Source of the DNA: Nonomuraea fuscirosea
GTDB taxonomy: Bacteria; Actinomycetota; Actinomycetes; Streptosporangiales; Streptosporangiaceae
Assembly (NCBI RefSeq): GCF_003001935.1
Contig: NZ_PVNG01000004.1
Location: 124,001-188,000, forward strand
Direction of reading: 5' to 3'
Length of the DNA stretch: 64,000 nt
Positions 1-64,000 of this stretch are shown piece after piece. A program made the translations under genes and the position numbers. Every line of letters starts with the position of its first letter. Positions within the stretch are counted from its first letter, which is position 1. A model generated the notes under the pieces. The model was not told the DNA's origin. It saw only the letters and a list, made by a program, of their open reading frames with translations, and did not search any database.

Positions 1-1
1 C

Positions 2-430
2 AACGCGAGCTACCTGGCCGCGCTGCGGGCCCAGGACGGCGTGTCCGCCGGGCCGGTGGGAGTGACCGGCTACTGCATGGGGGCGCGGCTGGCCATCCGG
101 GCGGCCGGCGCCCACCCCGCCGAGGTCGGCGCCGTCGGCGGCTTCCACGGCGGCGGCCTGGCCACCGACGCGCCCGACAGCCCGCACCTGAGCCTTGCCA
201 CAGCCCGAGCCGAGTTCGTCTTCGGTCACGCCGACAACGACCCGTCCATGGACCCGGAGGCCGTCGAGAGGCTCGGACGGGCGCTCAAGGACGCCGGCCT
301 GACCGCCGCCAACGAGGTGTACGCCGGAGCGCCGCACGGCTACTCGATGTCGGACACGTCGATGTACGACGAGGCCGCCTGCGAACGCCACTTCACCACC
401 CTCCGCGCCCTCTTCGCCCGCGCCCTCTGA
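2..430 (+). CDS. Dienelactone hydrolase family protein (C-terminal part)
   Basis: This is the C-terminal 142 codons of an alpha/beta hydrolase; the reading frame is open at the left edge, so the start lies outside the window. The nucleophile elbow reads GYCMGAR, with cysteine as nucleophile, which is typical of dienelactone hydrolases rather than serine esterases. The acid (HADNDPSM) and the histidine (GAPHGYS) follow in the right order. These enzymes hydrolyse cyclic enol-lactones or related esters in the cytoplasm. The natural substrate cannot be read from the sequence. A small CCTGC/GCAGG hairpin at 448-460 may end the transcript. Confidence 0.85.
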   Translation, partial: NASYLAALRAQDGVSAGPVGVTGYCMGARLAIRAAGAHPAEVGAVGGFHGGGLATDAPDSPHLSLATARAEFVFGHADNDPSMDPEAVERLGRALKDAGLTAANEVYAGAPHGYSMSDTSMYDEAACERHFTTLRALFARAL

Positions 431-736
431 TGACTCGGGTTGTACGACCTGCCCGGCAGGCTGAACGCCCGGCGGGTCGGCGCGTGGTGATCCGGTCGGG
501 TCGAGGACGGGGCCTGATCGCGATTCGGCCCAGGGCCGGACCAGCTCTGGGGACTGGTCGCGCCTGACCCGGGGCAGGGCCGTTGGTCGCGGACCGGTCT
601 CCGCCGCCTCATGCCGGGGTCACGGCCGGGCTTCGGGCTGGGGGAGGAGGCCCGGTTTCCGTCGGGTCCGGTGGGGCTCACGGTTGGTGGGCGCGGTCCG
701 GGTCTTCGTCAGCTCAGGAGGGCCCCCTGACCGGGC
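431..736. other. Gap without a recognisable gene
   Basis: About 300 bases between the hydrolase stop and the convergent small Cys-rich gene. Only a 5-bp hairpin (448-460, loop CCG) stands out. Open frames here have no recognisable family and look like GC-driven random ORFs. Confidence 0.5.
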
Positions 737-1213
737 TCACGGCTGGGAGAGTTCGGCGTCGAGGCGGGTGAAGGTGGCGCCCTGGGTGGTGGCGCGGGCG
801 CCGAGGACGTGGCCGTCGCACATGGTCGTCACCGTGCCCGCCCGGTCCGTCACCTTCCAGGTGACCCGCTCCTGGCACGGCTGACCGCGCCGGTCGCGTT
901 CCCAGGTGCGGCCGCACACGCGGCAGGTCGTGACGTTGACGCTGTACGACAGGGTGTTGCCGTGCTCGGGGCACACGCCCCACGGGATGCCGCACCGGCG
1001 CTCCAGCAGGGAGCGGATCCTGGCCAGGTCGCCGGCCGCGCGCTGGAGGTCCTCGCCGCCCCGGTCCAGCCAGCCGGCGGCGTGCCGGGCGGCTTGGAGG
1101 GGGTCGCGTTCGGCCGCCGCCGCAGGGGCGCTGTCGCACAGCGCCCGCACCTCGGTGGCCAGCGCCTCGGCACGGGCGGCCAGGTCGCGCAGCTGCTGAG
1201 GACTGATGCTCAT
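737..1213 (-). CDS. Small hypothetical protein with paired cysteines
   Basis: A 158-residue cytoplasmic protein. Start chosen at 1213 (MSISPQQ) because GGGGAG sits about 6 nt upstream; an in-frame start ten codons earlier has no such site. The N-terminal 75 residues look helical (Leu/Ala/Arg-rich). The C-terminal half carries CGIPWGVCPEHG, TCRVCGRTW and two further cysteines, which could hold one zinc. I do not recognise a named family. It is flanked by convergent and co-directional genes of unrelated function, so context gives no role. Function unknown. Confidence 0.6.
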   Translation of the reverse strand: MSISPQQLRDLAARAEALATEVRALCDSAPAAAAERDPLQAARHAAGWLDRGGEDLQRAAGDLARIRSLLERRCGIPWGVCPEHGNTLSYSVNVTTCRVCGRTWERDRRGQPCQERVTWKVTDRAGTVTTMCDGHVLGARATTQGATFTRLDAELSQP

Positions 1214-1384
1214 GAGATGCTCCCCTCGGGCCGGGGCCGCCACGGCGGCGGGGACGGCCGGTCGTACCGGACCGTATGAGGTGATCTTATGCGCCGGCCG
1301 ACCTCTTCGCGGCGATGGGCGGGTCCGGTGCCGATCAGTCCTGCGCGAGGACTACGGGAAGCGTCAGTGCCTGGTGGCGGCGGG

Positions 1385-2875
1385 TCAGTCTTTGGCGAGG
1401 GCGGACAGGAGGCGGTCCTCGGTGACCTCGGGGCCGGTCAGTTGTTCGGTGATCGCCCCGTCCCTGAGCACGACCACGCTGTCGCAGTTCTCCACCAGCT
1501 CGGACACGTCCGACGAGATCAGCAGGATGGCCAGCCCGTCCACGGCCAGCTCGTCCAGCAGCGCCTGCATCTCCAGCTTGGTCGCCACGTCCACCCCCCG
1601 GGTCGGCTCGTCCAGCAGCAGGACCTTGGGGTGCATGGCCAGCCAGCGGGCCAGCAGCACCTTCTGCTGGTTGCCGCCCGACAGCTCGCCGGCCGGCTGC
1701 CTGGGGGAGACGGCCTTGATGCCCAGCCGCCGCATGAACGTGGCCACGATGTTGTCCACCTGCGCGTCCGACACGATCCCCGCCCGCGACAGCCGGGGCA
1801 GGGCGGCCAGGGCGATGTTGTCGCGTACCGAGAGGGTCGGCACGATGCCCTCGGTCTTCCTGTTCTCCGGCACCAGCCCGACCCCGGCGCGTACGGCGCT
1901 CCTGATCGACCACTTGCGCGCCTGCGCCCCGGCCACGGTCACCTGGCCGGCGTCCACGGGGAGCACGCCGGCGATGGCGCGGGCCGTCTCGCTGCGGCCG
2001 GCGCCGAGCAGGCCGCCGAGCCCGACGACCTCGCCCGCGCGCATCTCCAGCGACACCCCGTCCAGGACGTGGTGGCGGGTCAGGCCCTTGGCCTCCAGGA
2101 CCGGCACGTCGCCGGGCACGCCGGGCTCGCCGTGCTGGGTGGCGGGCTCCACGGGGTGGAAGGGCCGGCCCAGCATGAGCGAGACCAGCCGCAGCCGGTC
2201 GAGCCCGGCCAGCGGGCCCGTGTGCACGACCCTGCCCTCGCGCAGCACCGTGACGCGGTCGCAGATCCCGTACAGCTCCTCCAGGCGGTGGGTGACGTAG
2301 ACGACCGAGCGACCCTGCTCACGCAGCGTGGTCACGGCCGCGAACAGGGTCGCCAGCTCGGCGTGGTCGAGCGCCGTGGTGGGCTCGTCCATGATGACCA
2401 GGCGGGCGTCCGCCGAGGCGGCCCTGGCCAGGGCGACGATCTGGCGCGCGCCCTCGCCCAGCGACCCGAGCGGGCGGCGCACGTCCACGTCGAGCCCGTA
2501 CGCGGCCAGCGTCTCCTCGGCGCGGGCGTGCACGGCGGCGGCGTCGATCAGCCCGAATCGCCCCCTGGGCTCCCTGCCCAGCAGCAGGTTGCGGGCCACG
2601 CTCATCGTCGGTACGAGGTTCGTCTCCTGATGGATCGTGGCGATCCCGGCCCGCCTGGCGTCGGCCGGACCGGCGAACCTGACCGGCTCCCCGAGCAGGC
2701 GCAGCTCGCCCGCGTCGGGCTGGTGGACGCCGGACAGCACCTTGACCAGGGTCGACTTGCCGGCGCCGTTGCCGCCCACGAGGGCGTGCACCTCTCCCGC
2801 GCGCACGGACATGGTGACGTGGTCGAGGGCGGTGACACCCTGGAACGCCTTGAGAACGCCAGCGACCTGCAGCAC
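1385..2875 (-). CDS. RbsA/YtfR-type sugar ABC transporter ATPase (second copy)
   Basis: A 496-residue double ATPase of the ribose/galactose importer class. The first nucleotide-binding domain has Walker A GGNGAGKST (residues 34-42) and a Walker B ending MDEPTTAL. Its signature is degenerate (LGEGARQ). The second domain has the usual degenerate Walker A (GLLGAGRSE) but an intact LSGGNQQK signature. GTG start with GGAGG five bases upstream. It lies downstream of the DeoR regulator on the same strand, and no permease or binding protein follows. It is a close paralogue of the ATPase at 7594-9141, so it may share that transporter or be a spare copy. Confidence 0.9.
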   Translation of the reverse strand: MLQVAGVLKAFQGVTALDHVTMSVRAGEVHALVGGNGAGKSTLVKVLSGVHQPDAGELRLLGEPVRFAGPADARRAGIATIHQETNLVPTMSVARNLLLGREPRGRFGLIDAAAVHARAEETLAAYGLDVDVRRPLGSLGEGARQIVALARAASADARLVIMDEPTTALDHAELATLFAAVTTLREQGRSVVYVTHRLEELYGICDRVTVLREGRVVHTGPLAGLDRLRLVSLMLGRPFHPVEPATQHGEPGVPGDVPVLEAKGLTRHHVLDGVSLEMRAGEVVGLGGLLGAGRSETARAIAGVLPVDAGQVTVAGAQARKWSIRSAVRAGVGLVPENRKTEGIVPTLSVRDNIALAALPRLSRAGIVSDAQVDNIVATFMRRLGIKAVSPRQPAGELSGGNQQKVLLARWLAMHPKVLLLDEPTRGVDVATKLEMQALLDELAVDGLAILLISSDVSELVENCDSVVVLRDGAITEQLTGPEVTEDRLLSALAKD

Positions 2876-2911
2876 GGTTGCCTCCGCCTCGATGGTGGTC
2901 GAGGTAGGAAA

Positions 2912-2924
2912 CGTTATAGTAACG
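2912..2924. promoter_or_regulatory. Short palindrome upstream of the orphan ATPase gene
   Basis: CGTTA-TAG-TAACG is a perfect 5-bp inverted repeat in the 100-bp gap between the DeoR gene and the ATPase gene, about 37 bp upstream of the ATPase start. Read on the minus strand it overlaps a TATAAC -10-like hexamer. It could be an operator, but a match of this length may arise by chance. Confidence 0.35.
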
Positions 2925-2975
2925 AGCCTGTCACATTCGATCAGATCCGGGCGTAAGAAAAAAGGGGGAACCGGG

Positions 2976-3776
2976 CTAGATCTCGGCGACGTGCAGCCGG
3001 ACGCCGCGCGCGCTCAGGTCGTCGAGCACGTCACGGGGCGCGGCGTCGTCGGTGACCAGGTGGTCGATCCGGTCGGGCGCGACCGTCTGCACCATCGTGT
3101 CGACGCCGATCTTGGTGTGGTCGGCCAGCACCACGACCTCCTCCGCCGCCCCGGCCAGCGCCCGGTCGACGCCGGCGACCTGCATGTTGGGCGTGGACAG
3201 GCCGCGCTCGGCGGTCAGGCCGTTGCCGGAGATGAAGGCCCGGCGCACCCGCAGCCCGGCCAGGGAGTGCTCGGCCGCGCTGCCCACCAGGGCCAGGATC
3301 GAGCCGCGCAGCGTGCCGCCGGTCAGCATCACCTCCACCCGCGGCGAGGCGGACAGCACCTGCGCGACCAGCAGCGAGTTGGTCACCACGGCCAGCTCGG
3401 CGTGCCTGGTCAGGCGGCGGGCGAACTCCTGGGTGGTGGTGCCTGGGCCGACCACGATGGCGTCGCCGTCCTCGACGAGGGCGCCGGCCAGGTCGGCGAT
3501 GGCGGCCTTCTCGGCCGACTCGAGTGACACCTTCTGCGTGTAGCCGGCCTCGCGGGACAGCTCGCCCGGCAGTGTCGCGCCGCCGTGGTGGCGGTTGAGC
3601 AGGCCCTCCGACTCCAGCGCGCGCAGGTCGCGGCGGACGGTCACCTCGGAGGAGTGCACGGCCTGGGCCAGCTCCCGCAGCGACACGGCGCCGTTCGCGC
3701 GCACCAGTTCGATGATGCGCTGCCGGCGTTCAGCGGCGAACACGGGCCTGCGTCCGTCACTCTGCGTGTCGCTCAC
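2976..3776 (-). CDS. DeoR-family transcriptional regulator
   Basis: A 266-residue repressor. The N-terminal winged helix-turn-helix (AAERRQRIIELVRANG, then SSEVTVRRDLRALESEGL) is followed by the DeoRC sugar-phosphate sensor domain, with the GPGTTTQEFA and TNSLLVAQVL motifs and a late ADHTKIG. GTG start at 3776, because the frame upstream encodes no plausible HTH extension. It is divergent from the PA14-GH2/ABC operon (163 bp between starts) and upstream of the orphan sugar ATPase. Local regulation of both sides by a phosphorylated sugar is the natural inference. Confidence 0.9.
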   Translation of the reverse strand: MSDTQSDGRRPVFAAERRQRIIELVRANGAVSLRELAQAVHSSEVTVRRDLRALESEGLLNRHHGGATLPGELSREAGYTQKVSLESAEKAAIADLAGALVEDGDAIVVGPGTTTQEFARRLTRHAELAVVTNSLLVAQVLSASPRVEVMLTGGTLRGSILALVGSAAEHSLAGLRVRRAFISGNGLTAERGLSTPNMQVAGVDRALAGAAEEVVVLADHTKIGVDTMVQTVAPDRIDHLVTDDAAPRDVLDDLSARGVRLHVAEI

Positions 3777-3939
3777 GTCCCGATCATAGTCGACGGGCCA
3801 AGTGAAGTTCACCTCTGACCGAACGCGAACGAATTTGATCGGAAATCTTGACCGGCTCGGTCCGCTGATGCTTACTTTGGAGCGTGTCAGGGTCAAAAGC
3901 TGTCCGAACCTGATCGGCGCCTTCCGAAAGGAACCCCCC
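3777..3939. promoter_or_regulatory. Divergent control region, DeoR gene / glycosidase operon
   Basis: It holds related motifs in direct orientation: CTGACCGAAC (3815-3824), TTGATCGG (3835-3842), TTGACCGG (3848-3855), CTGTCCGAAC (3900-3909) and TGATCGG (3911-3917). DeoR proteins typically bind direct repeats, so these are candidate operators. TTGACC at 3848 with TACTTT 19 bp later is a possible promoter for the glycosidase. AAAGGA at 3927-3932 is the ribosome-binding site for the GTG at 3940. Confidence 0.45.
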
Positions 3940-6465
3940 GTGCGTAAGCGCCTCGCATTGCTGCTGTCCGTGCTGATGTGCTTGTTATGGCAGACGCCGG
4001 CCCCCGCCTCGGCCGGATCCGCGGCCCTTCCCGAGCGGAACGGGCTACGCGGCGACTACTACCTCGCCTCGGCGGCGGGCCAGTTCGACTTCGCCGACCT
4101 CAAGGCGAGCATCATCGACCCGAACCTCGAGATGGCCGACCTCAACCCCACGTTCCAGCTGCTGACCGGCAGGGAGGACGACGTCACCGTCAGGTGGACG
4201 GGGCAGATCACGCCGAAGTACTCCGAGACCTACACCTTCTCCATCATCGGCGACAACGGCTTCCGCCTGTGGGTGGACGGTCAGCCGATCATCGACCACT
4301 GGGTGGACGACTGGGACCTGGAGCAGACCGGCACCCCGATCGCCCTGGAGGCGGGCAGGAAGTACGACGTCAAGGTCGAGTACTTCGAGCACTACGGAGG
4401 CGCCAACCTGCGCCTGCGCTGGCAGAGCCCGAGCCAGCCGAAGGCGATCGTGCCGGCGGAGGCGTTCACCGTGCCGGCCGACTTCCAGCCGGACGGCCCG
4501 TACGACGCCAGGCTGAACGCGGCCGGCGACGTCGCGACGCTCACCTACGCCAAGCCCCTGGCCCCGCTGCCCGCCGACGCGGCGGCGAAGCTGGGATTCA
4601 CGGTCGGCGCGGCCTCCTGGCCGGTAACCTCCGCAATCCAGAAAAGTCCTGAAGTAGTCGAGCTGAAGCTGAAATATCCGGTCCCGTCCAAGGCGGGCAG
4701 CACCGTCCGCACCTCCTACGACGGCAACGGCGGCATCACCTACGCCGACGGCACCCCGCTGGCCGCCTACCCCTTCGCGCACGTGGTCAACGTCTCCACC
4801 TACGTGCTCAGGACCCGGTGGGCCGACGACGTGAACCCGGCGAACCCGCTGCCCGAGTACCCCAGGCCACAGCTCGTCAGGGACCGCTGGCGCAGCCTCA
4901 ACGGCACCTGGGAGTTCGCCCCGGCCAAGGAGGGCGAGGCGGCGCCGTTCGGCCGGCGGCTGGCCGAGCGCATCGTGGTCCCGTACCCGGTGGAGTCGCA
5001 GCTGTCCGGCATCGGCCGGCACGAGGAGCGCATGTGGTACCGCCGCACGTTCGAGGTGCCCCGCTCCTGGAAGGGTGAGCGGCTGCTGCTGCACCTGGAC
5101 GCCGTCGACTGGGACGCGGCGATCTACGTCAACGGCAAGCAGGTGGCCACCCACAAGGGCGGCTACGACCGGATCAGCGTGGACGTGACCGCGGCGCTCA
5201 AGCGCTCGGGCCCGCAGGAGCTCGTCGTCGGCGTGTACGACCCCACGGACGAGGGCGCCCAGGCCATCGGCAAGCAGCGGCTCAACCCGGGCAGCATCTG
5301 GTACACCGCCGTGTCCGGCATCTGGCAGACCGTCTGGATCGAGCCGGTCGGCAAGGACCGCATCGACCGCGTGGACACCACCCCCGACCTGCGCGGCCAG
5401 TCCCTGTACGTCACCGTCCACGGCTCGAAGGGCACCGCCACGGTGACCGCCAGGGACGGCCGCAGAGTCGTCGGCACCGTCCGCGGCCAGGTCGGCAAGG
5501 AGCTGCGCCTGCCGGTGCGCAACCCCAAGCTGTGGACTCCGGACGACCCGCACCTGTACGACCTGGAGGTCAAACTCAAGTCGGACAAGGTGGAGTCGTA
5601 CTTCGGGATGCGCTCTATCACGCTCTCCGGCAACCGCATGCTGCTCAACGGGCAGCCGGTCTTCCAGATCGGCCCGCTCGACCAGGGCTTCTGGCCGGAC
5701 GGCATCTACACGCCGCCCACCGACGAGGCCCTGCGCTACGACCTCGAGCAGACCAAGGCGCTCGGCTTCAACGCCGTGCGCAAGCACGTCAAGGTGGAGT
5801 CCGACCGCTGGTACTACCACGCCGACAAGCTCGGTCTGCTGGTCTGGCAGGACATGCCGTCCGCCTTCCGCACCACCGACAGGCCGCAGTTCGAGGCCGA
5901 GCTGCGCGAGATGGTGGACCAGCACCGCAGCAGCCCGTCGATCGTGATGTGGGTGCCGTTCAACGAGGGCTGGGGCCAGTACGACCAGGCCCGTATCGCC
6001 GACCTGGTCAAGAGCTGGGACCCGAGCCGCCTGGTGAACAACATGAGCGGCGTCAACTGCTGCGGCGCGGTGGACGGCGGCAACGGCGACGTCAAGGACT
6101 TCCACATCTACCCGGGCCCCGGCAACCCCGGCAAGCCCGAGGGCGCCAGGGCGACCGTCATCGGCGAGTACGGCGGCCTGGCCCTGCCCGTGGTCGGCCA
6201 CACCTGGTCCGGCGGCGGCTGGGGCTACGCGGTCGAGCCCGACCCCGAGGCCCTCACCGACCGTTACGTGAACATGGTGGGGGAACTGGAGCGGCTGCAC
6301 GCCTGTGAGCAGCTCAGCGCCGCGATCTACACCCAGACGACCGACGTCGAGACCGAGATCAACGGCCTCATGACGTACGACAGGGCGATCACCAAGCCCG
6401 ACGTCAAGCGTGTCCACGACGCCCACAAGGCGCTGACGGGCGCGATCAACCCCACCTGCAGCTGA
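3940..6465 (+). CDS. Secreted PA14-domain glycoside hydrolase family 2 enzyme
   Basis: An 841-residue exported glycosidase. GTG start chosen because it follows AAAGGA and begins a signal peptide (VRKRLALLLSVLMCLL, cleavage near ASAG, residue 26). Residues about 34-170 form a PA14 carbohydrate-binding domain (WTGQITPKYSETYTF). From about residue 300 come the GH2 jelly-roll, Ig-like and TIM-barrel domains. The predicted acid/base is E676 in FNEGW and the nucleophile E743 in IGEYGG. GH2 covers beta-galactosidases, glucuronidases, mannosidases and some galactofuranosidases; the specificity is not readable. It heads the operon for a YtfQ-like importer, which favours a galactose-containing substrate. 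Confidence 0.88.
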   Translation: MRKRLALLLSVLMCLLWQTPAPASAGSAALPERNGLRGDYYLASAAGQFDFADLKASIIDPNLEMADLNPTFQLLTGREDDVTVRWTGQITPKYSETYTFSIIGDNGFRLWVDGQPIIDHWVDDWDLEQTGTPIALEAGRKYDVKVEYFEHYGGANLRLRWQSPSQPKAIVPAEAFTVPADFQPDGPYDARLNAAGDVATLTYAKPLAPLPADAAAKLGFTVGAASWPVTSAIQKSPEVVELKLKYPVPSKAGSTVRTSYDGNGGITYADGTPLAAYPFAHVVNVSTYVLRTRWADDVNPANPLPEYPRPQLVRDRWRSLNGTWEFAPAKEGEAAPFGRRLAERIVVPYPVESQLSGIGRHEERMWYRRTFEVPRSWKGERLLLHLDAVDWDAAIYVNGKQVATHKGGYDRISVDVTAALKRSGPQELVVGVYDPTDEGAQAIGKQRLNPGSIWYTAVSGIWQTVWIEPVGKDRIDRVDTTPDLRGQSLYVTVHGSKGTATVTARDGRRVVGTVRGQVGKELRLPVRNPKLWTPDDPHLYDLEVKLKSDKVESYFGMRSITLSGNRMLLNGQPVFQIGPLDQGFWPDGIYTPPTDEALRYDLEQTKALGFNAVRKHVKVESDRWYYHADKLGLLVWQDMPSAFRTTDRPQFEAELREMVDQHRSSPSIVMWVPFNEGWGQYDQARIADLVKSWDPSRLVNNMSGVNCCGAVDGGNGDVKDFHIYPGPGNPGKPEGARATVIGEYGGLALPVVGHTWSGGGWGYAVEPDPEALTDRYVNMVGELERLHACEQLSAAIYTQTTDVETEINGLMTYDRAITKPDVKRVHDAHKALTGAINPTCS

Positions 6466-6471
6466 ACCACC

Positions 6472-6500
6472 GGCGCCCGGGCCTCTGTGGCCCGGGCGCC
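6472..6500 (+). terminator. 12-bp intercistronic hairpin between glycosidase and transporter genes
   Basis: GGCGCCCGGGCC (6472-6483) pairs perfectly with 6489-6500 around a TCTGT loop. There is no T-tract. It lies 6 nt after the glycosidase stop and 24 nt before the next start, so it can act as a partial terminator or a 3-prime mRNA stabiliser that sets the ratio of enzyme to transporter. Confidence 0.75.
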
Positions 6501-6524
6501 GCACCTGGTAAGAAAGGATCCGCG

Positions 6525-7592
6525 ATGACCCCCCATCTCCGGACAGCCGCGCTGACCCTGGCCGTGCTCCTCACCGCGGCCGGGTGTGCCAAGGGCGAGG
6601 AGCCGCAGAGCGCGCCCGCCGCGGCCAGCTCGGCCGGTCAGCAGGTCGTCGAGACGCCTTCGGGCACGGCCGGCCCGACCTGCACGCTGGAGCAGTTCGG
6701 CGGCACGAAGTTCGACCTCAAGACGGCCACGGTGGGCTTCTCCCAGTCGGAGAAGGAGGCCAACCCGTTCCGCATCGCGGAGACCAAGTCGATCAAGGAC
6801 GAGGCCGCCAAGCTCGGCATCACCGACCTCAAGGTCACCAACGCGCAGTCGCAGTTCTCCAAGCAGATCACCGACGTGCAGCAGCTCATCGCCCAGGGCG
6901 TCAAGCTGCTGGTCATCGCGCCGCTCAACTCCGACGGCTGGGAGCCGGTGCTGCAGCAGGCCGCCGCGAAGAAGATCCCCATCATCACGGTCGACCGCAA
7001 GATCAACGCCAAGGCGTGCAGCGACTACCTGACGTTCATCGGCTCCGACTTCTACGAGCAGGGCAAGCGCGCCGCCGACCGCATGATCGACGCCCTGGGC
7101 GGCAAGGGCAAGGTCGCCATCCTCCTCGGCGCCCCCGGCAACAACGTCACCACCGAGCGGACGAACGGGTTCAAGGACCGGGTCAAGGAGAAGGCCCCCG
7201 AGATCACGATCTCGTTCGAGCAGACCGGTGAGTTCGCCCGCGAGAAGGGACAGCAGGTCACCGAGCAGCTCATCCAGTCCAACCCCGACATCAACGGCAT
7301 CTACGCCGAGAACGACGAGATGGCGCTGGGCGCGGTCACCGCGCTGAAGGGCGCGGGCAAGGAGCCGGGCGACATCAAGATCGTCTCGGTGGACGGCACC
7401 CGCAGCGCCGTCCAGGGCATCGTGGACGGCTGGCTGCACGCGGTCATCGAGTCCAACCCGCGCTTCGGCCCGCTCGCGTTCGAGACCGCGCAGAAGTTCC
7501 TGAACGGCGAGGCCATCCCCGACAAGGTGATCATCTCCGACCGCGACTATGACACGGGCAACGCCAAGGACTCCCTCGGTGAGGCGTACTGA
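6525..7592 (+). CDS. ytfQ: YtfQ-like sugar-binding lipoprotein
   Basis: A 355-residue solute-binding protein of the periplasmic-binding-protein type 1 fold. It has a lipoprotein signal with lipobox LTAAGC, an Ala/Ser/Pro linker and then the mature domain. Motifs resemble E. coli YtfQ, the galactofuranose-binding protein: VGFSQ, AET, IAPLNSDGWEPVL and VDRKI. ATG preceded by AGAAAGGA. It is the first of four tightly packed transport genes. The ligand is inferred as galactofuranose or a similar sugar and is not proven; other RbsB-like proteins share the fold. Confidence 0.8.
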   Translation: MTPHLRTAALTLAVLLTAAGCAKGEEPQSAPAAASSAGQQVVETPSGTAGPTCTLEQFGGTKFDLKTATVGFSQSEKEANPFRIAETKSIKDEAAKLGITDLKVTNAQSQFSKQITDVQQLIAQGVKLLVIAPLNSDGWEPVLQQAAAKKIPIITVDRKINAKACSDYLTFIGSDFYEQGKRAADRMIDALGGKGKVAILLGAPGNNVTTERTNGFKDRVKEKAPEITISFEQTGEFAREKGQQVTEQLIQSNPDINGIYAENDEMALGAVTALKGAGKEPGDIKIVSVDGTRSAVQGIVDGWLHAVIESNPRFGPLAFETAQKFLNGEAIPDKVIISDRDYDTGNAKDSLGEAY

Positions 7593-7593
7593 G

Positions 7594-9141
7594 TTGGAAG
7601 CGGTTCTCGAGGCAAGAGGCGTCAGCAAGCGCTTCCCCGGCGTGCTCGCCCTCGACGGCGTGTCCCTCGCCCTGCGTCCGGGCGAGGTGCACGCGCTCGT
7701 CGGCGAGAACGGCGCGGGCAAGTCCACCCTGATCAAGGTCTTCACCGGCGTGTACCAGCCGGACGGGGGCGAGCTGCGCTACCAGGGAGGGCCCGCCGCC
7801 TTCGGCACCCCCCTGGAGGCGCAGCGCGCCGGGATCTCCACCATCTACCAGGAGGTCAACCTCGTCCCCATGATGTCGGTGGCCCGCAACCTGCTGCTCG
7901 GCCGCGAGCCGCGCGGCAGGTTGGGGGTGATCGACGCGGCCGCCATGTACGGCGAGGCCGAACGCGTCCTGTCCGGCTACGGCGTGGACACCGACGTGCG
8001 CCGCCCGCTGCGCACGCTCGGCGTCGGCGCGCAGCAGATGGTCGCGCTCGCCCGCGCCGTGTCGGTGGACGCCCGGGTCGTCATCATGGACGAGCCCACC
8101 TCCTCGCTGGAGCCGCGCGAGGTCGAGACCCTGTTCGGGGTGATCAGGCGGCTGCGCGACAGCGGCATCGCGGTCATGTACGTCAGCCACCGCCTCGACG
8201 AGCTCTACCGCGTCTGCGACCAGGTGACCGTGCTGCGCGACGGGCGCCTCGCGCACACCGGGCCGCTGGCCGAGCTGGAACGGCTCAGGCTCATCTCGCT
8301 GATGCTCGGCCGCGACCAGAACGAGGTCCGCACCGAGGGCCTGACCAGCTTCTCCCGCGAGCACGCCGAAGGAGACGAGCGGGGATCGGGCAACGGCGCT
8401 CCCGTGGTGGAGGCCAGGGGACTGACCCGGCGGCACGTGCTCGACGGGGTGGACGTCAGCGTCAAACCGGGCGAGGTCGTCGGGCTCGGCGGGCTGCTGG
8501 GCGCGGGCCGTACCGAGACCGCCAAGGCCATCGTCGGCGCGCTGCCGCTGGACGGCGGGCAGGTGCTCGTGGCCGGGGCGCCGCTGCGGGCCGGCTCCAC
8601 CTCGGCCGCGATCAGGGCGGGCGTCAGCCTGCTGCCCGAGGACCGCAAGGCCGAGGGCATCATCCCCACCCTGTCCGTCCGCGAGAACATCGCCCTGGCC
8701 GCCCTGCCCTCCATGGGCCGGGCGGGCGTGGTGTCCGAGGCGAAGATCGACCGGATCGTCGAGATCTTCATGCGGAGGCTGAGGATCAAGGCGGCCTCGC
8801 CGCACCAGCTCGTCTCCGAGCTGTCCGGCGGCAACCAGCAGAAGGTGCTGCTGGCCCGCTGGCTCGCCGTACGGCCCAAGGTGCTGCTGCTGGACGAGCC
8901 CACCCGCGGCATCGACGTCGGCGCCAAGGCCGAGGTGCAGGCGCTGATCGACGAGCTGGCGCGGGAAGGGCTGGGCGTGCTGCTGATCTCCTCCGACCTG
9001 GAGGAGCTGGTCGAGGGGGCCGACAGGATCCTCGTGCTGCGCGAGGGCGCGGTCGTCGGGGAGCTGTCGGGTGACGAGGTGACCGAGGAGAGAATCATGG
9101 CGACGATCGCGGAGCAGTCCGATGGCCGAGCTGACGCATGA
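7594..9141 (+). CDS. ytfR: YtfR-like sugar ABC transporter ATPase
   Basis: A 515-residue double ATPase. Walker A of domain 1 is GENGAGKST and Walker B ends MDEPTSSL. Domain 2 has a degenerate Walker A (GLLGAGRTE) and LSGGNQQK. TTG start at 7594, one base after the ytfQ stop, is preferred because GGTGAGG lies 9 nt upstream; a GTG at 7579 inside ytfQ is the alternative. A Glu/Arg-rich inter-domain linker sits near residues 245-265. The stop overlaps the next gene by 20 bp, indicating translational coupling. It energises the two permeases that follow. Confidence 0.88.
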   Translation: MEAVLEARGVSKRFPGVLALDGVSLALRPGEVHALVGENGAGKSTLIKVFTGVYQPDGGELRYQGGPAAFGTPLEAQRAGISTIYQEVNLVPMMSVARNLLLGREPRGRLGVIDAAAMYGEAERVLSGYGVDTDVRRPLRTLGVGAQQMVALARAVSVDARVVIMDEPTSSLEPREVETLFGVIRRLRDSGIAVMYVSHRLDELYRVCDQVTVLRDGRLAHTGPLAELERLRLISLMLGRDQNEVRTEGLTSFSREHAEGDERGSGNGAPVVEARGLTRRHVLDGVDVSVKPGEVVGLGGLLGAGRTETAKAIVGALPLDGGQVLVAGAPLRAGSTSAAIRAGVSLLPEDRKAEGIIPTLSVRENIALAALPSMGRAGVVSEAKIDRIVEIFMRRLRIKAASPHQLVSELSGGNQQKVLLARWLAVRPKVLLLDEPTRGIDVGAKAEVQALIDELAREGLGVLLISSDLEELVEGADRILVLREGAVVGELSGDEVTEERIMATIAEQSDGRADA

Positions 9142-10102
9142 CCGGGGCGGCCCGCGGGGCCGCGTCGCCGTGCTCAAGCCGCAGGTGTTCGCCTGGGTGC
9201 AGGACTACGGCGTGTACGCCGCCGTGCTGGCGCTGCTGCTGTTCAACGTCCTGTTCACCCCCCACTTCCTCGACGCCTCCAACTTCCGCACCCAGCTCGT
9301 CCAGGTGACCCCGATCGTCATCGTCTCGCTCGGCATGGCGCTGGTGATCGGCACCCAGGGCATCGACCTGTCGGTCGGCTCGGTGATGGCGCTGGCCGCC
9401 GCGCTCGTCGTGCTCTACCTCGGGTACGGCTGGCTGCCCGCCCTGGTCGTGGCCGTGATCGGCGGCGCGGTCGTCGGGGCCGCCGGGGGAGCGCTGGTCG
9501 CCTACGTCGGGGTGCAGCCGATCGTGGCCACACTGGCGCTGCTGGTCGGCGTCCGCGGCCTGGCCAACGTCCTGGTGCCGCAGCTGGTCGAGTTCCGCAA
9601 CCCCGACCTGATCGCCCTGGGCAGCAGCTCCGTGGCCGGGATCCCGGTGATCGTGCTCATCGCGGCGGCGCTGACCGTGATCGTGCTGTTCGTGGTGCGG
9701 CGCACCACCTTCGGCCGGCAGGTGGTCGCCATCGGCGGCAACCGCTCGGCCAGCGAGCTGTCCGGCCTGCCGGTCAGGCGGGTGCTGCTGCTCGTGTACG
9801 TGATCTCCGGCCTGCTCGCCGCCCTGGCCGGCGTGCTGGCCACTGCCCGGCTGCAGGCGAGCGACCCGACCTCGCTCGGCATGTTCATCGAACTGTCGGC
9901 GATCACCGCCGTCGTCGTCGGCGGCACCCCGCTGACCGGCGGCCGGATCAGGGTGCTCAGCACCGTCATGGGCGCGCTGCTCATGCAGCTCCTCGCGGCC
10001 ACGCTGATCAAGCACAACCTGCCGCAGTCGTGGACCCAGATGGTCCAGGCGGTCATCATCCTGGCCGCCGTCTACGCCACCAGGAAGCGGGAGACCCGAT
10101 GA
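9122..10102 (+). CDS. ytfT: YtfT-like sugar ABC transporter permease
   Basis: A 326-residue membrane permease of the RbsC/BPD_transp_2 family, with about eight to ten hydrophobic segments. The conserved LGMALVIGTQGIDLSVGSV and FGRQVVAIGGNRSAS blocks identify the family. The start overlaps the ATPase gene by 20 bp, and the stop overlaps the start of the next permease in an ATGA. With that partner it forms a heterodimeric channel, as in the YtfT-YjfF galactofuranose importer. Confidence 0.85.
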   Translation: MAELTHDRGGPRGRVAVLKPQVFAWVQDYGVYAAVLALLLFNVLFTPHFLDASNFRTQLVQVTPIVIVSLGMALVIGTQGIDLSVGSVMALAAALVVLYLGYGWLPALVVAVIGGAVVGAAGGALVAYVGVQPIVATLALLVGVRGLANVLVPQLVEFRNPDLIALGSSSVAGIPVIVLIAAALTVIVLFVVRRTTFGRQVVAIGGNRSASELSGLPVRRVLLLVYVISGLLAALAGVLATARLQASDPTSLGMFIELSAITAVVVGGTPLTGGRIRVLSTVMGALLMQLLAATLIKHNLPQSWTQMVQAVIILAAVYATRKRETR

Positions 10103-11052
10103 ACCGCGAGCAGCTCAGCCGGACGCTGCAACAGCACGGCGCCGTCATGGTGCTGGGCACGCTGGTGATCGTCGGCAGCCTGGCCTTCGACTCCTTCGCC
10201 ACGCCGGCGAACGCCGCCAGCGTGGTCGTCTCCTCCTCGTTCCTGGCGATCATCGCGATCGGCATGACGTTCGTGATCATCAGTGGCGGGATCGACCTGT
10301 CCGTGGGGTCGCTGTTCGTCCTCGGCGGGGTGCTGGCGGCGTACGGGTCGCAGTACGGCATGCTCGTCGCGCTGCTGCTGCCGCTCGCGGTCTGCGGGGT
10401 CGTCGGCCTGCTGCAGGGACTGGTGATCGCGCGCACCGGCATGGCCCCGTTCATCGTGACCCTGGCCGGGCTGCTCGGCGTGCGCGGCCTGATGCTGGCG
10501 ATCTCGGACGAGGGCGCGACCACGTACCTGGTCAAGGACCGCGCCTTCGCCGCGCTCGGCCAGGGCGAGATCCTCGGCCTGTCCTACCCCGTCTACATCA
10601 CCGCCGTCCTCGCCCTGGCCGCGATGGTGCTGCTGCAGCGCACCGGCTTCGGCCAGAACGTCTACGCCATCGGCGGCAACGAGCAGGCCGCCGCCCTGAT
10701 GGGCGTGCCCGTCGCCCGGACGAAGGTGTACGTGTACGTCATGTCCGCCCTGCTGGCCGGCCTGGCGGGCGCGCTGAACGCCGCCCGGCTCTCCTCCGGG
10801 GTGACGATCCTCGGCATCGGCCTCGAACTGGACGCCATCGCCGCCGTGGTCATCGGCGGCACCCTGCTGACCGGCGGCGCGGGTGGCATCACCGGGTCGG
10901 TGGCGGGCGTGCTGCTGCTCGGCGTCATCCAGAGCCTGATCAACCAGGTCGGCAATCTGACGTCGGCGTTCCAGCAGGTGGTCAGCGGGCTGTTCCTGGC
11001 GCTCGTGGTGGTCGCGCAACGGTTGCTGAGCAAGGCGCAGCGGCTGACCTGA
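10099..11052 (+). CDS. yjfF: YjfF-like sugar ABC transporter permease
   Basis: A 317-residue second permease. Start at 10099 because ATGA overlaps the previous stop; the open frame upstream is only an extension. Family motifs are IGMTFVIISGGIDLSVGS, FGQNVYAIGGNEQAA and ELDAIAAVVIGGTLLTGG. It resembles E. coli YjfF in the FLAIIAIGMTFVI region. It is the last gene of the operon, followed by a repeated stop-codon segment and a strong terminator. Confidence 0.85.
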   Translation: MNREQLSRTLQQHGAVMVLGTLVIVGSLAFDSFATPANAASVVVSSSFLAIIAIGMTFVIISGGIDLSVGSLFVLGGVLAAYGSQYGMLVALLLPLAVCGVVGLLQGLVIARTGMAPFIVTLAGLLGVRGLMLAISDEGATTYLVKDRAFAALGQGEILGLSYPVYITAVLALAAMVLLQRTGFGQNVYAIGGNEQAAALMGVPVARTKVYVYVMSALLAGLAGALNAARLSSGVTILGIGLELDAIAAVVIGGTLLTGGAGGITGSVAGVLLLGVIQSLINQVGNLTSAFQQVVSGLFLALVVVAQRLLSKAQRLT

Positions 11053-11097
11053 AAGGCGCGGCGGCCGGCCTGAGCGAGGCGCGGCGGCCGGCTTGAG
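11034..11097 (+). repeat. Three tandem copies of the yjfF 3-prime end, stop codon included
   Basis: GGCGCAGCGGCTGACCTGA (11034-11052, the real gene end) is followed by GGCGCGGCGGCCGGCCTGA (11055-11073) and GGCGCGGCGGCCGGCTTGA (11078-11096). Each copy keeps TGA at its end. Spacings are 21 and 23 bp, so the copies are not all in one frame. Confidence 0.8.
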
Positions 11098-11098
11098 T

Positions 11099-11134
11099 CT
11101 CCGGTGTCCCCGGCCCCTCCCGGGGACACCGGAG
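11099..11134 (+). terminator. 15-bp hairpin terminator of the ABC operon
   Basis: CTCCGGTGTCCCCGG (11099-11113) pairs perfectly with 11120-11134 around the loop CCCCTC. No T-tract, as is common in high-GC actinomycetes. The minus-strand gene at 11201 also ends nearby, so the hairpin probably serves both directions. Confidence 0.85.
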
Positions 11135-11200
11135 CGTCACGGCCAGAGGCGGGATCCGGCGCTCAGAAACCGACCGCCCGCCGCGACCGATCACCCGCGA

Positions 11201-11644
11201 TCACGGTGTGGGCGGTCGCGGGCTCGTCTCGGCTGCGGTCAGCCGCTCGCTCGGCTCGGCGCGGCGGGAGCGGGCCAGAGCCAGACCGCCGAGGACCGCA
11301 CCGGCCAGGCCCAGTACCAGGGCCACGGCCGCCCCGAACACGCCGTTGCCGGTGCCGAGGCCACCGTCGGCGACGGCCAGCTTCACCGCGCCGTTGAGCC
11401 CGCCGATCAACCCCGCCGCCAGCGCCACGATGCCCGCCCTGCTTCCGGCGTCGCCGGCACGGCGGGCGGAGCGCAGCGCGAGCCAGCCGATGATCACGCC
11501 GCCGAGCGCCACCGATGCGGCCACGCTGGCCCAGATCCGCGCAGGGGTGCCGAGGAAGGTATCGACACCCTGGCCCGCGCATTCCGCCGGCGTCGTACAG
11601 ACAGGCGAGACCACCTGTGCGGCAAGTGCGACCAGGACAGACAT
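11201..11644 (-). CDS. Small multipass membrane protein, DUF6223-like
   Basis: A 147-residue membrane protein. ATG at 11644 is preferred over one 13 codons earlier because GAAGGGA lies upstream and a hydrophobic N-terminus follows (MSVLVALAAQVV). Three Ala/Gly/Leu-rich segments are visible (WASVAASVALGGVIIGWLAL, IVALAAGLIGGL, VALVLGLAGAVLGGLAL). An external CTTPAECAGQG loop could form a disulphide. The layout resembles the actinobacterial DUF6223 family; this is from memory and is tentative. Function unknown. Confidence 0.6.
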   Translation of the reverse strand: MSVLVALAAQVVSPVCTTPAECAGQGVDTFLGTPARIWASVAASVALGGVIIGWLALRSARRAGDAGSRAGIVALAAGLIGGLNGAVKLAVADGGLGTGNGVFGAAVALVLGLAGAVLGGLALARSRRAEPSERLTAAETSPRPPTP

Positions 11645-11947
11645 GGAGGATCCCTTCGACCGGACGATGGGCGCCCGCGGCATGTGCGTCGCGGTGGCTC
11701 GGCCTGGGCCGGCCGAGGCACCGGTGAGGAGCGCGAGCGCCTGGGCGGTGCTTCACGGACTCGATCCTCGCGTGGTCGAGGCGGGCGCGGCCTCCGCCGG
11801 CGGACGGCGGCTTCTACGCAGTTCCGCGTAGACGGCTAGTGCCTCGGTACTCCCGTCGTCGTAGGCGGCCGCGCGCCTGGGCGGAGGTTTCTCGCGGGCG
11901 GCAACCGGAGGATCCCGGCATGAAAGACCGCGCCGTGTCGTCGTCGG
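11645..11947. other. Gap without a gene
   Basis: About 300 bases between the small membrane protein start and the pirin stop. No coding signal is supported. It contains a 7-bp inverted repeat at 11813-11832, listed separately. Confidence 0.5.
11813..11832. promoter_or_regulatory. 20-bp palindrome TCTACGC-N6-GCGTAGA
   Basis: Perfect 7-bp arms around AGTTCC, in the gap between pirin and the small membrane protein. The spacing suits a dimeric repressor such as TetR. It lies about 170 bp upstream of the membrane-protein start and 115 bp downstream of pirin. It could instead be a weak terminator for pirin. Confidence 0.45.
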
Positions 11948-12970
11948 TCAGCGCACCCGGCCGCGCGGCTTGAGGCGGGTGCCGGGCAGGACGGGCGCGG
12001 GGAGCGGGGCGCCGCCGAAGCCCTCGACGGCGCCGAACCCCTCGCCCTCCGCCCACTCCTTGCGGAACGCGGCGATCTCGTCGTGGGAGCGCCCGACGAA
12101 GTTCCACCACATGACCAGTTCCTCCCCGAACGGCTCACCGCCGATCAGCAGCACCCGCCCGCGCCCCGACAACCGCACCGCCGCCCGCCCCGGCGGCAGG
12201 TACACCAGCGGCCCGTACTCCAGCGGCCCGTACTCCAGCGGCCCGTACTCCAGCGGCCCGTACTCCAGCGGCCCGTACTCCAGCGGCCCGTACTCCAGCG
12301 GCCCGGACTCCGACGGCCCGGGCCCCACCAGGGCCGCCTCGCCGTCGAGCAGCAGCAGCCCGTGCTCGTACGCCGGATCCAGCGGCACCTCGCCCGTGCC
12401 GTCCACGGCCACCTCGGCCCCGACGAGCGGGCTGTAGGCGGTCGCGGGTGAGGTCACCCCGCCCAGCGACCCCATGACGACCGTCGCCGCGAAGCCGGGA
12501 CCCGACAGCACGGGCAGGTCCGGATGGTGCTCGAAGCCCGGCCCGGTGTGCCGGTGCGCGTCGGGCAGCGCCACCCAGAGCTGCACCCCGTGCAGCACCG
12601 TCTCCGGCGACTCCTCCGAGTGGGAGATGCCGCGCCCCGCGGTCATGAGATTGAGCTGCCCAGGGCGGATCTCCTGCAGCGTGCCCAGGCTGTCGCGATA
12701 CAGCACCTCGCCGGCGACCAGCCAGCTCACCGTCTGCAGGCCGGTGTGCGGATGCGGCGGCACGCGCATGGTGGCCCGCTGCGGCCCGTACGCGTCCACG
12801 AAGCACCACGCGCCGATCATCCGCCGGTGGGCGCCGGGCAGGGTCCTGCGCACGGTCATCGCACGCGGCCCGCCCAGCGGCACCTCGCGTCCGGTCAGCA
12901 CCTCGGCGCCCTCGCCCGTGCCGGTGGTGGCGCAGCGGATCTCCCGCGGGTCACGCTCCAGGTTGCTCAC
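11948..12970 (-). CDS. Pirin-family cupin protein with a pentapeptide expansion
   Basis: A 340-residue pirin (bicupin) protein. The N-terminal cupin has the metal-binding block PPHPHTGLQTVSWL and GRGISHSEES, conserved in pirins with iron or quercetinase-like activity. GTG start with GGGG upstream. Between the cupin domains the chain contains LEYGP repeated six times (residues about 220-250), encoded by six perfect 15-bp copies. Ordinary pirins are about 290-320 residues, so the repeat accounts for the extra length. The C-terminal pirin domain follows (LVMWWNFVGRSHDEI). No operon partners. Confidence 0.85.
   Translation of the reverse strand: MSNLERDPREIRCATTGTGEGAEVLTGREVPLGGPRAMTVRRTLPGAHRRMIGAWCFVDAYGPQRATMRVPPHPHTGLQTVSWLVAGEVLYRDSLGTLQEIRPGQLNLMTAGRGISHSEESPETVLHGVQLWVALPDAHRHTGPGFEHHPDLPVLSGPGFAATVVMGSLGGVTSPATAYSPLVGAEVAVDGTGEVPLDPAYEHGLLLLDGEAALVGPGPSESGPLEYGPLEYGPLEYGPLEYGPLEYGPLEYGPLVYLPPGRAAVRLSGRGRVLLIGGEPFGEELVMWWNFVGRSHDEIAAFRKEWAEGEGFGAVEGFGGAPLPAPVLPGTRLKPRGRVR
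12211..12300. repeat. Six perfect 15-bp tandem repeats inside the pirin gene
   Basis: The unit GCCCGTACTCCAGCG is repeated exactly from 12211 to 12300. Degenerate copies flank it at 12196-12210 and 12301-12315. The unit keeps the frame and encodes LEYGP on the minus strand. Perfect identity implies recent slippage expansion. Confidence 0.95.
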
Positions 12971-13011
12971 GCCCCGACTTTACGTTCCCGAGGCCATGGG
13001 GGAGCCCGCCG

Positions 13012-14133
13012 TCAGCTGAGCATCTCCCACCAGCCCTCGACCGCAGGGACGGCCGAGACGTCGACGGCCTCGCCCGGCCGCGGGACGGCGATGCGCACGT
13101 CGCGGGCCTTGGCCTCGCGCCACAGCCGGTCCACCGGCTCGCCCCACGGATGCAGGGCCAGCGTGAACGTGGCCCAGTGCACCGGCAGCAGCACCCCGCC
13201 GCCCAGGTCGAGGTGGGCCTGGACGGCCTGCTCCGGGTCCATGTGGATGTCCGGCCAGGACGGGCTGTACGCGCCGATCGGCATCAGCGTCAGGTCGAAC
13301 GGCCCGTGCGCCGAGCCGATGCCCCGGTAACCCGCGAAGTAGCCGGAGTCGCCCGCGTAGAACACCCGCCTGGCCGCGCCGATGACCACCCACGAGCCCC
13401 AGAGCGTGTCGTTGCGGGTGAAGGAGCGGCCGGAGAAGTGGCGGGCCGCCGTGGCCACGAACCGCAGCCCCGCGACCTCGGCCTCCTCGTTCCAGTCCAG
13501 CTCGATGATCCGGAACGCCGGCACGCCCCACCGCTCCAGATGCGCCCCGATGCCCAGCGGCACCAGGAACGGGGCCTTCTGCGTGCGCGTCAGCCTGAGC
13601 ACCGTGGTCCGGTCGAGGTGGTCGTAGTGGTCGTGCGAGATCGCGATCGCGTCCACCTCGGGCAGCTCCTGCAGCTCCACCGGCACCGGGTGGTGCCGCT
13701 TGGGGCCGACGAACTGCGAGGGGGAGGGCCGCCTGCTCCACACCGGGTCGAACAGCACCCGCCGGCCCTCGATCTCCACCAGCGTGGAGGCGTGGCCGTA
13801 CCAGACGGCGCGCACCCCGTCGGCGGGCGGCGGGTCGGCGGGCGGGATCCGCAGCGGGACGGGCCCGGCCGGATGGCGCTGGCTCCTGTCCTTGGCCAGC
13901 TCGCCGAGCAGCCCGACGGGCGGCGCGGTCATCAGGGCCGCGCCCTCGGGCATCGAGTTCACGAACGTGCCGTCCCTGAACTGCGGCGAGTGCCGTATCC
14001 TCGTCGCCCGTTCCGGTCCCGACGCCAGCGGCCGCACGCCCAGCTCGGCGGGCAGATCGCGCAGCGCCCACCCGGCCGCGGCGAGGACCGCGCCGCCCGC
14101 GAGGATCCGCCGTGCCGTCCGCATCCCTGCCAT
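13012..14133 (-). CDS. MBL-fold metallo-hydrolase, NAPE-PLD/UlaG-like
   Basis: A 373-residue metallo-beta-lactamase-fold protein. The metal motif is SHDHYDHLD. It is preceded by WYGHASTLVEIEGRRVLFDPVW and followed by YAGDSGYF and PIGAYSP, the pattern of the N-acyl-phosphatidylethanolamine phospholipase D-like group. The N-terminus (ILAGGAVLAAAGWALRDL) is hydrophobic and may anchor the protein in the membrane. The substrate is not predictable. It lies 86 bp downstream of the SDR gene on the same strand, behind a hairpin and a nested palindrome, so it probably has its own promoter. Confidence 0.82.
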   Translation of the reverse strand: MAGMRTARRILAGGAVLAAAGWALRDLPAELGVRPLASGPERATRIRHSPQFRDGTFVNSMPEGAALMTAPPVGLLGELAKDRSQRHPAGPVPLRIPPADPPPADGVRAVWYGHASTLVEIEGRRVLFDPVWSRRPSPSQFVGPKRHHPVPVELQELPEVDAIAISHDHYDHLDRTTVLRLTRTQKAPFLVPLGIGAHLERWGVPAFRIIELDWNEEAEVAGLRFVATAARHFSGRSFTRNDTLWGSWVVIGAARRVFYAGDSGYFAGYRGIGSAHGPFDLTLMPIGAYSPSWPDIHMDPEQAVQAHLDLGGGVLLPVHWATFTLALHPWGEPVDRLWREAKARDVRIAVPRPGEAVDVSAVPAVEGWWEMLS

Positions 14134-14160
14134 AGCCCACTCTCCCCTGCAAGCTTCTTC

Positions 14161-14181
14161 GTCCCGCTCAGCGGGCGGGAC
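14161..14181 (-). terminator. 7-bp hairpin after the SDR gene
   Basis: GTCCCGC (14161-14167) pairs with GCGGGAC (14175-14181). It lies about 40 bases after the SDR stop in the direction of transcription and before the MBL gene. Probably a weak intergenic terminator. Confidence 0.5.
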
Positions 14182-14194
14182 TCCCCGGTGTTTC

Positions 14195-14219
14195 CCTATC
14201 TACGATATATCGCGATAGG
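14195..14219. promoter_or_regulatory. Nested palindrome upstream of the MBL hydrolase gene
   Basis: CCTATC-TA-CGATATATCG-C-GATAGG: a perfect 10-bp palindrome (14203-14212) inside a 6-bp inverted repeat. AT-rich CGATATATCG cores resemble operators of PadR-type regulators; that assignment is from memory. It touches the SDR stop codon and lies about 60 bp upstream of the MBL start, where it could overlap a promoter. Confidence 0.5.
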
Positions 14220-15005
14220 TCAGACGGTTTTCACCGCACCGCCGTCGATGAGGAAGTCGGCCCCCGTGACGCTCGCGGCATGCGGCGACGCCAGCCATGT
14301 CACGAGCGAGGCGACCTCTTCCGGCTCGACGAACCTACCGGTCGTCATTCCGGTGCCCGACGGCAGCCCTGCCAGGAACGCATCCAGGTCCACGCCGTGG
14401 GCGGCGGCCAGCGCGGCGCCGTACCTGCCGGGGTCCTCCCACAGCGAGGTGCGGGTGGCGCCCGGCGAGACCGTGGTGACCCTCACTCCCTGCGGGCCGA
14501 ACTCCTCGGCCAGCGCCTTGCTCAGCGCGGTCAGCGCCGCCTTGGCCGTCGCGTAGTGGACCGGCCCGCCGCTCGGCGTGTGCGCGCTGGTGGAGGAGAT
14601 GTTGATCACAGTGCCGTGCCGCCGGATCAGGCTCGGGACGGCGGCGCGGGTGGCGCGTACGGCGCTGAGGAAGTTCAGGTCGTAGAGCTGCCGCCACTGC
14701 TCGTCGCTCAGGCTCAGGAACCCGAACGCCTCGTCGCTCGCGTCGCCGCCGCCCACGTTGTTGACCAGCAGGTCGATCTCGCCCAGCTCGGACAGCGCCC
14801 GGTCGATCACCGCGCCGGGGCCGGCGGCGGTGGACAGGTCGGCCGTGACCGGCACGGCGCCGGTCTCCTTCAGTTCGGGGGTGATCGTCCGGGCGGCGGC
14901 GACGACCCGCATGCCCTCGCCGATCAGCGCCTTGACGACGGCCAGGCCGATGCCCCTGCTCGCGCCGGTGACGACGGCGGTCCTGCCGCTGAGTCCCATG
15001 TCCAT
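14220..15005 (-). CDS. SDR-family oxidoreductase
   Basis: A 261-residue classical short-chain dehydrogenase. The NAD(P) site is TGASRGIG and the NNVG motif is present. The catalytic set is S (INISSTSAHT) and YxxxK (HYATAKAAL), and the C-terminal VTGADFLIDGGA block is typical. Start at 15005 (MDMGLSG) because AAGGAC precedes it. It is divergent from a TetR regulator, with a clean palindrome between them, so it is very likely the regulator's target. The substrate is unknown; such pairs often deal with toxic small molecules. Confidence 0.9.
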   Translation of the reverse strand: MDMGLSGRTAVVTGASRGIGLAVVKALIGEGMRVVAAARTITPELKETGAVPVTADLSTAAGPGAVIDRALSELGEIDLLVNNVGGGDASDEAFGFLSLSDEQWRQLYDLNFLSAVRATRAAVPSLIRRHGTVINISSTSAHTPSGGPVHYATAKAALTALSKALAEEFGPQGVRVTTVSPGATRTSLWEDPGRYGAALAAAHGVDLDAFLAGLPSGTGMTTGRFVEPEEVASLVTWLASPHAASVTGADFLIDGGAVKTV

Positions 15006-15055
15006 GGTGGTACGTCCTTCCGCTATGTGCGTCAGTTGCGATGCGTCGAACATAC

Positions 15056-15081
15056 GACTTGCAACACTGGTGATGCAAGTC
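15056..15081. promoter_or_regulatory. TetR operator between the SDR and TetR genes
   Basis: GACTTGCA (15056-15063) and TGCAAGTC (15074-15081) form a perfect 8-bp inverted repeat with a 10-bp spacer. It sits in the 112-bp divergent gap, 36 bp from the TetR start and 51 bp from the SDR start. Geometry and location fit autoregulation plus control of the SDR. Confidence 0.75.
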
Positions 15082-15117
15082 TGCGGGAAAGGGTGACCGT
15101 GGAGTATCCTTCGAGGC

Positions 15118-15687
15118 ATGAGTGGGACGACCCGGGCGCTGCGGTCCGACGCCGAGCGGACGGTGCGCATGATCCTGGAGGCGGCCGAGCGCGTGCTCAG
15201 CAGAAACCCGGCGGCCAGCATGGAGCAGATCGCCGAGGCCGCCGGAGTGGCGCGCACGACCGTGCACCGGCGCTTCGCCTCCAGGGAGGCGCTGGTGGAG
15301 GCCATGGCGAGATGGGCCACCCAGAACTTCGCCGAGGCCGTCGACGCGGCCTCCCCCGAGAGCGCGCCGCCGCTCGTCGCGCTCTACCAGGTCACGGCCA
15401 ACGTGCTCCGCGTCAAGATCGACTGGGGTTTCACAATGCGGGTCATGGACGCCGACCCCGAGGCGGGCCGGGTGCACGCGGACATCTCGGAGCGCTGCGA
15501 CCGGCTGCTGATCAGGGCCAGGGACGCCGGCGTGCTGCGGGCCGACGCCGATCTCGACTGGACCAAGCGGGTCTTCTACGCGCTGCTCCACGAGGCCGCC
15601 GCGTACCGTGACGAGGACCCCGACGTGCTGGCCACCCGGGTGGTGGACACCCTGCTCAGGGGCGCCGGCACCGGCCGCGGCCTGTAG
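15118..15687 (+). CDS. TetR-family transcriptional regulator
   Basis: A 189-residue repressor. The N-terminal HTH covers residues about 12-58 (ILEAAERVLSRNPAASMEQIAEAAGVARTTVHRRFASREALVEA). The C-terminal ligand domain is helical with the usual low conservation. ATG start 112 bp from the divergent SDR start, with the palindrome described above between them. Its stop is 27 bp from the stop of the convergent DUF3152 gene. It most likely represses the SDR gene and itself. Confidence 0.9.
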   Translation: MSGTTRALRSDAERTVRMILEAAERVLSRNPAASMEQIAEAAGVARTTVHRRFASREALVEAMARWATQNFAEAVDAASPESAPPLVALYQVTANVLRVKIDWGFTMRVMDADPEAGRVHADISERCDRLLIRARDAGVLRADADLDWTKRVFYALLHEAAAYRDEDPDVLATRVVDTLLRGAGTGRGL

Positions 15688-15714
15688 CCGGCGCTCGGCC
15701 GGGCCGCGAGACGG

Positions 15715-16428
15715 TCAGCGCTCGTCCGGGATGCGGTGGGGGTGGGGCCACGGGTTGGGGCGGCAGCGGCCCAGCGACTTCGACTGCTGCGTCATGACGG
15801 GGGCCAGGCGGCCGGGCCCCGGACAGTGGCGGTGGTGGTGGCCCAGGCCGTGGCCGACCTCGTGGCTGATCAGGTAGCGGCGGTAGGCGGTCAGGTCGCC
15901 GTCGTACTGCGGCACCCCCTCGGCCCAGCGCAGGGCGTTGATGACCGAGCGGCGGCCGTTCCAGCAGGACAGCTCGCCTCCCGTGCGCAGCGGCAGGCAC
16001 TGCCGGATCGTCATGCGCGGGCTGGACAGGGCGACGCGGACGCGTACCGGGCCCGAGTCGACCCGCTCGAACCTGGCCCAGCCGCGTACGTCGTTGAGCG
16101 TGCGGTGCACCTCGGCGGCGAAGCCGGCCGGATCGAAAGGGAGCCCCCGCTCGACCTCGACGAGATACCGCACCACCGCCCCCCGGCCCGGCCTCGCGGG
16201 CGCGCCGCCGCGCACGACCGCGTAACGGCCGGACGCGGAGTGCGGCACCCGCACCCGCTCGGGCACGCCGGGCGCGAGCGGCTTCGGCGTAGCACCGGCC
16301 GGCGGGGTGGGCGGTGGCGCGGGTGTTCCCGACGCGGCGCCCGGCGGTCCGGGGGCGGACGGTTCCGGGGTGCAGGCGGTGGCCGCCACGAGCAGCACCA
16401 GGAGCAGCGGAAGGACGAGCGGCGGCAC
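15715..16428 (-). CDS. DUF3152 zinc metalloprotease-like lipoprotein
   Basis: A 237-residue secreted lipoprotein. It begins with a hydrophobic signal ending in a lipobox (VAATAC, Cys at residue 19), followed by a Pro/Ala-rich linker. The C-terminal domain contains HEVGHGLGHHH, a metzincin-type zinc site HExxHxxGxxH, as in actinobacterial DUF3152 proteins. Conserved cysteines (RQCLPL, LSCWNG, HRHCPG) may form disulphides. GTG start 5 nt from GGGGAGG. That site is completely paired in a 9-bp hairpin (16434-16460), which suggests translational control. The substrate is unknown. Confidence 0.85.
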   Translation of the reverse strand: MPPLVLPLLLVLLVAATACTPEPSAPGPPGAASGTPAPPPTPPAGATPKPLAPGVPERVRVPHSASGRYAVVRGGAPARPGRGAVVRYLVEVERGLPFDPAGFAAEVHRTLNDVRGWARFERVDSGPVRVRVALSSPRMTIRQCLPLRTGGELSCWNGRRSVINALRWAEGVPQYDGDLTAYRRYLISHEVGHGLGHHHRHCPGPGRLAPVMTQQSKSLGRCRPNPWPHPHRIPDER

Positions 16429-16433
16429 GGCAG

Positions 16434-16460
16434 CCTCCCCACGAAGTCGCGGTGGGGAGG
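16434..16460 (-). promoter_or_regulatory. Hairpin sequestering the ribosome-binding site of the DUF3152 gene
   Basis: In the transcript, CCUCCCCAC (16460-16452) pairs with GUGGGGAGG (16442-16434) across a 9-nt loop. The second arm is the Shine-Dalgarno itself, 5 nt before the GTG at 16428. A 9-bp GC-rich stem would block ribosome entry unless opened. It could be an RNA thermometer, a protein-bound switch or a platform for a small RNA. Confidence 0.75.
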
Positions 16461-16529
16461 TATCCGATCTTACGTGGCTGCTTGTCGCGCTTAAGGGGCA
16501 GGGGTAGTGGATCTACCAGGTTGTCGGAT

Positions 16530-17801
16530 TTAGCGGGTGTTGGGGGCGTAGGGCGTGATGTCGATCGGCGGTGTGTCACCCAGCGCGAGCGCCGCGGCGA
16601 TCCGGCCGGTGAACGGGCCCGCCGTCAGCCCGTACGCGCTCAGCCCCGTCGCCACCACCACGCGCCCGGTCAGCGGGCCGATCAGCGCCGGGCCCGGCGC
16701 GTACACCGGGCGCAGGCCGACCCTCGTCTCCGTGACCGTCGCGTTGAACAGCCCGGGCGCCACCCGCAGCCCCGCCCTGATCACCTCGTCCAGCCCGCCC
16801 ATCGTGACCCGCGGGGCGAAACCCACGTCCTCCACGGTCGCGCCGATCACGACGCGGGAGTCGGGGAAGCCCAGCAGGTACGGGCCCATCCTGGGCAGGA
16901 TGATCGGCCACCACGCGGTGTCCACGCCCTCCAGGGTCGCGTGCAGGATCTGACCGCGCCTGGGGAAGACCGGCAGCTCGACGCCCAGGGGCCGGCACAC
17001 CTCACCGGTCCACGCGCCCGCGGCGACGATCACCGCGTCGGCGTCCAGCGGCACCGCCGCACCGCTCAACGGCCGCTGGACGCCGGGGGGCCCGCCCGTG
17101 ACGGGCCCCGACGGCGCGGCCTGCCGCCACGACGCCCCCTGCCCGCCGCCGTGCGCCCGGCTCGTCGGAGGGTACGCGGCGCCGCCGGCGGTCACGGCCG
17201 GGGTCGCGCCTGAGCCCGCCGTGCCCTCCGGCGCGAGCGGCTGCCCACTGCCGTCGGGGCTGTGGAGGAGGACCTGGCCGTCCGGGGTGAGGGCGGCGAT
17301 GCCCGTGCGTACCTCGGCGCCCATCGAGACGGCGGCGCGCAGCAGGGCGTCGCGGACCGCGCGGCCGTCCACCCGTGCCGCGCCCGGCACCAGGATCGCG
17401 CTCAGGGTGTCCGACAGCGGCGGGAACAGTTCCGACGGGGTGGACACATCGGTGATCTCGCCCATCTCCGGCGCGCCGGGACGACGGCGGCGCAACAGCG
17501 CGCGTACCTGCTCCAGGTCGGCCGGATCCTCGGCCACCAGCAGCGCGCCCACCTTGGCGTAGCCGATGTCCTCGCCCAGCTCCTCCACCAGCCCGGGATA
17601 GTGACGGGCGCCCTCGTTGGTCAGCCGGTACCAGTCGTCGTCCTCCGGATGGTCCACCCACGGGCACACGATGCCCGCGCCCGCCCGCGTCGCATCGCCC
17701 TGGTACCCGCCGTCCACCACGGTCACCGCCGCACCCCGGCGGCTCAGATGGTAGGCCGCGCCGGCCCCGACGATGCCGCTTCCGATCACCACAACACGCA
17801 T
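16530..17801 (-). CDS. FAD-dependent oxidoreductase (DAO/glycine oxidase-like)
   Basis: A 423-residue flavoprotein. Start at 17801 (MRVVVIGSGIVGAGAAYHL), which opens directly with the Rossmann GxGxxG site. FAD-binding (AGAGIVCPW, VVAAGAWTGEVC) and C-terminal (GLRPVYAPGPALIGPL) blocks match D-amino-acid-oxidase-type enzymes such as glycine oxidase or DadA. It is cytoplasmic and probably oxidises an amine or amino acid. A roughly 60-residue Ala/Gly/Pro-rich stretch (LLHSPDGSGQ to LSGAAVPLD) interrupts the fold before the second FAD block and is unusual. Confidence 0.82.
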   Translation of the reverse strand: MRVVVIGSGIVGAGAAYHLSRRGAAVTVVDGGYQGDATRAGAGIVCPWVDHPEDDDWYRLTNEGARHYPGLVEELGEDIGYAKVGALLVAEDPADLEQVRALLRRRRPGAPEMGEITDVSTPSELFPPLSDTLSAILVPGAARVDGRAVRDALLRAAVSMGAEVRTGIAALTPDGQVLLHSPDGSGQPLAPEGTAGSGATPAVTAGGAAYPPTSRAHGGGQGASWRQAAPSGPVTGGPPGVQRPLSGAAVPLDADAVIVAAGAWTGEVCRPLGVELPVFPRRGQILHATLEGVDTAWWPIILPRMGPYLLGFPDSRVVIGATVEDVGFAPRVTMGGLDEVIRAGLRVAPGLFNATVTETRVGLRPVYAPGPALIGPLTGRVVVATGLSAYGLTAGPFTGRIAAALALGDTPPIDITPYAPNTR

Positions 17802-17926
17802 GGTCACAATGATCGCAGCCGAGGTGACCTGGGCCGATGACCGGATCCGCCCCTTGTCATGCGGATACCCCGCCACGGCCTTCTCCGTGCCTGGACACAC
17901 CCTCACCGGAAGATCGCCGCGAGAGC

Positions 17927-17974
17927 CCGAGCGAGGTCCGTACGAGGTCCGCGCCAGGGGCCGAGCGAGGTCCG
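17927..17974. repeat. Short GC-rich direct repeat upstream of the 18-kb gene
   Basis: CCGAGCGAGGTCCG occurs at 17927-17940 and 17961-17974, with a partial ACGAGGTCCG between. It lies in the 254-bp gap between the FAD oxidoreductase and the next gene. Probably slippage-generated; function unknown. Confidence 0.5.
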
Positions 17975-18055
17975 GGTGAGGCGCGGGTCAGGGGTCGTGC
18001 GAGGGGCGGCGCGAGGTCTGTCCGGCGCGGCTCTCGCGGGTCTAATGTCAGGCGC

Positions 18056-18934
18056 ATGAGCGTCGAGGTCACCCGGATCGACCTGCCGTGTCCCGTTCGC
18101 GCGGCCGCGTCCGACGGGACGACCGTCTGGTGTGCGGTGGCCGGCGGTGTGCGCGCCTACACCGCCGCCGGCTCTCCGCTCGGAGAGGGCGGTCCCGGAC
18201 CTGAGCTGCGGTCGCTGGCCGCCGTGCCGGGGACGGTGACCGGGCCTGCCGGCGTTCCCGGGATGCTGGCGGAGACCGTGATCATGCCCAGGTCGTTCGC
18301 GGGAGCCTCACTGTCGGGGCCGCTGCCGGAGGGGACGCTGGCCGGTACGTCCCGCGACCGCCTCCACTGGCTCGGGCCCTCGGGCGCGCCGGACGGCGAC
18401 CTGCCCTTCGACGGCCGGGTGGTGGCGGGTGGCGGGGAGATCTGGGCCGTCGGCGCCGACCTGGCCAGGCGGCTGACCGGCCCCGGCCGGCTCGGCGAGC
18501 CCGTGCAGCTGCCCGCCCTCGACGCGTGCGCGGCCGAGGGGGAGCGGCTGTGGTGGACGTCCAGGCGGGACACGATCCTGCGGGGCGGCCCGAAGGAGGT
18601 CGAGCTCGGACGGGACCGGCGCGGCGCGATGGTCGTGTGCGCGGGCTCGTTATGGATCAGTGTCACCGGCGGGCTGTTACGCGTGTCCGCCTGGTCGGGG
18701 GAGCCGGGCCGGCTCGTGGCGGCGCCGGAGGGACCGGTGCCGTTCCTCGTCTGCGCCAACGGCGTCCTCACCGGCGGCGCCCGCGACCTGTTCACCCTCG
18801 CCCCGGCGGCCGGCGCACCCCTGCGCGTGATCGAGCTGGGGCTGGACGTGCCGCTCGCCCTGGTGATCGCGGCGGGCAGGCACGTCTGGGCCTTCCCCGC
18901 CGGCCGCCCGCAGGCGCTGATCGTGGTGACATGA
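18056..18934 (+). CDS. Hypothetical protein with beta-propeller-like repeats
   Basis: A 292-residue protein with no signal peptide. ATG at 18056. Short beta-rich segments recur with a TVWCAV, IWAVG, LWWTS, LWISV, HVWAF rhythm, spaced by Gly/Arg loops, as in a small beta-propeller. No catalytic motif is recognisable. It is divergent from the FAD oxidoreductase and followed by a 600-bp gap. Coding quality is good (no long alternative frame with a family match). Function unknown. Confidence 0.6.
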   Translation: MSVEVTRIDLPCPVRAAASDGTTVWCAVAGGVRAYTAAGSPLGEGGPGPELRSLAAVPGTVTGPAGVPGMLAETVIMPRSFAGASLSGPLPEGTLAGTSRDRLHWLGPSGAPDGDLPFDGRVVAGGGEIWAVGADLARRLTGPGRLGEPVQLPALDACAAEGERLWWTSRRDTILRGGPKEVELGRDRRGAMVVCAGSLWISVTGGLLRVSAWSGEPGRLVAAPEGPVPFLVCANGVLTGGARDLFTLAPAAGAPLRVIELGLDVPLALVIAAGRHVWAFPAGRPQALIVVT

Positions 18935-19550
18935 GCCGAGCCGTCAGCGGCGCCCCCGTACGTACCGGGACAGGACGGCGGCGCCGGTCGGTTCGGACGA
19001 CAGGCATTTCAGGTGGGCCTGTGGCCCGCCGGCGGGGAGGAGCCGGTCGCCCGCGCGCCGGCTCCAGATCGGCCCGCCGCTCCACGGCGCTCAGGTGCAG
19101 CTCAAGCAGCGACGGCGAGACGGTCGCGCGCAGCCACTCGGAGTCGACGTCCTCGAACGGCGTACCCCGCCACAGGCCGGTCGCCTCCTCCACCAGGACC
19201 CGCTCGGCCGCCGTCCCGGCGAGACTCGCGCGTGCCCCGGGGCTTCCGGCATCCGCCGGACGGCGATCAGGCCACTACGACTACGCGGTGGCGGGGCGGG
19301 TCCGGCGCCCGTCGTACGGGAGTAGAGGGACGAGCAGGACCGCACCCGGAGCGGCCCCCGCAGGACGCTCCCCACCGGGCGGTCCCGCGCGGGAGGAGCC
19401 GCATGGGTGGAGAACCACCGCCTCCGCCGTCGCGCCGAGACGGCGCCTTCCCCGTGAACGCCGGTCACGCCCAGCGCGCCGTCACGATCTCGCGCGGACG
19501 GCGGAGGGGTGGCAGTCCTCTGGTGCGCGGGCGTCCGAGCCGCGGTTGGG
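18935..19550. other. Gap holding only a gene remnant
   Basis: About 600 bases between the propeller-like gene and the M43 protease. No intact gene is supported. Its middle contains a decayed BTAD-domain fragment (separate entry); the rest shows no family-like coding sequence. Confidence 0.6.
19053..19259 (-). pseudogene. Remnant of a SARP/BTAD-type transcriptional activator
   Basis: About 68 minus-strand codons read like the bacterial transcriptional activation domain of SARP-family regulators: AERVLVEEATGLWRGTPF, then EDVDSEWLRATVSP, then LLELHLSAVERRADLE. In intact proteins this matches ALALWRGPPL-type helices followed by LEELRLAALERRIEADL. An in-frame TAG occurs a few codons upstream, and family similarity stops after ADLEPAR. 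There is no DNA-binding domain, AAA domain or TPR array on either side. It is best read as the relic of a deleted regulator. Confidence 0.65.
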
Positions 19551-20465
19551 TCAGGCGCGGGCGCCGGTCCTGGCCTGGGAGGGCAGGAACGACGACCGCG
19601 GCCCGGCCAGCGCCGCGTCCATCCGTTCCGCCTGGCCCTTCGTGAACATGAACATGGCCGCGTCCTCGACGTAGTCCATGTAGTTCATGAACATGTCGCC
19701 GTCGGGCCCGTTGCCGCAGCTCACCTGCGGGAACGTGGGCGTGCCGCGGTTGAGGCCGGCCTGGTTGGGGGTGTCGTCGACGAAGTCGGTGCCCGAGCAG
19801 CCGTCGCCGTCGTCGCCCCAGATGTGACGCAGGTTGAACCAGTGGCCGATCTCGTGGGTGGCGGTGCGCCCCCCGTCGTAGGGCGACTCCGCCGTGCCCG
19901 TGGTGCCGAACGCGCTGTGCAGGATGACGACCCCGTCGGCGTCGGCGGGACCTCCGGGGAAGGCGGCGTAGCCGAGAGCCCCCCTGAGCTGGCACACCCA
20001 GATGTTGAGGTAGCGGTCGGCGGGCCAGGCGCTGGAGCCGCCCTGGTCGTCGAACTTGACCGTGTCGTCGGGGGCGAACTCCGGCACGTCGGTCCGGCGG
20101 CGCACGACTCCGTCGGTCGGCCCTCCGTCCGGGGCGGTGTCGGCCAGCTTGAACTCGAGCCTGGCGTCGGCGGCGCGCTCCCGCCACACCTCGGGCACCT
20201 TGGCCGCGTCGGGGTTGACCCGGCGGAAGTCCTGGTTGAGCACCTTGAGCTGGCTGTCGATCTGGTCCTGGCCGATGTCCTGCTCGGGCGTGTGGTGGAC
20301 GACGTGCACGACCACGGGAATGGTGACCACCTCCTCACGGGCGGCGGCGCGGGCGTTCTTCCTGGCGAAGGTGTCGTTCTCGATGGCGGCCAGGGCGATG
20401 GCGTAGCGGGGCGAGGAGGCGAGGAGTCGGTGGTGGACGGCCATGGTGGCGCAACGGTCGGTCAT
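19551..20465 (-). CDS. M43-type zinc metalloprotease
   Basis: A 304-residue metzincin of the pappalysin/cytophagalysin group. The zinc site is HEIGHWFNLRH followed by IWGDD, and the Met-turn is MNYMDY. A Cys pair (GCSGTD, VSCGNG) matches the fungal/bacterial M43B enzymes. ATG at 20465 with GGGAG upstream. These proteases are normally secreted, yet this start gives MTDRCATMAVHH with no signal peptide. Either the protein leaves by another route or it acts inside. Substrates unknown; solitary gene. Confidence 0.85.
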   Translation of the reverse strand: MTDRCATMAVHHRLLASSPRYAIALAAIENDTFARKNARAAAREEVVTIPVVVHVVHHTPEQDIGQDQIDSQLKVLNQDFRRVNPDAAKVPEVWRERAADARLEFKLADTAPDGGPTDGVVRRRTDVPEFAPDDTVKFDDQGGSSAWPADRYLNIWVCQLRGALGYAAFPGGPADADGVVILHSAFGTTGTAESPYDGGRTATHEIGHWFNLRHIWGDDGDGCSGTDFVDDTPNQAGLNRGTPTFPQVSCGNGPDGDMFMNYMDYVEDAAMFMFTKGQAERMDAALAGPRSSFLPSQARTGARA

Positions 20466-20620
20466 GGGGGCTCCCTGGGGGCGGGGGACTAAGGTTCGTC
20501 ACCCTTACGCCTACCCGGAGAGTAGTCGTTCAATCACTTATCGTGACTGTCCGTTGAGGTCGGGGCGGTGATCGCGGTGCCCGCCGAGGGCCGCACCACG
20601 ATCACCGCCGCACGATCAGC

Positions 20621-20678
20621 GGGACGTCGCGCTCACCGTACGGAAGCCCGGGACGGCGCGCTCACCGTACGGAGACCT
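20621..20678. repeat. Tandem 29-bp duplication across the PIG-L gene stop codon
   Basis: Positions 20621-20649 and 20650-20678 are near-identical; the shared core GCGCTCACCGTACGGA lies at 20629-20644 and 20658-20673. On the minus strand each copy reads CCGTACGG then TGA. The gene stops in the first copy it meets (20662-20664). Confidence 0.8.
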
Positions 20679-23388
20679 GGGACGCCGCCGTGCCGCCGCC
20701 GGACGCCTCCCAGCCGGCCACCACCGTCGCCCCCGGACCCGGCGCCCGGTCCAGCGGCACGGTCACGGTCGTGGTCCCCTTACGCGTCACGGTCACGACC
20801 CGGCTGCCCGCCGTGCCCCGCCCGTCGCGGGCGAACAGGTGCGCCTTGCCGCCGGCGGCGGCCCGCAGCGTCACCTTGACGCCGCCCGTCGTGCCCCTGG
20901 CCGCGACGACCTCGGCGCCGCGCGACGGCTTCGCCGCCGGGCCGCCGGCCAGCGGCAGGTGCACGCGGACCGCCTGCTCCAGCGACTGCGGCGAGTCGAG
21001 GCTGGACAGCGCCGTGTCGGGGATCTCCGGGTCCGGCGGGGTCGTCGGCCGGTCGGCGGGCGGCTCGTAGCCGGGCAGGGACGCAACGCCCCACCGGTAC
21101 GGGTCGCCCTGTACCCCGCCCCACGTCGACCAGCCGATCCTGGTCTGGCCGGTCCTGTCCTGGGTGTCGGAGTCGTACACGAGGACGTTCAGCCCCAGAT
21201 GATCCGGATCGACGGCGCCGGGCAGCACCCCCATCGGGATGGACATCTCCACCGTGTACGCGCCGGCGGACACCTGGGACGCCACCCGCATCCCGGGCGC
21301 CGTCTCCTCGCCCGGCCCCTGGCGGTTGTCGGCGTCGCGCAGGAAGCAGGGCGGGCCCTCGGCCGTGACCGGCAGCACCGCGGTCTTGAACGTGGTCGAG
21401 GTGTTCTCGGACGTGCCGCGCGGGTCGAGGGTGACCTCCACCGCGTCGGTACGCCAGTGCCGCTTGCAGTCGGAGGCCGCCAGCCGGGTGCCGAGCACGT
21501 CGTCCTTGACGTGCACCACCAGGTAGAGCGTGTCGTCGTGCCAGCCGATCTTCGCCGTGCCCGAGCAGTCGGCGGCCGAGGAGCAGGCCGTGCCCTCCCA
21601 CAGGCGGGAGATGTTCAGCGCGGCGCCCGCGTACTCGCCGTCGCCCTCCACGCCGTCCACGGCCGGGGCCGACGCGGCGCGCGGCACGGTGGCCGCCGGG
21701 ACGAGTTCGAGCGCCGGGCGGCTGGTGGCGGTGCCGTCCTCGCTCGTGGTCGTGATCGTGTAGGCGTAGTCGCCGCCCTCGTTGGACGTCTTCAGCGCGG
21801 GGTCGGAGTTGGTGACGGTGAAGGGCACGGTGGCCGACTCGCCGGCGGCCAGCCCGCTGTACGGGGCCTCGGCGCGGTCGGCGGTGAAGCCGGCGGGCAG
21901 GTCCAGGCGCACGGTGCCGGACCTGGTGGCGGTGCTGACGTTCGTGACCACCACGCCGACCTGCCTGCTGCCGCCGGACGGCAGCGTGAGCACGGGCGTG
22001 ACCAGGCCGTCGAGCTGCGGCACGCCGACCTCGCCGGTCCACTCGCGGTACTGGGCCACCTGGGGGAGCGGCTGCTGCTCACCGCGTACGGACGGGCTGA
22101 GCTCGACCTGCCGGTCGGTGTAGCCGCCGCCCCGCTCCGTGGTGAGCGTGGCCGCGACGCGGGCCCGGCCGGGCTCCGCCTGCGCGGGCGGCGTCACCGT
22201 GAACGTGGCCGAGCCGCTCCGGCCGGCGCCGAGCCGGCCGAGGCCGCCGGAGCCGGTCACCTTCCACCCGGCGGGCACGCGCAGGGCCGCCGCCGAGCGG
22301 CCCAGCGGCTCACGGGGCGGCGCGGTGACACTCACCTCGACCTTGAACGGCGCGCCGGGCCGCACGTCGAACGCGCTGGTCCGCAGGCCGAATCGGGTAC
22401 CGAGCGGCGCCGTCCCGGCCGGCCTGGTCAGCGCGCCGTCGAGGACGGCGGTGGGCGACGCGGCGGCCGCCGTGCCCGGAGCGGGGAACGGCACCCGCGC
22501 GTCCACCTGGGTGAAGAAGTCGCAGCCGAGCTGCGCGGGATCCGCGGGCACGTCGGGGAAGCCGGCCCAGCCCTGGGAGGCGTACACCCGCTGGGCGTCG
22601 CGCTCCACGGCCGCCCACGTCCTGCCCCGCTCGGCCGAGGCGCGCCCGCTCCAGACCCCGAACACGTTCTGCGCCGGATAGGCGGGACGGAACGTCGCCG
22701 CGCAGTCCTGGCCGACGGCGGAGGTGCCGCGCGCCCCGCCGGTGAGCAGGCGGGCGGGCGCGAAGGGACGCAGCCCCTCGTCGCGGATCTGCTCGGGGAA
22801 CGCCTTCGGATCGGCCGCCGCGTAGAACGCCTCGACGGCCAGCCGCGCGGCCTCCTGGTGGTTGCCGTGGTTGCCCGGCGTGGGGGCCGGGTCCATGGTG
22901 AGCATGATCTCGGGACGGGTCTGGCGGACGAGCCGGACCACCTTCGCCAGCGTGTCGCCGCCCCACACCTGGTCGGTGAGCGGCGCGCTGACCGTGTAGT
23001 AGAAGTCGACGTCGTCGAGGTTGAACACCTCTCCCACGCCCGCGTTCGCGACGGCCGTGCGCTCCTCGGACTCGCGCAGCAGGCCGAGCGCCGGGCCCTC
23101 CTCGGGGCCGACCGCGTTGCCGCCGCCCTCGCCCCTGGTGACGGTGACGACGCCGGCGCGGACGCCGTGCTCCTCCTTCCACTGGCCGAGCGTGGACAGG
23201 GTGAACGCCTCGTCGTCGGGGTGGGCGCCGACGAACAACGCGTCGAGATCGACCGGCTCCTTCGCAGCGGTACCAGTGAGAGGGGTGGCGAGGGAGGGGG
23301 TGGCGGGCAGGAGGGTGAGGGCGGCGACGGCGCCGAGCAGCGCCAGGCGACCCGCCGTCCGGGGCGGACCCGCGGCTCTCATGGACAT
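20662..23388 (-). CDS. Secreted PIG-L/LmbE deacetylase with NEW3 and CBM9-like domains
   Basis: A 908-residue exported protein. A signal peptide covers residues about 1-35. The N-terminal domain is a PIG-L/LmbE zinc deacetylase: AHPDDE at 55-60 and GNHGNH with H173 and H176. The middle (about 380-640) has two NEW3-like beta-sandwiches (GTVRLDLPAGF, ESATVPFTVTN). The C-terminus (about 660-850) resembles a family 9 carbohydrate-binding domain (KIGWHDDTLYLVVHVKDD). Likely removes acetyl groups from a surface or environmental aminosugar. Start 23388; ATG 23382 has better spacing to GGAGG. It lies downstream of MalG in the same operon. Confidence 0.85.
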   Translation of the reverse strand: MSMRAAGPPRTAGRLALLGAVAALTLLPATPSLATPLTGTAAKEPVDLDALFVGAHPDDEAFTLSTLGQWKEEHGVRAGVVTVTRGEGGGNAVGPEEGPALGLLRESEERTAVANAGVGEVFNLDDVDFYYTVSAPLTDQVWGGDTLAKVVRLVRQTRPEIMLTMDPAPTPGNHGNHQEAARLAVEAFYAAADPKAFPEQIRDEGLRPFAPARLLTGGARGTSAVGQDCAATFRPAYPAQNVFGVWSGRASAERGRTWAAVERDAQRVYASQGWAGFPDVPADPAQLGCDFFTQVDARVPFPAPGTAAAASPTAVLDGALTRPAGTAPLGTRFGLRTSAFDVRPGAPFKVEVSVTAPPREPLGRSAAALRVPAGWKVTGSGGLGRLGAGRSGSATFTVTPPAQAEPGRARVAATLTTERGGGYTDRQVELSPSVRGEQQPLPQVAQYREWTGEVGVPQLDGLVTPVLTLPSGGSRQVGVVVTNVSTATRSGTVRLDLPAGFTADRAEAPYSGLAAGESATVPFTVTNSDPALKTSNEGGDYAYTITTTSEDGTATSRPALELVPAATVPRAASAPAVDGVEGDGEYAGAALNISRLWEGTACSSAADCSGTAKIGWHDDTLYLVVHVKDDVLGTRLAASDCKRHWRTDAVEVTLDPRGTSENTSTTFKTAVLPVTAEGPPCFLRDADNRQGPGEETAPGMRVASQVSAGAYTVEMSIPMGVLPGAVDPDHLGLNVLVYDSDTQDRTGQTRIGWSTWGGVQGDPYRWGVASLPGYEPPADRPTTPPDPEIPDTALSSLDSPQSLEQAVRVHLPLAGGPAAKPSRGAEVVAARGTTGGVKVTLRAAAGGKAHLFARDGRGTAGSRVVTVTRKGTTTVTVPLDRAPGPGATVVAGWEASGGGTAASQVSVR

Positions 23389-23402
23389 CGGACCTCCGGG
23401 AG

Positions 23403-24203
23403 TTAGTCGCGGACCGCCCCTTGGAGCAGCCCGCGGACGAAGTGACGCTGGAGGAAGAGGTAGAAGACGACGACGGGCAGGGCCACGATGACCGATCCGG
23501 CAGCCAGCAGCGTGAACCCGGAGGTGTACTGGCCCTGGAAGAAGGCCAGCCCCAGCGGCGCCGTACGCAACGACTCGCTGGTGACCATGATCAGCGGGAT
23601 GAGGAACTCGTTCCACGTCCACATGAACACCAGCACGGTCAGCGTGACGACGGCGGGCCGGGCCGGCGGCAGCAGGACCTGCCACAGGATGCGCCAGCTC
23701 GACGCTCCGTCGATCCGGGCCGCCTCGACGATCGCCCGGTTCGAGGCCCGGAAGTAGGCCCGCATCCAGAACGTCCCGAACGCCACCGACATCGCGACCT
23801 GCGGCAGCGAGATCGACCAGAACGTGTCGATCAGCCCGAGCGAGCGCAGGTCGAAGTAGAGCGGCACCGCCACGGCCTCGCTCGGCATCATGATCCCGAG
23901 CATGAACAGGTAGAACAGCGCCGACTGGCCGCGGAAGCGCATCGTGCCGAACGCGTAGCCGCTCATGACGGACAACACCACGCTCACCACCACGGTGAAC
24001 GCCGACACGGCCAGGCTGGTGCGCAGGTAGGAGCCGAACCGGCCGATCTCCCAGGCCGCCGCGAAGTTCGCCAGCCCGGCCGTGCCGCCGCTGTCGGCGG
24101 GGCCGAGCGCGGCGGCCAGGATCACCACGACGGGATAGAGCGCGAACACGGCGAACACCGACAGGATGACGTAGTTGGCCAGCCGCTCCCCGCGCGAGAT
24201 CAC
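23403..24203 (-). CDS. MalG-type carbohydrate ABC permease
   Basis: A 266-residue inner-membrane permease with six predicted helices. The cytoplasmic EAA loop is EAARIDGASSWRILWQVLLP, which docks the ATPase. The start overlaps the MalF-type gene by 4 bp. With its partner it forms the translocation pore of a CUT1-class importer. No ATPase is encoded in the cluster, so a shared MsiK-type ATPase elsewhere is expected (known for Streptomyces CUT1 systems). Confidence 0.9.
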   Translation of the reverse strand: MISRGERLANYVILSVFAVFALYPVVVILAAALGPADSGGTAGLANFAAAWEIGRFGSYLRTSLAVSAFTVVVSVVLSVMSGYAFGTMRFRGQSALFYLFMLGIMMPSEAVAVPLYFDLRSLGLIDTFWSISLPQVAMSVAFGTFWMRAYFRASNRAIVEAARIDGASSWRILWQVLLPPARPAVVTLTVLVFMWTWNEFLIPLIMVTSESLRTAPLGLAFFQGQYTSGFTLLAAGSVIVALPVVVFYLFLQRHFVRGLLQGAVRD

Positions 24204-25090
24204 GAGATCCTCCTGTCGGCGAAGCGGTTGATGGCGAACGAGATCACGAAGATGATCACGGTGAGGGTGACGCCGATGGCCGCCGCCGAGCCGACCTGGC
24301 CCAGGCCGAAGGCACGATGGTAGACCTCGTACGACGGCACCGAGGTGGACTCGCCGGGCCCGCCGCGGGTGGTGACGTACACCAGGTCGAAGGTGCGCAG
24401 CGCGGCGATCACCGTCAGCGTCAGCGCCACCGCGATCTCCCCGCGCACCGACGGCAGCGTGACCGCGAAGAACTCGCGCAGCGGGCCCGCGCCGTCGAGC
24501 CGCGCCGCCTCGTACAGCTCCAGGGGGATGCGGCTCATCCCGGCCAGCAGCAGCACCGTCACCAGCCCGGTCTCGAACCAGGTGCCGACCACGCCGACCG
24601 CCGGCAGCGCGAACGTGTAGTCGCCCAGCCAGCCGCGCGTCAGCGAGTCCAGCCCGAGCGCGCCGAGCAGCCCGTTGAGCGAGCCGTCCGGCGCGTACAC
24701 CCGCCGCCAGGCCACCGCCACCACGACCATGGCGATCACCTGCGGCAGGAACACGACCGTGCGGAAGAAGCCCAGCCCGCGCACCTTGGCGTGGTTGAGT
24801 ATCGCGGCCAGCCCCAGCCCGATGACCAGCGGCACCCCCGCGTAGAACACCATGAGCACCAGGGCGTGGACGAAGGACGCCCGCAGCCCCTCGTCCGCGA
24901 CGATCGCGAGGTAGTTGTCCAGCCCGGCCCAGGTGCCGAGGGACAGGCCGTCCCAGTCGTACAGGGAGATCTGCACGGCCCGGCCGATCGGGTACAGCAG
25001 GAAGGCCGCGTAGACGACGAAGGCGGGCAGCAGGTACAGGTAGGCGACGCGGCGGGGCTCTCCTGGCGGCCCGGCCATGATCCGGGCCAT
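24200..25090 (-). CDS. MalF-type carbohydrate ABC permease
   Basis: A 296-residue permease. The N-terminal block YLYLLPAFVVYAAFLLYPIG is the standard first helix of MalF-like proteins, and the EAA loop is YEAARLDGAGPLREFFAVTLP. Start at 25090 (MARIMAG), two bases after the binding-protein stop; an ATG four codons later is possible. It pairs with the MalG-type protein that overlaps its 3-prime end. Confidence 0.9.
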   Translation of the reverse strand: MARIMAGPPGEPRRVAYLYLLPAFVVYAAFLLYPIGRAVQISLYDWDGLSLGTWAGLDNYLAIVADEGLRASFVHALVLMVFYAGVPLVIGLGLAAILNHAKVRGLGFFRTVVFLPQVIAMVVVAVAWRRVYAPDGSLNGLLGALGLDSLTRGWLGDYTFALPAVGVVGTWFETGLVTVLLLAGMSRIPLELYEAARLDGAGPLREFFAVTLPSVRGEIAVALTLTVIAALRTFDLVYVTTRGGPGESTSVPSYEVYHRAFGLGQVGSAAAIGVTLTVIIFVISFAINRFADRRIS

Positions 25091-25092
25091 GC

Positions 25093-26475
25093 TCAGCCGT
25101 TGCTCTCGGCGAACGTCTTGTAGTCCTTCTCCAGGGTGTCGAGGAACTCCTGCGGCTTCGCCTTCCCGGCCAGCAGGTCCTGCAGCGCCGCGCCGAGCGT
25201 GTCGGCGAATGTCGGGGTGGCGTAGTCGAGGTAGGGCACGAGCCCGTTCTTCTCGGTGGCCGTGCCGAACGCGGTGAACACGTCCTGCTGCGGCCCCTCC
25301 TTCACCGTCTGCGCGCCGGTGTCGGCGACGGGCAGGTTGCCGGTCTCGGTGAGCACCTTCATGGCGTCGGCGTTGGTGATGAAGTCGATGTACGCCGCCG
25401 CCGCGTCGGGGTGCGGGCTCTTGGCGGTGATCGCGAACGGCAGGCCCGTGCCCCCGGTCGCCACCGGCGCGGCGTCGGCCGTGGCGCCGGGCGGCAGCAT
25501 GAAGCCCAGGTCGTCGCCCAGCGCCTTCTCCAGGTCGGCCAGCAGCCACGTGCCCGCGATCAGGAAGACGCCCTGCCCCTTGCCGAACGCCTGCCAGGCC
25601 GCGTCGTAACCCTGCCCGTTGAAGCCCTTGGCGAAGTAGCCGTCGTTCACCCATGTCACCAGCTGCTCGGCGGCCCTGGTGTTCTCCGGCGTGTTCCACG
25701 AGGCGCCCTTGCGGCCGAACGCGAGCGTGCCGATCTGCTCCGCCGGGACGTTGCGGCCCTGCACCGTGCCGAACACGTGCACGGCCGGCCACTTGTCCAG
25801 GTTGCCGAACTGCATCGGCACCTCGCCGCCCGCCTTCGCCTTGGCCAGCGCGGCCTCGAAGTCGGCCCACGTCTTCGGCGGCTCAAGGCCGAGCTTGGTC
25901 AGTTTGCTCTTGTTGTAGAACAGGCCGACGACCTCGCCGACCTGCGGCAGGCCGTACAGGTTGCCCTCGCCGAACAGCTTGCCGTCGGCGCTGTAGCGCG
26001 AGTAACGCAGCACCGAGTCGGGGTAGCGGCTCTTCCATCCGTACGCCTCGGCGTAGGGGTCCAGCGCGAGCAGCTGCCCGGCCTTGACGAACGCGCCCAT
26101 GGACGAGCGGCCGTTGTTGGCCTCCACCACGTCGGGCGGCTCGTTGCCGCTCAGCGCCAGCCGCAGCGTGGTGTTGAGGTCGTCGAACGAGCGGGAGGTG
26201 CGCTTCAGCTTGATGTTGGGGTATTTCGCCTGGAAAGCCGTGTTGAGCTGCTCCATCTGGGCCGCCTGGCCGCCGCGCACCTCCTGGTCCCACACGTTCA
26301 GGGTGACCTCGCCGAGGGAGGCGGGATCGGTGCGCACCGCCGACGCGCTCGCCTGCGGGGTGGCGGCGGGGGGCGGCGCGGAGGAGCCGGGGGCGCAGCC
26401 GGCCAGGGCGAGCGCGCCGGCGGCCAGCAGGACGAGGGTCCTGGATCCGCGCGGCTGTCGCTTCGGGGCGATCAT
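25093..26475 (-). CDS. Extracellular sugar-binding lipoprotein (CUT1 family)
   Basis: A 460-residue solute-binding protein of the MalE/SBP_bac_1 type. The signal ends in lipobox ALAGC, followed by an Ala/Pro/Ser linker. The mature domain has the family signature LALSGNEPPDVVEANNG, and its hinge and ligand region are rich in Trp and Tyr. It is the second gene of the operon, 3 bp after the kinase stop. The ligand is unknown; the neighbouring deacetylase and GH4 enzyme point to a glycoside, perhaps one containing an amino sugar. Confidence 0.88.
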   Translation of the reverse strand: MIAPKRQPRGSRTLVLLAAGALALAGCAPGSSAPPPAATPQASASAVRTDPASLGEVTLNVWDQEVRGGQAAQMEQLNTAFQAKYPNIKLKRTSRSFDDLNTTLRLALSGNEPPDVVEANNGRSSMGAFVKAGQLLALDPYAEAYGWKSRYPDSVLRYSRYSADGKLFGEGNLYGLPQVGEVVGLFYNKSKLTKLGLEPPKTWADFEAALAKAKAGGEVPMQFGNLDKWPAVHVFGTVQGRNVPAEQIGTLAFGRKGASWNTPENTRAAEQLVTWVNDGYFAKGFNGQGYDAAWQAFGKGQGVFLIAGTWLLADLEKALGDDLGFMLPPGATADAAPVATGGTGLPFAITAKSPHPDAAAAYIDFITNADAMKVLTETGNLPVADTGAQTVKEGPQQDVFTAFGTATEKNGLVPYLDYATPTFADTLGAALQDLLAGKAKPQEFLDTLEKDYKTFAESNG

Positions 26476-26478
26476 CAG

Positions 26479-27693
26479 TTACTCCTTCTGCGCAGGTACG
26501 CGAGGCGTGTCCGGGTCCTCGCCCTCGGGCGGGGAGTGCGGCTCGTCGGGCCGCTTCCCGGAAGCGGGGGATGTCATGCCCACGTCGGCGTACCGGGCGA
26601 TGGTGGCGACCGCGCGGCGTACCGCTCCGACCGGGACCGTGGGCACCAGCCGGTCGAGGAAGGCGTAGCGGCGGGCCAGCGAGCTGCCGTAGGCGCCGCT
26701 GTGATCGGCCGCCGCGCGCACCTCGTGCCACCAGTCGGCGATGTCGCCCCAGCCGGGCGCGGCCAGCGAGCCGCCGAACTGCTGCACCGCGAGGGCCGCG
26801 CACACCTCCGCGAAGGCCAGCCGGTCGTCCAGCGGCCAGTGGCACAGCGTGCCGAGCACGAAGCCGGCCCCGAAGACGTCGCCCGCGCCGGTCGGGTCGA
26901 GCGCCGTCACCCGCGGCGCGGGCACGAACGCCTCCTCGCCCGTCGTCGAGTCGATCGCCATCGCGCCGTTGGCCCCGTCGGTCACCACGGCCAGCGGCAC
27001 CTTGTCGGCGATGGCGTAGAGCGCGTCGCGCGGCGTCTCGGTGCCGGTGTAGGCCATCGCCTCGGTCGCGTTCGGCATGAAGGCGTGGCAGACGCCGAGC
27101 TGGTCCAGCAGCGAGCGGGGCCACGCGCCCGACGGGTCCCAGCCGACGTCGGCGAAGATGAGCGCGCCCTCGCGGTGGGCCAGCTCCGCCCAGTTGCAGG
27201 CGGCGTCCGGATCGCCCAGGGGCTCCTCGGGCGACAACGTCACGATCACGGCCCTGGACGGCGGCGGCTTGCCGATCATCTCGTTGGCTGGCATGGGGGC
27301 CGGATGGCCGTGCGTGACCATGCTGCGGTCGCGGTGCACCGCCATCGAGACCGTCACCGGCGAGTGCCAGTGCTCGAAGCGCTGCGACCGGGACAAGTCG
27401 ACCGACTCCTGCTGCTCCAGCGTGCGCCAGCAGAAGTCGCCGTAGTCGTCGTCGCCGAACGCGGCCGCCAGCGACGTGCGCAGCCCCAGCCGGCTGGTCG
27501 CGATGGCCAGGTTGGCGATGCCGCCGGGGCAGGAGCCCATGCCCTCGGCCCAGATCTCCGTGCCGGCCGCGGGCATCGCGGGCAGGCCGGTGAAGATGAT
27601 GTCGAGGAAGACGGTTCCGGCCAGGAAGACGTCGAACTGCGGGCCCTCCGGGGTCCGTTCGCCGGCGAGAGGGTCGTACGCCTGGACAGACAC
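26479..27693 (-). CDS. PfkB-family carbohydrate kinase
   Basis: A 404-residue ribokinase-fold kinase. GTG start at 27693, supported by GAGGAGG about 9 nt upstream. N-terminal FDVFLAGTVFLDIIF and CPGGIANLAIATSRLG form the sugar site; the C-terminal signature DPTGAGDVFGAGF carries the catalytic Asp and anion hole. It is longer than typical PfkB kinases because of an N-terminal extension and a roughly 50-residue C-terminal tail. As first gene of the transport operon it probably phosphorylates the imported sugar or its hydrolysis product. Confidence 0.86.
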   Translation of the reverse strand: MSVQAYDPLAGERTPEGPQFDVFLAGTVFLDIIFTGLPAMPAAGTEIWAEGMGSCPGGIANLAIATSRLGLRTSLAAAFGDDDYGDFCWRTLEQQESVDLSRSQRFEHWHSPVTVSMAVHRDRSMVTHGHPAPMPANEMIGKPPPSRAVIVTLSPEEPLGDPDAACNWAELAHREGALIFADVGWDPSGAWPRSLLDQLGVCHAFMPNATEAMAYTGTETPRDALYAIADKVPLAVVTDGANGAMAIDSTTGEEAFVPAPRVTALDPTGAGDVFGAGFVLGTLCHWPLDDRLAFAEVCAALAVQQFGGSLAAPGWGDIADWWHEVRAAADHSGAYGSSLARRYAFLDRLVPTVPVGAVRRAVATIARYADVGMTSPASGKRPDEPHSPPEGEDPDTPRVPAQKE

Positions 27694-27824
27694 GGGATCA
27701 GGTCCTCCTCGACACGCGGGATGTGCGCAATCTTGCACGTTTGCTCGCACACTTCAAGTGTTTCGGGCGACCGATTGGCGCAAGATGCTTACTTATGCGC
27801 GAATTTGACTGATACACTCCCGGC
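27694..27824. promoter_or_regulatory. Divergent control region, kinase/ABC operon and DeoR gene
   Basis: Contains a perfect palindrome ACACTT-C-AAGTGT at 27749-27761 and a GCAA-TC-TTGC palindrome at 27727-27736. GCGCAA-type half-sites recur near 27778. It lies between the PfkB start (27693) and the DeoR-family start (27825). Candidate operators for that regulator; promoter hexamers are not clear. Confidence 0.45.
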
Positions 27825-28583
27825 GTGCTCCAGCGCCTCAGGCATGCCGAGATCATGCGCCGCGTCCGCAGCTCGGGCGCCTCCAGCGTGCGCGATCTCG
27901 CGAGCCAGCTCGGGGTGAGCCCGTCCACCATCCGCAGGGACCTCGAGGTGCTCGACCGCGACGGCACCCTGCGCCGAGTCCGCGGCGGCGCCCTGGCCGG
28001 CGTCGACGCCGACGCCGACCGGCCCTTCGCCGAGGTGGCGGCCACCGACGAACAGGACAAGGAGGCCGTGGCCGCCCGCGCCGCCGAACTCGTCGGCGAC
28101 GGCGACGTGGTCCTGCTCGACATCGGCACCACCACCATGTGCCTGGCCCGGCGGCTGCGCGGGCGCCGCGTCACCGTGGTGACCTCCAGCCTCGCCGTCC
28201 TCGACGTGCTGCGCTCCGACCCCGAGGTCGAGCTGCTGCTGCTCGGCGGCATGATCCGGCGGCCCTACCACTCGCTGGTCGGGGTGCTGACCGAGGCCGC
28301 GCTGAGCCAGGTCGTCGCCGACCGCGTCTTCCTCGGCGCCAGCGGCGTACGCCCCGACGGGCAGCTCGTCGACACCACCTTGGCCGAGGTGCCGCTCAAA
28401 CGCGCCATGATCGCCGCGGCCGGGCAGGTGGTGCTGCTCGTGGACCGCCACAAGTTCCCCGGTACCGGCGCGCTGCGCGTGTGCGGGCCCGAGGACGTGG
28501 ACATGATCGTCACGAACACGGGCGCCGACGAGAGCACGCTGCGCGCCTGCGCGGCCGCCGGCGCCGAAGTGCTGCTCACATGA
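27825..28583 (+). CDS. DeoR-family transcriptional regulator
   Basis: A 252-residue regulator. The N-terminal HTH (RHAEIMRRVRSSGASSVRDLASQLGVSPSTIRRDLEVL) is followed by the DeoRC domain with LDIGTTTMCLARRL, VTSSLAVLDVL and VDRHKFPG. GTG start. It is divergent from the kinase/ABC/deacetylase operon and 10 bp upstream of the GH4 gene, so it probably controls both in response to a sugar phosphate. Confidence 0.92.
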   Translation: MLQRLRHAEIMRRVRSSGASSVRDLASQLGVSPSTIRRDLEVLDRDGTLRRVRGGALAGVDADADRPFAEVAATDEQDKEAVAARAAELVGDGDVVLLDIGTTTMCLARRLRGRRVTVVTSSLAVLDVLRSDPEVELLLLGGMIRRPYHSLVGVLTEAALSQVVADRVFLGASGVRPDGQLVDTTLAEVPLKRAMIAAAGQVVLLVDRHKFPGTGALRVCGPEDVDMIVTNTGADESTLRACAAAGAEVLLT

Positions 28584-28593
28584 AGGGGTGAGG

Positions 28594-29931
28594 ATGAGAC
28601 TGGCCGTTCTCGGCGGCGGGGGCTTCAGAGTCCCGCTGGTGTACGGCGCGCTCCTGCGCGACACCGCCAAACCGCGCGTGGAGGAGGTGGTGCTCTACGA
28701 CGTCTCGGAGGAGCGGCTGGCGGCCGTCTCCCACGTGCTGAGCGGCCTGGCGGCCGGACACGACGACCCGCCCCGCGTCCGCGTGACCACCGACCTCGAC
28801 ACCGCGCTGCGCGACGCCACGTTCGTCTTCTCCGCCATCCGGGTCGGCGGCCTGGCCGGCCGCACCGCAGACGAGCGGGTCGCCCTCGACCTCGGCCTGG
28901 TCGGCCAGGAGACCACCGGAGCGGGCGGCGTCTCCTACGGCCTGCGCACCGTGCCGGTCGCCGTGCGCGTCGCCGAACGGGTGGCCGCGCTCGCGCCCCG
29001 GGCCTGGGTGATCAACTTCACCAACCCGGCCGGCATCGTCACCGAGGCCATGCGCCGCGTGCTCGGCGACCGGGTGATCGGCATCTGCGACTCCCCGGTC
29101 GGGCTGATCCGGCGGGCCGCCGCCGCGCTCGGCCTCGACCCCGCCCGCGTGTCGCCCGACTACGTGGGGCTCAACCACCTCGGCTGGCTGCGCGGCCTGC
29201 ACCACGAGGGGCGCGACGTGCTGCCCGGTCTGCTCGCCGACGACGACGCGCTGCGCCGGGTGGAGGAGGCGCGCCTGTTCGGCACCGAGTGGGTGCGGGT
29301 GCTGGCGGCGCTGCCGAACGAGTACCTGTACTACTACTACCTGACCAGGGAGGCCGTGGCCGCGAGCGCCGGGCGCACCCGGGGTGAGGAACTGCTGGGC
29401 CAGCAGGACCGCTTCTACGCCGCCGTACGCGAGCGGCCGGACGACGCGCCCGCCGCGTGGGCGCGGGCGCGCAGGGAGCGGGACGAGTCGTACATGGCCG
29501 ACGCCCGCGGCGTCACCGACGCCGGGGAACGCGACGCCGCCGACCTGGAGGCGGGCGGCTACGAGGGCATCGCGCTCGCCCTCATGGCCGCCATCGCCCG
29601 CGGCGAGCCCGCCACCATGATCCTCAACGTGCGCAACGGCTCCGCCGTGCCGGGGCTGCCCGAGGACGGGGTCGTCGAGGTCCCGTGCGCGGTCGACGGC
29701 TCGGGCGTGCGCGCCCTGGCCACCCGGCCGCTGCCCGGCCGTTTCCTGGGGCTGACGCAGCAGGTCAAGGCGGTCGAGCAGACGGTCATCGAGGCCGCGC
29801 TGACCGGCTCGGCCCGGCTGGCGGCGGCGGCGTTCGCCATGCATCCGCTGGTGGACTCGACGAGCACGGCGGAGCGGCTGCTGGACGGCTACCGCGCCCG
29901 CATCCCGGAGCTGGCGGCCGTCTTCCCGTGA
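28594..29931 (+). CDS. Glycoside hydrolase family 4 enzyme
   Basis: A 445-residue NAD+- and Mn2+-dependent glycosidase, 6-phospho-beta-glucosidase/alpha-galactosidase class. It has the Rossmann start LAVLGGGGFRVPLVYGALL, INFTNPAGIVTEA, and metal ligands in GICDSP (Cys) and LNHLGWL (His). ATG at 28594 follows AGGGG; a GTG two codons earlier is less well placed. It acts in the cytoplasm, where it cleaves glycosides by oxidation-elimination at C3. Cotranscribed with the DeoR regulator. Whether the substrate is phosphorylated is not visible. Confidence 0.88.
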   Translation: MRLAVLGGGGFRVPLVYGALLRDTAKPRVEEVVLYDVSEERLAAVSHVLSGLAAGHDDPPRVRVTTDLDTALRDATFVFSAIRVGGLAGRTADERVALDLGLVGQETTGAGGVSYGLRTVPVAVRVAERVAALAPRAWVINFTNPAGIVTEAMRRVLGDRVIGICDSPVGLIRRAAAALGLDPARVSPDYVGLNHLGWLRGLHHEGRDVLPGLLADDDALRRVEEARLFGTEWVRVLAALPNEYLYYYYLTREAVAASAGRTRGEELLGQQDRFYAAVRERPDDAPAAWARARRERDESYMADARGVTDAGERDAADLEAGGYEGIALALMAAIARGEPATMILNVRNGSAVPGLPEDGVVEVPCAVDGSGVRALATRPLPGRFLGLTQQVKAVEQTVIEAALTGSARLAAAAFAMHPLVDSTSTAERLLDGYRARIPELAAVFP

Positions 29932-30983
29932 CGACGCCGCCGGGCGCGGGCGCCGGCCGCGCGCTGATCCTCGGGGTGGCGGCGAGCGCCGGCCTGACCG
30001 CCCTCATCTGGGTGCTCGGCAGCCGGCTGCAGGGCATCGAGTTACGGCCCGACCAGGGCGCCTCCTGGTACTACTGGAAGCTGCCCGACCCCACCCTCTG
30101 GACCCGCCTGTCGGCCTGGACCGGCTACGCGGCCCACCAAGCCGCGTTCTGGTGGCTCATCTATCACGCGCAGACGCGGGTCCGCCGCTACACCGGCGGC
30201 CTGCACCGGGTCAACGTGGTGGCGCTGGCCGTCAACGCCGGTTTCGTCGCCCTGCACGTCCTGCAGACGCATCTGTTCTACGACGGTCTCGCCCAGGACG
30301 TGTCGATCTACAGCTCGCAGGGCTCGGTGGTGCTGCTGCTGGTGGTCGTGCTGCTCATGGAGAACCGGCGGCGCGGCCTCCTCCTCGGCCGGCCCGCCCC
30401 CATCGGCCGGGCCGTCGTGGACTTCGCCCGCCGCTACCACGGGTACCTGTTCAGCTGGGCGGCCGTCTACACCTTCTGGTACCACCCGGCGGAGGGCACC
30501 TCCGGCCACCTGATCGGCTTCTTCTACATGTTCCTGCTGCTGGTGCAGGGCTCGCTCTTCCTCACCAGGGCGCACACCCGCCGCTGGTGGACCTTCACCC
30601 TGGAGGGGCTGGTGGCCGTGCACGGCACGCTGGTCGCCGTCATGACCTCGGGGCCGGACGGCGCGTGGCCGATGTTCCTGTTCGGCTTCCTCGGGGTGTT
30701 CGTGCTCACCCAGATGCACGGCCTCGGCCTGCCCGTGCCCGTCCGCTGGGGCCTGGCCGCGCTGTACGCGGGGGCGGTGCTGCTCGTGTACGGGCTGCGC
30801 GGCGACCTCGGCGCGGCCGTGGCCGAGCCGGTCAGGATCCCGGCCATCGAGTACGTCCTGGTCGGTGTGCTGGCCGTGCTGATCTGGCTGGGCCTGCGCA
30901 CCGCCGCCCTGATCCGCCGGCCCGCCCCGCCGTCCCCTTCCGCCCCCGGCCACACGGACGAGGGCGGTACGGCGGCCGGCTAG
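29928..30983 (+). CDS. Polytopic membrane protein of unknown function
   Basis: A 351-residue integral membrane protein with about nine hydrophobic segments (LILGVAASAGLTALIWVLG, VVLLLVVVLLM, LIGFFYMFLLLVQGSLFL and others). GTG start overlaps the GH4 stop in a GTGA, so the two genes are translationally coupled. Conserved-looking histidines and aromatics in loops (YHPAEGTSGHL, QMHGLGL) are suggestive but not diagnostic. I recognise no transporter or enzyme family. A role linked to the GH4 locus is possible. The stop codon overlaps that of the convergent MazF-like gene. Confidence 0.65.
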   Translation: MTTPPGAGAGRALILGVAASAGLTALIWVLGSRLQGIELRPDQGASWYYWKLPDPTLWTRLSAWTGYAAHQAAFWWLIYHAQTRVRRYTGGLHRVNVVALAVNAGFVALHVLQTHLFYDGLAQDVSIYSSQGSVVLLLVVVLLMENRRRGLLLGRPAPIGRAVVDFARRYHGYLFSWAAVYTFWYHPAEGTSGHLIGFFYMFLLLVQGSLFLTRAHTRRWWTFTLEGLVAVHGTLVAVMTSGPDGAWPMFLFGFLGVFVLTQMHGLGLPVPVRWGLAALYAGAVLLVYGLRGDLGAAVAEPVRIPAIEYVLVGVLAVLIWLGLRTAALIRRPAPPSPSAPGHTDEGGTAAG

Positions 30984-31408
30984 CGCGCGCCCCAGCCGTG
31001 GGTCTTCATGAGCCGGGCCGCCACCCTGGCGAAGCGCTCGCCGTCGAGGATCGCGCCCTCGCGCCTGATGTCGTCCTCGTCGAGCACGAAGACCCGGTCC
31101 AGCCGGACGTAGGAGATCCGGTCGTCGCGGCCCCACGCGCCCAGCTCCAGCCAGTCGTCACCGTCGTCGCCCTTGCTGGACAGCATCATGCCCAGCAGCC
31201 GCCGGCCCGTGCGGCCCACGATCAGCAGCGGCCGGTCCTTGCCTCTGGCCGGGTCCTCCTCGTACGGCACCCACGCCCAGACGATCTCCCCGGGGTCGGC
31301 CATGCCGTCGAGGTCGGGGGAGTAGGCCAGCGTCGTGGGCCCGTGCAGGGAATGGATCTCGCGTACCGCGCCCCGGGCCGGCCGGGGGTCCTCACCTAGA
31401 TCACGCAT
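30980..31408 (-). CDS. PemK/MazF-family-like protein without visible antitoxin
   Basis: A 142-residue protein. The central part DPGEIVWAWVPYEEDPARGK, then RPLLIVGR, matches the MazF/PemK fold entry (G-x-V-W-W-V-P-E-D, then K-R-P-xx-VV). Known members are mRNA endoribonucleases or their inactive relatives. No antitoxin-sized gene lies beside it. In actinobacteria such longer, solitary forms are common and may not be toxins. Its stop shares a CTAG tetranucleotide with the stop of the convergent membrane-protein gene. Confidence 0.65.
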   Translation of the reverse strand: MRDLGEDPRPARGAVREIHSLHGPTTLAYSPDLDGMADPGEIVWAWVPYEEDPARGKDRPLLIVGRTGRRLLGMMLSSKGDDGDDWLELGAWGRDDRISYVRLDRVFVLDEDDIRREGAILDGERFARVAARLMKTHGWGAR

Positions 31409-31417
31409 TGGGGGAGC

Positions 31418-32539
31418 TTACGGCGCGAGCCCGGCGGAAATCCACCCGGCCCCTCGCGTCACGGCCGCAGGCCGAGGAAGAACTCCCTGACGTCCTCGAC
31501 GAACAGGGGGGGCCTGGAGGGCGGCGTAGTGACCGCCGCGCGGATACTCCGACCAGCGCACCACGTGGTGCACCCGGTCGGCGTAGCGCCGCACGGTCGT
31601 GTCGCCGGGGAAGAGCGCGAAGGCGGTGGGCGTCGGGTCGGGCGCCGCCGGGGGCGCCCAGTCGGGGACGCTCTCCCGGTACAAGCGGCCGGCCGAGCCC
31701 GCCGTGCCGGTGAACCAGTAGAGCGAGATGTTCGTGAGCAGGTCGTCGGGCGTGAGCCCGCCCGCGTCCCGGCCCCAGGAGGCGAACGCGTCCAGGTTCC
31801 AGGCGAGCTGCCCGGCGGGGGAGTCGGCCAGGGCGTAGGCGAGGGTCTGCGGCCTGGTGCCCTGGATGACGGCGTACCCGTTGACCTCCTTCCACCGCTC
31901 GACGCCGGCGGCGCGCTCCCGCTCCTCCTCCGTCAGGCCCGACAGGTCGTCGTCGGGGAACGCGGTCACGGAGGCGTTCAGATGCACTCCGGCCACCCGG
32001 CCGGGGGCGGCCCTGGAGACGGCGGCCGAGATCAGCGAGCCGAAGTCGCCGCCCTGCACGCCGAAGCGGCCGTACCCGAGCCGGTCCATCAGCGTGATCC
32101 AGGCGGCGGCGATCCGCCGCACGCCCCAGCCCGGCTCGCGGGTGGGCCCTGAGCAGGTGAAGCCGGGGATGGACGGGACGATCACGTGGAAGTCGCGGGA
32201 GAGCGGCCCGGCCACGCGGGAGAAGTCGGCGAACGAGCTGGGCCAGCCGTGGGTCAGCAGCAGCGGCGGCGCGTCCTCGCGGGCGGAGCGCAGGTGCGCG
32301 AAGTGCACGAGCTGCCCGTCGATCACGGTCGTGTACTGCGGCAGCTCGTTCAGCCGCGCCTCGTGCTCCCGCCAGTCGTAGCCGTCCTCCCAGTACGCGG
32401 CCAGCTCCCGCACCGCCTCCGGCGGCACCCCGTACGACCAGCCCGTCCCGTCGAGCGCGTCCGGCCGGCGCGTCCTGGCCAGCCGGTCGCGCAGATCGTC
32501 GAGGCGGTCCTGGGAGATGTCGATGACGAACGTGTCCAT
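31418..32539 (-). CDS. Epoxide hydrolase with C-terminal frameshift
   Basis: An alpha/beta hydrolase with an N-terminal EHN domain. Catalytic parts are the nucleophile Asp in QGGDFGS, oxyanion HGWPSS, ring Tyr residues and the His in RGGHYAAL. After QAPP the frame reads VRRGRQG. One base less in the G7 run at 31506-31512 would give LFVEDVREFFLGLRP and a stop at 31459-31461, exactly the family ending. So the last 30 or so residues are probably off-frame through a real mutation or a sequencing error. Start at 32539 (MDTFVIDIS); an ATG 7 codons earlier is possible. Divergent from a WYL regulator. Confidence 0.8.
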   Translation of the reverse strand: MDTFVIDISQDRLDDLRDRLARTRRPDALDGTGWSYGVPPEAVRELAAYWEDGYDWREHEARLNELPQYTTVIDGQLVHFAHLRSAREDAPPLLLTHGWPSSFADFSRVAGPLSRDFHVIVPSIPGFTCSGPTREPGWGVRRIAAAWITLMDRLGYGRFGVQGGDFGSLISAAVSRAAPGRVAGVHLNASVTAFPDDDLSGLTEEERERAAGVERWKEVNGYAVIQGTRPQTLAYALADSPAGQLAWNLDAFASWGRDAGGLTPDDLLTNISLYWFTGTAGSAGRLYRESVPDWAPPAAPDPTPTAFALFPGDTTVRRYADRVHHVVRWSEYPRGGHYAALQAPPVRRGRQGVLPRPAAVTRGAGWISAGLAP

Positions 32540-32555
32540 GCCCGGCACGTTAGGC

Positions 32556-32647
32556 GGCATCGCGGTCAGTTCCAGGCCGCGATGGCAGGCTCGCGACGGA
32601 AGGCGCCGTGACGGCCGGCATCGCGGTCAGTTCCTGGCCGCGATGGC
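32556..32647. promoter_or_regulatory. Two copies of a 31-bp operator-like palindrome
   Basis: The 31-bp sequences at 32556-32586 and 32617-32647 differ at one base and are spaced 61 bp apart. Each holds ATCGCGG and CCGCGAT (7-bp arms, 11-bp spacer TCAGTTCC[A/T]GG reading across). They lie between the epoxide hydrolase and the WYL regulator. The second ends 7 bp before the regulator start. Likely the binding sites of that regulator. Confidence 0.75.
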
Positions 32648-32654
32648 GGGCACA

Positions 32655-33608
32655 ATGGCCGGTGTGCTGGACACCTCGGCCAGGCTGCTGCGCCTGCTCT
32701 CCCTGTTGCAGACCCGGCGCGACTGGGCCGGCGCCGACCTGGCGCGGCGGCTCGGCGTCGCCCCCAGGACGCTGCGCCGCGACGTCGGACGGCTGCGCGA
32801 GCTCGGCTACCCGGTGCACTCCACGCCGGGCGCCGCCGGCGGCTACCGGCTGGGCGCGGGCGCGGAGCTGCCGCCGCTGCTGCTCGACGACGAGGAGGCC
32901 GTCGCCGTGGCGCTCGGGCTGCGTACGGCCGCGAACGGCACCGTGACCGGGATCGAGGAGACCTCGCTGCAGGCGCTGGCCAAGCTGGAGCAGGTCCTGC
33001 CCGCCCGCCTGCGCACGCGGGTCGGCACGCTGCAGGCCCACACCGTGCGGATCAACCGGGCCGGCCCCACCGTGGACGCCGACGTGCTCACCCACGTCAC
33101 CGCCGCCTGCCGCGACCGCGAGCAGCTGCGCTTCGGCTACACCACCTACGACGGCGAGACGGCGCAGCGGCGGGCCGAGCCGCACAGCCTCGTCAGCGTG
33201 GGCCACCGCTGGTATCTCGTCGCCTGGGACGTCGAGCGCCGTGACTGGCGCACTTTCCGGGCCGACCGGATCCGGCTGCGCACCCCCAACGGTCCCCGCT
33301 TCGCCCCGCGCGAGCCGCCCGCGCCCGACGTCGCCGCCTGGCTGCACGACCGGCTGGCCCACGGGATGTGGCCGATCGAGGGGCGGTTCCTGCTGCACGC
33401 GCCGGCCGAGCGGATGGCCGGCCGCACCCAGGGCGTGGTGGAGCCCGCGGGCCCGGACCGCTGCGTGCTCACGCTGCGCGGCGACGACCCGCACCTGATG
33501 GCCGTCGTCGTGGCCTTCCTCGACGTCGACTTCGAGGTGATCGAGCCGGTCGAGCTGAAAGATCACCTCCAGGCGCTCGGCCGGCGGCTGCTCTCCTCTA
33601 GAATCTGA
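32655..33608 (+). CDS. YafY/WYL-family transcriptional regulator
   Basis: A 317-residue regulator. The N-terminal winged HTH is LLRLLSLLQTRRDWAGADLARRLGVAPRTLRRDVGRLRELGYPV. The WYL domain follows (RRAEPHSLVSVGHRWYLVAWDVERRDWRTFRADRI), then a WCX domain. ATG at 32655; no Shine-Dalgarno is evident, and an operator-like repeat ends just upstream. WYL proteins respond to nucleic-acid or small ligands. Its divergent partner, the epoxide hydrolase, is the obvious target. Confidence 0.9.
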   Translation: MAGVLDTSARLLRLLSLLQTRRDWAGADLARRLGVAPRTLRRDVGRLRELGYPVHSTPGAAGGYRLGAGAELPPLLLDDEEAVAVALGLRTAANGTVTGIEETSLQALAKLEQVLPARLRTRVGTLQAHTVRINRAGPTVDADVLTHVTAACRDREQLRFGYTTYDGETAQRRAEPHSLVSVGHRWYLVAWDVERRDWRTFRADRIRLRTPNGPRFAPREPPAPDVAAWLHDRLAHGMWPIEGRFLLHAPAERMAGRTQGVVEPAGPDRCVLTLRGDDPHLMAVVVAFLDVDFEVIEPVELKDHLQALGRRLLSSRI

Positions 33609-33612
33609 TTCT
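33600..33612. promoter_or_regulatory. 13-bp palindrome AGAATC-T-GATTCT at the thioesterase start
   Basis: Perfect 6-bp arms around one base. It overlaps the WYL stop codon (TGA 33606-33608) and ends right before the GTG at 33613. It displaces any Shine-Dalgarno, so it may be an operator for a leaderless promoter, or chance. Confidence 0.35.
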
Positions 33613-34389
33613 GTGCCGACGTCAGCGTTCTTCACCAAGAAACGGGACGAACTCGTCCCCGCGCCGCACGCCCGCGGCCCCTGGTCCCCCGACATGCTGC
33701 ACGGCCGCCTGCTCGGCGGGCTGGCGGCCCGAGCCCTGGAGGAGCGGCACGCCGGCCCCGGCCTGCACTTCGCCCGGCTGACCGTCGACCTGTTCCGCAA
33801 CAGCCCGATGCTGCCCGTCACCGTCGAGACGGTCCTGGTCAGAGACGGGCGCAGGATCCGCGTGGCCGACGCCGTGATCTCCACCGACCAGGGCGTGATC
33901 GCGCAGGCCCGCGCGGTGCTGCTGCGCCGGGGCGAGCAGCCCGAGGGCGAGCGCTCGACCGTGACGCCCGCCTGGGACGAGCCGCCGCCCTCGGGGCCGC
34001 CGCCGGCCGACGGCGTGGGCTGGAAGCCGCCGTTCGACCTGTGGCGGGTGACCGAGTGGGGCGCTCCCGGGCCGGGACGGGTGTGGATGCGGGAACGGTT
34101 CCCGCTGGTGGACGACGAGCCGCTGACCCCGTTCGTCCGGGCCGCGCTGGCCGCCGACTTCGCCAGCCCGCTCAGCAACGTCCAGGCCGAGGGGCTGCGC
34201 TTCATCAACGCCGACTACACGATGACCCTGGCCAGGCTGCCCGAGGGCGAGCTCATCGGCGTGGAGAGCACGGGCCACGTGAGCGCCGGCGGTGTCGCGG
34301 CCGGTCAGGTGACCATGCACGACACCACCGGGCCGCTCGGCTTCTGCGCGGTGACCGCCGTCGCCAACGCCGTGGCGATGAACGGCTAG
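33613..34389 (+). CDS. Thioesterase-family protein (double hotdog)
   Basis: A 258-residue TesB-like acyl-CoA thioesterase family protein. It starts with GTG and has two hotdog repeats: the first with PWSPDMLHGRLLGGLAARAL and RLTVDLFRNSPM, the second with FASPLSNVQAEGLRFINADYTMTLARLPEGE. Cytoplasmic; hydrolyses acyl-CoA in the well-studied members, with specificity unknown here. It lies 4 bp after the WYL regulator and is probably cotranscribed with it. A hairpin follows its stop. Confidence 0.82.
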   Translation: MPTSAFFTKKRDELVPAPHARGPWSPDMLHGRLLGGLAARALEERHAGPGLHFARLTVDLFRNSPMLPVTVETVLVRDGRRIRVADAVISTDQGVIAQARAVLLRRGEQPEGERSTVTPAWDEPPPSGPPPADGVGWKPPFDLWRVTEWGAPGPGRVWMRERFPLVDDEPLTPFVRAALAADFASPLSNVQAEGLRFINADYTMTLARLPEGELIGVESTGHVSAGGVAAGQVTMHDTTGPLGFCAVTAVANAVAMNG

Positions 34390-34406
34390 CCGGACGGGCA
34401 CGGCAG

Positions 34407-34427
34407 GGCGCGGCGCGGGGCCGCGCC
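34407..34427. terminator. Bidirectional hairpin between convergent thioesterase and gnd genes
   Basis: GGCGCGGC (34407-34414) pairs perfectly with GCCGCGCC (34420-34427), loop GCGGG. It is 17 bases after the thioesterase stop and 30 bases beyond the gnd stop, so it can end both transcripts. Confidence 0.75.
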
Positions 34428-34457
34428 GGTCGCCCGCCGATCGCTCGGGTGAGAGGG

Positions 34458-35882
34458 CTACGCCGGCCGCTCCTGGCGGTCGCCGGACCAGTCGGTGTGG
34501 AAGGTGCCCTCCTTGTCCACCCGGTGGTAGGTGTGCGCGCCGAAGAAGTCGCGCAGTCCCTGCACCAGCGCCGCCGGAAGGCGGTCGCGGCGCAGCCCGT
34601 CGAAGTAGGCCAGGGCCGAGGAGAAGCCGGGCGTGGGCACGCCGATCTGGACCGCCGTGGTCACCACGCGCCGCCACGACTCCTGCGCGGCGTCGAGCGC
34701 GCCGGCGAACGTCGGGTCGGCCAGCAGTGTGGGCAGCTGCGGGTCGGCGTCGTACGCGGCCCTGATCCGGTCGAGGAACTTGGCCCTGATGATGCAGCCG
34801 CCCCGCCAGATCGTGGCCATCGCGCCCAGGTCGAGGTCCCAGCCGTACTCCTTCGAGGCCGCGGCCATCTGGTCGAAGCCCTGGGCGTAGGCGACGATCT
34901 TGGAGGCGTAGAGCGCCTGGCGTACGTCCTCGATCAGCTGCCGCTCGCCGACCCCGGACACGTCGGGCCCGCGCAGCGACCGGGCCGCGGCCCGCTGCTC
35001 GGGGTGGCCGGACAGCGCGCGGGCGAACGTCGCCTCCGCGATGCCCGTCACCGGCACGCCCAGGTCGAGCGCGCTCTGCACGGTCCAGCGGCCGGTGCCC
35101 TTCTGCTCGGCCTGGTCGACCACGATGTCCACGAACGGCTTGCCCGTCTCGGCGTCCACCTGGTCGAGCACCTCGGCGGTGATCTCGATCAGGTAGGAGT
35201 CGAGCTCGCCCCTGTTCCACTCCCTGAACACCTCGGCCAGCTCGGCCGGCGTGACCCTGAGCGCCTGGCGGAGCAGGTCGTAGGACTCGGCGATGAGCTG
35301 CATGTCCGAGTATTCGATGCCGTTGTGCACCATCTTCACGAAATGGCCGGCCCCGTCGGGGCCCACGTGCACACAACACGGCACGCCGTCGACCTTGGCC
35401 GAGATGTCCTGGAGGATCGGGCCGAGCGCCTCCCACGACTCCTTCGACCCGCCCGGCATGATGCTGGGGCCGTTGAGCGCGCCCTCCTCGCCGCCGGAGA
35501 TGCCGGTGCCGACGAAGTGCAGGCCGCGCTCGCGCAGGGCGGCCTCGCGCCGCCGGGTGTCCTCGAAGTGCGCGTTGCCGCCGTCGACGATCATGTCGCC
35601 CGGCTCCATCAGGTCGGCGAGCTGGTCGATCACCGCGTCGGTGCCCGCCCCCGCCTTGACCATGATGATCGCCCGCCGCGGCCGCTTCAGCGAGGCCACG
35701 AAGGCGGCGAGCTCTTCGGACGGCACGAACGCGCCCTCCTCGCCGAACTCCTTCACCAGCTGCTGCGTCCGGCTGTGCGAGCGGTTGTGCACGGCCACGG
35801 TGTAACCGTGCCTGGCCAGGTTGCGGGCCAGATTGCGCCCCATGGTCGCCAGGCCGGTGACGCCGATGTCTGCCAAGTCCAT
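34458..35882 (-). CDS. gnd: 6-phosphogluconate dehydrogenase (decarboxylating)
   Basis: A 474-residue enzyme of the oxidative pentose phosphate pathway, making ribulose 5-phosphate, CO2 and NADPH. The NADP site is IGVTGLATMGRNLARNLA. Substrate motifs are GTGISGGEEGALNGPSIMPGG and the catalytic KMVHNGIEYSDMQ. The C-terminal domain has GKGT-like EQKGTGRWT and RDFFGAHTYHRVD. Length matches the long homodimeric GndA type. ATG at 35882 with GAGGAG 7 nt upstream; the frame upstream of it is not conserved. Confidence 0.97.
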   Translation of the reverse strand: MDLADIGVTGLATMGRNLARNLARHGYTVAVHNRSHSRTQQLVKEFGEEGAFVPSEELAAFVASLKRPRRAIIMVKAGAGTDAVIDQLADLMEPGDMIVDGGNAHFEDTRRREAALRERGLHFVGTGISGGEEGALNGPSIMPGGSKESWEALGPILQDISAKVDGVPCCVHVGPDGAGHFVKMVHNGIEYSDMQLIAESYDLLRQALRVTPAELAEVFREWNRGELDSYLIEITAEVLDQVDAETGKPFVDIVVDQAEQKGTGRWTVQSALDLGVPVTGIAEATFARALSGHPEQRAAARSLRGPDVSGVGERQLIEDVRQALYASKIVAYAQGFDQMAAASKEYGWDLDLGAMATIWRGGCIIRAKFLDRIRAAYDADPQLPTLLADPTFAGALDAAQESWRRVVTTAVQIGVPTPGFSSALAYFDGLRRDRLPAALVQGLRDFFGAHTYHRVDKEGTFHTDWSGDRQERPA

Positions 35883-35956
35883 CTCAGCTCCTCTGTGGGG
35901 AATACGCATGATCCAGCTCGGTGGTTCGGAGGGATATTCCCACCCCGTCGCCACCG

Positions 35957-36649
35957 TCAGTCACTCTGTCGCACGCCGAGTTCGTCGAGGCGGTCCAGCA
36001 TCTCGGCCGGATCGGCGTACACCAGGAACGCCCCCGCGCGCTCCAGTTCGTCCCTGCCATACCCGCCCGACAGCAGCCCGATGCCGAGCGCGCCGGCCCG
36101 GCGGGCGGCGAGCAGGTCCCAGACGCTGTCGCCGACCACCATGGCGTGCGCGGGATCGACCTGCGCCAGCGCCGCCCCGGCCAGGAACAGGTCGGGGTCG
36201 GGCTTGGCGCGGCGCACCATGTCGCGGGTGACCATGGGCGTGTCGTCCGGCAGCCCCAGCATGCCCAGGGCCAGCCGGGCCGTGCGGGCGTAGCCGCTGG
36301 TCGCGATGGCCCAGGGCACGCCGCGCGAGGTCAGCTCGGCCAGCAGCTCCGGCGCGCCGGGCAGCGGCCGGACCGAGGCGGCCTGCTGCTCGTACGCCTC
36401 GGCGTGGGTGGTCTGCAGCTCCTCGATCTGCTCCCGCGTCAGCTTCAGCCCGGTCTCGCGCAGCAGCGCGCTGACGAACAGCCCGCCGCTCATGCCGATG
36501 CGCCGATGGATCCGCCACACCGACAGGTCGATGCCCATCCCCGACAGCGCCTGCCGCCAGGCCACCACGTGCTGGTAGACGCTGTCGATCAGGGTGCCGT
36601 CCAGGTCGAACAGGAACGCCGGCGTGGGCGCCTGCGGGAAGTCGCGCAT
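35957..36649 (-). CDS. HAD-superfamily phosphatase
   Basis: A 230-residue HAD-IA hydrolase. Motif I is FDLDGTLIDS, motif II ATSGYA, and motif III/IV KPDPDLFLAGAALAQVDPAHAMVVGDSVWD. The alpha-helical cap (HVVAWRQALSGMG) is of the beta-phosphoglucomutase/phosphoglycolate phosphatase type. The substrate is a small phosphate ester of unknown identity. The start is 14 bp from the start of the divergent NAD(P)-binding gene. Confidence 0.88.
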   Translation of the reverse strand: MRDFPQAPTPAFLFDLDGTLIDSVYQHVVAWRQALSGMGIDLSVWRIHRRIGMSGGLFVSALLRETGLKLTREQIEELQTTHAEAYEQQAASVRPLPGAPELLAELTSRGVPWAIATSGYARTARLALGMLGLPDDTPMVTRDMVRRAKPDPDLFLAGAALAQVDPAHAMVVGDSVWDLLAARRAGALGIGLLSGGYGRDELERAGAFLVYADPAEMLDRLDELGVRQSD

Positions 36650-36663
36650 GGGTCCATGACACC

Positions 36664-37314
36664 ATGACGATTATGGGGATCATCATCGCGGGTGGCCACG
36701 GGCAGATCGGACTGCGGCTGGCCGCCCTGCTCGGACCGGGCGCCACCGGGCTCGTCCGCAACCCGGCGCACCTCGCCGACGTCGAGGCCACCGGGGCGCG
36801 GGCCGTGCTGTGCGACCTGGAGCGGGCCGGCATCGACGAGGTCGCCCGCGTCGTCGAGGGCGCCTCGGCCGTGGTGTTCGCGGCCGGCGCCGGGCCGGGC
36901 AGCGGCACGGCGCGCAAGGACACCGTCGACAAGGGCGCCTCCGTGCTGCTGGCCGACGCGGCCGGGCGGGCGGGCGTGCGGCGCTTCGTGCAGATCTCGT
37001 CCATGGGGGCGGGCAAGCCGCCCGCGCCGGGCCGGGACGAGGTGTGGGCCGCCTACATCAAGGCCAAGACCGAGGCCGAGGAGGACCTGCGGGCCCGCGA
37101 CCTCGACTGGACGATCCTGCGCCCCGGCCGCCTGACGAACGATCCGGGCACCGGCCGGGTGCTGCTGGCCCCGGAGGTGCCGCCGGGCGCGGTGCCGCGC
37201 GACGACGTGGCCGCCGTCGTCGTGGCGCTGCTGGACGATCAGGGGAGCGTGCGGCGGACGCTGGAACTGGTGTCCGGTGACACGCCCATCTCCGACCTCG
37301 CCGGGAGAGAGTAA
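36664..37314 (+). CDS. NAD(P)-binding atypical SDR
   Basis: A 216-residue single-domain Rossmann protein. GIIIAGGHGQIGLRLAALL is the dinucleotide site; VFAAGAGPGS, VQISSMGA and WTILRPGRLTNDPGTG fit the atypical SDR5/NmrA-like group (YwnB/YhfK-like). ATG at 36664 or 36673; neither has a Shine-Dalgarno. Followed 4 bp later by an aldo/keto reductase, with which it may share a transcript. Reaction unknown. Confidence 0.85.
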   Translation: MTIMGIIIAGGHGQIGLRLAALLGPGATGLVRNPAHLADVEATGARAVLCDLERAGIDEVARVVEGASAVVFAAGAGPGSGTARKDTVDKGASVLLADAAGRAGVRRFVQISSMGAGKPPAPGRDEVWAAYIKAKTEAEEDLRARDLDWTILRPGRLTNDPGTGRVLLAPEVPPGAVPRDDVAAVVVALLDDQGSVRRTLELVSGDTPISDLAGRE

Positions 37315-37318
37315 GACT

Positions 37319-38353
37319 GTGACGGAATATCGCGTACTCGGACGTACAGGTCTCAAAGTCAGCCCGCTCTGCCTCGGCGCGATGATGTTCGGCTGGTGGG
37401 GCGAGTCCGACCCCGGGGAGTCCGCCCGGATCATCGGCAGGGCGCTCGACGCGGGCGTCAACTTCATCGACACCGCCGACGTCTACTCCCAGGGCCAGTC
37501 GGAGGAGTTCGTCGGCCAGGCGCTGGCCAAGTCCGGCAAGCGTGACCAGGTGGTGCTGGCCACCAAGTGCCACGGCGTCATGGGCGAGGGCCCCAACGAG
37601 CGGGGCAACTCCCGCCGCTGGATCTTCCAGGCCGTCGAGAACAGCCTGCGCCGCCTCGGCACCGACTGGATCGACCTCTACCAGATCCACCGCTTCGACC
37701 CCGAGACCGACGTCGAGGAGACGCTCGGCGCGCTCACCGACCTCGTCCGGCAGGGCAAGGTCCGCTACATCGGCAGCTCCACCTTCCCCGCCCACCGCAT
37801 GGTCGAGGCGCAGTGGGCCGCCGAGCGGCGCTCGCTGGAGCGGTTCGTGTGCGAGCAGCCGCCGTACTCGGCGCTCGTCCGCGGCATCGAGGCCGACGTG
37901 CTGCCCGTGGCGGAGGCGTACGGCATGGGCGTCATCGTGTGGAGCCCGCTGGCCGGCGGCTGGCTCAGCGGACGCTACCGCAAGAGCGGCGAGCTGCCCG
38001 AGACGCGCCGCTCGGACCGGCTGCCGCAGCGCTACGACATGACGATCGAGGGCAACCAGCGCAAGCTGGAGGCGGCCGAGCAACTGGCCGTGCTGGCCGA
38101 GGAGGCCGGCCTCACGCTGATCGAGCTGGCGCTGGCGTTCGCGATCAGGCACCGGGCGGTGACCTCGGCCATTATCGGGCCGCGCACGATGCAGCACCTG
38201 GAGAGCCAGCTCACCGCCGCCGACGTGCGGCTGAGCGACGACGTGCTCGACCGGATCGACGAGATCGTCCCGCCCGGCGTCACGCTCAACCCGGCCGACG
38301 CCGGCTGGCAGCCGCCCGAGCTGAGCGACGCGGGGCTGCGCCGCCGCCCGTGA
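37319..38353 (+). CDS. Aldo/keto reductase
   Basis: A 344-residue NADPH-dependent reductase of the YajO/YghZ-like AKR group. Motifs are RVLGRTGLKVSPLCLGAMMFG, GVNFIDTADVYSQGQSE (catalytic Asp and Tyr), KCHGV (Lys), DLYQIHRFDP (His) and the NADP-binding tail GPRTMQHLESQL. GTG start at 37319 with GGGAGAG upstream. Acts on an aldehyde or ketone in the cytoplasm; substrate unknown. Confidence 0.92.
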   Translation: MTEYRVLGRTGLKVSPLCLGAMMFGWWGESDPGESARIIGRALDAGVNFIDTADVYSQGQSEEFVGQALAKSGKRDQVVLATKCHGVMGEGPNERGNSRRWIFQAVENSLRRLGTDWIDLYQIHRFDPETDVEETLGALTDLVRQGKVRYIGSSTFPAHRMVEAQWAAERRSLERFVCEQPPYSALVRGIEADVLPVAEAYGMGVIVWSPLAGGWLSGRYRKSGELPETRRSDRLPQRYDMTIEGNQRKLEAAEQLAVLAEEAGLTLIELALAFAIRHRAVTSAIIGPRTMQHLESQLTAADVRLSDDVLDRIDEIVPPGVTLNPADAGWQPPELSDAGLRRRP

Positions 38354-38432
38354 CCCGGATGCTTTGCCGACTCCTGACTATGAAGGGCGGCATGTGCGGC
38401 TAGATGTCCTCTGAGCGCGAAGGGGATATGCG

Positions 38433-40931
38433 ATGTCGGATATGCCGTACAGGTCGTTCTTCGGTGGGGACCCGTTCCGAGGCTTCGAGGAGCTGACGGG
38501 CCGGGTCTTCGGCGGCATGGAGGGCTGGCCGCCTTCGCGGCCGGGCGTGCAGCGCGTGGACGTGGGCAAACTCCTCAGCGCCTCGGCCAGGGAGGTGCTG
38601 AGCCGGGCCGTCGAGGCGGCCGGGCAGCGGGGCGCCCCCGACCTGGACGTGCTCGACCTCCTCGACGCGCTGATCGACGACGACGCGGTCAAGGTCCTGC
38701 TGCGCGCGGCCGGGGCCAACCCGGGCCGGCTGCGCGACGGGATCGACGCCGCCGCCGGGCCCGGCCAGGCGGCCGAGCCGCCGACGACGCTCTCCCCGGC
38801 GGTCAAGCGCGCCGTCCTGGACGCCCAGCGGGTCTCGCGGGCGCTGGGATCGTCGTACATCGGGCCCGAGCACCTGCTGCTCGCGCTGGCCGCCAACCCC
38901 GACTCCGCCGCCGCCCGGCTCCTGCGCGAGCAGGGGGTCTCGGCGAACGAGCTGCAGCAGGCCCTCCTGTCCGGCGCCGGCGCCGGGAGCGGCCAGCAGA
39001 CCGCACAGCGGGCCACCGGCACACCTTCGCTCGACGAGTACGGCCGCGACGTCACCGAGGAGGCCCGCCAGGGCCGCATCGACCCGGTCGTCGGCCGCGA
39101 GGACGAGATCGAGCAGTGCATCGAGGTGCTCTCGCGGCGCACCAAGAACAACCCGTGCCTGATCGGCGAGCCCGGCGTCGGCAAGACCGCCATCGTGGAG
39201 GGCATCGCCCAGCGCATCGTCAACGGCGCCGTCCCCGACCTGCTGAAGGACCGCCGCGTCGTCGCCCTCGATCTGACCGGGATGGTGGCCGGGACCAAGT
39301 ACCGGGGCGAGTTCGAGGAACGCATCAAGAAGGTCATCGACGAGGTGCGCGCCCACGCCGACGAGGTCATCGTCTTCATCGACGAGGTGCACACGCTGGT
39401 CGGCGCCGGCTCCGCCGAGGGCGGCATGGACGCCGCCAACATCCTCAAACCCGCCCTGGCCCGCGGCGAGCTGCACGTCATCGCCGCCACCACCATCGAC
39501 GAGTACCGCAAGAACATCGAGAAGGACGCCGCGCTCGAACGCCGCTTCCAGCCGATCCTGGTGCCCGAGCCGACCGTGGAGCAGACGGTCGAGATCCTGG
39601 CCGGGCTGCGCGACACGTACGAGGCCCACCACCAGGTCCGCATCACCGACGAGGCCCTCGACGCCGCGGCCGGCCTCTCGGCCCGCTACATCTCCGACCG
39701 GTTCCTGCCCGACAAGGCCATCGACCTCATCGACCAGGCCTCGGCCCGGGTCCGGCTGCGCTCACGCACGCCCGGCGTCGACGTACGCGAGCTGGAGGAG
39801 CGCCTCGACGCGCTGCGCCGCGACAAGGACCAGGCCGTCTCCGCCGAGGACTACGACCGCGCCAAGGAGCTGAGCGCGGAGATCGGCAAGGTGCGGCCGG
39901 AGCTGGAGCGGGCCAGGCACGGCGCGGACACCGTCCCGCAGGTCATGGTGGAGGACATCGCCGAGGTGGTCTCCCGCCGCACCGGCATCCCGGTCACCCA
40001 GCTCACCGAGCAGGAGCGCGAACGCCTGATGCGCCTGGAGGAGCACCTGCACCGGCGCGTCATCGGCCAGGACGAGGCCGTCACCGCCGTCGCCGAGGCC
40101 GTGCGCAGGGCCAGGGCGGGCCTGTCCGACCCGAACCGCCCGATCGGCAGCTTCCTGTTCCTCGGCCCGACGGGGGTCGGCAAGACGGAGCTGGCCAGGG
40201 CGCTGGCCGCCGCCCTGTTCGGGGGCGAGGACCACATGGTGCGGATCGACATGAGCGAGTTCCAGGAGCGGCACACGGTCTCGCGCCTCATCGGCGCGCC
40301 GCCCGGATACGTCGGGTACGAGGAGGCCGGTCAGCTCACCGAGGCCGTCCGCCGCCGCCCGCACGGCGTGATCCTGCTCGACGAGATCGAGAAGGCCCAC
40401 CCCGACGTGATGAACATCCTGCTGCAACTGCTCGACGACGGCCGCCTCACCGACGGCCAGGGCCGCACGGTCGACTTCAGCAACGCCGTCGTCATCATGA
40501 CCAGCAACCTCGGCGCGGAGCTCATCCTGGAGGCCACGGGACCGGTCGAGGACCGCCTGATGGACCTGCTGCGCCACTCCCTGCGCCCCGAACTGCTCAA
40601 CCGCATCGACGAGACGATCATCTTCAAGCGGCTCGAACGGGACCAGCTCCGCCAGATCGTGGACCTGATGCTGGAACGCACCCGGCAGCGGCTGCGCGGC
40701 CAGGACGTCAGCATGGAGGTGACCGACGCGGCCAAGGACTGGCTGGCCGGGCGGGGCCACCAGCCCGAGTTCGGCGCCCGGCCGCTGCGCCGCACGGTGC
40801 AGCGGGAGCTGGACAACCGGCTGTCCACCATGCTGCTGACGGGGGAGATCAGGGAGCACGGCAAGGTGACCGTGGACGTCGAGGACGACCGGCTCCGGCT
40901 CAGGGCGCACAACCCGGAACCGGCCGCCTGA
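38433..40931 (+). CDS. ClpC/ClpB-like AAA+ unfoldase lacking a visible ClpP-docking loop
   Basis: An 832-residue double-AAA+ Clp ATPase. After a Phe/Gly-rich 40-residue leader ([16 protein letters not shown]) comes a Clp N-domain, then D1 ([17 protein letters not shown]), a short UVR-type middle segment ([18 protein letters not shown]) and D2 ([20 protein letters not shown]). The short middle is ClpC-like, not the long ClpB coiled coil. Between SNLGAELI and [10 protein letters not shown] there is no (I/L/V)GF loop, so ClpP docking seems absent. ATG preceded by AAGGGGA. Probably a stress chaperone acting alone. Confidence 0.88.
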
Positions 40932-40959
40932 CGCGTCACTCCGGCGCGGGGGGCGCGCT

Positions 40960-41005
40960 CCGGCCGGTCACTCCAGGGCGGCCCGGCCGGTCACTCCAGG
41001 GCGGC
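40960..41005. repeat. Perfect 23-bp tandem duplication across the ptsI stop codon
   Basis: Positions 40960-40982 and 40983-41005 are identical and directly adjacent. On the minus strand each reads CCCTGGAG then TGA, so the end of ptsI, stop included, is present twice. It lies between the convergent Clp and ptsI genes. Confidence 0.95.
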
Positions 41006-42688
41006 GAGCGCGCGTTCGCGGCACTGCTCGAACGTCAGCGACGCCAGCGCCTCGCGGACGAGGGGCACGCACACGGGGGCCATGGACAGGCTGGTCACCC
41101 CCAGCCCCACCAGCAGGGGAGCGAGCAGGGGATCGCCCGCCGCCTCCCCGCACACTCCGACCGGCTTGCCCGCCTCCCGGCCCGCCCGCGCGCACATGGC
41201 GATGAGCTCCAGCAGCGCCGGCTGGCACGGGTCCAGCAGATCGGCCAGGGAGGAGTGCTGGCGGTCGGCGGCGAAGGTGTACTGGGCCAGGTCGTTGGTG
41301 CCGATGCTGAGGAAGTCCACCTCCTGCAGCAGCCGGCTAGCGCGCAGGGCCGCCGCCGGGACCTCGACCATCACGCCCACCCGGGTGATGCCCTTGGCCC
41401 TGGCCCGGCGGGCGAAGGCGCCGGCCTCGGCCACGGTGGTGACCATGGGCGCCATCACCTCCGGCCGCGTGCCGGTCTCGCGCGCCGCCGCGGCGATCGC
41501 GTCGAGCTGGGTGTCCAGCACGTCCGGCAGCAGCCGGTCCACCCGCAGGCCGCGCACGCCGAGCGCCGGGTTGTCCTCCTCGGGCAGCCCGAGGAAGGGC
41601 AGCGGCTTGTCGGTGCCGGCGTCGAGCGTGCGCACGATCACGTGCTCCACCCGGCGGAAGACCTCGGCGTAGGCGGCGACCTGCTCCTCGAACGAGGGCG
41701 CCTGCTTGCGGTCCAGGAACAGGAACTCCGTCCTGAACAGGCCCACCCCTTCGGCGCGCAGCTCCTCCGAGCGCAGGTCGGCGGCCGAGCCGATGTTGTG
41801 CAGCAGCTTGACGGGGTGGCCGTCGGAGGTCAGGCCGGGACCCTCGCTGGCCGCCAGCCTCGCCCTGCGGGCGCGGTCGGCCTCGTTGACCTCGGCCGCC
41901 TCCGGCGTGGTGAGGCCGACGGCGATCTCGCCGGTGCCGCCGTCCACACCGATCACCGTGCCCTCGCCGACCGCCATGATGCCGTCGCAGGCCACCACGG
42001 CGGGCAGGCCCCTGCCGCGGGCCAGGATCGCGGTGTGGCTGGTCGGGCCGCCGCGTTCGGTGACCAGGGCCAGCACGTCGGGGCCGAGGCCGGCGGTGTC
42101 GGCGGGGGAGAGGTCCGCGGCGGCCAGCACGTACGGGTGCCCCGGGTCGGGCAGGCCGGGCATGGGCAGGCCGAGCGCGAAGGCCACCGCCCGGTGCCGC
42201 AGGTCGTCGAGGTCGGCCGCCCGCTCGGCCAGGTAGCCGCCGAGCGCGGCCAGGGCCTCACGGTGACCGGTGAAGGCCGCGTCCAGGGCGTGGGGCGCGT
42301 CGGAACCCTCCCTGGCCAGCCGTTCCGCCTCCTCCAGCAGCATCGGATCCTCGGCGATCATGGCGAGCGCCTCCAGGATCTCCGCCGCCTCGCCGCCCGC
42401 CGCCTTGGCCCGCCGGTTGAGGTCGGCCGCCACCGACTCCAGCGCCCCTGAGACGGTGGCCGCCTCCGCGTCCGGGTCGGTGACGGCGCGGGGCGCGGGC
42501 AGCGCGGGCGGCCCGGCCATCCGCAGCACCGGCCCGGCCGCCCGCCCCTGGCTGACCCCGAGCCCGCTGAGCCGCCCGGTGGCCCCGGTCCAGGGGCCGC
42601 CTGCGGGACCGGAGCCGCCGGGCGGTGGTACCGAGTCCGCACCGGTCCCGCCGGAGCCGGCGTGGTGGGGGGTGGTGTCGTCAGCCAT
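40991..42688 (-). CDS. ptsI: PTS enzyme I (phosphoenolpyruvate-protein phosphotransferase)
   Basis: A 565-residue EI, the first phosphocarrier of the PTS. The active histidine is H218 in GGPTSHTAILARGRG. PEP-binding motifs are GLFRTEFLFLDR, LDAGTDKPLPF, FLSIGTNDLAQYTFAADR and GKPVGVCGEAAGD. A 40-residue Gly/Pro/Ser-rich N-terminal leader precedes the normal start of EI. ATG at 42688 overlaps ptsH by 8 bp and has GAGG upstream. It is the last gene of the PTS operon. Confidence 0.95.
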   Translation of the reverse strand: MADDTTPHHAGSGGTGADSVPPPGGSGPAGGPWTGATGRLSGLGVSQGRAAGPVLRMAGPPALPAPRAVTDPDAEAATVSGALESVAADLNRRAKAAGGEAAEILEALAMIAEDPMLLEEAERLAREGSDAPHALDAAFTGHREALAALGGYLAERAADLDDLRHRAVAFALGLPMPGLPDPGHPYVLAAADLSPADTAGLGPDVLALVTERGGPTSHTAILARGRGLPAVVACDGIMAVGEGTVIGVDGGTGEIAVGLTTPEAAEVNEADRARRARLAASEGPGLTSDGHPVKLLHNIGSAADLRSEELRAEGVGLFRTEFLFLDRKQAPSFEEQVAAYAEVFRRVEHVIVRTLDAGTDKPLPFLGLPEEDNPALGVRGLRVDRLLPDVLDTQLDAIAAAARETGTRPEVMAPMVTTVAEAGAFARRARAKGITRVGVMVEVPAAALRASRLLQEVDFLSIGTNDLAQYTFAADRQHSSLADLLDPCQPALLELIAMCARAGREAGKPVGVCGEAAGDPLLAPLLVGLGVTSLSMAPVCVPLVREALASLTFEQCRERALAALE

Positions 42689-42962
42689 CGAGCGCCTCTT
42701 CCGCGTCCAGATCGCGGGACAGCAGCGCCGCCAGCGTGTCCAGAGCCTCGTCCGCGCCAGGCCCGTCGGCCTCCAGCGTCACCTCCGTGCCGTGCACGGC
42801 CCCCAGGGACAGCACGCCGAGCATGCTCTTGGCCGGTACGGACTTCTCCCCGGCCCTGATCGTCACCGGCACGCCCACTTTGACCGCCGCCTGCACGAAC
42901 AGCTTGGCCGGCCGCGCGTGCAAGCCGCTGGCCGAGGCCACGACCACCGTTCGTTGTGCCAT
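42681..42962 (-). CDS. ptsH: PTS phosphocarrier protein HPr
   Basis: A 93-residue HPr. The phosphorylated histidine is H15 in SGLHARPA. S46 in KSMLGVLSLG matches the regulatory serine position, although actinobacteria often lack the HPr kinase. It passes phosphate from EI (overlapping downstream gene) to EIIA (two genes upstream). Start is 10 bp after the dehydrogenase stop. Confidence 0.96.
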   Translation of the reverse strand: MAQRTVVVASASGLHARPAKLFVQAAVKVGVPVTIRAGEKSVPAKSMLGVLSLGAVHGTEVTLEADGPGADEALDTLAALLSRDLDAEEALDG

Positions 42963-42972
42963 CGCCTACCTC

Positions 42973-43977
42973 CTAGGGTTCGATCGTGACCTTGATGGCC
43001 GTACCCCGGCTGACGAGGTCGATCCCGTCCAGCACCTGCGGCAGCGGCAGCCGGTGGGTGATCAGGTCCGACACCGGCACGGCGCCCTCGGCCACCAGTT
43101 GCAGCGCCTGCGCGTTGTGGGCGGGGCTCGATCCGTTCGCGCCGACGATGGTCAGCTCCCGGTAGTGCACCAGGTTGGAGTCCAGCGCGATGACCGGGTC
43201 GTCCTTGGGCAGCCCGCCGAAGAAGCTGATCCGGCCCTGCCTGGCCGCCATCCGCACGGCCTGCTCCTGCGCCGCGCCGGACGCCGCCGCCGTGATCACC
43301 ACGTCGGCGCCCCGGCCGCCGGTCAGCTTCAGCACCTGCTCCACGGCGTCGGAGTCGATGACCGCGTCGGGGTGCACGAGCTCGGCGGCCATGGCCAGGC
43401 GGCCCGCGTTGACGTCCACCAGGAACACCCGCGCCGCGCCGCGCGCCCGCGCCAGGCGTACGTGCAGGCAGCCGATCGGGCCGGCGCCCATCACCACCAC
43501 GTCGTCGCCAGGACCGACGCGCGCCAGCGACTGGCCGTTGAGCACGCAGGCCAGCGGCTCGGCCACCGACGCCTCGGCGAACCCGACGCCGTCGGGGATG
43601 GCGTTGACGCCGTCCACGGCCAGCACCTTCGCCGGGACGATCATGTACTCGGCGAAGCCGCCGTCGTAGTGGTAGCCCATCGACTCCTGGTTCGGGCAGA
43701 CCGTCTGGCGGCCCCGGCGGCACTCGGCGCACGTGCCGCACGGGATCGCCGCGATCACCTGCACCCGCGCGCCGGTGCCGACGACCTCGCCGGCGATCTC
43801 GTGGCCCATGACGCGCGGCGGCACGATGTGGTGGTGGCCGAACTTGAAGATCTTGGCGTCGGTGCCGCACGTCGAGCAGTTGCGCACCCGGATCTTCAGC
43901 TCGCCGGGCCCGGCGACCGGTTCCGGCGCGTCCTCGATCCTGATGTCGCCCGGCGCGTGGAAACGCGCGACCTTCAT
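42973..43977 (-). CDS. Zinc-dependent polyol (phosphate) dehydrogenase
   Basis: A 334-residue medium-chain dehydrogenase. It has the catalytic zinc site (CSTCGTD, GHEIAGEVVG), structural zinc cysteines (CGTCAECRRGRQTVC) and the NAD-binding GAGPIGCLHVRLA. It resembles sorbitol, threonine or galactitol-1-phosphate dehydrogenases. The start overlaps the EIIA stop in ATGA. Within a PTS operon it probably oxidises the hexitol phosphate to a ketose phosphate, replacing the long-chain MtlD-type enzyme. Confidence 0.87.
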   Translation of the reverse strand: MKVARFHAPGDIRIEDAPEPVAGPGELKIRVRNCSTCGTDAKIFKFGHHHIVPPRVMGHEIAGEVVGTGARVQVIAAIPCGTCAECRRGRQTVCPNQESMGYHYDGGFAEYMIVPAKVLAVDGVNAIPDGVGFAEASVAEPLACVLNGQSLARVGPGDDVVVMGAGPIGCLHVRLARARGAARVFLVDVNAGRLAMAAELVHPDAVIDSDAVEQVLKLTGGRGADVVITAAASGAAQEQAVRMAARQGRISFFGGLPKDDPVIALDSNLVHYRELTIVGANGSSPAHNAQALQLVAEGAVPVSDLITHRLPLPQVLDGIDLVSRGTAIKVTIEP

Positions 43978-44399
43978 GACAGCTCCTTGATGACTTGGGA
44001 TACCTCGGTGGCCTCGCGCAGCGTCCTGGCCCGGTCGGGGTCGAGCAGGATGTCGGCCAGCGCCGCCAGCAGCGGCACGTGCCCGTCGCCCGCGGCCGCG
44101 ATGCCCACGCACAGCGTGACGGGCTCGCCGTCCCAGTCGACGCCGCCGGGGAAGCGCACCACGCAGATGGCGTCGCGCTCGACGTCCTCCTTGGACGCGG
44201 CGGTCCCGTGCGGGATGGCCACGCCCTCGCCGACGTACGTGGAGATCGTCCGCTCGCGTTCGAGCATCGCCTCCACGTACGACGGCGCGACCGCCCCCAC
44301 GTCGACCAGCGCCTGCCCGCACCGGCGGATGGCCGCGTCGCGGTCGGCGGCGCTCTCGTGCAGCAGCACGGCGCGGGGGTCGAGCAGGCCGTCACGCAT
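43974..44399 (-). CDS. PTS EIIA component, mannitol/fructose type
   Basis: A 141-residue EIIA of the PTS_EIIA_2 family. The phosphohistidine is H64 in GVAIPHGT. It receives phosphate from HPr and passes it to EIIB, whose gene overlaps by 8 bp. Length and motifs match free-standing MtlF proteins. Confidence 0.93.
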   Translation of the reverse strand: MRDGLLDPRAVLLHESAADRDAAIRRCGQALVDVGAVAPSYVEAMLERERTISTYVGEGVAIPHGTAASKEDVERDAICVVRFPGGVDWDGEPVTLCVGIAAAGDGHVPLLAALADILLDPDRARTLREATEVSQVIKELS

Positions 44400-44697
44400 C
44401 GACGGTGCCGCCGTTCTTGATCGTGTTCACCAGCTTGGTGACCGCCGGGTCGCCCAGGAAGATCTGGAACGACACCAGCGGCTTGCCCGGGGCTGCGGCC
44501 TTGGCGCGGGCGGCCAGGCCCGTGTGGCAGACCACCACGTCGGCGTCCTCGGGGATGGAGTTGACCGGGGTGTGCTCCACGGTCACGCCGGTCCCCTTGA
44601 GCTGCTTCTTGAGCGTGGAGGCGAGCATGACGCTGCTGCCCATGCCCGCGTCGCAGGCCACGATGATCTTGTGGATGTCCTTGCTGTCTATGGCCAT
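44392..44697 (-). CDS. PTS EIIB component, mannitol type
   Basis: A 101-residue EIIB. The phosphocysteine is C15 in ACDAGMGSS, the classic P-loop of mannitol-type EIIB. In many bacteria this domain is fused to EIIC (MtlA); here it is a separate gene 3 bp downstream of EIIC. Confidence 0.94.
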   Translation of the reverse strand: MAIDSKDIHKIIVACDAGMGSSVMLASTLKKQLKGTGVTVEHTPVNSIPEDADVVVCHTGLAARAKAAAPGKPLVSFQIFLGDPAVTKLVNTIKNGGTVDA

Positions 44698-44700
44698 GGC

Positions 44701-45810
44701 TCAGCTCTCCTTGGTTGCGGGTTCTTCGGTCGCGGCGGGCTCGGGCTCCTCGGGCTCCGCCTTCTCGCCCCTGCCGAAGCCGAGCAGGACGGCGGCGACC
44801 GCGAACGACACGGCCGTCGCGACGAGGATGCCCAGGCTGGAGCCGAGCCAGCCGCCCTTGGGGGTGACCGCGAGGTAGGCGAAGATGCTGCCGGGCGACG
44901 GGGTCGCGACCAGGCCGGCACCTGTGATCATGAAGGTGAACACCCCGGCCGCGCCGCCCGCGATGACGGCGATGATGAGGCGGGGCTTCATCAGGACGTA
45001 CGGGAAGTAGATCTCGTGGATGCCGCCGAAGAAGTGGATGATCATCGCGGCCGGCGTGCTCGGGCGCATCGCGCGCGGGCCGAACAGCAGGTAGGCCAGC
45101 AGCAGCCCCAGCCCGGGGCCGGGGTTCGACTCCAGCATGAACAGGATCGACTTGCCCTGCTCGGCGGCCTCGGCCACGCCCAGGGGGCTCAGCACGCCGT
45201 GGTTGATGGCGTTGTTCAGGAACAGCACCTTGGCCGGCTCGATCAGCACGGAGGCGATCGGCAGCAGGTTGTTGACGATCAGCCACTCGACCGCGTTGCC
45301 CGCGCCCGTGGTGATCGTCTGGACGACGGGGCCGATGCCGAACATGCCGACCACGGCCATCGCGCCGCCCACGATGCCGGCGGTGAAGTTGTCCACCAGC
45401 ATCTCGAAGCCGGCTTTGGTCCGCTCCTCAGTGAACTTGTCCACATATTTGAGGATCAGGGCGGTGAGCGGGCCGATGATCATGGCGCCCAGGAACATCG
45501 GAGAGTCCGTGCCCACCACGACGCCCATGACCGCGACCGCGCCGACGACCGCGCCGCGCTGCCCGTGCACCATCCGGCCGCCGGTATAGGCGATGAGGAT
45601 CGGCAGCAGCATCTTGATGATCGGATCGACCATCTTGGCGAGCGTCTCGTTGGGCAGCCAGCCCGTCGGGATGAACAGCGCGGTGATCAGGCCCCAGGCG
45701 ATGAACGCGCCGATGTTCGGCATGATCATGCCGGCCAGATGGCCGCCGATGCGCTGGATGGTGGCCTTGACCCCGGTTCCGGTGACCGGGGGTGTGTAGG
45801 TGTCGGCCAT
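44701..45810 (-). CDS. mtlA: PTS EIIC component, mannitol type
   Basis: A 369-residue membrane channel. Motifs characteristic of MtlA are MIMPNIGAFIAWGLITALFIPTG, GINHG-like NNAINHGVLSPLG and FGGIHEIYFPYVLM, which contains the substrate Glu. A Glu/Ala/Pro-rich C-terminal tail (about 25 residues) remains where EIIB would be fused. It takes up and phosphorylates a hexitol; mannitol is likely from homology, but a related polyol is possible given the dehydrogenase type. Confidence 0.9.
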   Translation of the reverse strand: MADTYTPPVTGTGVKATIQRIGGHLAGMIMPNIGAFIAWGLITALFIPTGWLPNETLAKMVDPIIKMLLPILIAYTGGRMVHGQRGAVVGAVAVMGVVVGTDSPMFLGAMIIGPLTALILKYVDKFTEERTKAGFEMLVDNFTAGIVGGAMAVVGMFGIGPVVQTITTGAGNAVEWLIVNNLLPIASVLIEPAKVLFLNNAINHGVLSPLGVAEAAEQGKSILFMLESNPGPGLGLLLAYLLFGPRAMRPSTPAAMIIHFFGGIHEIYFPYVLMKPRLIIAVIAGGAAGVFTFMITGAGLVATPSPGSIFAYLAVTPKGGWLGSSLGILVATAVSFAVAAVLLGFGRGEKAEPEEPEPAATEEPATKES

Positions 45811-45847
45811 GGACGTGCTCCTTCGGGGGGATGAGCAGCCGCTGATT

Positions 45848-46792
45848 TCAGGGGTGGGGTGAGGAGAGCGGACGGTCGGGGTCGGGCGCGCGGACGGTGA
45901 CGGCGCCGGGGTCGATGTGGTCGGGGCCCGGCATGCGGCTGCCGGGCAGGCATACGGCGGCGGCGCCCCAGGCCAGCGCCAGCGCGAGCGCGGCGGGGCC
46001 GCGGCCGCCGCCGGCCAGGAATCCGGCCAGCATGGCGTCCCCGGCCCCGACGGAGCTGCGCGGCTCCGTCACCGGCGCCTCGCCGTACCAGATGCCGTCC
46101 TCCTCGACGAGGACGGCGCCGTCGGCGCCCAGGCTGGCCAGCACCGTGCGCGCGCCGGCGGCCCGCAGCTTGGCCGCGGCCTCGGCCACGTCGCCCAGCC
46201 GGCGGATGGGCATGCCGGTGGCGCCGGACAGCTCCTCCAGGTTGGGCTTGACCAGGGCGGGCGCGGCGGTGAGCGCGCTGGACAGCGCGGGGCCGCTGGA
46301 GTCGACCGCCATGAGGATGCCGGCCCCGGCGAACCTGCGGCACAGCCGGGCGTAGACGTCGGAGGGCACCTCGGGCGGCAGGCTGCCGGAGGCCACCACC
46401 CAGTCCGCCTCGTGGGCGGCGCTCAGCACGGTGTCGGCGATCGTGTCGAGCTCCTCCTGCGACAGGGCGGTGCCCGGCTCGTTGATCTTGGTGGTGGTGC
46501 CGTCGGGCTCGGCCAGCGTGACGTTCGACCGGGTCGGGCCGGCCACCGGGACGGTGACCATGTCGAGCCCCTCCGCGGCCAGCAGGCGGATCAGTTGCCG
46601 GCCCTCGTCGCCGCCGAACGGGACCACCGCCCGGCTCGCCACCGAGTTGGCCAGCAGGGCGCGCGAGACGTTGACCCCCTTGCCACCGGGATCGAGGCGG
46701 GCGGCGGCGGCGCGGATGACCGCGCCGCGGTCGAGCGAGGCGATCTCTATGGTGCGGTCGAGGCTGGGGTTGAGGGTCAGGGTGAGGATCAC
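45848..46792 (-). CDS. fruK: 1-phosphofructokinase (PfkB family)
   Basis: A 314-residue kinase. It has LTLNPSLDRTIEI, LDPGGKGVNVSRAL, LVKPNLEEL and SVGAGDAMLAGFLAGG, the FruK/LacC pattern. It turns fructose 1-phosphate (or tagatose 6-phosphate) into the bisphosphate. It overlaps the upstream regulator gene by 4 bp. In this operon it would act after the dehydrogenase has made a ketose phosphate. No aldolase is present. Confidence 0.9.
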   Translation of the reverse strand: MILTLTLNPSLDRTIEIASLDRGAVIRAAAARLDPGGKGVNVSRALLANSVASRAVVPFGGDEGRQLIRLLAAEGLDMVTVPVAGPTRSNVTLAEPDGTTTKINEPGTALSQEELDTIADTVLSAAHEADWVVASGSLPPEVPSDVYARLCRRFAGAGILMAVDSSGPALSSALTAAPALVKPNLEELSGATGMPIRRLGDVAEAAAKLRAAGARTVLASLGADGAVLVEEDGIWYGEAPVTEPRSSVGAGDAMLAGFLAGGGRGPAALALALAWGAAAVCLPGSRMPGPDHIDPGAVTVRAPDPDRPLSSPHP

Positions 46793-47550
46793 GCCCTGAT
46801 CACCTCCGGGCCCGCGGCCGCCACGTCGGCGGCCAGCGCCACGTCGAGGCCGGTGTCGGTGATCAGCACGTCGATCTCACTCAGCTCCGCGAACGTGGCC
46901 AGGTAGGTGTTGCCGAACTTGGTGTGGTCGGCCAGCAGCACGCTGCGCTGGGCCGCGCCGACCATGGCCCGTTTGATCGCCGCCTCCGCCGGGTCGGGCG
47001 TGGTCAGGCCCCGGGCGAGTGAGCAGCCGTTGGTCGCCATGAACGCCACGTCCACGTTGAGGCGATCGAGCGGGCGCAGCGCCCAGTCGTCCACCGTGGC
47101 CAGCGTCTTGCCGCGCAACCGGCCGCCCAGCATGATCACGTTCAGGTTGGCGCGCGCGGCCAGGGCGGTGGCCAGCGGCGGGGAGTTGACCACCACGGTC
47201 AGCTCGCGGTCCAGGGGCAGCACCTGCACCAGGCGGCCCGTGGTGGTGCCGGCGTCGATGATCACCGAGCCGTCCTCGGGCAGCTCGGCCAGCGCCGCCT
47301 TGGCGATGCGTTCCTTCTCGGCCGTCATGACCTCGTCACGCGCGGCCAGCGCGGGCTCGAACCCCAGCCGCTCCACGGGGATGGCGCCCCCGTGGACGCG
47401 GCGCAGCACGCCCGCCCGCTCCAGCGACGTCAGGTCGCGGCGGATCGTCTCTGTGGTCACGTCGAGCTCGGCGGCCAGCGTCACCACGTCGACGCGGCCC
47501 GCGAGCCGCGCTCTCCGCAGGATCTCCTGCTGCCGCTCCTCGGCGTACAT
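46789..47550 (-). CDS. DeoR-family regulator of the PTS operon (FruR-like)
   Basis: A 253-residue regulator. The HTH is ERQQEILRRARLAGRVDVVTLAAELDVTTETIRRDLTSL. The DeoRC domain has IIDAGTTTGRLVQVL and LADHTKFGN. First gene of the operon, behind the promoter at 47591-47618; autoregulation is likely. FruR-type proteins release DNA when fructose 1-phosphate or a related ester accumulates. Confidence 0.93.
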   Translation of the reverse strand: MYAEERQQEILRRARLAGRVDVVTLAAELDVTTETIRRDLTSLERAGVLRRVHGGAIPVERLGFEPALAARDEVMTAEKERIAKAALAELPEDGSVIIDAGTTTGRLVQVLPLDRELTVVVNSPPLATALAARANLNVIMLGGRLRGKTLATVDDWALRPLDRLNVDVAFMATNGCSLARGLTTPDPAEAAIKRAMVGAAQRSVLLADHTKFGNTYLATFAELSEIDVLITDTGLDVALAADVAAAGPEVIRA

Positions 47551-47590
47551 GATGTTGATTCACCGCCGTTTCGGGTTGGTTTCCTCTGTG

Positions 47591-47618
47591 TTTATACCCG
47601 CTTTCGTTTGCTGGTCAA
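47591..47618 (-). promoter_or_regulatory. Sigma-70-type promoter of the PTS operon
   Basis: On the minus strand, TTGACC (47618-47613) and TATAAA (47596-47591) are 16 bp apart, an unusually good match for this GC-rich genome. The start codon is 41 bp from the -10. CGAAAGCGG (47599-47607) and CGAAACGG near 47567-47574 are repeated motifs that could bind the FruR-like regulator. Confidence 0.8.
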
Positions 47619-47652
47619 GAGTGTCGGGTCACAATCTGGTAGTTATAGGCAG

Positions 47653-48540
47653 GTGCGAATCAAGCCCCTTGCCGCCGTGCCCCTCGCGGCCGTCACCGCC
47701 GCCACGCTCGCGGCCCCCGCCGCCGCCCACACCGGCGCCCAAGCCGCGCCGCCACGGGTGCCCGCGGGGACGACGGCGGCATGGGTGGTGTTCGACCGGC
47801 AGGCCGGAAAGATCGTCGCGACCCGGAACGCGCACCGTAAATATCGCTCGGCCTCGGTGGTGAAGATCCTCATCGCGATCGACTACCTGGAGCGGCGCAA
47901 GAGCGTGCCCGCCGCCGACGCCAGGCTGCTGCGGATCATGCTGCGCTCCAGCGACGACGACGCGGCCTCCACGTTCTGGGATCGGCTGGGCAAGGGGCAG
48001 ATCATCGTCAGGCAGGCGCGCCGGCTCGGGCTGTCCGACACCACGCCGCCGCCGGCGTCCAAGCCGGGCTTCTGGGGTTACACCTCGCTGAGCGCGTACG
48101 ACATCGTGCGCACCTACCGCTACCTGCTCGACCGGGCCGACGCCCGGGTCAGGAACACGATCCTCACTCACCTGCGGCACTCGACCCCGTGCGGGACCGA
48201 CGGCTTCGACCAGACCTTCGGCATCCCCGACGCGCTGCCCCGGCCGTGGGCGGTCAAGCAGGGCTGGTCGGGCTTCGGCACGACGCCGCCGGTCAGGTGC
48301 GGCGGCGGCGGTGGCGCCAGGGCCGTGGGGGCGCCCATCTCGTGGATCGCCCAGCGCGCCACCGGCTCGGGCGTGCCCGACTACGGGCGGCCGGTGCTGC
48401 ACTCGACCGGGCTGGCCGGGAAGGGCGACCGCTACGTCATGGCCGTGCTGACCGCCCATCCCACGGGCGGCACGTGGAGCTCCTCGGTCAAGCGCATCAC
48501 CACGATCACCCGCGACCTCTACCGCGACGTCACCCGCTGA
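47653..48540 (+). CDS. Secreted serine hydrolase (class A beta-lactamase-like)
   Basis: A 295-residue exported protein. GTG at 47653 starts a signal peptide (AAVPLAAVTAATLAAPAAAH). The active-site SxxK is SVVK in KYRSASVVKILIAIDYL. A LRSSDDDAAS segment occupies the position of the SDN motif, and KQGWSGF is close to a KTG box. This is the class A beta-lactamase/PBP-like fold, but the motifs are diverged, so antibiotic hydrolysis is not assured. Divergent from the PTS operon; its 3-prime end is tandemly repeated. Confidence 0.8.
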   Translation: MRIKPLAAVPLAAVTAATLAAPAAAHTGAQAAPPRVPAGTTAAWVVFDRQAGKIVATRNAHRKYRSASVVKILIAIDYLERRKSVPAADARLLRIMLRSSDDDAASTFWDRLGKGQIIVRQARRLGLSDTTPPPASKPGFWGYTSLSAYDIVRTYRYLLDRADARVRNTILTHLRHSTPCGTDGFDQTFGIPDALPRPWAVKQGWSGFGTTPPVRCGGGGGARAVGAPISWIAQRATGSGVPDYGRPVLHSTGLAGKGDRYVMAVLTAHPTGGTWSSSVKRITTITRDLYRDVTR

Positions 48541-48611
48541 CCGGCGGCGTCTTCACGCGTGGTCCGACGCTGACCGCGGCGTCATCACCCTACGTCCGAC
48601 GCTGACACGCG
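48535..48611 (+). repeat. Tandem repeat of the serine-hydrolase 3-prime end, stop included
   Basis: A 33-bp unit (48535-48567) starting CGCTGACCG is followed by a 32-bp imperfect copy (48568-48599) and a partial third beginning CGCTGACACGCG at 48600. The first TGA is the real stop. Both full copies contain CGGCGTC and end GTCCGA. Confidence 0.8.
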
Positions 48612-48682
48612 ATCCGGCCCGCGTCGTTCGGCATGGACCGGTGCCGTCGCGGGCGGACCCGTGACGCCGCGGGCGGGCGGCG

Positions 48683-49069
48683 CTACGGGTGCGGGCGGGC
48701 GGCGAGTTCCTGCTCGCGGCGAACCTTCTGCGGCACGCACATCCGCCACGCCTCCAGCACCAGCTCCCGCATCTCCGCGACGTCGAGGGCCGCGGTGCGC
48801 GCCTCCACCCAGTGGAAGCGCAGGTCGGACTCCCTGGGCATGAGGAACTTGTCCGGCTCGGCCGCGACCAGCGCCGCCCGCTCCTCCTTGGGGAAGCCGA
48901 ACCCCATCTGGGTCTCGTCCCGCGAGAAGGCCACGTAGACGATCTGGCCCACCCGGAACTTCACCCGGTCTCTGATCAGGTGCTCCGACGAGCGGGGGAG
49001 CGTGCACGCGAACCGGCGTACGTCGTCGACTGTGATCACGGCCGCAACGCTACCGCCGGGGTCCGACAT
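48683..49069 (-). CDS. MmcQ/YjbR-family protein
   Basis: A 128-residue protein of the CyaY-like MmcQ/YjbR fold. TVDDVRRFACTLPRSSEH, FRVGQIVYVAFSRDE and LRFHWVEARTAALDVAEMRELVLEAWRM match the family, often described as DNA-binding but without a firm function. ATG at 49069 is used; a GTG ten codons downstream (VITVDDV) is equally likely because no Shine-Dalgarno favours either. Confidence 0.85.
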   Translation of the reverse strand: MSDPGGSVAAVITVDDVRRFACTLPRSSEHLIRDRVKFRVGQIVYVAFSRDETQMGFGFPKEERAALVAAEPDKFLMPRESDLRFHWVEARTAALDVAEMRELVLEAWRMCVPQKVRREQELAARPHP

Positions 49070-49108
49070 TTTCCGCGCTCGCCCGCGCTCGCCTTCAGGG
49101 GACCGCCC

Positions 49109-49525
49109 TCAGCGGTTGCCCTCGGCGGCGGAGATGTCGGCCAGGGCGGAGCTCGGGTCGCGCTCGACCGCCAGGTCGCCCAGGCTCACCACGCCGACCG
49201 CGCGCCCGTCCTCGACCACCGGCAGCCGGCGTACGGCATGCGTGCGCATGAGCCGGACGGCCTGCTCGATGCTGGTGTCGGGCCCGATCGCCTCGACGGA
49301 GGCGCTGCACGCCTCGCGTACCGGCGTGTCCGGGCCGCGCTCGTCGGCGACCACGCGCACGGTGATGTCGCGGTCGGTGACGATGCCCTTCATCCGGCCC
49401 TTGTCGTTGACGATGAGCGCCCCCGTGTCGTGGTCGCGCATGAGCGAGGCCGCGACGGACACTGGCTGGTCCGCCTCGACCGTCGCCGGGTGGGACGTCA
49501 TCACATCTGCCACGGTCTTCGCCAT
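49109..49525 (-). CDS. Tandem CBS-domain protein
   Basis: A 138-residue protein of two CBS motifs (VADVMTSHPATVEAD to VTDRDITVRVV, and VREACSASVEAIGPD to VVSLGDLAVE). Such stand-alone pairs bind adenosyl ligands and are common in actinobacterial stress regulons. ATG at 49525 with GGAGGA upstream; an open extension of 20 codons lacks a site. No regulatory partner adjacent. Confidence 0.92.
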   Translation of the reverse strand: MAKTVADVMTSHPATVEADQPVSVAASLMRDHDTGALIVNDKGRMKGIVTDRDITVRVVADERGPDTPVREACSASVEAIGPDTSIEQAVRLMRTHAVRRLPVVEDGRAVGVVSLGDLAVERDPSSALADISAAEGNR

Positions 49526-49645
49526 GGGATCCTCCGCGTGAACGGGTACGGGACGGCCCTCTACCCGGGCGACCGGGCCCATCACGACACTTTGTCGCTT
49601 CTCTGCGAATTCCAGGTGATGTGCGGAGGGGGTTTTCCGGGTGCG

Positions 49646-51049
49646 CTACAGGGACTTGGCCGCCACGCGGATCTCGTCGAGCAGCACCTCCAGGTCCGCC
49701 CGCGTCGTCTCCGGGTGCAGGAAGCAGGCGCGCAGCGCGTCCCGCCCGCCGAGCCGGGTGCCGGTGAGGAAGGCGTTGCCGCGGGACTGGACCGCGCCGG
49801 GGATCGCCCGGTTGAGCGCGTCCAGCCCGCCGGCCCGGGGGAGGTGGCGGAAGGCCGTGATCGAGGTGGTGACCGGCGCGAGCAGCTCGAAGTCGGGCGC
49901 CCGCTCGACCATGGCGCCGAGCTCGCGGGCCAGCGCGGCCGTGTGCTCCACCAGTTCCTTGACCCCGGCCCGGCCCAGGTGGGACAGGGTGGCCCAGGTC
50001 TTCAGCGCGCGGAAGGGACGGGTCTGCTCGGGGCCGTACTCGGCGAACCAGCCGAGCTCGCCGGCGTTCTCGTCCACCAGGTACGACGGCACCAGGCTGA
50101 ACGCCGCCCGCGCCGCGCCAGGATCGCGCAGCAGCGCGCAGCCGCAGCCCACCGGCACCCCGAGCCACTTGTGCGGATCGAGCGCCAGGGAGTCGGCCCG
50201 CTCCATCCCCGCGTAGTGCGGCGCGGCCCCGTCCGCCAGGACGCCGAGCGCGCCGTAGGCGCCGTCCACGTGAAACCACAGGCCGTGCGCGGCGGCCACG
50301 TCCGCGATCTCGTCGAGGGGGTCCACCGCGCCGGAGTTGACGGTCCCGGCGCTGCCCGCCACGCAGAACGGCCGCAGCCCCGCCGCCACGTCCTCGCCGA
50401 TCATGGTGCGCAGCGCGCCCACGTCCATCCGGTACGCCGCGTCCACCGGCACCGTACGCACGTACCGCGCCCCGAGACCGAGCAGCTGGGCGGCCTTGTG
50501 CAGGCAGCTGTGCCCCTCTCCGGTGACGTACATGACCAGGGGCGCCCGCCCGGACAGCCCCTCCTCGCGCACGTCCCAGCCGTCGGCCAGCGCCGCCCGC
50601 TGCCGGGCGGCGGCCAGGCAGATCACCGTGGCCATGGACGCGCCGCTGGTCAGCAGGCCGCCGCCGGGCGGGTGCGGGAAGCCGACGAGCCCGGCCAGCC
50701 AGCGCACCACCGTGCGCTCCAGGTGCGGCCCGGCGTGGTCGCCTCCGGCGCAGCTCGGGTTCAGCGCCGCGGCCAGCGGCTCGACGAGGACGCCGGCCGG
50801 GTTCGGCGGTGAGTTGACCCAGCCGAAGAAGCGCGGATGCCCGTTGCCCATCGGGTACGGCAGCAAGTGCGCCCGCGTGTCCTCCAGCAGGTCGTCCAGC
50901 GCCCGCCCGGTCTCCGGCAGCTCCTGCCCCGTGAGCCAGGCCAGCTCGCCGTCCGGCACCGGCCGCCAGACCGGCCGCTCGGCGACGCCGCCGAGGTGGT
51001 CGGCCCAGATCCCGGCCGCCTTCGCTCCCGCCAGGCGCAGCTCATCCAT
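49646..51049 (-). CDS. PLP-dependent decarboxylase, aromatic amino acid type
   Basis: A 467-residue group II decarboxylase. The PLP lysine lies in DPHKWLGVP. Also present are LTSGASMATVICLAAARQ, FHVDGAYGA and the N-terminal YPMGNGHPRFFGWVNSPPNP. Likely converts an aromatic amino acid to its amine; substrate is inferred from family only. The start overlaps the upstream cupin regulator gene by 8 bp, so the two form an operon and the regulator probably senses a related compound. Confidence 0.88.
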   Translation of the reverse strand: MDELRLAGAKAAGIWADHLGGVAERPVWRPVPDGELAWLTGQELPETGRALDDLLEDTRAHLLPYPMGNGHPRFFGWVNSPPNPAGVLVEPLAAALNPSCAGGDHAGPHLERTVVRWLAGLVGFPHPPGGGLLTSGASMATVICLAAARQRAALADGWDVREEGLSGRAPLVMYVTGEGHSCLHKAAQLLGLGARYVRTVPVDAAYRMDVGALRTMIGEDVAAGLRPFCVAGSAGTVNSGAVDPLDEIADVAAAHGLWFHVDGAYGALGVLADGAAPHYAGMERADSLALDPHKWLGVPVGCGCALLRDPGAARAAFSLVPSYLVDENAGELGWFAEYGPEQTRPFRALKTWATLSHLGRAGVKELVEHTAALARELGAMVERAPDFELLAPVTTSITAFRHLPRAGGLDALNRAIPGAVQSRGNAFLTGTRLGGRDALRACFLHPETTRADLEVLLDEIRVAAKSL

Positions 51050-51680
51050 GGGGCGTGTCCTTCCGTGTTCCGTGGTGCCCGGCCGCTCCCTCCCGCGCCC
51101 GCGGGCCCAGCTCCATGGCCAGGTAGAAGACGCAGTCGGCGGGGCCGTCGTTGGCGAAGGCGTGGCGGCGGTCGCCCGGGTAGTAGGCCGAGTCGCCGGG
51201 CCCCAGCTCGTACGGCCGCCCGTCGATCGTCAGCCGCAGGCTGCCGTGCTCGACGGCGAGGTACTCCCGCGAGCCGGGTGCGTGCGGCACGAACTCGCCC
51301 GCGTCCACCCCCGGCCCGATCGTGGTCCGCATGAACTCGAACTCGACCTCGCCCAGCACGGGCGACAGCACCCGCCGCTCCCACCCCGACGGGTCGCGCA
51401 GCACGCGCTGCTCGTCGTGGCGCAGCACCCGCATCGTCCCGTGGGCGGGCTCGTCGAGCAGCCGGGAGATCGACGTGCCCAGCGCGGTGGCCAGCCGGTC
51501 GAGCACCAGCACGCTGGGCGTCTTCGCGCCCCGCTCGACCTCGGAGACCATGCTCCTGCTGATGCCGCTCAGCTCGGCCAGCCGCTCGATGGACAGCCCG
51601 CGCGCCCGCCGTTCACTCCGGATCCGCTGCCCCAGCTCGGCCATGGACAGCCCGCTGGACAGGACCCCTTCGCCTGTCAT
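51042..51680 (-). CDS. XRE-cupin transcriptional regulator
   Basis: A 212-residue regulator. The N-terminal XRE HTH is LGQRIRSERRARGLSIERLAELSGISRSMVSEVERGAKTPS. The C-terminal cupin is EFVPHAPGSREYLAVEHGSLRL and GPGDSAYYPGDRRHAF. ATG at 51680 has GGAGGA directly against it and a TATAGT six bases further up, so the mRNA may be leaderless; ATG 51644 is the alternative start. A large inverted repeat (51684-51717) covers this promoter. Confidence 0.9.
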   Translation of the reverse strand: MTGEGVLSSGLSMAELGQRIRSERRARGLSIERLAELSGISRSMVSEVERGAKTPSVLVLDRLATALGTSISRLLDEPAHGTMRVLRHDEQRVLRDPSGWERRVLSPVLGEVEFEFMRTTIGPGVDAGEFVPHAPGSREYLAVEHGSLRLTIDGRPYELGPGDSAYYPGDRRHAFANDGPADCVFYLAMELGPRAREGAAGHHGTRKDTPHG

Positions 51681-51683
51681 TCC

Positions 51684-51717
51684 TCCACTATAGCGGTGCT
51701 TTGTCCGCTTTAGTGGA
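51684..51717. promoter_or_regulatory. 13-bp inverted repeat at the XRE-cupin promoter
   Basis: TCCACTATAGCGG (51684-51696) and CCGCTTTAGTGGA (51705-51717) match in 12 of 13 pairs with an 8-bp spacer. The repeat covers the TATAGT element and the last codons of def. Probable autoregulatory operator; a terminator for def is the alternative, although no T-tract follows. Confidence 0.7.
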
Positions 51718-52221
51718 TTCCTCGTACGCCGCCAGCACCTGCTTGCGGCGCTTGGCCGGGAGCCGGTCGATGTAGAGATGACCGTCGAGGTGATCGGTCT
51801 CGTGCTGCAGGCAGCGCGCCAGCAGCCCGGTGCCCTCGACCACGACCGGCTCGCCTTCGGCGTCGAAGCCGCGCACGGTGGCGCGGTCGGCGCGGGGGAG
51901 GGGCGCGTACTGGCCGGGGACCGACAGGCAGCCCTCGTCGCCGGCGTCGAGCCGGCGCTCGCCGAGGCCGGGCAGCTCCAGCGCCGGGTTGACGACGACG
52001 CCCTTGTGCGGCCGCCCATCGGCGTCCTGGCAGTCGTAGACGAAGACGCGCAGCGGCACGCCGATCTGGTTGGCGGCCAGGCCCACGCCCTCCGCCGCGT
52101 ACATGCTCGCGAACATGTCCGCCACCAGCGCCGCCAGCTCGCCGTCGAAGCCGGTCACCGGCTCGCACGGCCGGTGCAGCACCGGATCGCCCACGCGCAC
52201 GATCGGCCGAACCTCTCCCAC
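51688..52221 (-). CDS. def: Peptide deformylase
   Basis: A 177-residue metalloenzyme that removes the N-formyl group from nascent proteins. All three motifs are intact: [18 protein letters not shown] (metal Cys) and QHETDHLDG (two metal His and catalytic Glu). GTG at 52221 preceded by AGGAGAGG. Type 1-like length with a basic C-terminal tail. Actinomycetes often carry several def genes; this one stands alone. Confidence 0.95.
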
Positions 52222-52238
52222 GATCCCCGCCTCTCCTG

Positions 52239-52252
52239 ATATGTCGCCATAT
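52239..52252. promoter_or_regulatory. Palindrome ATATG-TCGC-CATAT upstream of def
   Basis: Perfect 5-bp arms, 17 bp upstream of the def GTG. It is AT-rich in a GC-rich background, so it probably marks the promoter or an operator. Confidence 0.4.
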
Positions 52253-52283
52253 GTAAGCCCAAGTGTACGAGCGCCGGAGCGTG

Positions 52284-52320
52284 TCTCGAATATCAAGACA
52301 AAGTTTCTTGGATAGTGAGA
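52284..52320. promoter_or_regulatory. Long imperfect palindrome between def and the methyltransferase gene
   Basis: TCTC-gaa-TATCAAGA-caaagtt-TCTTG-GATA-gt-GAGA: outer TCTC/GAGA, middle TATC/GATA and inner AAGA/TCTT arms pair with one bulge. It lies in the divergent region, 46 bp from the methyltransferase start. Likely operator of an unlinked regulator. Confidence 0.5.
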
Positions 52321-52365
52321 TGTAGTTAGAGTGGCGAGCGACGCCGAAACGCAGGGAGTTCGCCG

Positions 52366-53172
52366 ATGAACGCCGTCTACACCCATGGTCACCACGAGTC
52401 CGTGCTGCGCTCGCACCGCTGGCGCACCGCCGCGAACTCGGCCGCGTACCTGCTGCCCCACCTCAAAACGCACATGAGACTGCTCGACATCGGCAGCGGC
52501 CCCGGCACGATCACCGCCGACCTGGCCGGCCTGGTCGGGCACGTGACGGCGTCCGAGGTGGACGAGGAGACGCTCGGCCTGGCCAGGACCGAGGTGGCCG
52601 CCCGAGGGCTGACGAACGTGGACTTCGCCGTCGCCGACGTGCACGCGCTCGAATTCCCCGACGACACCTTCTGCGTCGTGCACGCGCACCAGGTGCTCCA
52701 GCACGTCGGCGATCCGGTGCGGGCGCTACGGGAGATGGGCCGGGTGACCAAGCCGCGCGGCTACGTGGCGGCCCGCGACAGCGACTACACGGCGTTCACC
52801 TGGTGGCCGCGGGTGCCGGCGCTGGACGAGTGGATGGCCCTCTACCAGCGGATCGCCCGCGGCAACGGCGGAGAGCCCGACGCGGGGCGGCGACTGCTGT
52901 CGTGGGCCCGGCAGGCGGGTTTCGAGGACGTCACCGCCACCTCCTCCACCTGGTGCTTCGCCGACCAGGAAGACCGCGGCTGGTGGGCCGGGATGTGGGC
53001 GGAGCGCGTCCTGAACTCGGCGATGGCCGAACGCGCCCTGGCCACCGGCGCCGCCACGCAGGCCGACCTGCGGCGCATGTCGGAGGGATGGCTGGAGTGG
53101 GCACGGGCGCGGGACGGCTGGCTGTCGATCCTGCACGGCGAGATCATCTGCCGCGTCCCCGCCCGGGACTGA
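52366..53172 (+). CDS. Class I SAM-dependent methyltransferase
   Basis: A 268-residue methyltransferase of the UbiE/Methyltransf_11 type. Motif I is [16 protein letters not shown] and the acidic loop [41 protein letters not shown] forms the later motifs. ATG with GGGAG upstream. Substrate not predictable. It is monocistronic, divergent from def, with a palindrome in the shared upstream region. Confidence 0.92.
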
Positions 53173-53315
53173 CCCGACTCGAGCCGCCAGGGGCACGGCG
53201 ACCGGCGCTGGGGGCGCTGCGCTCAGGGCGCTGGGCCCGGGACGCTGGGGCCAAGGCGGTGCGGGCGGGGCCGGTGTGCCTGGGGCGGTGGGCCTGGGGC
53301 GGTGCGGGCGGGCGG

Positions 53316-53831
53316 TCAGAGGCCGAGGGTGCGGGCGCGCTGCCACTGCGGGTCGCGGTAGAGCACCATGTCGGTGCCCACCATCTCGTCGGGCGCCGAC
53401 AACATGGTGATCTCGCCCGCCGCCTGCAACTGCAGCAGCAGGTCACGCACCCGGGGCCCCACCGGCAGCCGCCCGGTGGGCAGCCCCAGCCCGCTCCTGA
53501 CCGTGTCGGCGATCTCCGACAGGCGGAACGGGCCGTCGAACCCGGCGACCACGCCGCGGACGACGGTCATCGTGATCAGATGCTCGGCCTCGGCGTACGC
53601 GAGCTGCCAGTGCACCTGCTCCTTGCGCCGGCCGCTGCCGGCGCACGACGTGCACGGGCGGGTCAGGCCGGGGGCCGGCTCCTCCCTGGTGGTGCCGAGG
53701 CAGGCCGAGCAGAGCCCGTTGTCGGCGGCGTGCAGCTCGGCGACCATCCGGCCGCCCAGGATCACGCCGCAGTCGCAGGCGAACGCGTCACCCAGGATGC
53801 CGGTCTGAGGAGAGATCGCATGCTCGTTCAC
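53316..53831 (-). CDS. Hypothetical protein with DnaJ-like CxxC motifs
   Basis: A 171-residue protein. GTG at 53831 (VNEHAISPQTG). The N-terminal half carries FACDCGV, LCSACLG and RPCTSCAGSG, resembling the zinc-finger repeats of DnaJ. The C-terminal half (FRLSEIADTVRSGLGLPTGRLPVGPRVRDLLLQLQAAGEI) looks like a winged-helix. So it may be a zinc-binding nucleic-acid-associated protein. No named family is recognised. Confidence 0.6.
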   Translation of the reverse strand: MNEHAISPQTGILGDAFACDCGVILGGRMVAELHAADNGLCSACLGTTREEPAPGLTRPCTSCAGSGRRKEQVHWQLAYAEAEHLITMTVVRGVVAGFDGPFRLSEIADTVRSGLGLPTGRLPVGPRVRDLLLQLQAAGEITMLSAPDEMVGTDMVLYRDPQWQRARTLGL

Positions 53832-53923
53832 CGATCCGACTCTACCGGCGCCCCGCCGCCCCACGCGCACCACTCTTCACACGGGTCCCACCCCGGCCCG
53901 GGGCCGCCCGGTGCCCGCGGGCC

Positions 53924-54853
53924 TCAGCCTCGTACGTCGGCCAGGCCGCGCAGGCGGCGCAGGGCCTTGCGGGCCGCGGCCGAGACGCGCTCGTCCGGAT
54001 GATGCTCGATGAAGACGCGCAGCACCTGCCCGGTCCACGGATGGTCCCCGAACGCGAGGATCGCGATCGTCCCCGCCTGCTCCTCGGCGTCCATCCCCAG
54101 CGCGATCGACTCGATCACCTCGCCGGTCTCGCCGCCGAACTCCAGCAGCGCCGCCGCCATGTCCACCAGCACCCAGGCGATCTCCTCCGGCGACGGCTGC
54201 CGCTCGTCCCGCCCGGTCCTGGCCGCGATCACCGCGCCCAGCTTCGGCTCCTCCAGCCGCCTGGCCAGCGCCCGCCGACCCTCGTCGCCGAGGTTCGCCG
54301 ACAGCACCTCGACGCCGACCGCCCTGCTCAGCGGGCTCACCGCGCCCAGCACCGAGCCGATCTCGGCCGCCGCCTCCGCCGGGTCCCTGTCCTTCAGCCA
54401 GCCGGCCAGCTCCTCGCCGCGCTCGGACTCCGGATACGCCCGCAGCCCGTGCAGCAGCGCCGTCGCGTCGGCGTCCGCGAGTGACCCCATGACCGGGATG
54501 TCCTGCCCAGTCGTCTCGGCGATGATCTGCCGCGCCACCCACAGCCCGAGCCAGCTCAGCGTGTACGGCTCCGCATGCCGGACCAGCCCGAGGCCCGTCA
54601 GCGTCTCGGGAGCCTCGCCCTTGAGCGGCTCCCTGGACAGGAACATCCTGATCAGCTCCAGCAGCAGCCCCTCGTCCTCGGCCAGCCGCTCGCGGCAGTG
54701 CCCGGACCAGGCGGCCAGCACCTCCGCGTCGTCGCCTTCCGGCTTCAGCTCGGCCGCCAGCGGAGCGGCGCGCACGGCGGCCGCGAGCGTGGACTCACCG
54801 GGCAGCCGGATCGGGGGCTGCAGGGGCAGCGTGTCGTCGTCGTAGGAGCTCAC
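53924..54853 (-). CDS. Hypothetical alpha-helical (HEAT-like) protein
   Basis: A 309-residue acidic, nearly all-helical cytoplasmic protein. GTG at 54853 (VSSYDDDTLPLQPP) with AGGATGG upstream. Repeating amphipathic helices, ending VLRVFIEHHPDERVSAAARKALRRLRGL, suggest HEAT- or armadillo-type scaffolding. No enzyme motif. Divergent from the GNAT gene (about 75 bp to its mini-ORF). Function unknown. Confidence 0.6.
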   Translation of the reverse strand: MSSYDDDTLPLQPPIRLPGESTLAAAVRAAPLAAELKPEGDDAEVLAAWSGHCRERLAEDEGLLLELIRMFLSREPLKGEAPETLTGLGLVRHAEPYTLSWLGLWVARQIIAETTGQDIPVMGSLADADATALLHGLRAYPESERGEELAGWLKDRDPAEAAAEIGSVLGAVSPLSRAVGVEVLSANLGDEGRRALARRLEEPKLGAVIAARTGRDERQPSPEEIAWVLVDMAAALLEFGGETGEVIESIALGMDAEEQAGTIAILAFGDHPWTGQVLRVFIEHHPDERVSAAARKALRRLRGLADVRG

Positions 54854-54926
54854 TAGCCCATCCTGTCGCGATATTTCGGTAGAGTGCCAGCCGACGTCCG
54901 AAAAGTCGGAAGAAAGGAGGCGCTCA

Positions 54927-55016
54927 GTGTTCCGCACCGTTATGGGCGCTCGCCGCCCCCGCTTCCGATTCTCGGAGGAATCATGCTTTTCCGCACCGCC
55001 GTCGAGGACGACCTAG
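54927..55016 (+). CDS. Possible 29-codon leader ORF overlapping the GNAT start
   Basis: GTG at 54927 has an excellent ribosome-binding site (AAAGGAGG, 54914-54921) with good spacing. The frame reads VFRTVMGARRPRFRFSEES and ends at TAG 55014-55016, 31 bp inside the GNAT gene. The GNAT start itself has GGAGGAATC. Overlap of stop and start suggests translational coupling or attenuation. The peptide is basic and unrelated to known leaders. Whether it is translated is unknown. Confidence 0.35.
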   Translation: MFRTVMGARRPRFRFSEESCFSAPPSRTT

Positions 55017-55921
55017 ACCGCCTGCTCGGTTGCGTCGTCGACGAGTCCATCAGCTGGTCCCATCCCGACCGGCTGCTGTCGTTCCTGGAGAGCGGCGCCT
55101 ACCGCTTCGATCGCATCTGGCTGGCCGAGGACGAGCCCGGCGGCGAGATCGCGGCCCGCGCCGTGTGGTGGGGCTTCCCCGGTCAGGACCGGCCGCTCGC
55201 GCTCGACTGCCTGTACGCCGCCCCCTCGGTCCCCGACCGCGTCGGCCTGACCGCCGAGCTGCTGCGCCGGGCCCACGCCGCGTACGGGACGGCGCCCGCG
55301 TACCACGTGTTCGTCACCAACGGCTGGCGCGAGGCGCCGAGGACCGCTGACGCCCTGGCCTGGCGATGGGAGGCCGCCGGGCGCGCCGGCCTGACCGAGG
55401 AGCTGGAACGCCTGCGGTACGAGTGGGCGGACGGGCCCGTCCCCGAGCCGTCGCCGCGGCTCGTCTTCCGCGGGGACGACGACGACGAGGTGTTCGCCGC
55501 GGCCTTCGCCAGGGTGGCGCGGGGCACCCTCGACGCGCACACCCGCCAGGCGCTGGCCGTCATGGACCCGATGGAGCAGGCGCGCGAGGACGTGCGCGAC
55601 TACCGGTCCATGGAGGGGGAGCGGGAGTGGTGGCGGCTCGCCTACGACCTGGACGGCGAGCTCGTCGGGGTCGCCCTGCCGTCGGCCAACGCCGCCGGGC
55701 CCGTGGTGGGCTACCTCGGGGTGGTGCCGGAACGGCGCGGCCAGGGCTACGTGGACGACCTCCTCGCCGAGATCACCCGCGGTCACGCCCTGCGTGGCGT
55801 ACGCCGGATCGTCGCCGACACGGACGCCGGCAACCTGCCGATGGCCAGAGCCTTCGAACGGGCCGGCTACCGCAACTTCGCCGTGCGCCTGGTCCTCTCG
55901 GCCGACTCCGCGAACACGTGA
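54983..55921 (+). CDS. GNAT-family N-acetyltransferase
   Basis: A 312-residue protein. ATG at 54983 with GGAGGAATC. The C-terminal GNAT domain is clear: VVGYLGVVPERRGQGYVDDLLAEITRGHA (acetyl-CoA pyrophosphate loop) and RIVADTDAGNLPMARAFERAGYRNF. The N-terminal half resembles a second, degenerate GNAT fold. Acceptor unknown. Downstream lie four 27-bp repeats that begin at its stop codon. Confidence 0.88.
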   Translation: MLFRTAVEDDLDRLLGCVVDESISWSHPDRLLSFLESGAYRFDRIWLAEDEPGGEIAARAVWWGFPGQDRPLALDCLYAAPSVPDRVGLTAELLRRAHAAYGTAPAYHVFVTNGWREAPRTADALAWRWEAAGRAGLTEELERLRYEWADGPVPEPSPRLVFRGDDDDEVFAAAFARVARGTLDAHTRQALAVMDPMEQAREDVRDYRSMEGEREWWRLAYDLDGELVGVALPSANAAGPVVGYLGVVPERRGQGYVDDLLAEITRGHALRGVRRIVADTDAGNLPMARAFERAGYRNFAVRLVLSADSANT

Positions 55922-56024
55922 GGCACGGGTGATTCGGTGACCGCGTGAGGCACAGGTGATCCCGTGACCACGTGAAGTGGGGGTGGTCCCACGACCACGT
56001 GAGGTAGGCGCGATCCCGTGCCAC
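55917..56024 (+). repeat. Four degenerate 27-bp tandem repeats starting at the GNAT stop
   Basis: Units at 55917-55943, 55944-55970, 55971-55997 and 55998-56024 each begin CGTGA(G/A)G. The first CGTGAG contains the GNAT stop codon. All units are 27 bp, so stop codons stay in the same frame as the gene. Confidence 0.85.
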
Positions 56025-56062
56025 CTCGGCGGCCCGCGACGCGTCGCGCCTTCCCGCGCGGC

Positions 56063-56725
56063 TCACGTCGCGGGCCGTCCGCACGCCGGCAGATTCTCCT
56101 GGCGCACCCCCACCAGGAACTCCTCCACCCGCTCGCGGTCCGGCCGTTCGGGCAGGACGCTCGGCGTCGCGGCCAGCTCCGCCGCGAGCGCGGCCCGCCA
56201 GGCGTCCACCTCCGGCCAGGGCACCCGCCCGTTCCTGATCGCCAGCAACCGCTCCCGGTGGGCCTCCACACGGACCAGGGGCTCCCCGTGCCGCACCAGG
56301 TGCAGGCCGCTGAGCAGCAGCCGCACCATGTGCATGGCCTGCTTCCAGTTGGGCCGGCCGGGGTCGAGGCGGCGGAACTGCGCCTCGGCGTACCCGGCGA
56401 ACGACCGGTGCGCCCGCTGCGACAGGAACGCCTCGCGCAGCTCGCGCAGCCGCCGCCCGGCGGGCGTGGCCACCTCCACCAGCGGCGACCACAGGCATTC
56501 GAGCACCGTCGGGTTGGCGTCGAGGGCCAGGCCGCAGAAGCGCTCGACCTCCCAGGAGAACTGCTCGGGCAGCGGCCCGTCCCGGTGGGTTGGTGGTTTG
56601 TCCAGCCGCCAGAACGCCGAGGTCGGCGCCACGAACACGCCGCGGCGGTCGGTGTCGGAAGCGTCGGTCTCCAGCCCGTACGCCCTCGACCCCACCACGA
56701 CGGTAAGGATCACGTCATCGCTCAT
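56063..56725 (-). CDS. Nucleotidyltransferase-fold protein
   Basis: A 220-residue protein of the polymerase-beta-type nucleotidyltransferase superfamily. The core is VVVGSRAYGLETDASDTDRRGVF (GSxxxG and DxD). It is followed by a helical region with WKQAMHMVRLLLSGLHL. ATG at 56725 with GGAGG upstream. Homologues are often called predicted nucleotidyltransferases (COG3541-like, by recollection); substrate unknown. The start region is only about 20 bp from the TnpB-element left flank, so its promoter may have been altered by the insertion. Confidence 0.8.
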   Translation of the reverse strand: MSDDVILTVVVGSRAYGLETDASDTDRRGVFVAPTSAFWRLDKPPTHRDGPLPEQFSWEVERFCGLALDANPTVLECLWSPLVEVATPAGRRLRELREAFLSQRAHRSFAGYAEAQFRRLDPGRPNWKQAMHMVRLLLSGLHLVRHGEPLVRVEAHRERLLAIRNGRVPWPEVDAWRAALAAELAATPSVLPERPDRERVEEFLVGVRQENLPACGRPAT

Positions 56726-56746
56726 CGGATACCTCCGAGGAGACCC

Positions 56747-56758
56747 CGCCTTTAGGCG
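56747..56758. repeat. IS605-like end hairpin CGCCT-TT-AGGCG
   Basis: A perfect 5-bp stem with a TT loop, preceded by ACCC. Similar CCCGCCTTTAGGCG hairpins sit at IS605-family ends in general knowledge. It could be the left end of this element or the leftover right end of another. Confidence 0.5.
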
Positions 56759-56831
56759 ATTCGCCGCCAGGAGAACCGACATATCGAACAAGCGCGCGAG
56801 TTTTTCTTGATCTTTCGGTAGGATTCGAGGC

Positions 56832-58001
56832 GTGGCGCAGACCGTGAAGCGGGCTTTCAAGTACCGCTTCTACCCGACCCCCGAGCAGGCCGAAGAGCTT
56901 GCCCGGACGCTCGGCTGCGTCCGCCTCGTCTACAACAAAGCCCTGGAAGAACGGACCCGCGCCTACACACGGGAAGGCAAGCGCGTCTCCTACGTGGAGT
57001 CGTCGGCGATGCTCACGCGGTGGAAGCGCAGCGGCGAGTTCGGCTTCCTGTCCGAGGTGTCGTCGGTTCCTCTTCAGCAGGCGCTTCGCCATCTTCAGGC
57101 CGCGTTCGCGAACTTCTTCGCCAAGCGGGCCAACTACCCGGCCTTGAAGTCCCGTAAGAAGTCGCGGGCGTCGGCCGAGTACACCCGGTCGGCGTTCCGC
57201 TGGTGGGACGGCCAACTGACCCTGGCGAAGATGAACGCGCCTTTGGCGATCGTGTGGTCGCGTCCGCTGCCCGAGGGGGCGCAGCCGTCCACGATCACTG
57301 TCTCCAAAGACGCGGCCGGGCGTTGGTTCGTGTCCATCCTGGTAGAAGAGTTGATCAGCCCGCTTCCTGCCATCGCATCGAAGGTGGGGGTCGACGCCGG
57401 GATCACCGCGCTGGCCACCCTGTCCAGCGGCGAGAAGATCGTCAGTCCTTGTCACGAGCGCCGCGATCGGCGCAGACTCGCCAAGGCTCAGCGGGCGCTG
57501 GCCCGCAAGGAGAAGGGGTCGAACAACCGGGCCAAGGCCCGCCTGAAGGTGGCCCGCGCTCACGCCCGGATAGCCGACCGCAGAAGGGATCACCTGCACA
57601 AGGTCACCACACGGCTTGTTCGCGAGAACCAAGTGATCGCCGTGGAAGACCTGACCGTCCGTAACCTGGTCAAGAACCGCCGCCTGGCCCGCGCCATCTC
57701 CGACGCCGCATGGCGGGAACTCCGCTTCATGCTGGAGTACAAAGCGCGCTGGAACGGGCGGACGCTGGTGGCGGTGGACCGCTGGTTTCCCTCCAGCAAG
57801 CTGTGCTCGGCGTGCGGGGCCGTGCAGGAGAAGATGCCGCTGAACGTCCGGGAATGGAGCTGCGCGTGCGGCGCGATCCACGACCGGGACGTCAACGCGG
57901 CCATGAACGTGCTCGCCGCCGGGCTGGCGGAGAGCCGAAACGCCTGTGGAGCTGGTGTAAGACCTCAACGAGAGTCCTCTCGGGCGGGCAAGCGGCGATG
58001 A
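56832..58001 (+). CDS. tnpB: TnpB RNA-guided nuclease
   Basis: A 389-residue TnpB. The N-terminus MAQTVKRAFKYRFYPTPEQ, then CVRLVYNKALEERT, is the OrfB HTH region. The RuvC triad is complete: D188 (GVDAGITALA), E272 (AVEDLTVRNL) and D353 (HDRDVNAAMN). A zinc ribbon CSACG/CACG lies between the last two. So it should be nuclease-active and not a dead TldR-type derivative. TnpB proteins are guided by an RNA made from the 3-prime end of their own element and maintain transposons at donor sites. GTG start. Confidence 0.93.
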   Translation: MAQTVKRAFKYRFYPTPEQAEELARTLGCVRLVYNKALEERTRAYTREGKRVSYVESSAMLTRWKRSGEFGFLSEVSSVPLQQALRHLQAAFANFFAKRANYPALKSRKKSRASAEYTRSAFRWWDGQLTLAKMNAPLAIVWSRPLPEGAQPSTITVSKDAAGRWFVSILVEELISPLPAIASKVGVDAGITALATLSSGEKIVSPCHERRDRRRLAKAQRALARKEKGSNNRAKARLKVARAHARIADRRRDHLHKVTTRLVRENQVIAVEDLTVRNLVKNRRLARAISDAAWRELRFMLEYKARWNGRTLVAVDRWFPSSKLCSACGAVQEKMPLNVREWSCACGAIHDRDVNAAMNVLAAGLAESRNACGAGVRPQRESSRAGKRR

Positions 58002-58062
58002 AGCAGGAACCCTCACGGGCGACCGTGGGAATCCCTTTCCTGTGGGAAGGGGAGGATGTCAA
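57950..58062 (+). ncRNA. Omega-RNA (reRNA) scaffold of the TnpB element
   Basis: The tnpB 3-prime end overlaps three consecutive hairpins: CGAGA-GTCC-TCTCG (57969-57982), CACGG-GCGA-CCGTG with a GNRA tetraloop (58014-58027) and CCCTTTCC-TGT-GGGAAGGG (58033-58051). Then comes GAGGATGTCAA, the conserved junction before the guide. The 5-prime end of the RNA is not determined. Confidence 0.75.
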
Positions 58063-58082
58063 CCGTCCTATCTTGCGCCATG
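58063..58082 (+). other. Predicted guide segment of the omega-RNA
   Basis: Bases directly after GATGTCAA, starting CCGTCCTATC, would be the guide in the mature RNA. They are host flanking DNA 26-45 bp upstream of the prpE start. The guide would therefore recognise the empty insertion site next to prpE. Confidence 0.6.
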
Positions 58083-58107
58083 GGCCGACGGCTGTTCTGA
58101 TCGACAA

Positions 58108-59982
58108 GTGAGCGCTTATGACGAGGCATACCGGCGGAGCATCGAGCGGCCCGAGGAGTTCTGGGGCGAGGCCGCGCTCGGGATCCAGTGGGATCTCGCG
58201 CCCGCCACCGTCCACGCCGGCGGCCGCTGGTTCCCCGACGGCCGGCTCAACACCTGCCACAACGCCGTCGACCGGCACGTCGCGGCCGGTCGCGGCGCGC
58301 AGGCGGCGCTGATCTACGACAGCCCCGTCACCGGCACCACGCGCTCCTACACCTACCTGGAGCTGCTGGACGAGGTGAGCAAGGCCGCGGGCATGCTGCG
58401 CGACCTGGGCGTGGCGGCCGGCGACACCGTGGTGATCTACATGCCCATGGTGCCGGAGGCGGTGGTCGCGATGCTGGCCTGCGCCCGGCTCGGGGCGGTG
58501 CACTCGGTGGTGTTCGGCGGGTTCGCGGCCCGTGAGCTGGCCGTGCGGATCGACCACGCCAGGCCCAAGGTGGTGCTGTCGGCCTCCTGCGGGATCGAGC
58601 CGGCCCGCGTGGTGGCGTACAAACCGCTGCTGGACGCCGCGCTGGAGCAGGCCGGGCACCGGCCGGACCACTGCGTGATCCTGCAGCGGCCCGAGAGCCC
58701 GGCCGAGCTGACGCCGGGCCGCGACCTGGACTGGGTGGCGGCCGTGGGCGGCGCCGAGCCGGCCGGGTGCGTGAGCGTGGCCGCGACCGACCCGCTGTAC
58801 ATCCTCTACACCTCCGGCACCACCGGCACGCCGAAGGGCGTCGTGCGCGACAACGGCGGCCACGCGGTGGCGCTGCAGTGGAGCATGTCCCACGTGTACG
58901 GCGCCGCCCCCGGCGAGGTCTTCTGGGCCGCCTCCGACGTCGGCTGGGTGGTCGGCCACTCCTACATCGTCTACGCGCCGCTGCTGGCGGGCTGCACGAC
59001 CGTCCTGTACGAGGGCAAACCCGTCGGCACCCCCGACCCGGGCGCGTTCTGGCGGGTGGTGTCCACGTACGGGGTGCGCACGCTGTTCACCGCCCCGACC
59101 GCCTTCCGCGCCATCAAAAAAGAGGACCCATCCGGCAATTTCGCGAAAAAGTATGACCTGTCGGCGCTGCGGTACCTCTTCCTGGCCGGCGAACGGCTCG
59201 ACCCCGACACCTACCACTGGGCCTCCGACCTGCTCGGCGTCCCCGTCATCGACCACTGGTGGCAGACCGAGACCGGCTGGCCCATCGCCGCCAACAGCGT
59301 CGGCATCGAACGGCTGCCGATCAAGCCGGGCTCGCCGACCAAGGCCGTGCCCGGCTGGGACGTGCACATCCTCGACGCCGACGGCAACGACTGCCCGCCC
59401 GGCGCGGAGGGCGCGGTCACCGTCAAGCTGCCGCTCCCGCCCGGCGCGCTGCCCACCCTCTACCGCGACGACGACCGCTTCGCCCGCTCCTACCTCGACC
59501 GCTACCCGGGCCACTACCTGACGGGCGACGGCGGCCACCTGGACGACGACGGCTACCTGTACGTCATGGGCCGCATCGACGACGTGATCAACGTGGCCGG
59601 CCACCGCCTGTCCACCGGCTCGATGGAGGAGGTCATCGCCGCCCACCCCGACGTGGCCGAATGCGCCGTGATCGGCGTCGCCGACGAGGTGAAGGGCCAG
59701 CTCCCGATGGGGTTCGTGGTGCTGAAGGCCGGGTCGGAGCGCGGTCAGGAGGAGATGGAACGGGAGCTGGCCGCCCTCGTCCGCGAGCGCATCGGCCCCG
59801 TCGCCGCCTTCCGCCGCGCCGTCGTGGTGAGCAGGCTGCCGAAGACGCGCTCGGGCAAGATCCTGCGCGCCACGATGCGCGACATCGCCGACGGCAATCC
59901 GTACACCACGCCCTCCACCATCGAGGATCCCGCGGCCCTGCCCGAGATCGCCCGGGTACTGAGCGACACGGGCGGGCACTGA
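58108..59982 (+). CDS. prpE: Propionyl-CoA synthetase (PrpE-like acyl-CoA synthetase)
   Basis: A 624-residue AMP-forming ligase that activates propionate (or another short acid) to its CoA ester. PrpE-like features are EEFWGEAALGIQWD, RLNTCHNAVDRH, ILYTSGTTGTPKGVVRDNGG (P-loop), SDVGWVVGHSYIVYAPLL, WWQTETGWPI and the acetylatable lysine in LPKTRSGKILRATMR. GTG at 58108 has no Shine-Dalgarno, and the TnpB element ends only 45 bp upstream. Its original promoter is therefore probably displaced, unless it starts within the guide segment. Confidence 0.92.
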   Translation: MSAYDEAYRRSIERPEEFWGEAALGIQWDLAPATVHAGGRWFPDGRLNTCHNAVDRHVAAGRGAQAALIYDSPVTGTTRSYTYLELLDEVSKAAGMLRDLGVAAGDTVVIYMPMVPEAVVAMLACARLGAVHSVVFGGFAARELAVRIDHARPKVVLSASCGIEPARVVAYKPLLDAALEQAGHRPDHCVILQRPESPAELTPGRDLDWVAAVGGAEPAGCVSVAATDPLYILYTSGTTGTPKGVVRDNGGHAVALQWSMSHVYGAAPGEVFWAASDVGWVVGHSYIVYAPLLAGCTTVLYEGKPVGTPDPGAFWRVVSTYGVRTLFTAPTAFRAIKKEDPSGNFAKKYDLSALRYLFLAGERLDPDTYHWASDLLGVPVIDHWWQTETGWPIAANSVGIERLPIKPGSPTKAVPGWDVHILDADGNDCPPGAEGAVTVKLPLPPGALPTLYRDDDRFARSYLDRYPGHYLTGDGGHLDDDGYLYVMGRIDDVINVAGHRLSTGSMEEVIAAHPDVAECAVIGVADEVKGQLPMGFVVLKAGSERGQEEMERELAALVRERIGPVAAFRRAVVVSRLPKTRSGKILRATMRDIADGNPYTTPSTIEDPAALPEIARVLSDTGGH

Positions 59983-59993
59983 CAAGGCACTGA
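59975..59993 (+). repeat. Short duplication of the prpE stop region
   Basis: GGCACTGA occurs at 59975-59982 (the gene end) and again at 59986-59993. Period 11. Short enough to be chance, but it resembles the longer stop-codon duplications elsewhere in the window. Confidence 0.4.
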
Positions 59994-60097
59994 AGGAACA
60001 TGACAGGCAGGTAACGTTCGGATCGTCCTGGTTCAAGATCCTGCGCTGATCGGGGCGTTCAGCGCATGATGGGACATCCCCCTCCCCGGGAGAAGGC

Positions 60098-62929
60098 ATG
60101 ATCGAGACCCCGAGCTACGCCGACGCCCTGCGGATCCTCGGGTGCAAGGACGGCAGGCTCGTCAAGGTGATCGGACTGGCCTCGGCCGCCGAGCGCACCG
60201 GCTGGGCCCTGGCGGGCGGACCACGGCTGACGATGAACCTGCGCGACCTGCGCGACGGCGTCATCGCGTACGGCGAGGACGTCGTCCGCCGCATGCCGGA
60301 GCTCAAGACCGGCGTCGACCGCTTCACCCGCACCCAGCGGCTGGCCGCGGCGCACGCCGCGGTCGTCGTGGCGGCCTACTTCGAGGCGCTCGGCGAGGCG
60401 CAGCTGCCGTTCACCCTCGACCAGCTCGACCGCGGCGAGCGGATCTCCCACGGCGTGCCGACGGCCGAGCGCTTCGCCGGGCTGGTCGCCGCGCTGCTGC
60501 TGGAGCGGCTGCCCACGCCCGAGCCGCACGTGCCCTACGCCGAGACCCGTCAGGCCGTGGAACGTGCCTACCTGCGTATGTCGGACGCCTTGGGCGCTTA
60601 CGTGCGCGGACTCGCCGTCTGGGATGAGTTGTCCACCGACGACCGGCTGCTGCTGCCCCGTCTGCTCGAAGAGGGGCCGCCCGCGCACGCGCTGCGCATC
60701 TACGACGAGGACTACCGGTCGCTGGCGCTCGAGAGCCACGAGTTCGGGGTGCGCAGCCTGGTCACCGAGACGCCGCCGCCCGCCACGGCGCTGTCGAGGG
60801 TGGCCTGGCTGCTGGCCGAGCTGGCGCCGCCCCGGGTGGGCGACCGTCCCCTGATCCACCAGGTGCGGATGGCCGCCAACGCGCTCGACCGGCCGCTCCT
60901 GCTGGCCGGCAAACATCCGGAGGACGTCTCGCTGCCGCTGCTCGGCGAGGGTTACCTGAGCCCGCGCTGCCGGGTGGCCGAGCTGACCCGCGACTCCCTG
61001 CCCGCCCTGCGGAGCTGGTGGGACGACCAGCGGCTGCTCGCCGACACCGAGGCGTTCCTGGCCGGGCACCTCACCTCGCTGCGCGCCACCCAGGCGCCGC
61101 TGCTCGTGCTCGGGGAGCCGGGCTCGGGCAAGACCAAGCTGGCCGAGGTGCTCGGCGCGCGGCTGGCCAGGTCGGAGTTCCTGCCGATCAGGGTGGAGCT
61201 GCGCGCCGTACGGGCCCGCGCCGGCGTGGTCGAGCAGGTCGAGCAGGCCGTCGCGGAGGTGCTGGGGGAGGAGGTCTCCTACGCCGACCTGGTCGCGGCC
61301 GGGGACGGCGCGATGCCGGTGATCCTGCTGGACGGGTTCGACGAGCTGGTGCAGGGCGAGCTCAGCCGCTACGACTACCTGGAGCGCCTGCGCGAGTTCC
61401 AGGCCAGGGAGGCGGCGCAGGGCAGGCCCGTCGCGGTCATCGTGACCGGCCGCACGGTGGTGGCCGACAGGGTCCGCTTCCCCGCCGGGCTGCTCGCGCT
61501 GCAGCTGCAGCCGTTCGGCGACGATCAGGTACGCCAGTGGCTCGACATCTGGGACCAGGCCAACCGCGCTCTGCTCGCCCGGCGCGACCTGAAGCCGCTG
61601 CCCGCAGAGGCGGCGCTCGCGCACGGCGAGATGGCCCGCCACCCGCTGCTCCTGCTGCTGCTCGCCCTCTACGACGCCGGCGGCAACGCGCTCCAGCGCG
61701 AGCACGGGCCGCTCCAGCGGGCCCGGCTGTACGAGGTCCTGCTGCGCGACTACACCGAACGCGAGACCGGCGGCGCCCACCGCGTCGAGATCGACCAGGA
61801 GCTGGTCCTGCTCGGCGCCGCCGCCCTGTCCATGCTGGCCAGAGGCAGCCAGGTCATCACCGACGAGGCGCTCCAGCGCGACCTGCCCGCCCTGTGCCAC
61901 GGCGGCGAGGAGGAGCCGGGCGAGGAGGAGGAGCGGATCGACTGGGCCCGCAAGGCCACCGAGCGCTTCTTCTTCGTCCGCAGGAAGGGTCACGCGTTCC
62001 TGCACTCCACGTTCGGCGAGTTCCTGGTGGCCTGGCTGACCATGTACGCGCTGCGCGACCTCGACCGGCGCAGCCGCCTGGCCGGGGACGAGCCGCTGGT
62101 CCTGGCCCAGGCCGTGGACGACGACCTGCTGTACGCCGTCACCTCCCACTCGTGCCTGGCCGAACGGGGGCCGACGGTCGGCTTCATCCTGGAGCTGCTG
62201 GACCAGGTGCCCTCGGAGGTGCGGGCCCGCTGCGTGGACCTGCTGGCCGGGTTGCTGCGCCGCTCCCTGTACGAACGGCCCAGGCGGCACTTCACCGGGT
62301 TCCGCCCGGTACGCCACACGATGACCCGGCGGCTGGCCGCGTACTCGGCGAACCTCACCCTGCTCGTCGTCGCCGCCTCTGAGGAGCCCGTCCGGGTCTC
62401 CGCGATCCTGCCGGGACCCGACCCCATGGAGCGCTGGTCCTCGCTCACCCACCTGTGGAAGGGCCAGCTAGGGCAGGAGGGCTGGACCGGGCTGGTCGCC
62501 GCCCTGTCGGCGCACCGGGTGTGGGAGGGCGGGCAGGAGGACGTCGTGCTCGGCGGCGGCACCGAGCCGACCGGCATGGGGGACGTCGTCGTCGCGGTCG
62601 CCACCGGGCACGCGCCCCGCCACCGCCGGCTGCTCGACCTGCTGCTGCGGGCGCTGGGGGAGGGGCGGGCGCTGCCGTACGCCGACCGGGTCGGCATCCT
62701 GGAGGAGCTGCTGCGTACGGTCGCGGTCCGGTCGCCGGCCATGCACCAGGCCCTGGGCGCCATGTGGAACGAGGAGGGCGCCGACCGCGCCGGGCTGCGG
62801 CCCCTGCTCCAGGCCCTGCTCGCCGATCCGGCCGGGCGGATGGAGACGTGGGAGCAGCTGGTCAAGGCCGGCATCCCGGAGACGGCCCTGTGGGAGATCC
62901 ACCAGAACGCCCTCATGCCCGGCGACTGA
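60098..62929 (+). CDS. NACHT-domain STAND NTPase (bacterial NLR-like)
   Basis: A 943-residue multidomain NTPase. Residues about 1-300 form a helical N-terminal domain (SYADALRILG start) resembling the NACHT N-terminal helical (NNH) effectors or associated domains. The NACHT core has Walker A GEPGSGKT (K345) and Walker B VILLDGFDEL (D412), then sensor and winged-helix parts (RHPLLLLLLALYDAGG, FLHSTFGEFLVAWL). The C-terminal 280 residues are helical and lack LRR or TPR signatures; they may be the sensor. Bacterial NACHT proteins are known antiphage factors. No toxin or partner gene adjoins. ATG with GGGAGAAGG. Confidence 0.85.
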   Translation: MIETPSYADALRILGCKDGRLVKVIGLASAAERTGWALAGGPRLTMNLRDLRDGVIAYGEDVVRRMPELKTGVDRFTRTQRLAAAHAAVVVAAYFEALGEAQLPFTLDQLDRGERISHGVPTAERFAGLVAALLLERLPTPEPHVPYAETRQAVERAYLRMSDALGAYVRGLAVWDELSTDDRLLLPRLLEEGPPAHALRIYDEDYRSLALESHEFGVRSLVTETPPPATALSRVAWLLAELAPPRVGDRPLIHQVRMAANALDRPLLLAGKHPEDVSLPLLGEGYLSPRCRVAELTRDSLPALRSWWDDQRLLADTEAFLAGHLTSLRATQAPLLVLGEPGSGKTKLAEVLGARLARSEFLPIRVELRAVRARAGVVEQVEQAVAEVLGEEVSYADLVAAGDGAMPVILLDGFDELVQGELSRYDYLERLREFQAREAAQGRPVAVIVTGRTVVADRVRFPAGLLALQLQPFGDDQVRQWLDIWDQANRALLARRDLKPLPAEAALAHGEMARHPLLLLLLALYDAGGNALQREHGPLQRARLYEVLLRDYTERETGGAHRVEIDQELVLLGAAALSMLARGSQVITDEALQRDLPALCHGGEEEPGEEEERIDWARKATERFFFVRRKGHAFLHSTFGEFLVAWLTMYALRDLDRRSRLAGDEPLVLAQAVDDDLLYAVTSHSCLAERGPTVGFILELLDQVPSEVRARCVDLLAGLLRRSLYERPRRHFTGFRPVRHTMTRRLAAYSANLTLLVVAASEEPVRVSAILPGPDPMERWSSLTHLWKGQLGQEGWTGLVAALSAHRVWEGGQEDVVLGGGTEPTGMGDVVVAVATGHAPRHRRLLDLLLRALGEGRALPYADRVGILEELLRTVAVRSPAMHQALGAMWNEEGADRAGLRPLLQALLADPAGRMETWEQLVKAGIPETALWEIHQNALMPGD

Positions 62930-62940
62930 CGGGTCCCTCC

Positions 62941-63000
62941 CGGCCCGCCCCTAAACGGCCTGCCCCGAAACGGCCCGCCCCGAGCCGGCCCGCCTCGTCG
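62941..63000. repeat. Four 15-bp tandem repeats downstream of the NACHT gene
   Basis: Units at 62941-62955, 62956-62970, 62971-62985 and 62986-63000 start CGGCC(C/T)GCC. The first contains TAA. They lie between the convergent NACHT gene and response-regulator gene. Noncoding slippage repeat; possible 3-prime end structure. Confidence 0.8.
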
Positions 63001-63043
63001 CGGCGGGTCTCCCGTGACGATCACATCAGCGCGCCCCGGCGGG

Positions 63044-63637
63044 TCAGAGCCAGCCGCGTGACTCCGCCACCCGTACCGCCTCGGCGCGGTTGCGGGCGCC
63101 CGTCTTGCCGATCGCCGCGGACAGGTAGTTGCGCACGGTGCCCTCCGTGAGGAACAGCCGCCTGGCGATGTCCGCCACGGTGGCCTCGCCCGCCGCCACC
63201 CGCAGCACCTCCGCCTCCCGCTGGGTGAGCGGGCTGGGGCCGGTGGTGAGCGCGGTCACGGCCAGCCGGGGATCGATGACCCGCTCGCCGGCCAGCACCC
63301 GCCGCACGGTGGCCGCCAGCTCGGCGGCCGGGGCGTCCTTGACCACGTAACCGGCCACGCCGGCGTCGAGCGCCCTGCTGAGGTAGCCGGGGCGGCCGAA
63401 TGTGGTGACGATGACCACGCGGTGGCCGCGGAGCTGCTCGGCGACCGCCAGGCCGGACATCCCGGGCATCTCGATGTCGAGGAGGATCACGTCGGGCGCG
63501 TGCTCCCGCGTCGCGGCCGCCACCTCGTCGCCCCGGCCGACCTCGGCCACGACCTCGATGTCGTCCTCCAGCGAGAGGAGCGCGGCCAGGCCGCCCCTGA
63601 CGAGGTCCTGGTCGTCGGCGATCAGCACCCGGATCAC
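63044..63637 (-). CDS. NarL/FixJ-type response regulator
   Basis: A 197-residue DNA-binding response regulator. The receiver has the acidic pair DD (residues 8-9), phosphoacceptor D54 in ILLDIEMPG, Thr in VTTF and Lys in VVKDA. The LuxR-type HTH is LTQREAEVLRVAAGEATVADIARRLFLTEGTVRNYLSAAIGKTGARNRAEAV. It resembles DesR. GTG start overlaps the kinase stop in GTGA, so the pair is translationally coupled. Confidence 0.94.
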   Translation of the reverse strand: MIRVLIADDQDLVRGGLAALLSLEDDIEVVAEVGRGDEVAAATREHAPDVILLDIEMPGMSGLAVAEQLRGHRVVIVTTFGRPGYLSRALDAGVAGYVVKDAPAAELAATVRRVLAGERVIDPRLAVTALTTGPSPLTQREAEVLRVAAGEATVADIARRLFLTEGTVRNYLSAAIGKTGARNRAEAVRVAESRGWL

Positions 63638-64000
63638 GGCCCACCCGCCCGCGTCGCGTTCGCCTGCGTCGCGTTCGCCTGCGTCGCGTTCGCCTGCGCC
63701 GCGTTCGCCTGCGCCGCATTCGTGGGCGTCGGGTTCGCCTGCGTCGTATCCACCCGCGCCACATCCGCCTGGTGTGCCTCCAGCGGGACGCGCACCCGCA
63801 GCAGATAGCCGCCCTCGGGCCGCGGCCCCGCCTCCAGCCGCCCGCCGGCGGCCCCGACCCGCTCGGCCAGCCCGGCCAGCCCGCTCCCCGCCCGCGCACC
63901 CCTCCGGGCGGGCACGCCGTCGCCGTCTCCGACCGCGGTGGCGAGGTCGTCGTCGCCGGGCGGGGTGCGTGCGGCGGCGGTCTGGTGGCCGTGGTCTCCG
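63634..64000 (-). CDS. Sensor histidine kinase, C-terminal part
   Basis: Partial: the 5-prime part lies beyond the right edge. The visible 121 codons end the HATPase domain with GSGLAGLAERVGAAGGRLEAGP and GGYLLRVRVPLEAH, the G-box of NarX/DesK-type kinases. After the catalytic domain comes a low-complexity tail of NATQA-like pentapeptides encoded by 15-bp repeats. Partner of the overlapping response regulator. The signal sensed is not visible. Confidence 0.88.
   Translation of the reverse strand, partial: GDHGHQTAAARTPPGDDDLATAVGDGDGVPARRGARAGSGLAGLAERVGAAGGRLEAGPRPEGGYLLRVRVPLEAHQADVARVDTTQANPTPTNAAQANAAQANATQANATQANATRAGGP
63651..63740. repeat. 15-bp tandem repeats encoding the kinase tail
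   Basis: GCGTCGCGTTCGCCT is perfect at 63651-63665, 63666-63680 and 63681-63695. Diverging copies continue to 63740. On the minus strand the units encode ANATQ-type pentapeptides near the kinase C-terminus. Confidence 0.9.

What the first reader, a model, noticed from the sequence alone, without database searches (positions are those of the whole stretch)
56726..58082. TnpB-only element with readable omega-RNA and a guide aimed at its own insertion site beside prpE
Seen: intact RuvC triad D188/E272/D353; three consecutive hairpins ending GAGGATGTCAA; no tnpA. Known: TnpB of IS200/IS605 elements is an RNA-guided nuclease using an RNA whose guide is the DNA flanking the right end. Inferred: the guide (58063-58082) lies in the prpE 5-prime region, so an allele without the insertion would be cut. 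With no transposase the unit is immobile on its own and may have been kept for another role, such as biasing inheritance or acting on prpE.
Basis: partly seen in the sequence, partly recalled or inferred. Interest (0 to 1): 0.75.

Follow-up and report, generated by a model that had tools for sequence, protein, structure and literature searches.

The report
Start-codon-nesting TnpB element carrying ribosome site
This mobile DNA element belongs to a large actinobacterial family that mostly inserts exactly in front of a gene's start codon and carries a ribosome-binding-like sequence there, which may explain how it spreads without breaking the genes it lands on.

Summary
Uninserted congener alleles fix the target: the element sits directly 3' of TCAT, the complement of the start ATGA of the divergent RlaP-like gene. 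This is a family habit. All 9 two-ended copies found in this genome (3 with tnpB, 6 short) abut an ATG of an outward gene. Of 82 copies examined (73 from named genomes, 9 own) 63 pass an automatic start-codon test, against 394 of 1995 control TCAT sites. The left end, read towards the gene, carries GGAGGT, AAGGAG or a variant, mostly 5-8 nt before the ATG; the native upstream sequence, often with its own Shine-Dalgarno, is pushed away. In 26 of 82 the site is an upstream gene's ATGA stop/start overlap (21 of these pass the start test); the right end reads TTGA there, so that stop survives. Best reading: a family that lands in translation starts, replaces the ribosome site and holds its place by TnpB cutting of empty alleles. 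Translation and cleavage are untested. Nothing found points to a role on prpE. New variant of a known kind.

The parts
56063..56725 (-). RlaP-like gene whose start codon (56723-56725) abuts the element
   Evidence: Pfam PF10127 E 1.9e-34, residues 5-204 of 220; CAC or CAT at this place in the 18 uninserted congener alleles read
56722..56725 (+). TCAT target, presumed TAM; reverse complement of the start ATGA
   Evidence: uninserted alleles
56726..58062 (+). whole element, 1337 bp
   Evidence: uninserted alleles and alignment of 9 copies
56731..56736 (-). GGAGGT, Shine-Dalgarno-like, 5 nt before the ATG, inside the left end
   Evidence: sequence; GGAGGT or GGAGG at this place in the 9 own copies
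56726..56831 (+). left end, 43-44 nt shorter than in the two other tnpB copies
   Evidence: TCAT to tnpB start 110 nt against 154 and 153
56832..58001 (+). tnpB, 389 aa, RuvC D188/E272/D353
57913..58062 (+). omega-RNA scaffold / right end; hairpins about 57969-57982, 58012-58029, 58033-58053
   Evidence: covariation in 38 sequences, fold
58059..58062 (+). TCAA, right terminus; reads TTGA on the gene strand
58063..58082 (+). guide position = native sequence upstream of the RlaP-like start codon
58108..59982 (+). prpE-like acyl-CoA ligase, neighbour on the right
   Evidence: ACAS_N and AMP-binding domains; best NCBIfam models are propionate--CoA ligase, below their cut-offs

Best explanation
It is a tnpB-only member of an actinobacterial IS200/IS605-type family that nests in translation start sites. 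Shown from sequence: insertion directly 3' of TCAT, which in most copies is the complement of a start ATGA read outwards; a Shine-Dalgarno-like sequence in the left end at working distance from that ATG; the native upstream sequence moved to the far side of the element; TTGA at the right end, which keeps or soon restores the upstream gene's stop where two genes overlap. Inferred: the left end acts as the new ribosome-binding site, so the gene stays translated after insertion; a TnpA working in trans moves the elements; TnpB with its omega-RNA cuts uninserted alleles that have TCAT plus the guide, so the start codon itself is the TAM; the short copies are tnpB-less passengers that may still make an RNA and borrow TnpA and TnpB.
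For: Uninserted alleles span the joined junction at 8 of 9 own sites (29 alignments; 24). At 7 of these the flank follows TCAT or another start codon (CAC, CCAT) directly; at C28 the two alleles differ by 7 bases there; C16 gave none. Of 12 named loci queried, 6 gave spanning alleles, 29 alignments of which the 18 printed read CAT directly before the flank. Start test: 63 of 82 copies against 394 of 1995 control TCAT sites (Fisher p 3.7e-27). In 6 of the 9 own genes a Pfam domain begins within the first 19 residues (RlaP, Pkinase, LacI, A_deaminase, FAD_binding_3, Glyoxalase). Native upstream side: Shine-Dalgarno match of 4 nt or more in 51 of 82, shuffles 22.2 +/- 3.7, a stretch 30 nt further out 18 of 82, other strand 10 of 82. 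Left end: match in 81 of 82 in several registers. Less circular: with an anchor that demands no Shine-Dalgarno letters, 56 of 80 named loci could be placed; 52 have TCAT within 34 nt (5.5% of 13098 flank stretches do), and 51 of the 52 have the match. 15 of 15 short copies of four congeners, placed by BLAST, have TCAT and CCTCCG. ATGA overlaps: 26 of 77 element sites with TCAT against 50 of 1817 control TCAT sites (p 2.7e-19). TnpB dN/dS 0.18-0.36 in 36 pairs. Covarying RNA.
Against: No expression, ribosome or cleavage data. The left ends behind 81 of 82 were found with patterns holding TCA and CTCC-like letters, so that count is partly circular. 19 of 82 copies fail the start test; L068, L069, L097 and L113 (outward frames of 11 to 37 codons) look like true exceptions, and in the short-copy set 6 of 15 fail. 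Part of the preference is what selection against gene damage alone would give: in the classification starts to noncoding sites are 61 to 6 in elements and 680 to 208 in controls, Fisher p only 0.006; that class of control starts is inflated by internal codons, and with 394 it is 6e-6. Copies are the best 80 hits of one capped scan and are related, though their flanks differ. No TnpA with these ends was found. In the window the native upstream has little Shine-Dalgarno, perhaps a leaderless gene, and the insertion cuts the gene from its promoter side; where the transcript then starts is unknown. The CCTCC letters could serve TnpA binding.
Confidence: 0.7

Rival explanations
1. Ordinary tnpB-only IS200/IS605 elements with a TCAT target; selection removes most insertions except those at starts, and the Shine-Dalgarno-like letters are a TnpA recognition sequence without a role in translation.
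For: TCAT sites at starts spare coding sequence by themselves. In one search starts to noncoding sites are 61 to 6 in elements against 680 to 208 in controls, a modest excess (p 0.006). Native ATGA overlaps also end mostly in fourfold codons (31 of 33 control, 25 of 26 elements), so the mild change at the stop side is no special adaptation.
Against: With the narrower start class (394 to 208) the excess is p 6e-6. Overlapping genes, where a plain insertion would take away the ribosome site, are enriched and not depleted. The motif changes register between subfamilies yet keeps complementing the ribosome.
Confidence: 0.25
2. The element is a domesticated regulator or inheritance-biasing device acting on prpE or its neighbour.
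For: tnpB is under purifying selection; the guide ends about 26 nt before prpE; the left end is shorter than in sister copies, so this copy may be less mobile.
Against: RuvC intact, unlike nuclease-dead TldR repressors (recalled); the same architecture stands at unrelated genes in the other 8 own copies; no further TCAT+guide match in the genome; the 18 congener alleles read lack an element here.
Confidence: 0.05

Closest known systems
ISDra2 TnpB (IS200/IS605), PDB 8bf8, 8exa, 8h1j
   Same: TnpB homologue over residues 7-380 (E 2e-72; only an AI-designed nuclease, 9yyg, scores higher); RNA from the right end with the right flank as guide; target motif at the left end used as TAM (PMC8612924, 12 passages seen)
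   Different: ISDra2 has tnpA and the motif TTGAT (same passages). Here no tnpA in cis, the motif TCAT is in most copies a start codon, and the left end carries a Shine-Dalgarno-like sequence
tnpB-only (IS1341-like) elements and PATE/MITE-type short derivatives (names recalled)
   Same: tnpB without tnpA; short copies with both ends and no tnpB
   Different: the six short own copies keep the omega-RNA region and sit at start codons
TldR nuclease-dead TnpB repressors (PMC13418256, search listing only)
   Same: TnpB-derived, RNA-guided, acting near gene starts (recalled)
   Different: RuvC is intact here and the guide position is simply the insertion flank
IStrons (recalled)
   Same: a TnpB element with a way to spare the gene it enters
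   Different: IStrons splice out of the RNA; here the element lands before the start and brings a ribosome-site-like sequence

Membership tests
IS200/IS605-type element | TnpB/OrfB protein | tested here: met
IS200/IS605-type element | insertion 3' of a fixed short target without target duplication | tested here: met
   uninserted alleles join TCAT or a variant start codon to the right flank
IS200/IS605-type element | hairpins near both ends | tested here: inconclusive
   right end yes; left-end palindromes seen by eye in relatives, 43-44 nt missing in the window copy
IS200/IS605-type element | Y1 transposase TnpA in cis | tested here: not met
   tblastn with the two own-genome TnpAs against fetched loci hit only L113 (2.5 kb from tnpB) and, partially, L018 and L022, which hold other TnpB genes; a very different TnpA could be missed. 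Filed as a tnpB-only derivative
RNA-guided TnpB nuclease | RuvC D/E/D triad | tested here: met
RNA-guided TnpB nuclease | structured RNA region overlapping the tnpB 3' end and right end | tested here: met
   16 of 33 pairs with kept changes on both sides; no Rfam match at gathering cut-off; transcription not tested
RNA-guided TnpB nuclease | TAM-dependent RNA-guided cleavage | not testable with these tools
   needs an assay
TldR repressor | lost RuvC catalytic residues (recalled) | tested here: not met
   triad present

The most novel reading that the evidence does not exclude
A transposon family has evolved to live in translation initiation sites: its target and TAM are the start codon, one end is a portable ribosome-binding site, and the other end supplies a stop, so that it can enter even overlapping, translationally coupled genes and leave both readable. 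TnpB homing is thereby directed at start codons across actinobacterial genomes.
Probability: 0.52. Interest if true: 0.82.

Novelty: new variant of a known kind. Interest (0 to 1): 0.68.

Why it matters
How TnpB elements became so abundant without crippling coding-dense genomes is an open question. A family that sits at start codons and carries its own ribosome-binding sequence gives a concrete, testable answer. It would also be a natural source of portable initiation sequences, would uncouple overlapping genes in operons, and would matter for genome annotation and for any TnpB tool with a TCAT TAM.

Tried and rejected
A role for prpE: dropped after the multi-copy survey and the absence of other guide matches. 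TldR: triad intact. Single-sequence folding as evidence for the RNA: z -0.10, of no use; replaced by covariation. The classification called only 31 of 1995 control sites inside genes, clearly too few, and its control start class (680) is inflated; I rely but give its numbers, since they speak for the rival. A synonymous-codon adaptation at the stop side: not special (25 of 26 against 31 of 33). Promoter inside the left end: looked at by eye only, nothing convincing. TnpA source: the C44 element shows no TCA[TC]...CTCC-like left end; C32 showed two such matches that I did not pursue. Other partial hits in the own genome (C5, C15, C46, further tnpBs) were not used as copies.

Rows dropped: of 80 named loci, 6 had no left end that I could place (L040, L056, L083, L086, L092, L115) and L105 no right end, leaving 73, plus 9 own = 82. 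Five of the 73 were placed by hand (L042, L069, L084, L093, L114), and the right end of L109 was reset by hand. Of the 82, 77 read TCAT; L042, L052, L069, L084 and L093 do not. In one search, L233 and L234 have no right end at the expected place. The empty-site searches print capped lists, and few candidates per genome were scored.

Literature: ten searches in open-licence PMC papers only. Searches found no paper; the others were seen as listings with abstract beginnings, of which one search showed 15 of 47 and 12 of 81. None listed pointed to TnpB elements at start codons or with a Shine-Dalgarno end. Two papers that I wanted, recalled as work on TnpB spread and on TnpB mining, are not held. 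A prior report elsewhere is not excluded.

Full report
The window carries a tnpB gene at 56832-58001 with D188, E272 and D353, and a right end whose three hairpins end in GAGGATGTCAA. The window's RNA folds no better than shuffled sequence, but over 38 right ends from this and related genomes 16 of 33 predicted pairs include kept changes on both sides. Rfam has no family that matches at its cut-off. The window lies in a 12.18-Mb assembly.

The element is not alone. The own genome holds two more tnpB copies (86% and 84%) and six short copies of about 340 bp that keep both ends and the right-end RNA region but no tnpB. Of 54 genomes of the genus, own included, 42 match the short copy.

Where it sits. 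I joined the flanks of the nine own copies and searched 54 genomes. Alleles without the element span the junction at eight of nine sites. At seven of these the right flank follows TCAT or another start codon directly. At C28 the two alleles read differ by seven bases at the junction, and C16 gave none. So the element begins at 56726, ends at 58062 and leaves no duplication. For the window 18 congener alleles were read: 17 have CAC and 1 has CAT there, which is GTG or ATG on the gene strand, as expected of a true start codon. For 12 named loci the same kind of query over 394 genomes of the class gave junction-spanning alleles at 6 (L059, L072, L096, L102, L108, L112), 29 alignments, of which the 18 printed read CAT directly before the flank; the other 6 loci had none among the 30 loci examined.

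TCAT is the complement of ATGA. In each own copy it is the start of an outward frame of 129 codons or more, and the nine proteins have Pfam matches: RlaP-like, protein kinase (frame open at the edge of the fetched stretch), LacI regulator, adenosine deaminase, FAD enzyme, P450, histidine kinase, glyoxalase, ABC-2 membrane protein (the last below its cut-off). In six of them a domain begins within the first 19 residues. Over 82 copies (73 named, 9 own) an automatic test, codon-like outward and not codon-like in frame upstream, is passed by 63, against 394 of 1995 TCAT sites in the flanks of the same loci. Several that fail look like true starts by eye (for example L052, a GTG start of a short-chain-dehydrogenase-like protein), others do not (L068, L069, L097, L113). 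In a second set, 15 short copies from four congeners, all 15 read TCAT and 9 pass; two of the 15 lack a right end at the expected place.

What the ends do. Read towards the gene, the left end has a Shine-Dalgarno match of four bases or more in 81 of 82 copies. This count is partly built in, because CTCC-like letters helped to place the ends. With an anchor that demands none of these letters, 56 of 80 named loci could be placed: 52 have TCAT within 34 nt upstream, against 718 of 13098 flank stretches, and 51 of the 52 have the match. The 15 BLAST-placed short copies all have CCTCCG. The match takes several forms, mostly GGAGGT 5 nt, AAGGAG 5 or 7 nt, AAGGA 8 nt before the ATG; a fixed protein-binding site would hardly shift that way. 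The sequence pushed to the far side has such a match in 51 of 82, against 22.2 +/- 3.7 in shuffles, 18 of 82 a little further out and 10 of 82 on the other strand, so it is often the gene's own ribosome site. In 26 of 82 copies the site is an ATGA shared with the stop of an upstream gene (21 of them pass the start test), and in 3 a TGATG. The right end reads TTGA on that strand, so xxA-TGA becomes xxT-TGA, and TGA-TG becomes TGT-TGA: the upstream gene stops at the same codon or one codon later. ATGA overlaps hold 26 of 77 element sites with TCAT against 50 of 1817 control sites.

How much of this is selection alone? Noncoding TCAT sites should be harmless too. In the cruder classification, starts to noncoding sites are 61 to 6 in elements and 680 to 208 in controls (p 0.006); with the stricter start count (394) p is 6e-6. 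The preference for starts beyond harmlessness is therefore supported but not beyond doubt.

Mechanism. Known for the class: TnpB with a right-end RNA cuts double-stranded DNA that has the TAM and matches the flank-derived guide (PMC8612924, passages seen). Applied here, the TAM would be TCAT, the start codon itself, and each guide would be the native sequence upstream of a gene. The inferred gain is that insertion leaves the gene translated, from a ribosome site in the left end. Transcription is the weak point: in the window the element also separates the RlaP-like gene from its own promoter side, and by eye I saw no convincing promoter in the left end. Movement needs a TnpA in trans; none was found beside these copies, and the two in the genome lie beside tnpB genes of other loci. 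The window copy lacks 43-44 nt of left end found in its two tnpB sisters, so it may be less mobile; its TnpB shows dN/dS of 0.19-0.36 in 8 comparisons.

Nothing found points to prpE. Against my own reading: no wet data; partly circular placement of left ends in the main set; noisy control classes; related copies; and literature limited to open-licence papers, with two papers of interest not held.

Noticed in passing
L014:1537-1878 and five more short copies in the own genome; 15 in congeners (L227-L241, 13 of them with a TCAA right end): tnpB-less copies of about 340 bp that keep both ends and the omega-RNA region, with a shared linker that by eye is not in the tnpB copies; possible guide donors for TnpB in trans.
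   Followed up: partly
L111, right of the element end: The right flank begins like another left end of the family: a second copy seems to have landed at the same start codon, so its guide position holds left-end sequence, which follows TCAT in other copies too.
   Followed up: no
L082, right of the element end: A very short second unit ending GAGGATGTCAA follows the first right end: a remnant or a minimal element at the same start codon.
   Followed up: no
window 60098-62929 +: 943-aa protein with NACHT N-terminal helical domain 7 and AAA hits next to prpE; NACHT proteins can be defence genes (recalled).
   Followed up: no
window 56726-56831: The left end of this copy lacks 43-44 nt (hairpin arm and second palindrome) present in the two sister tnpB copies.
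   Followed up: partly
window 58063-58107: Only 45 bp separate the two divergent start codons without the element, with a stretch like ATCTTGCGCCAT conserved in most of the 18 congener alleles read; one or both genes may be leaderless.
   Followed up: no
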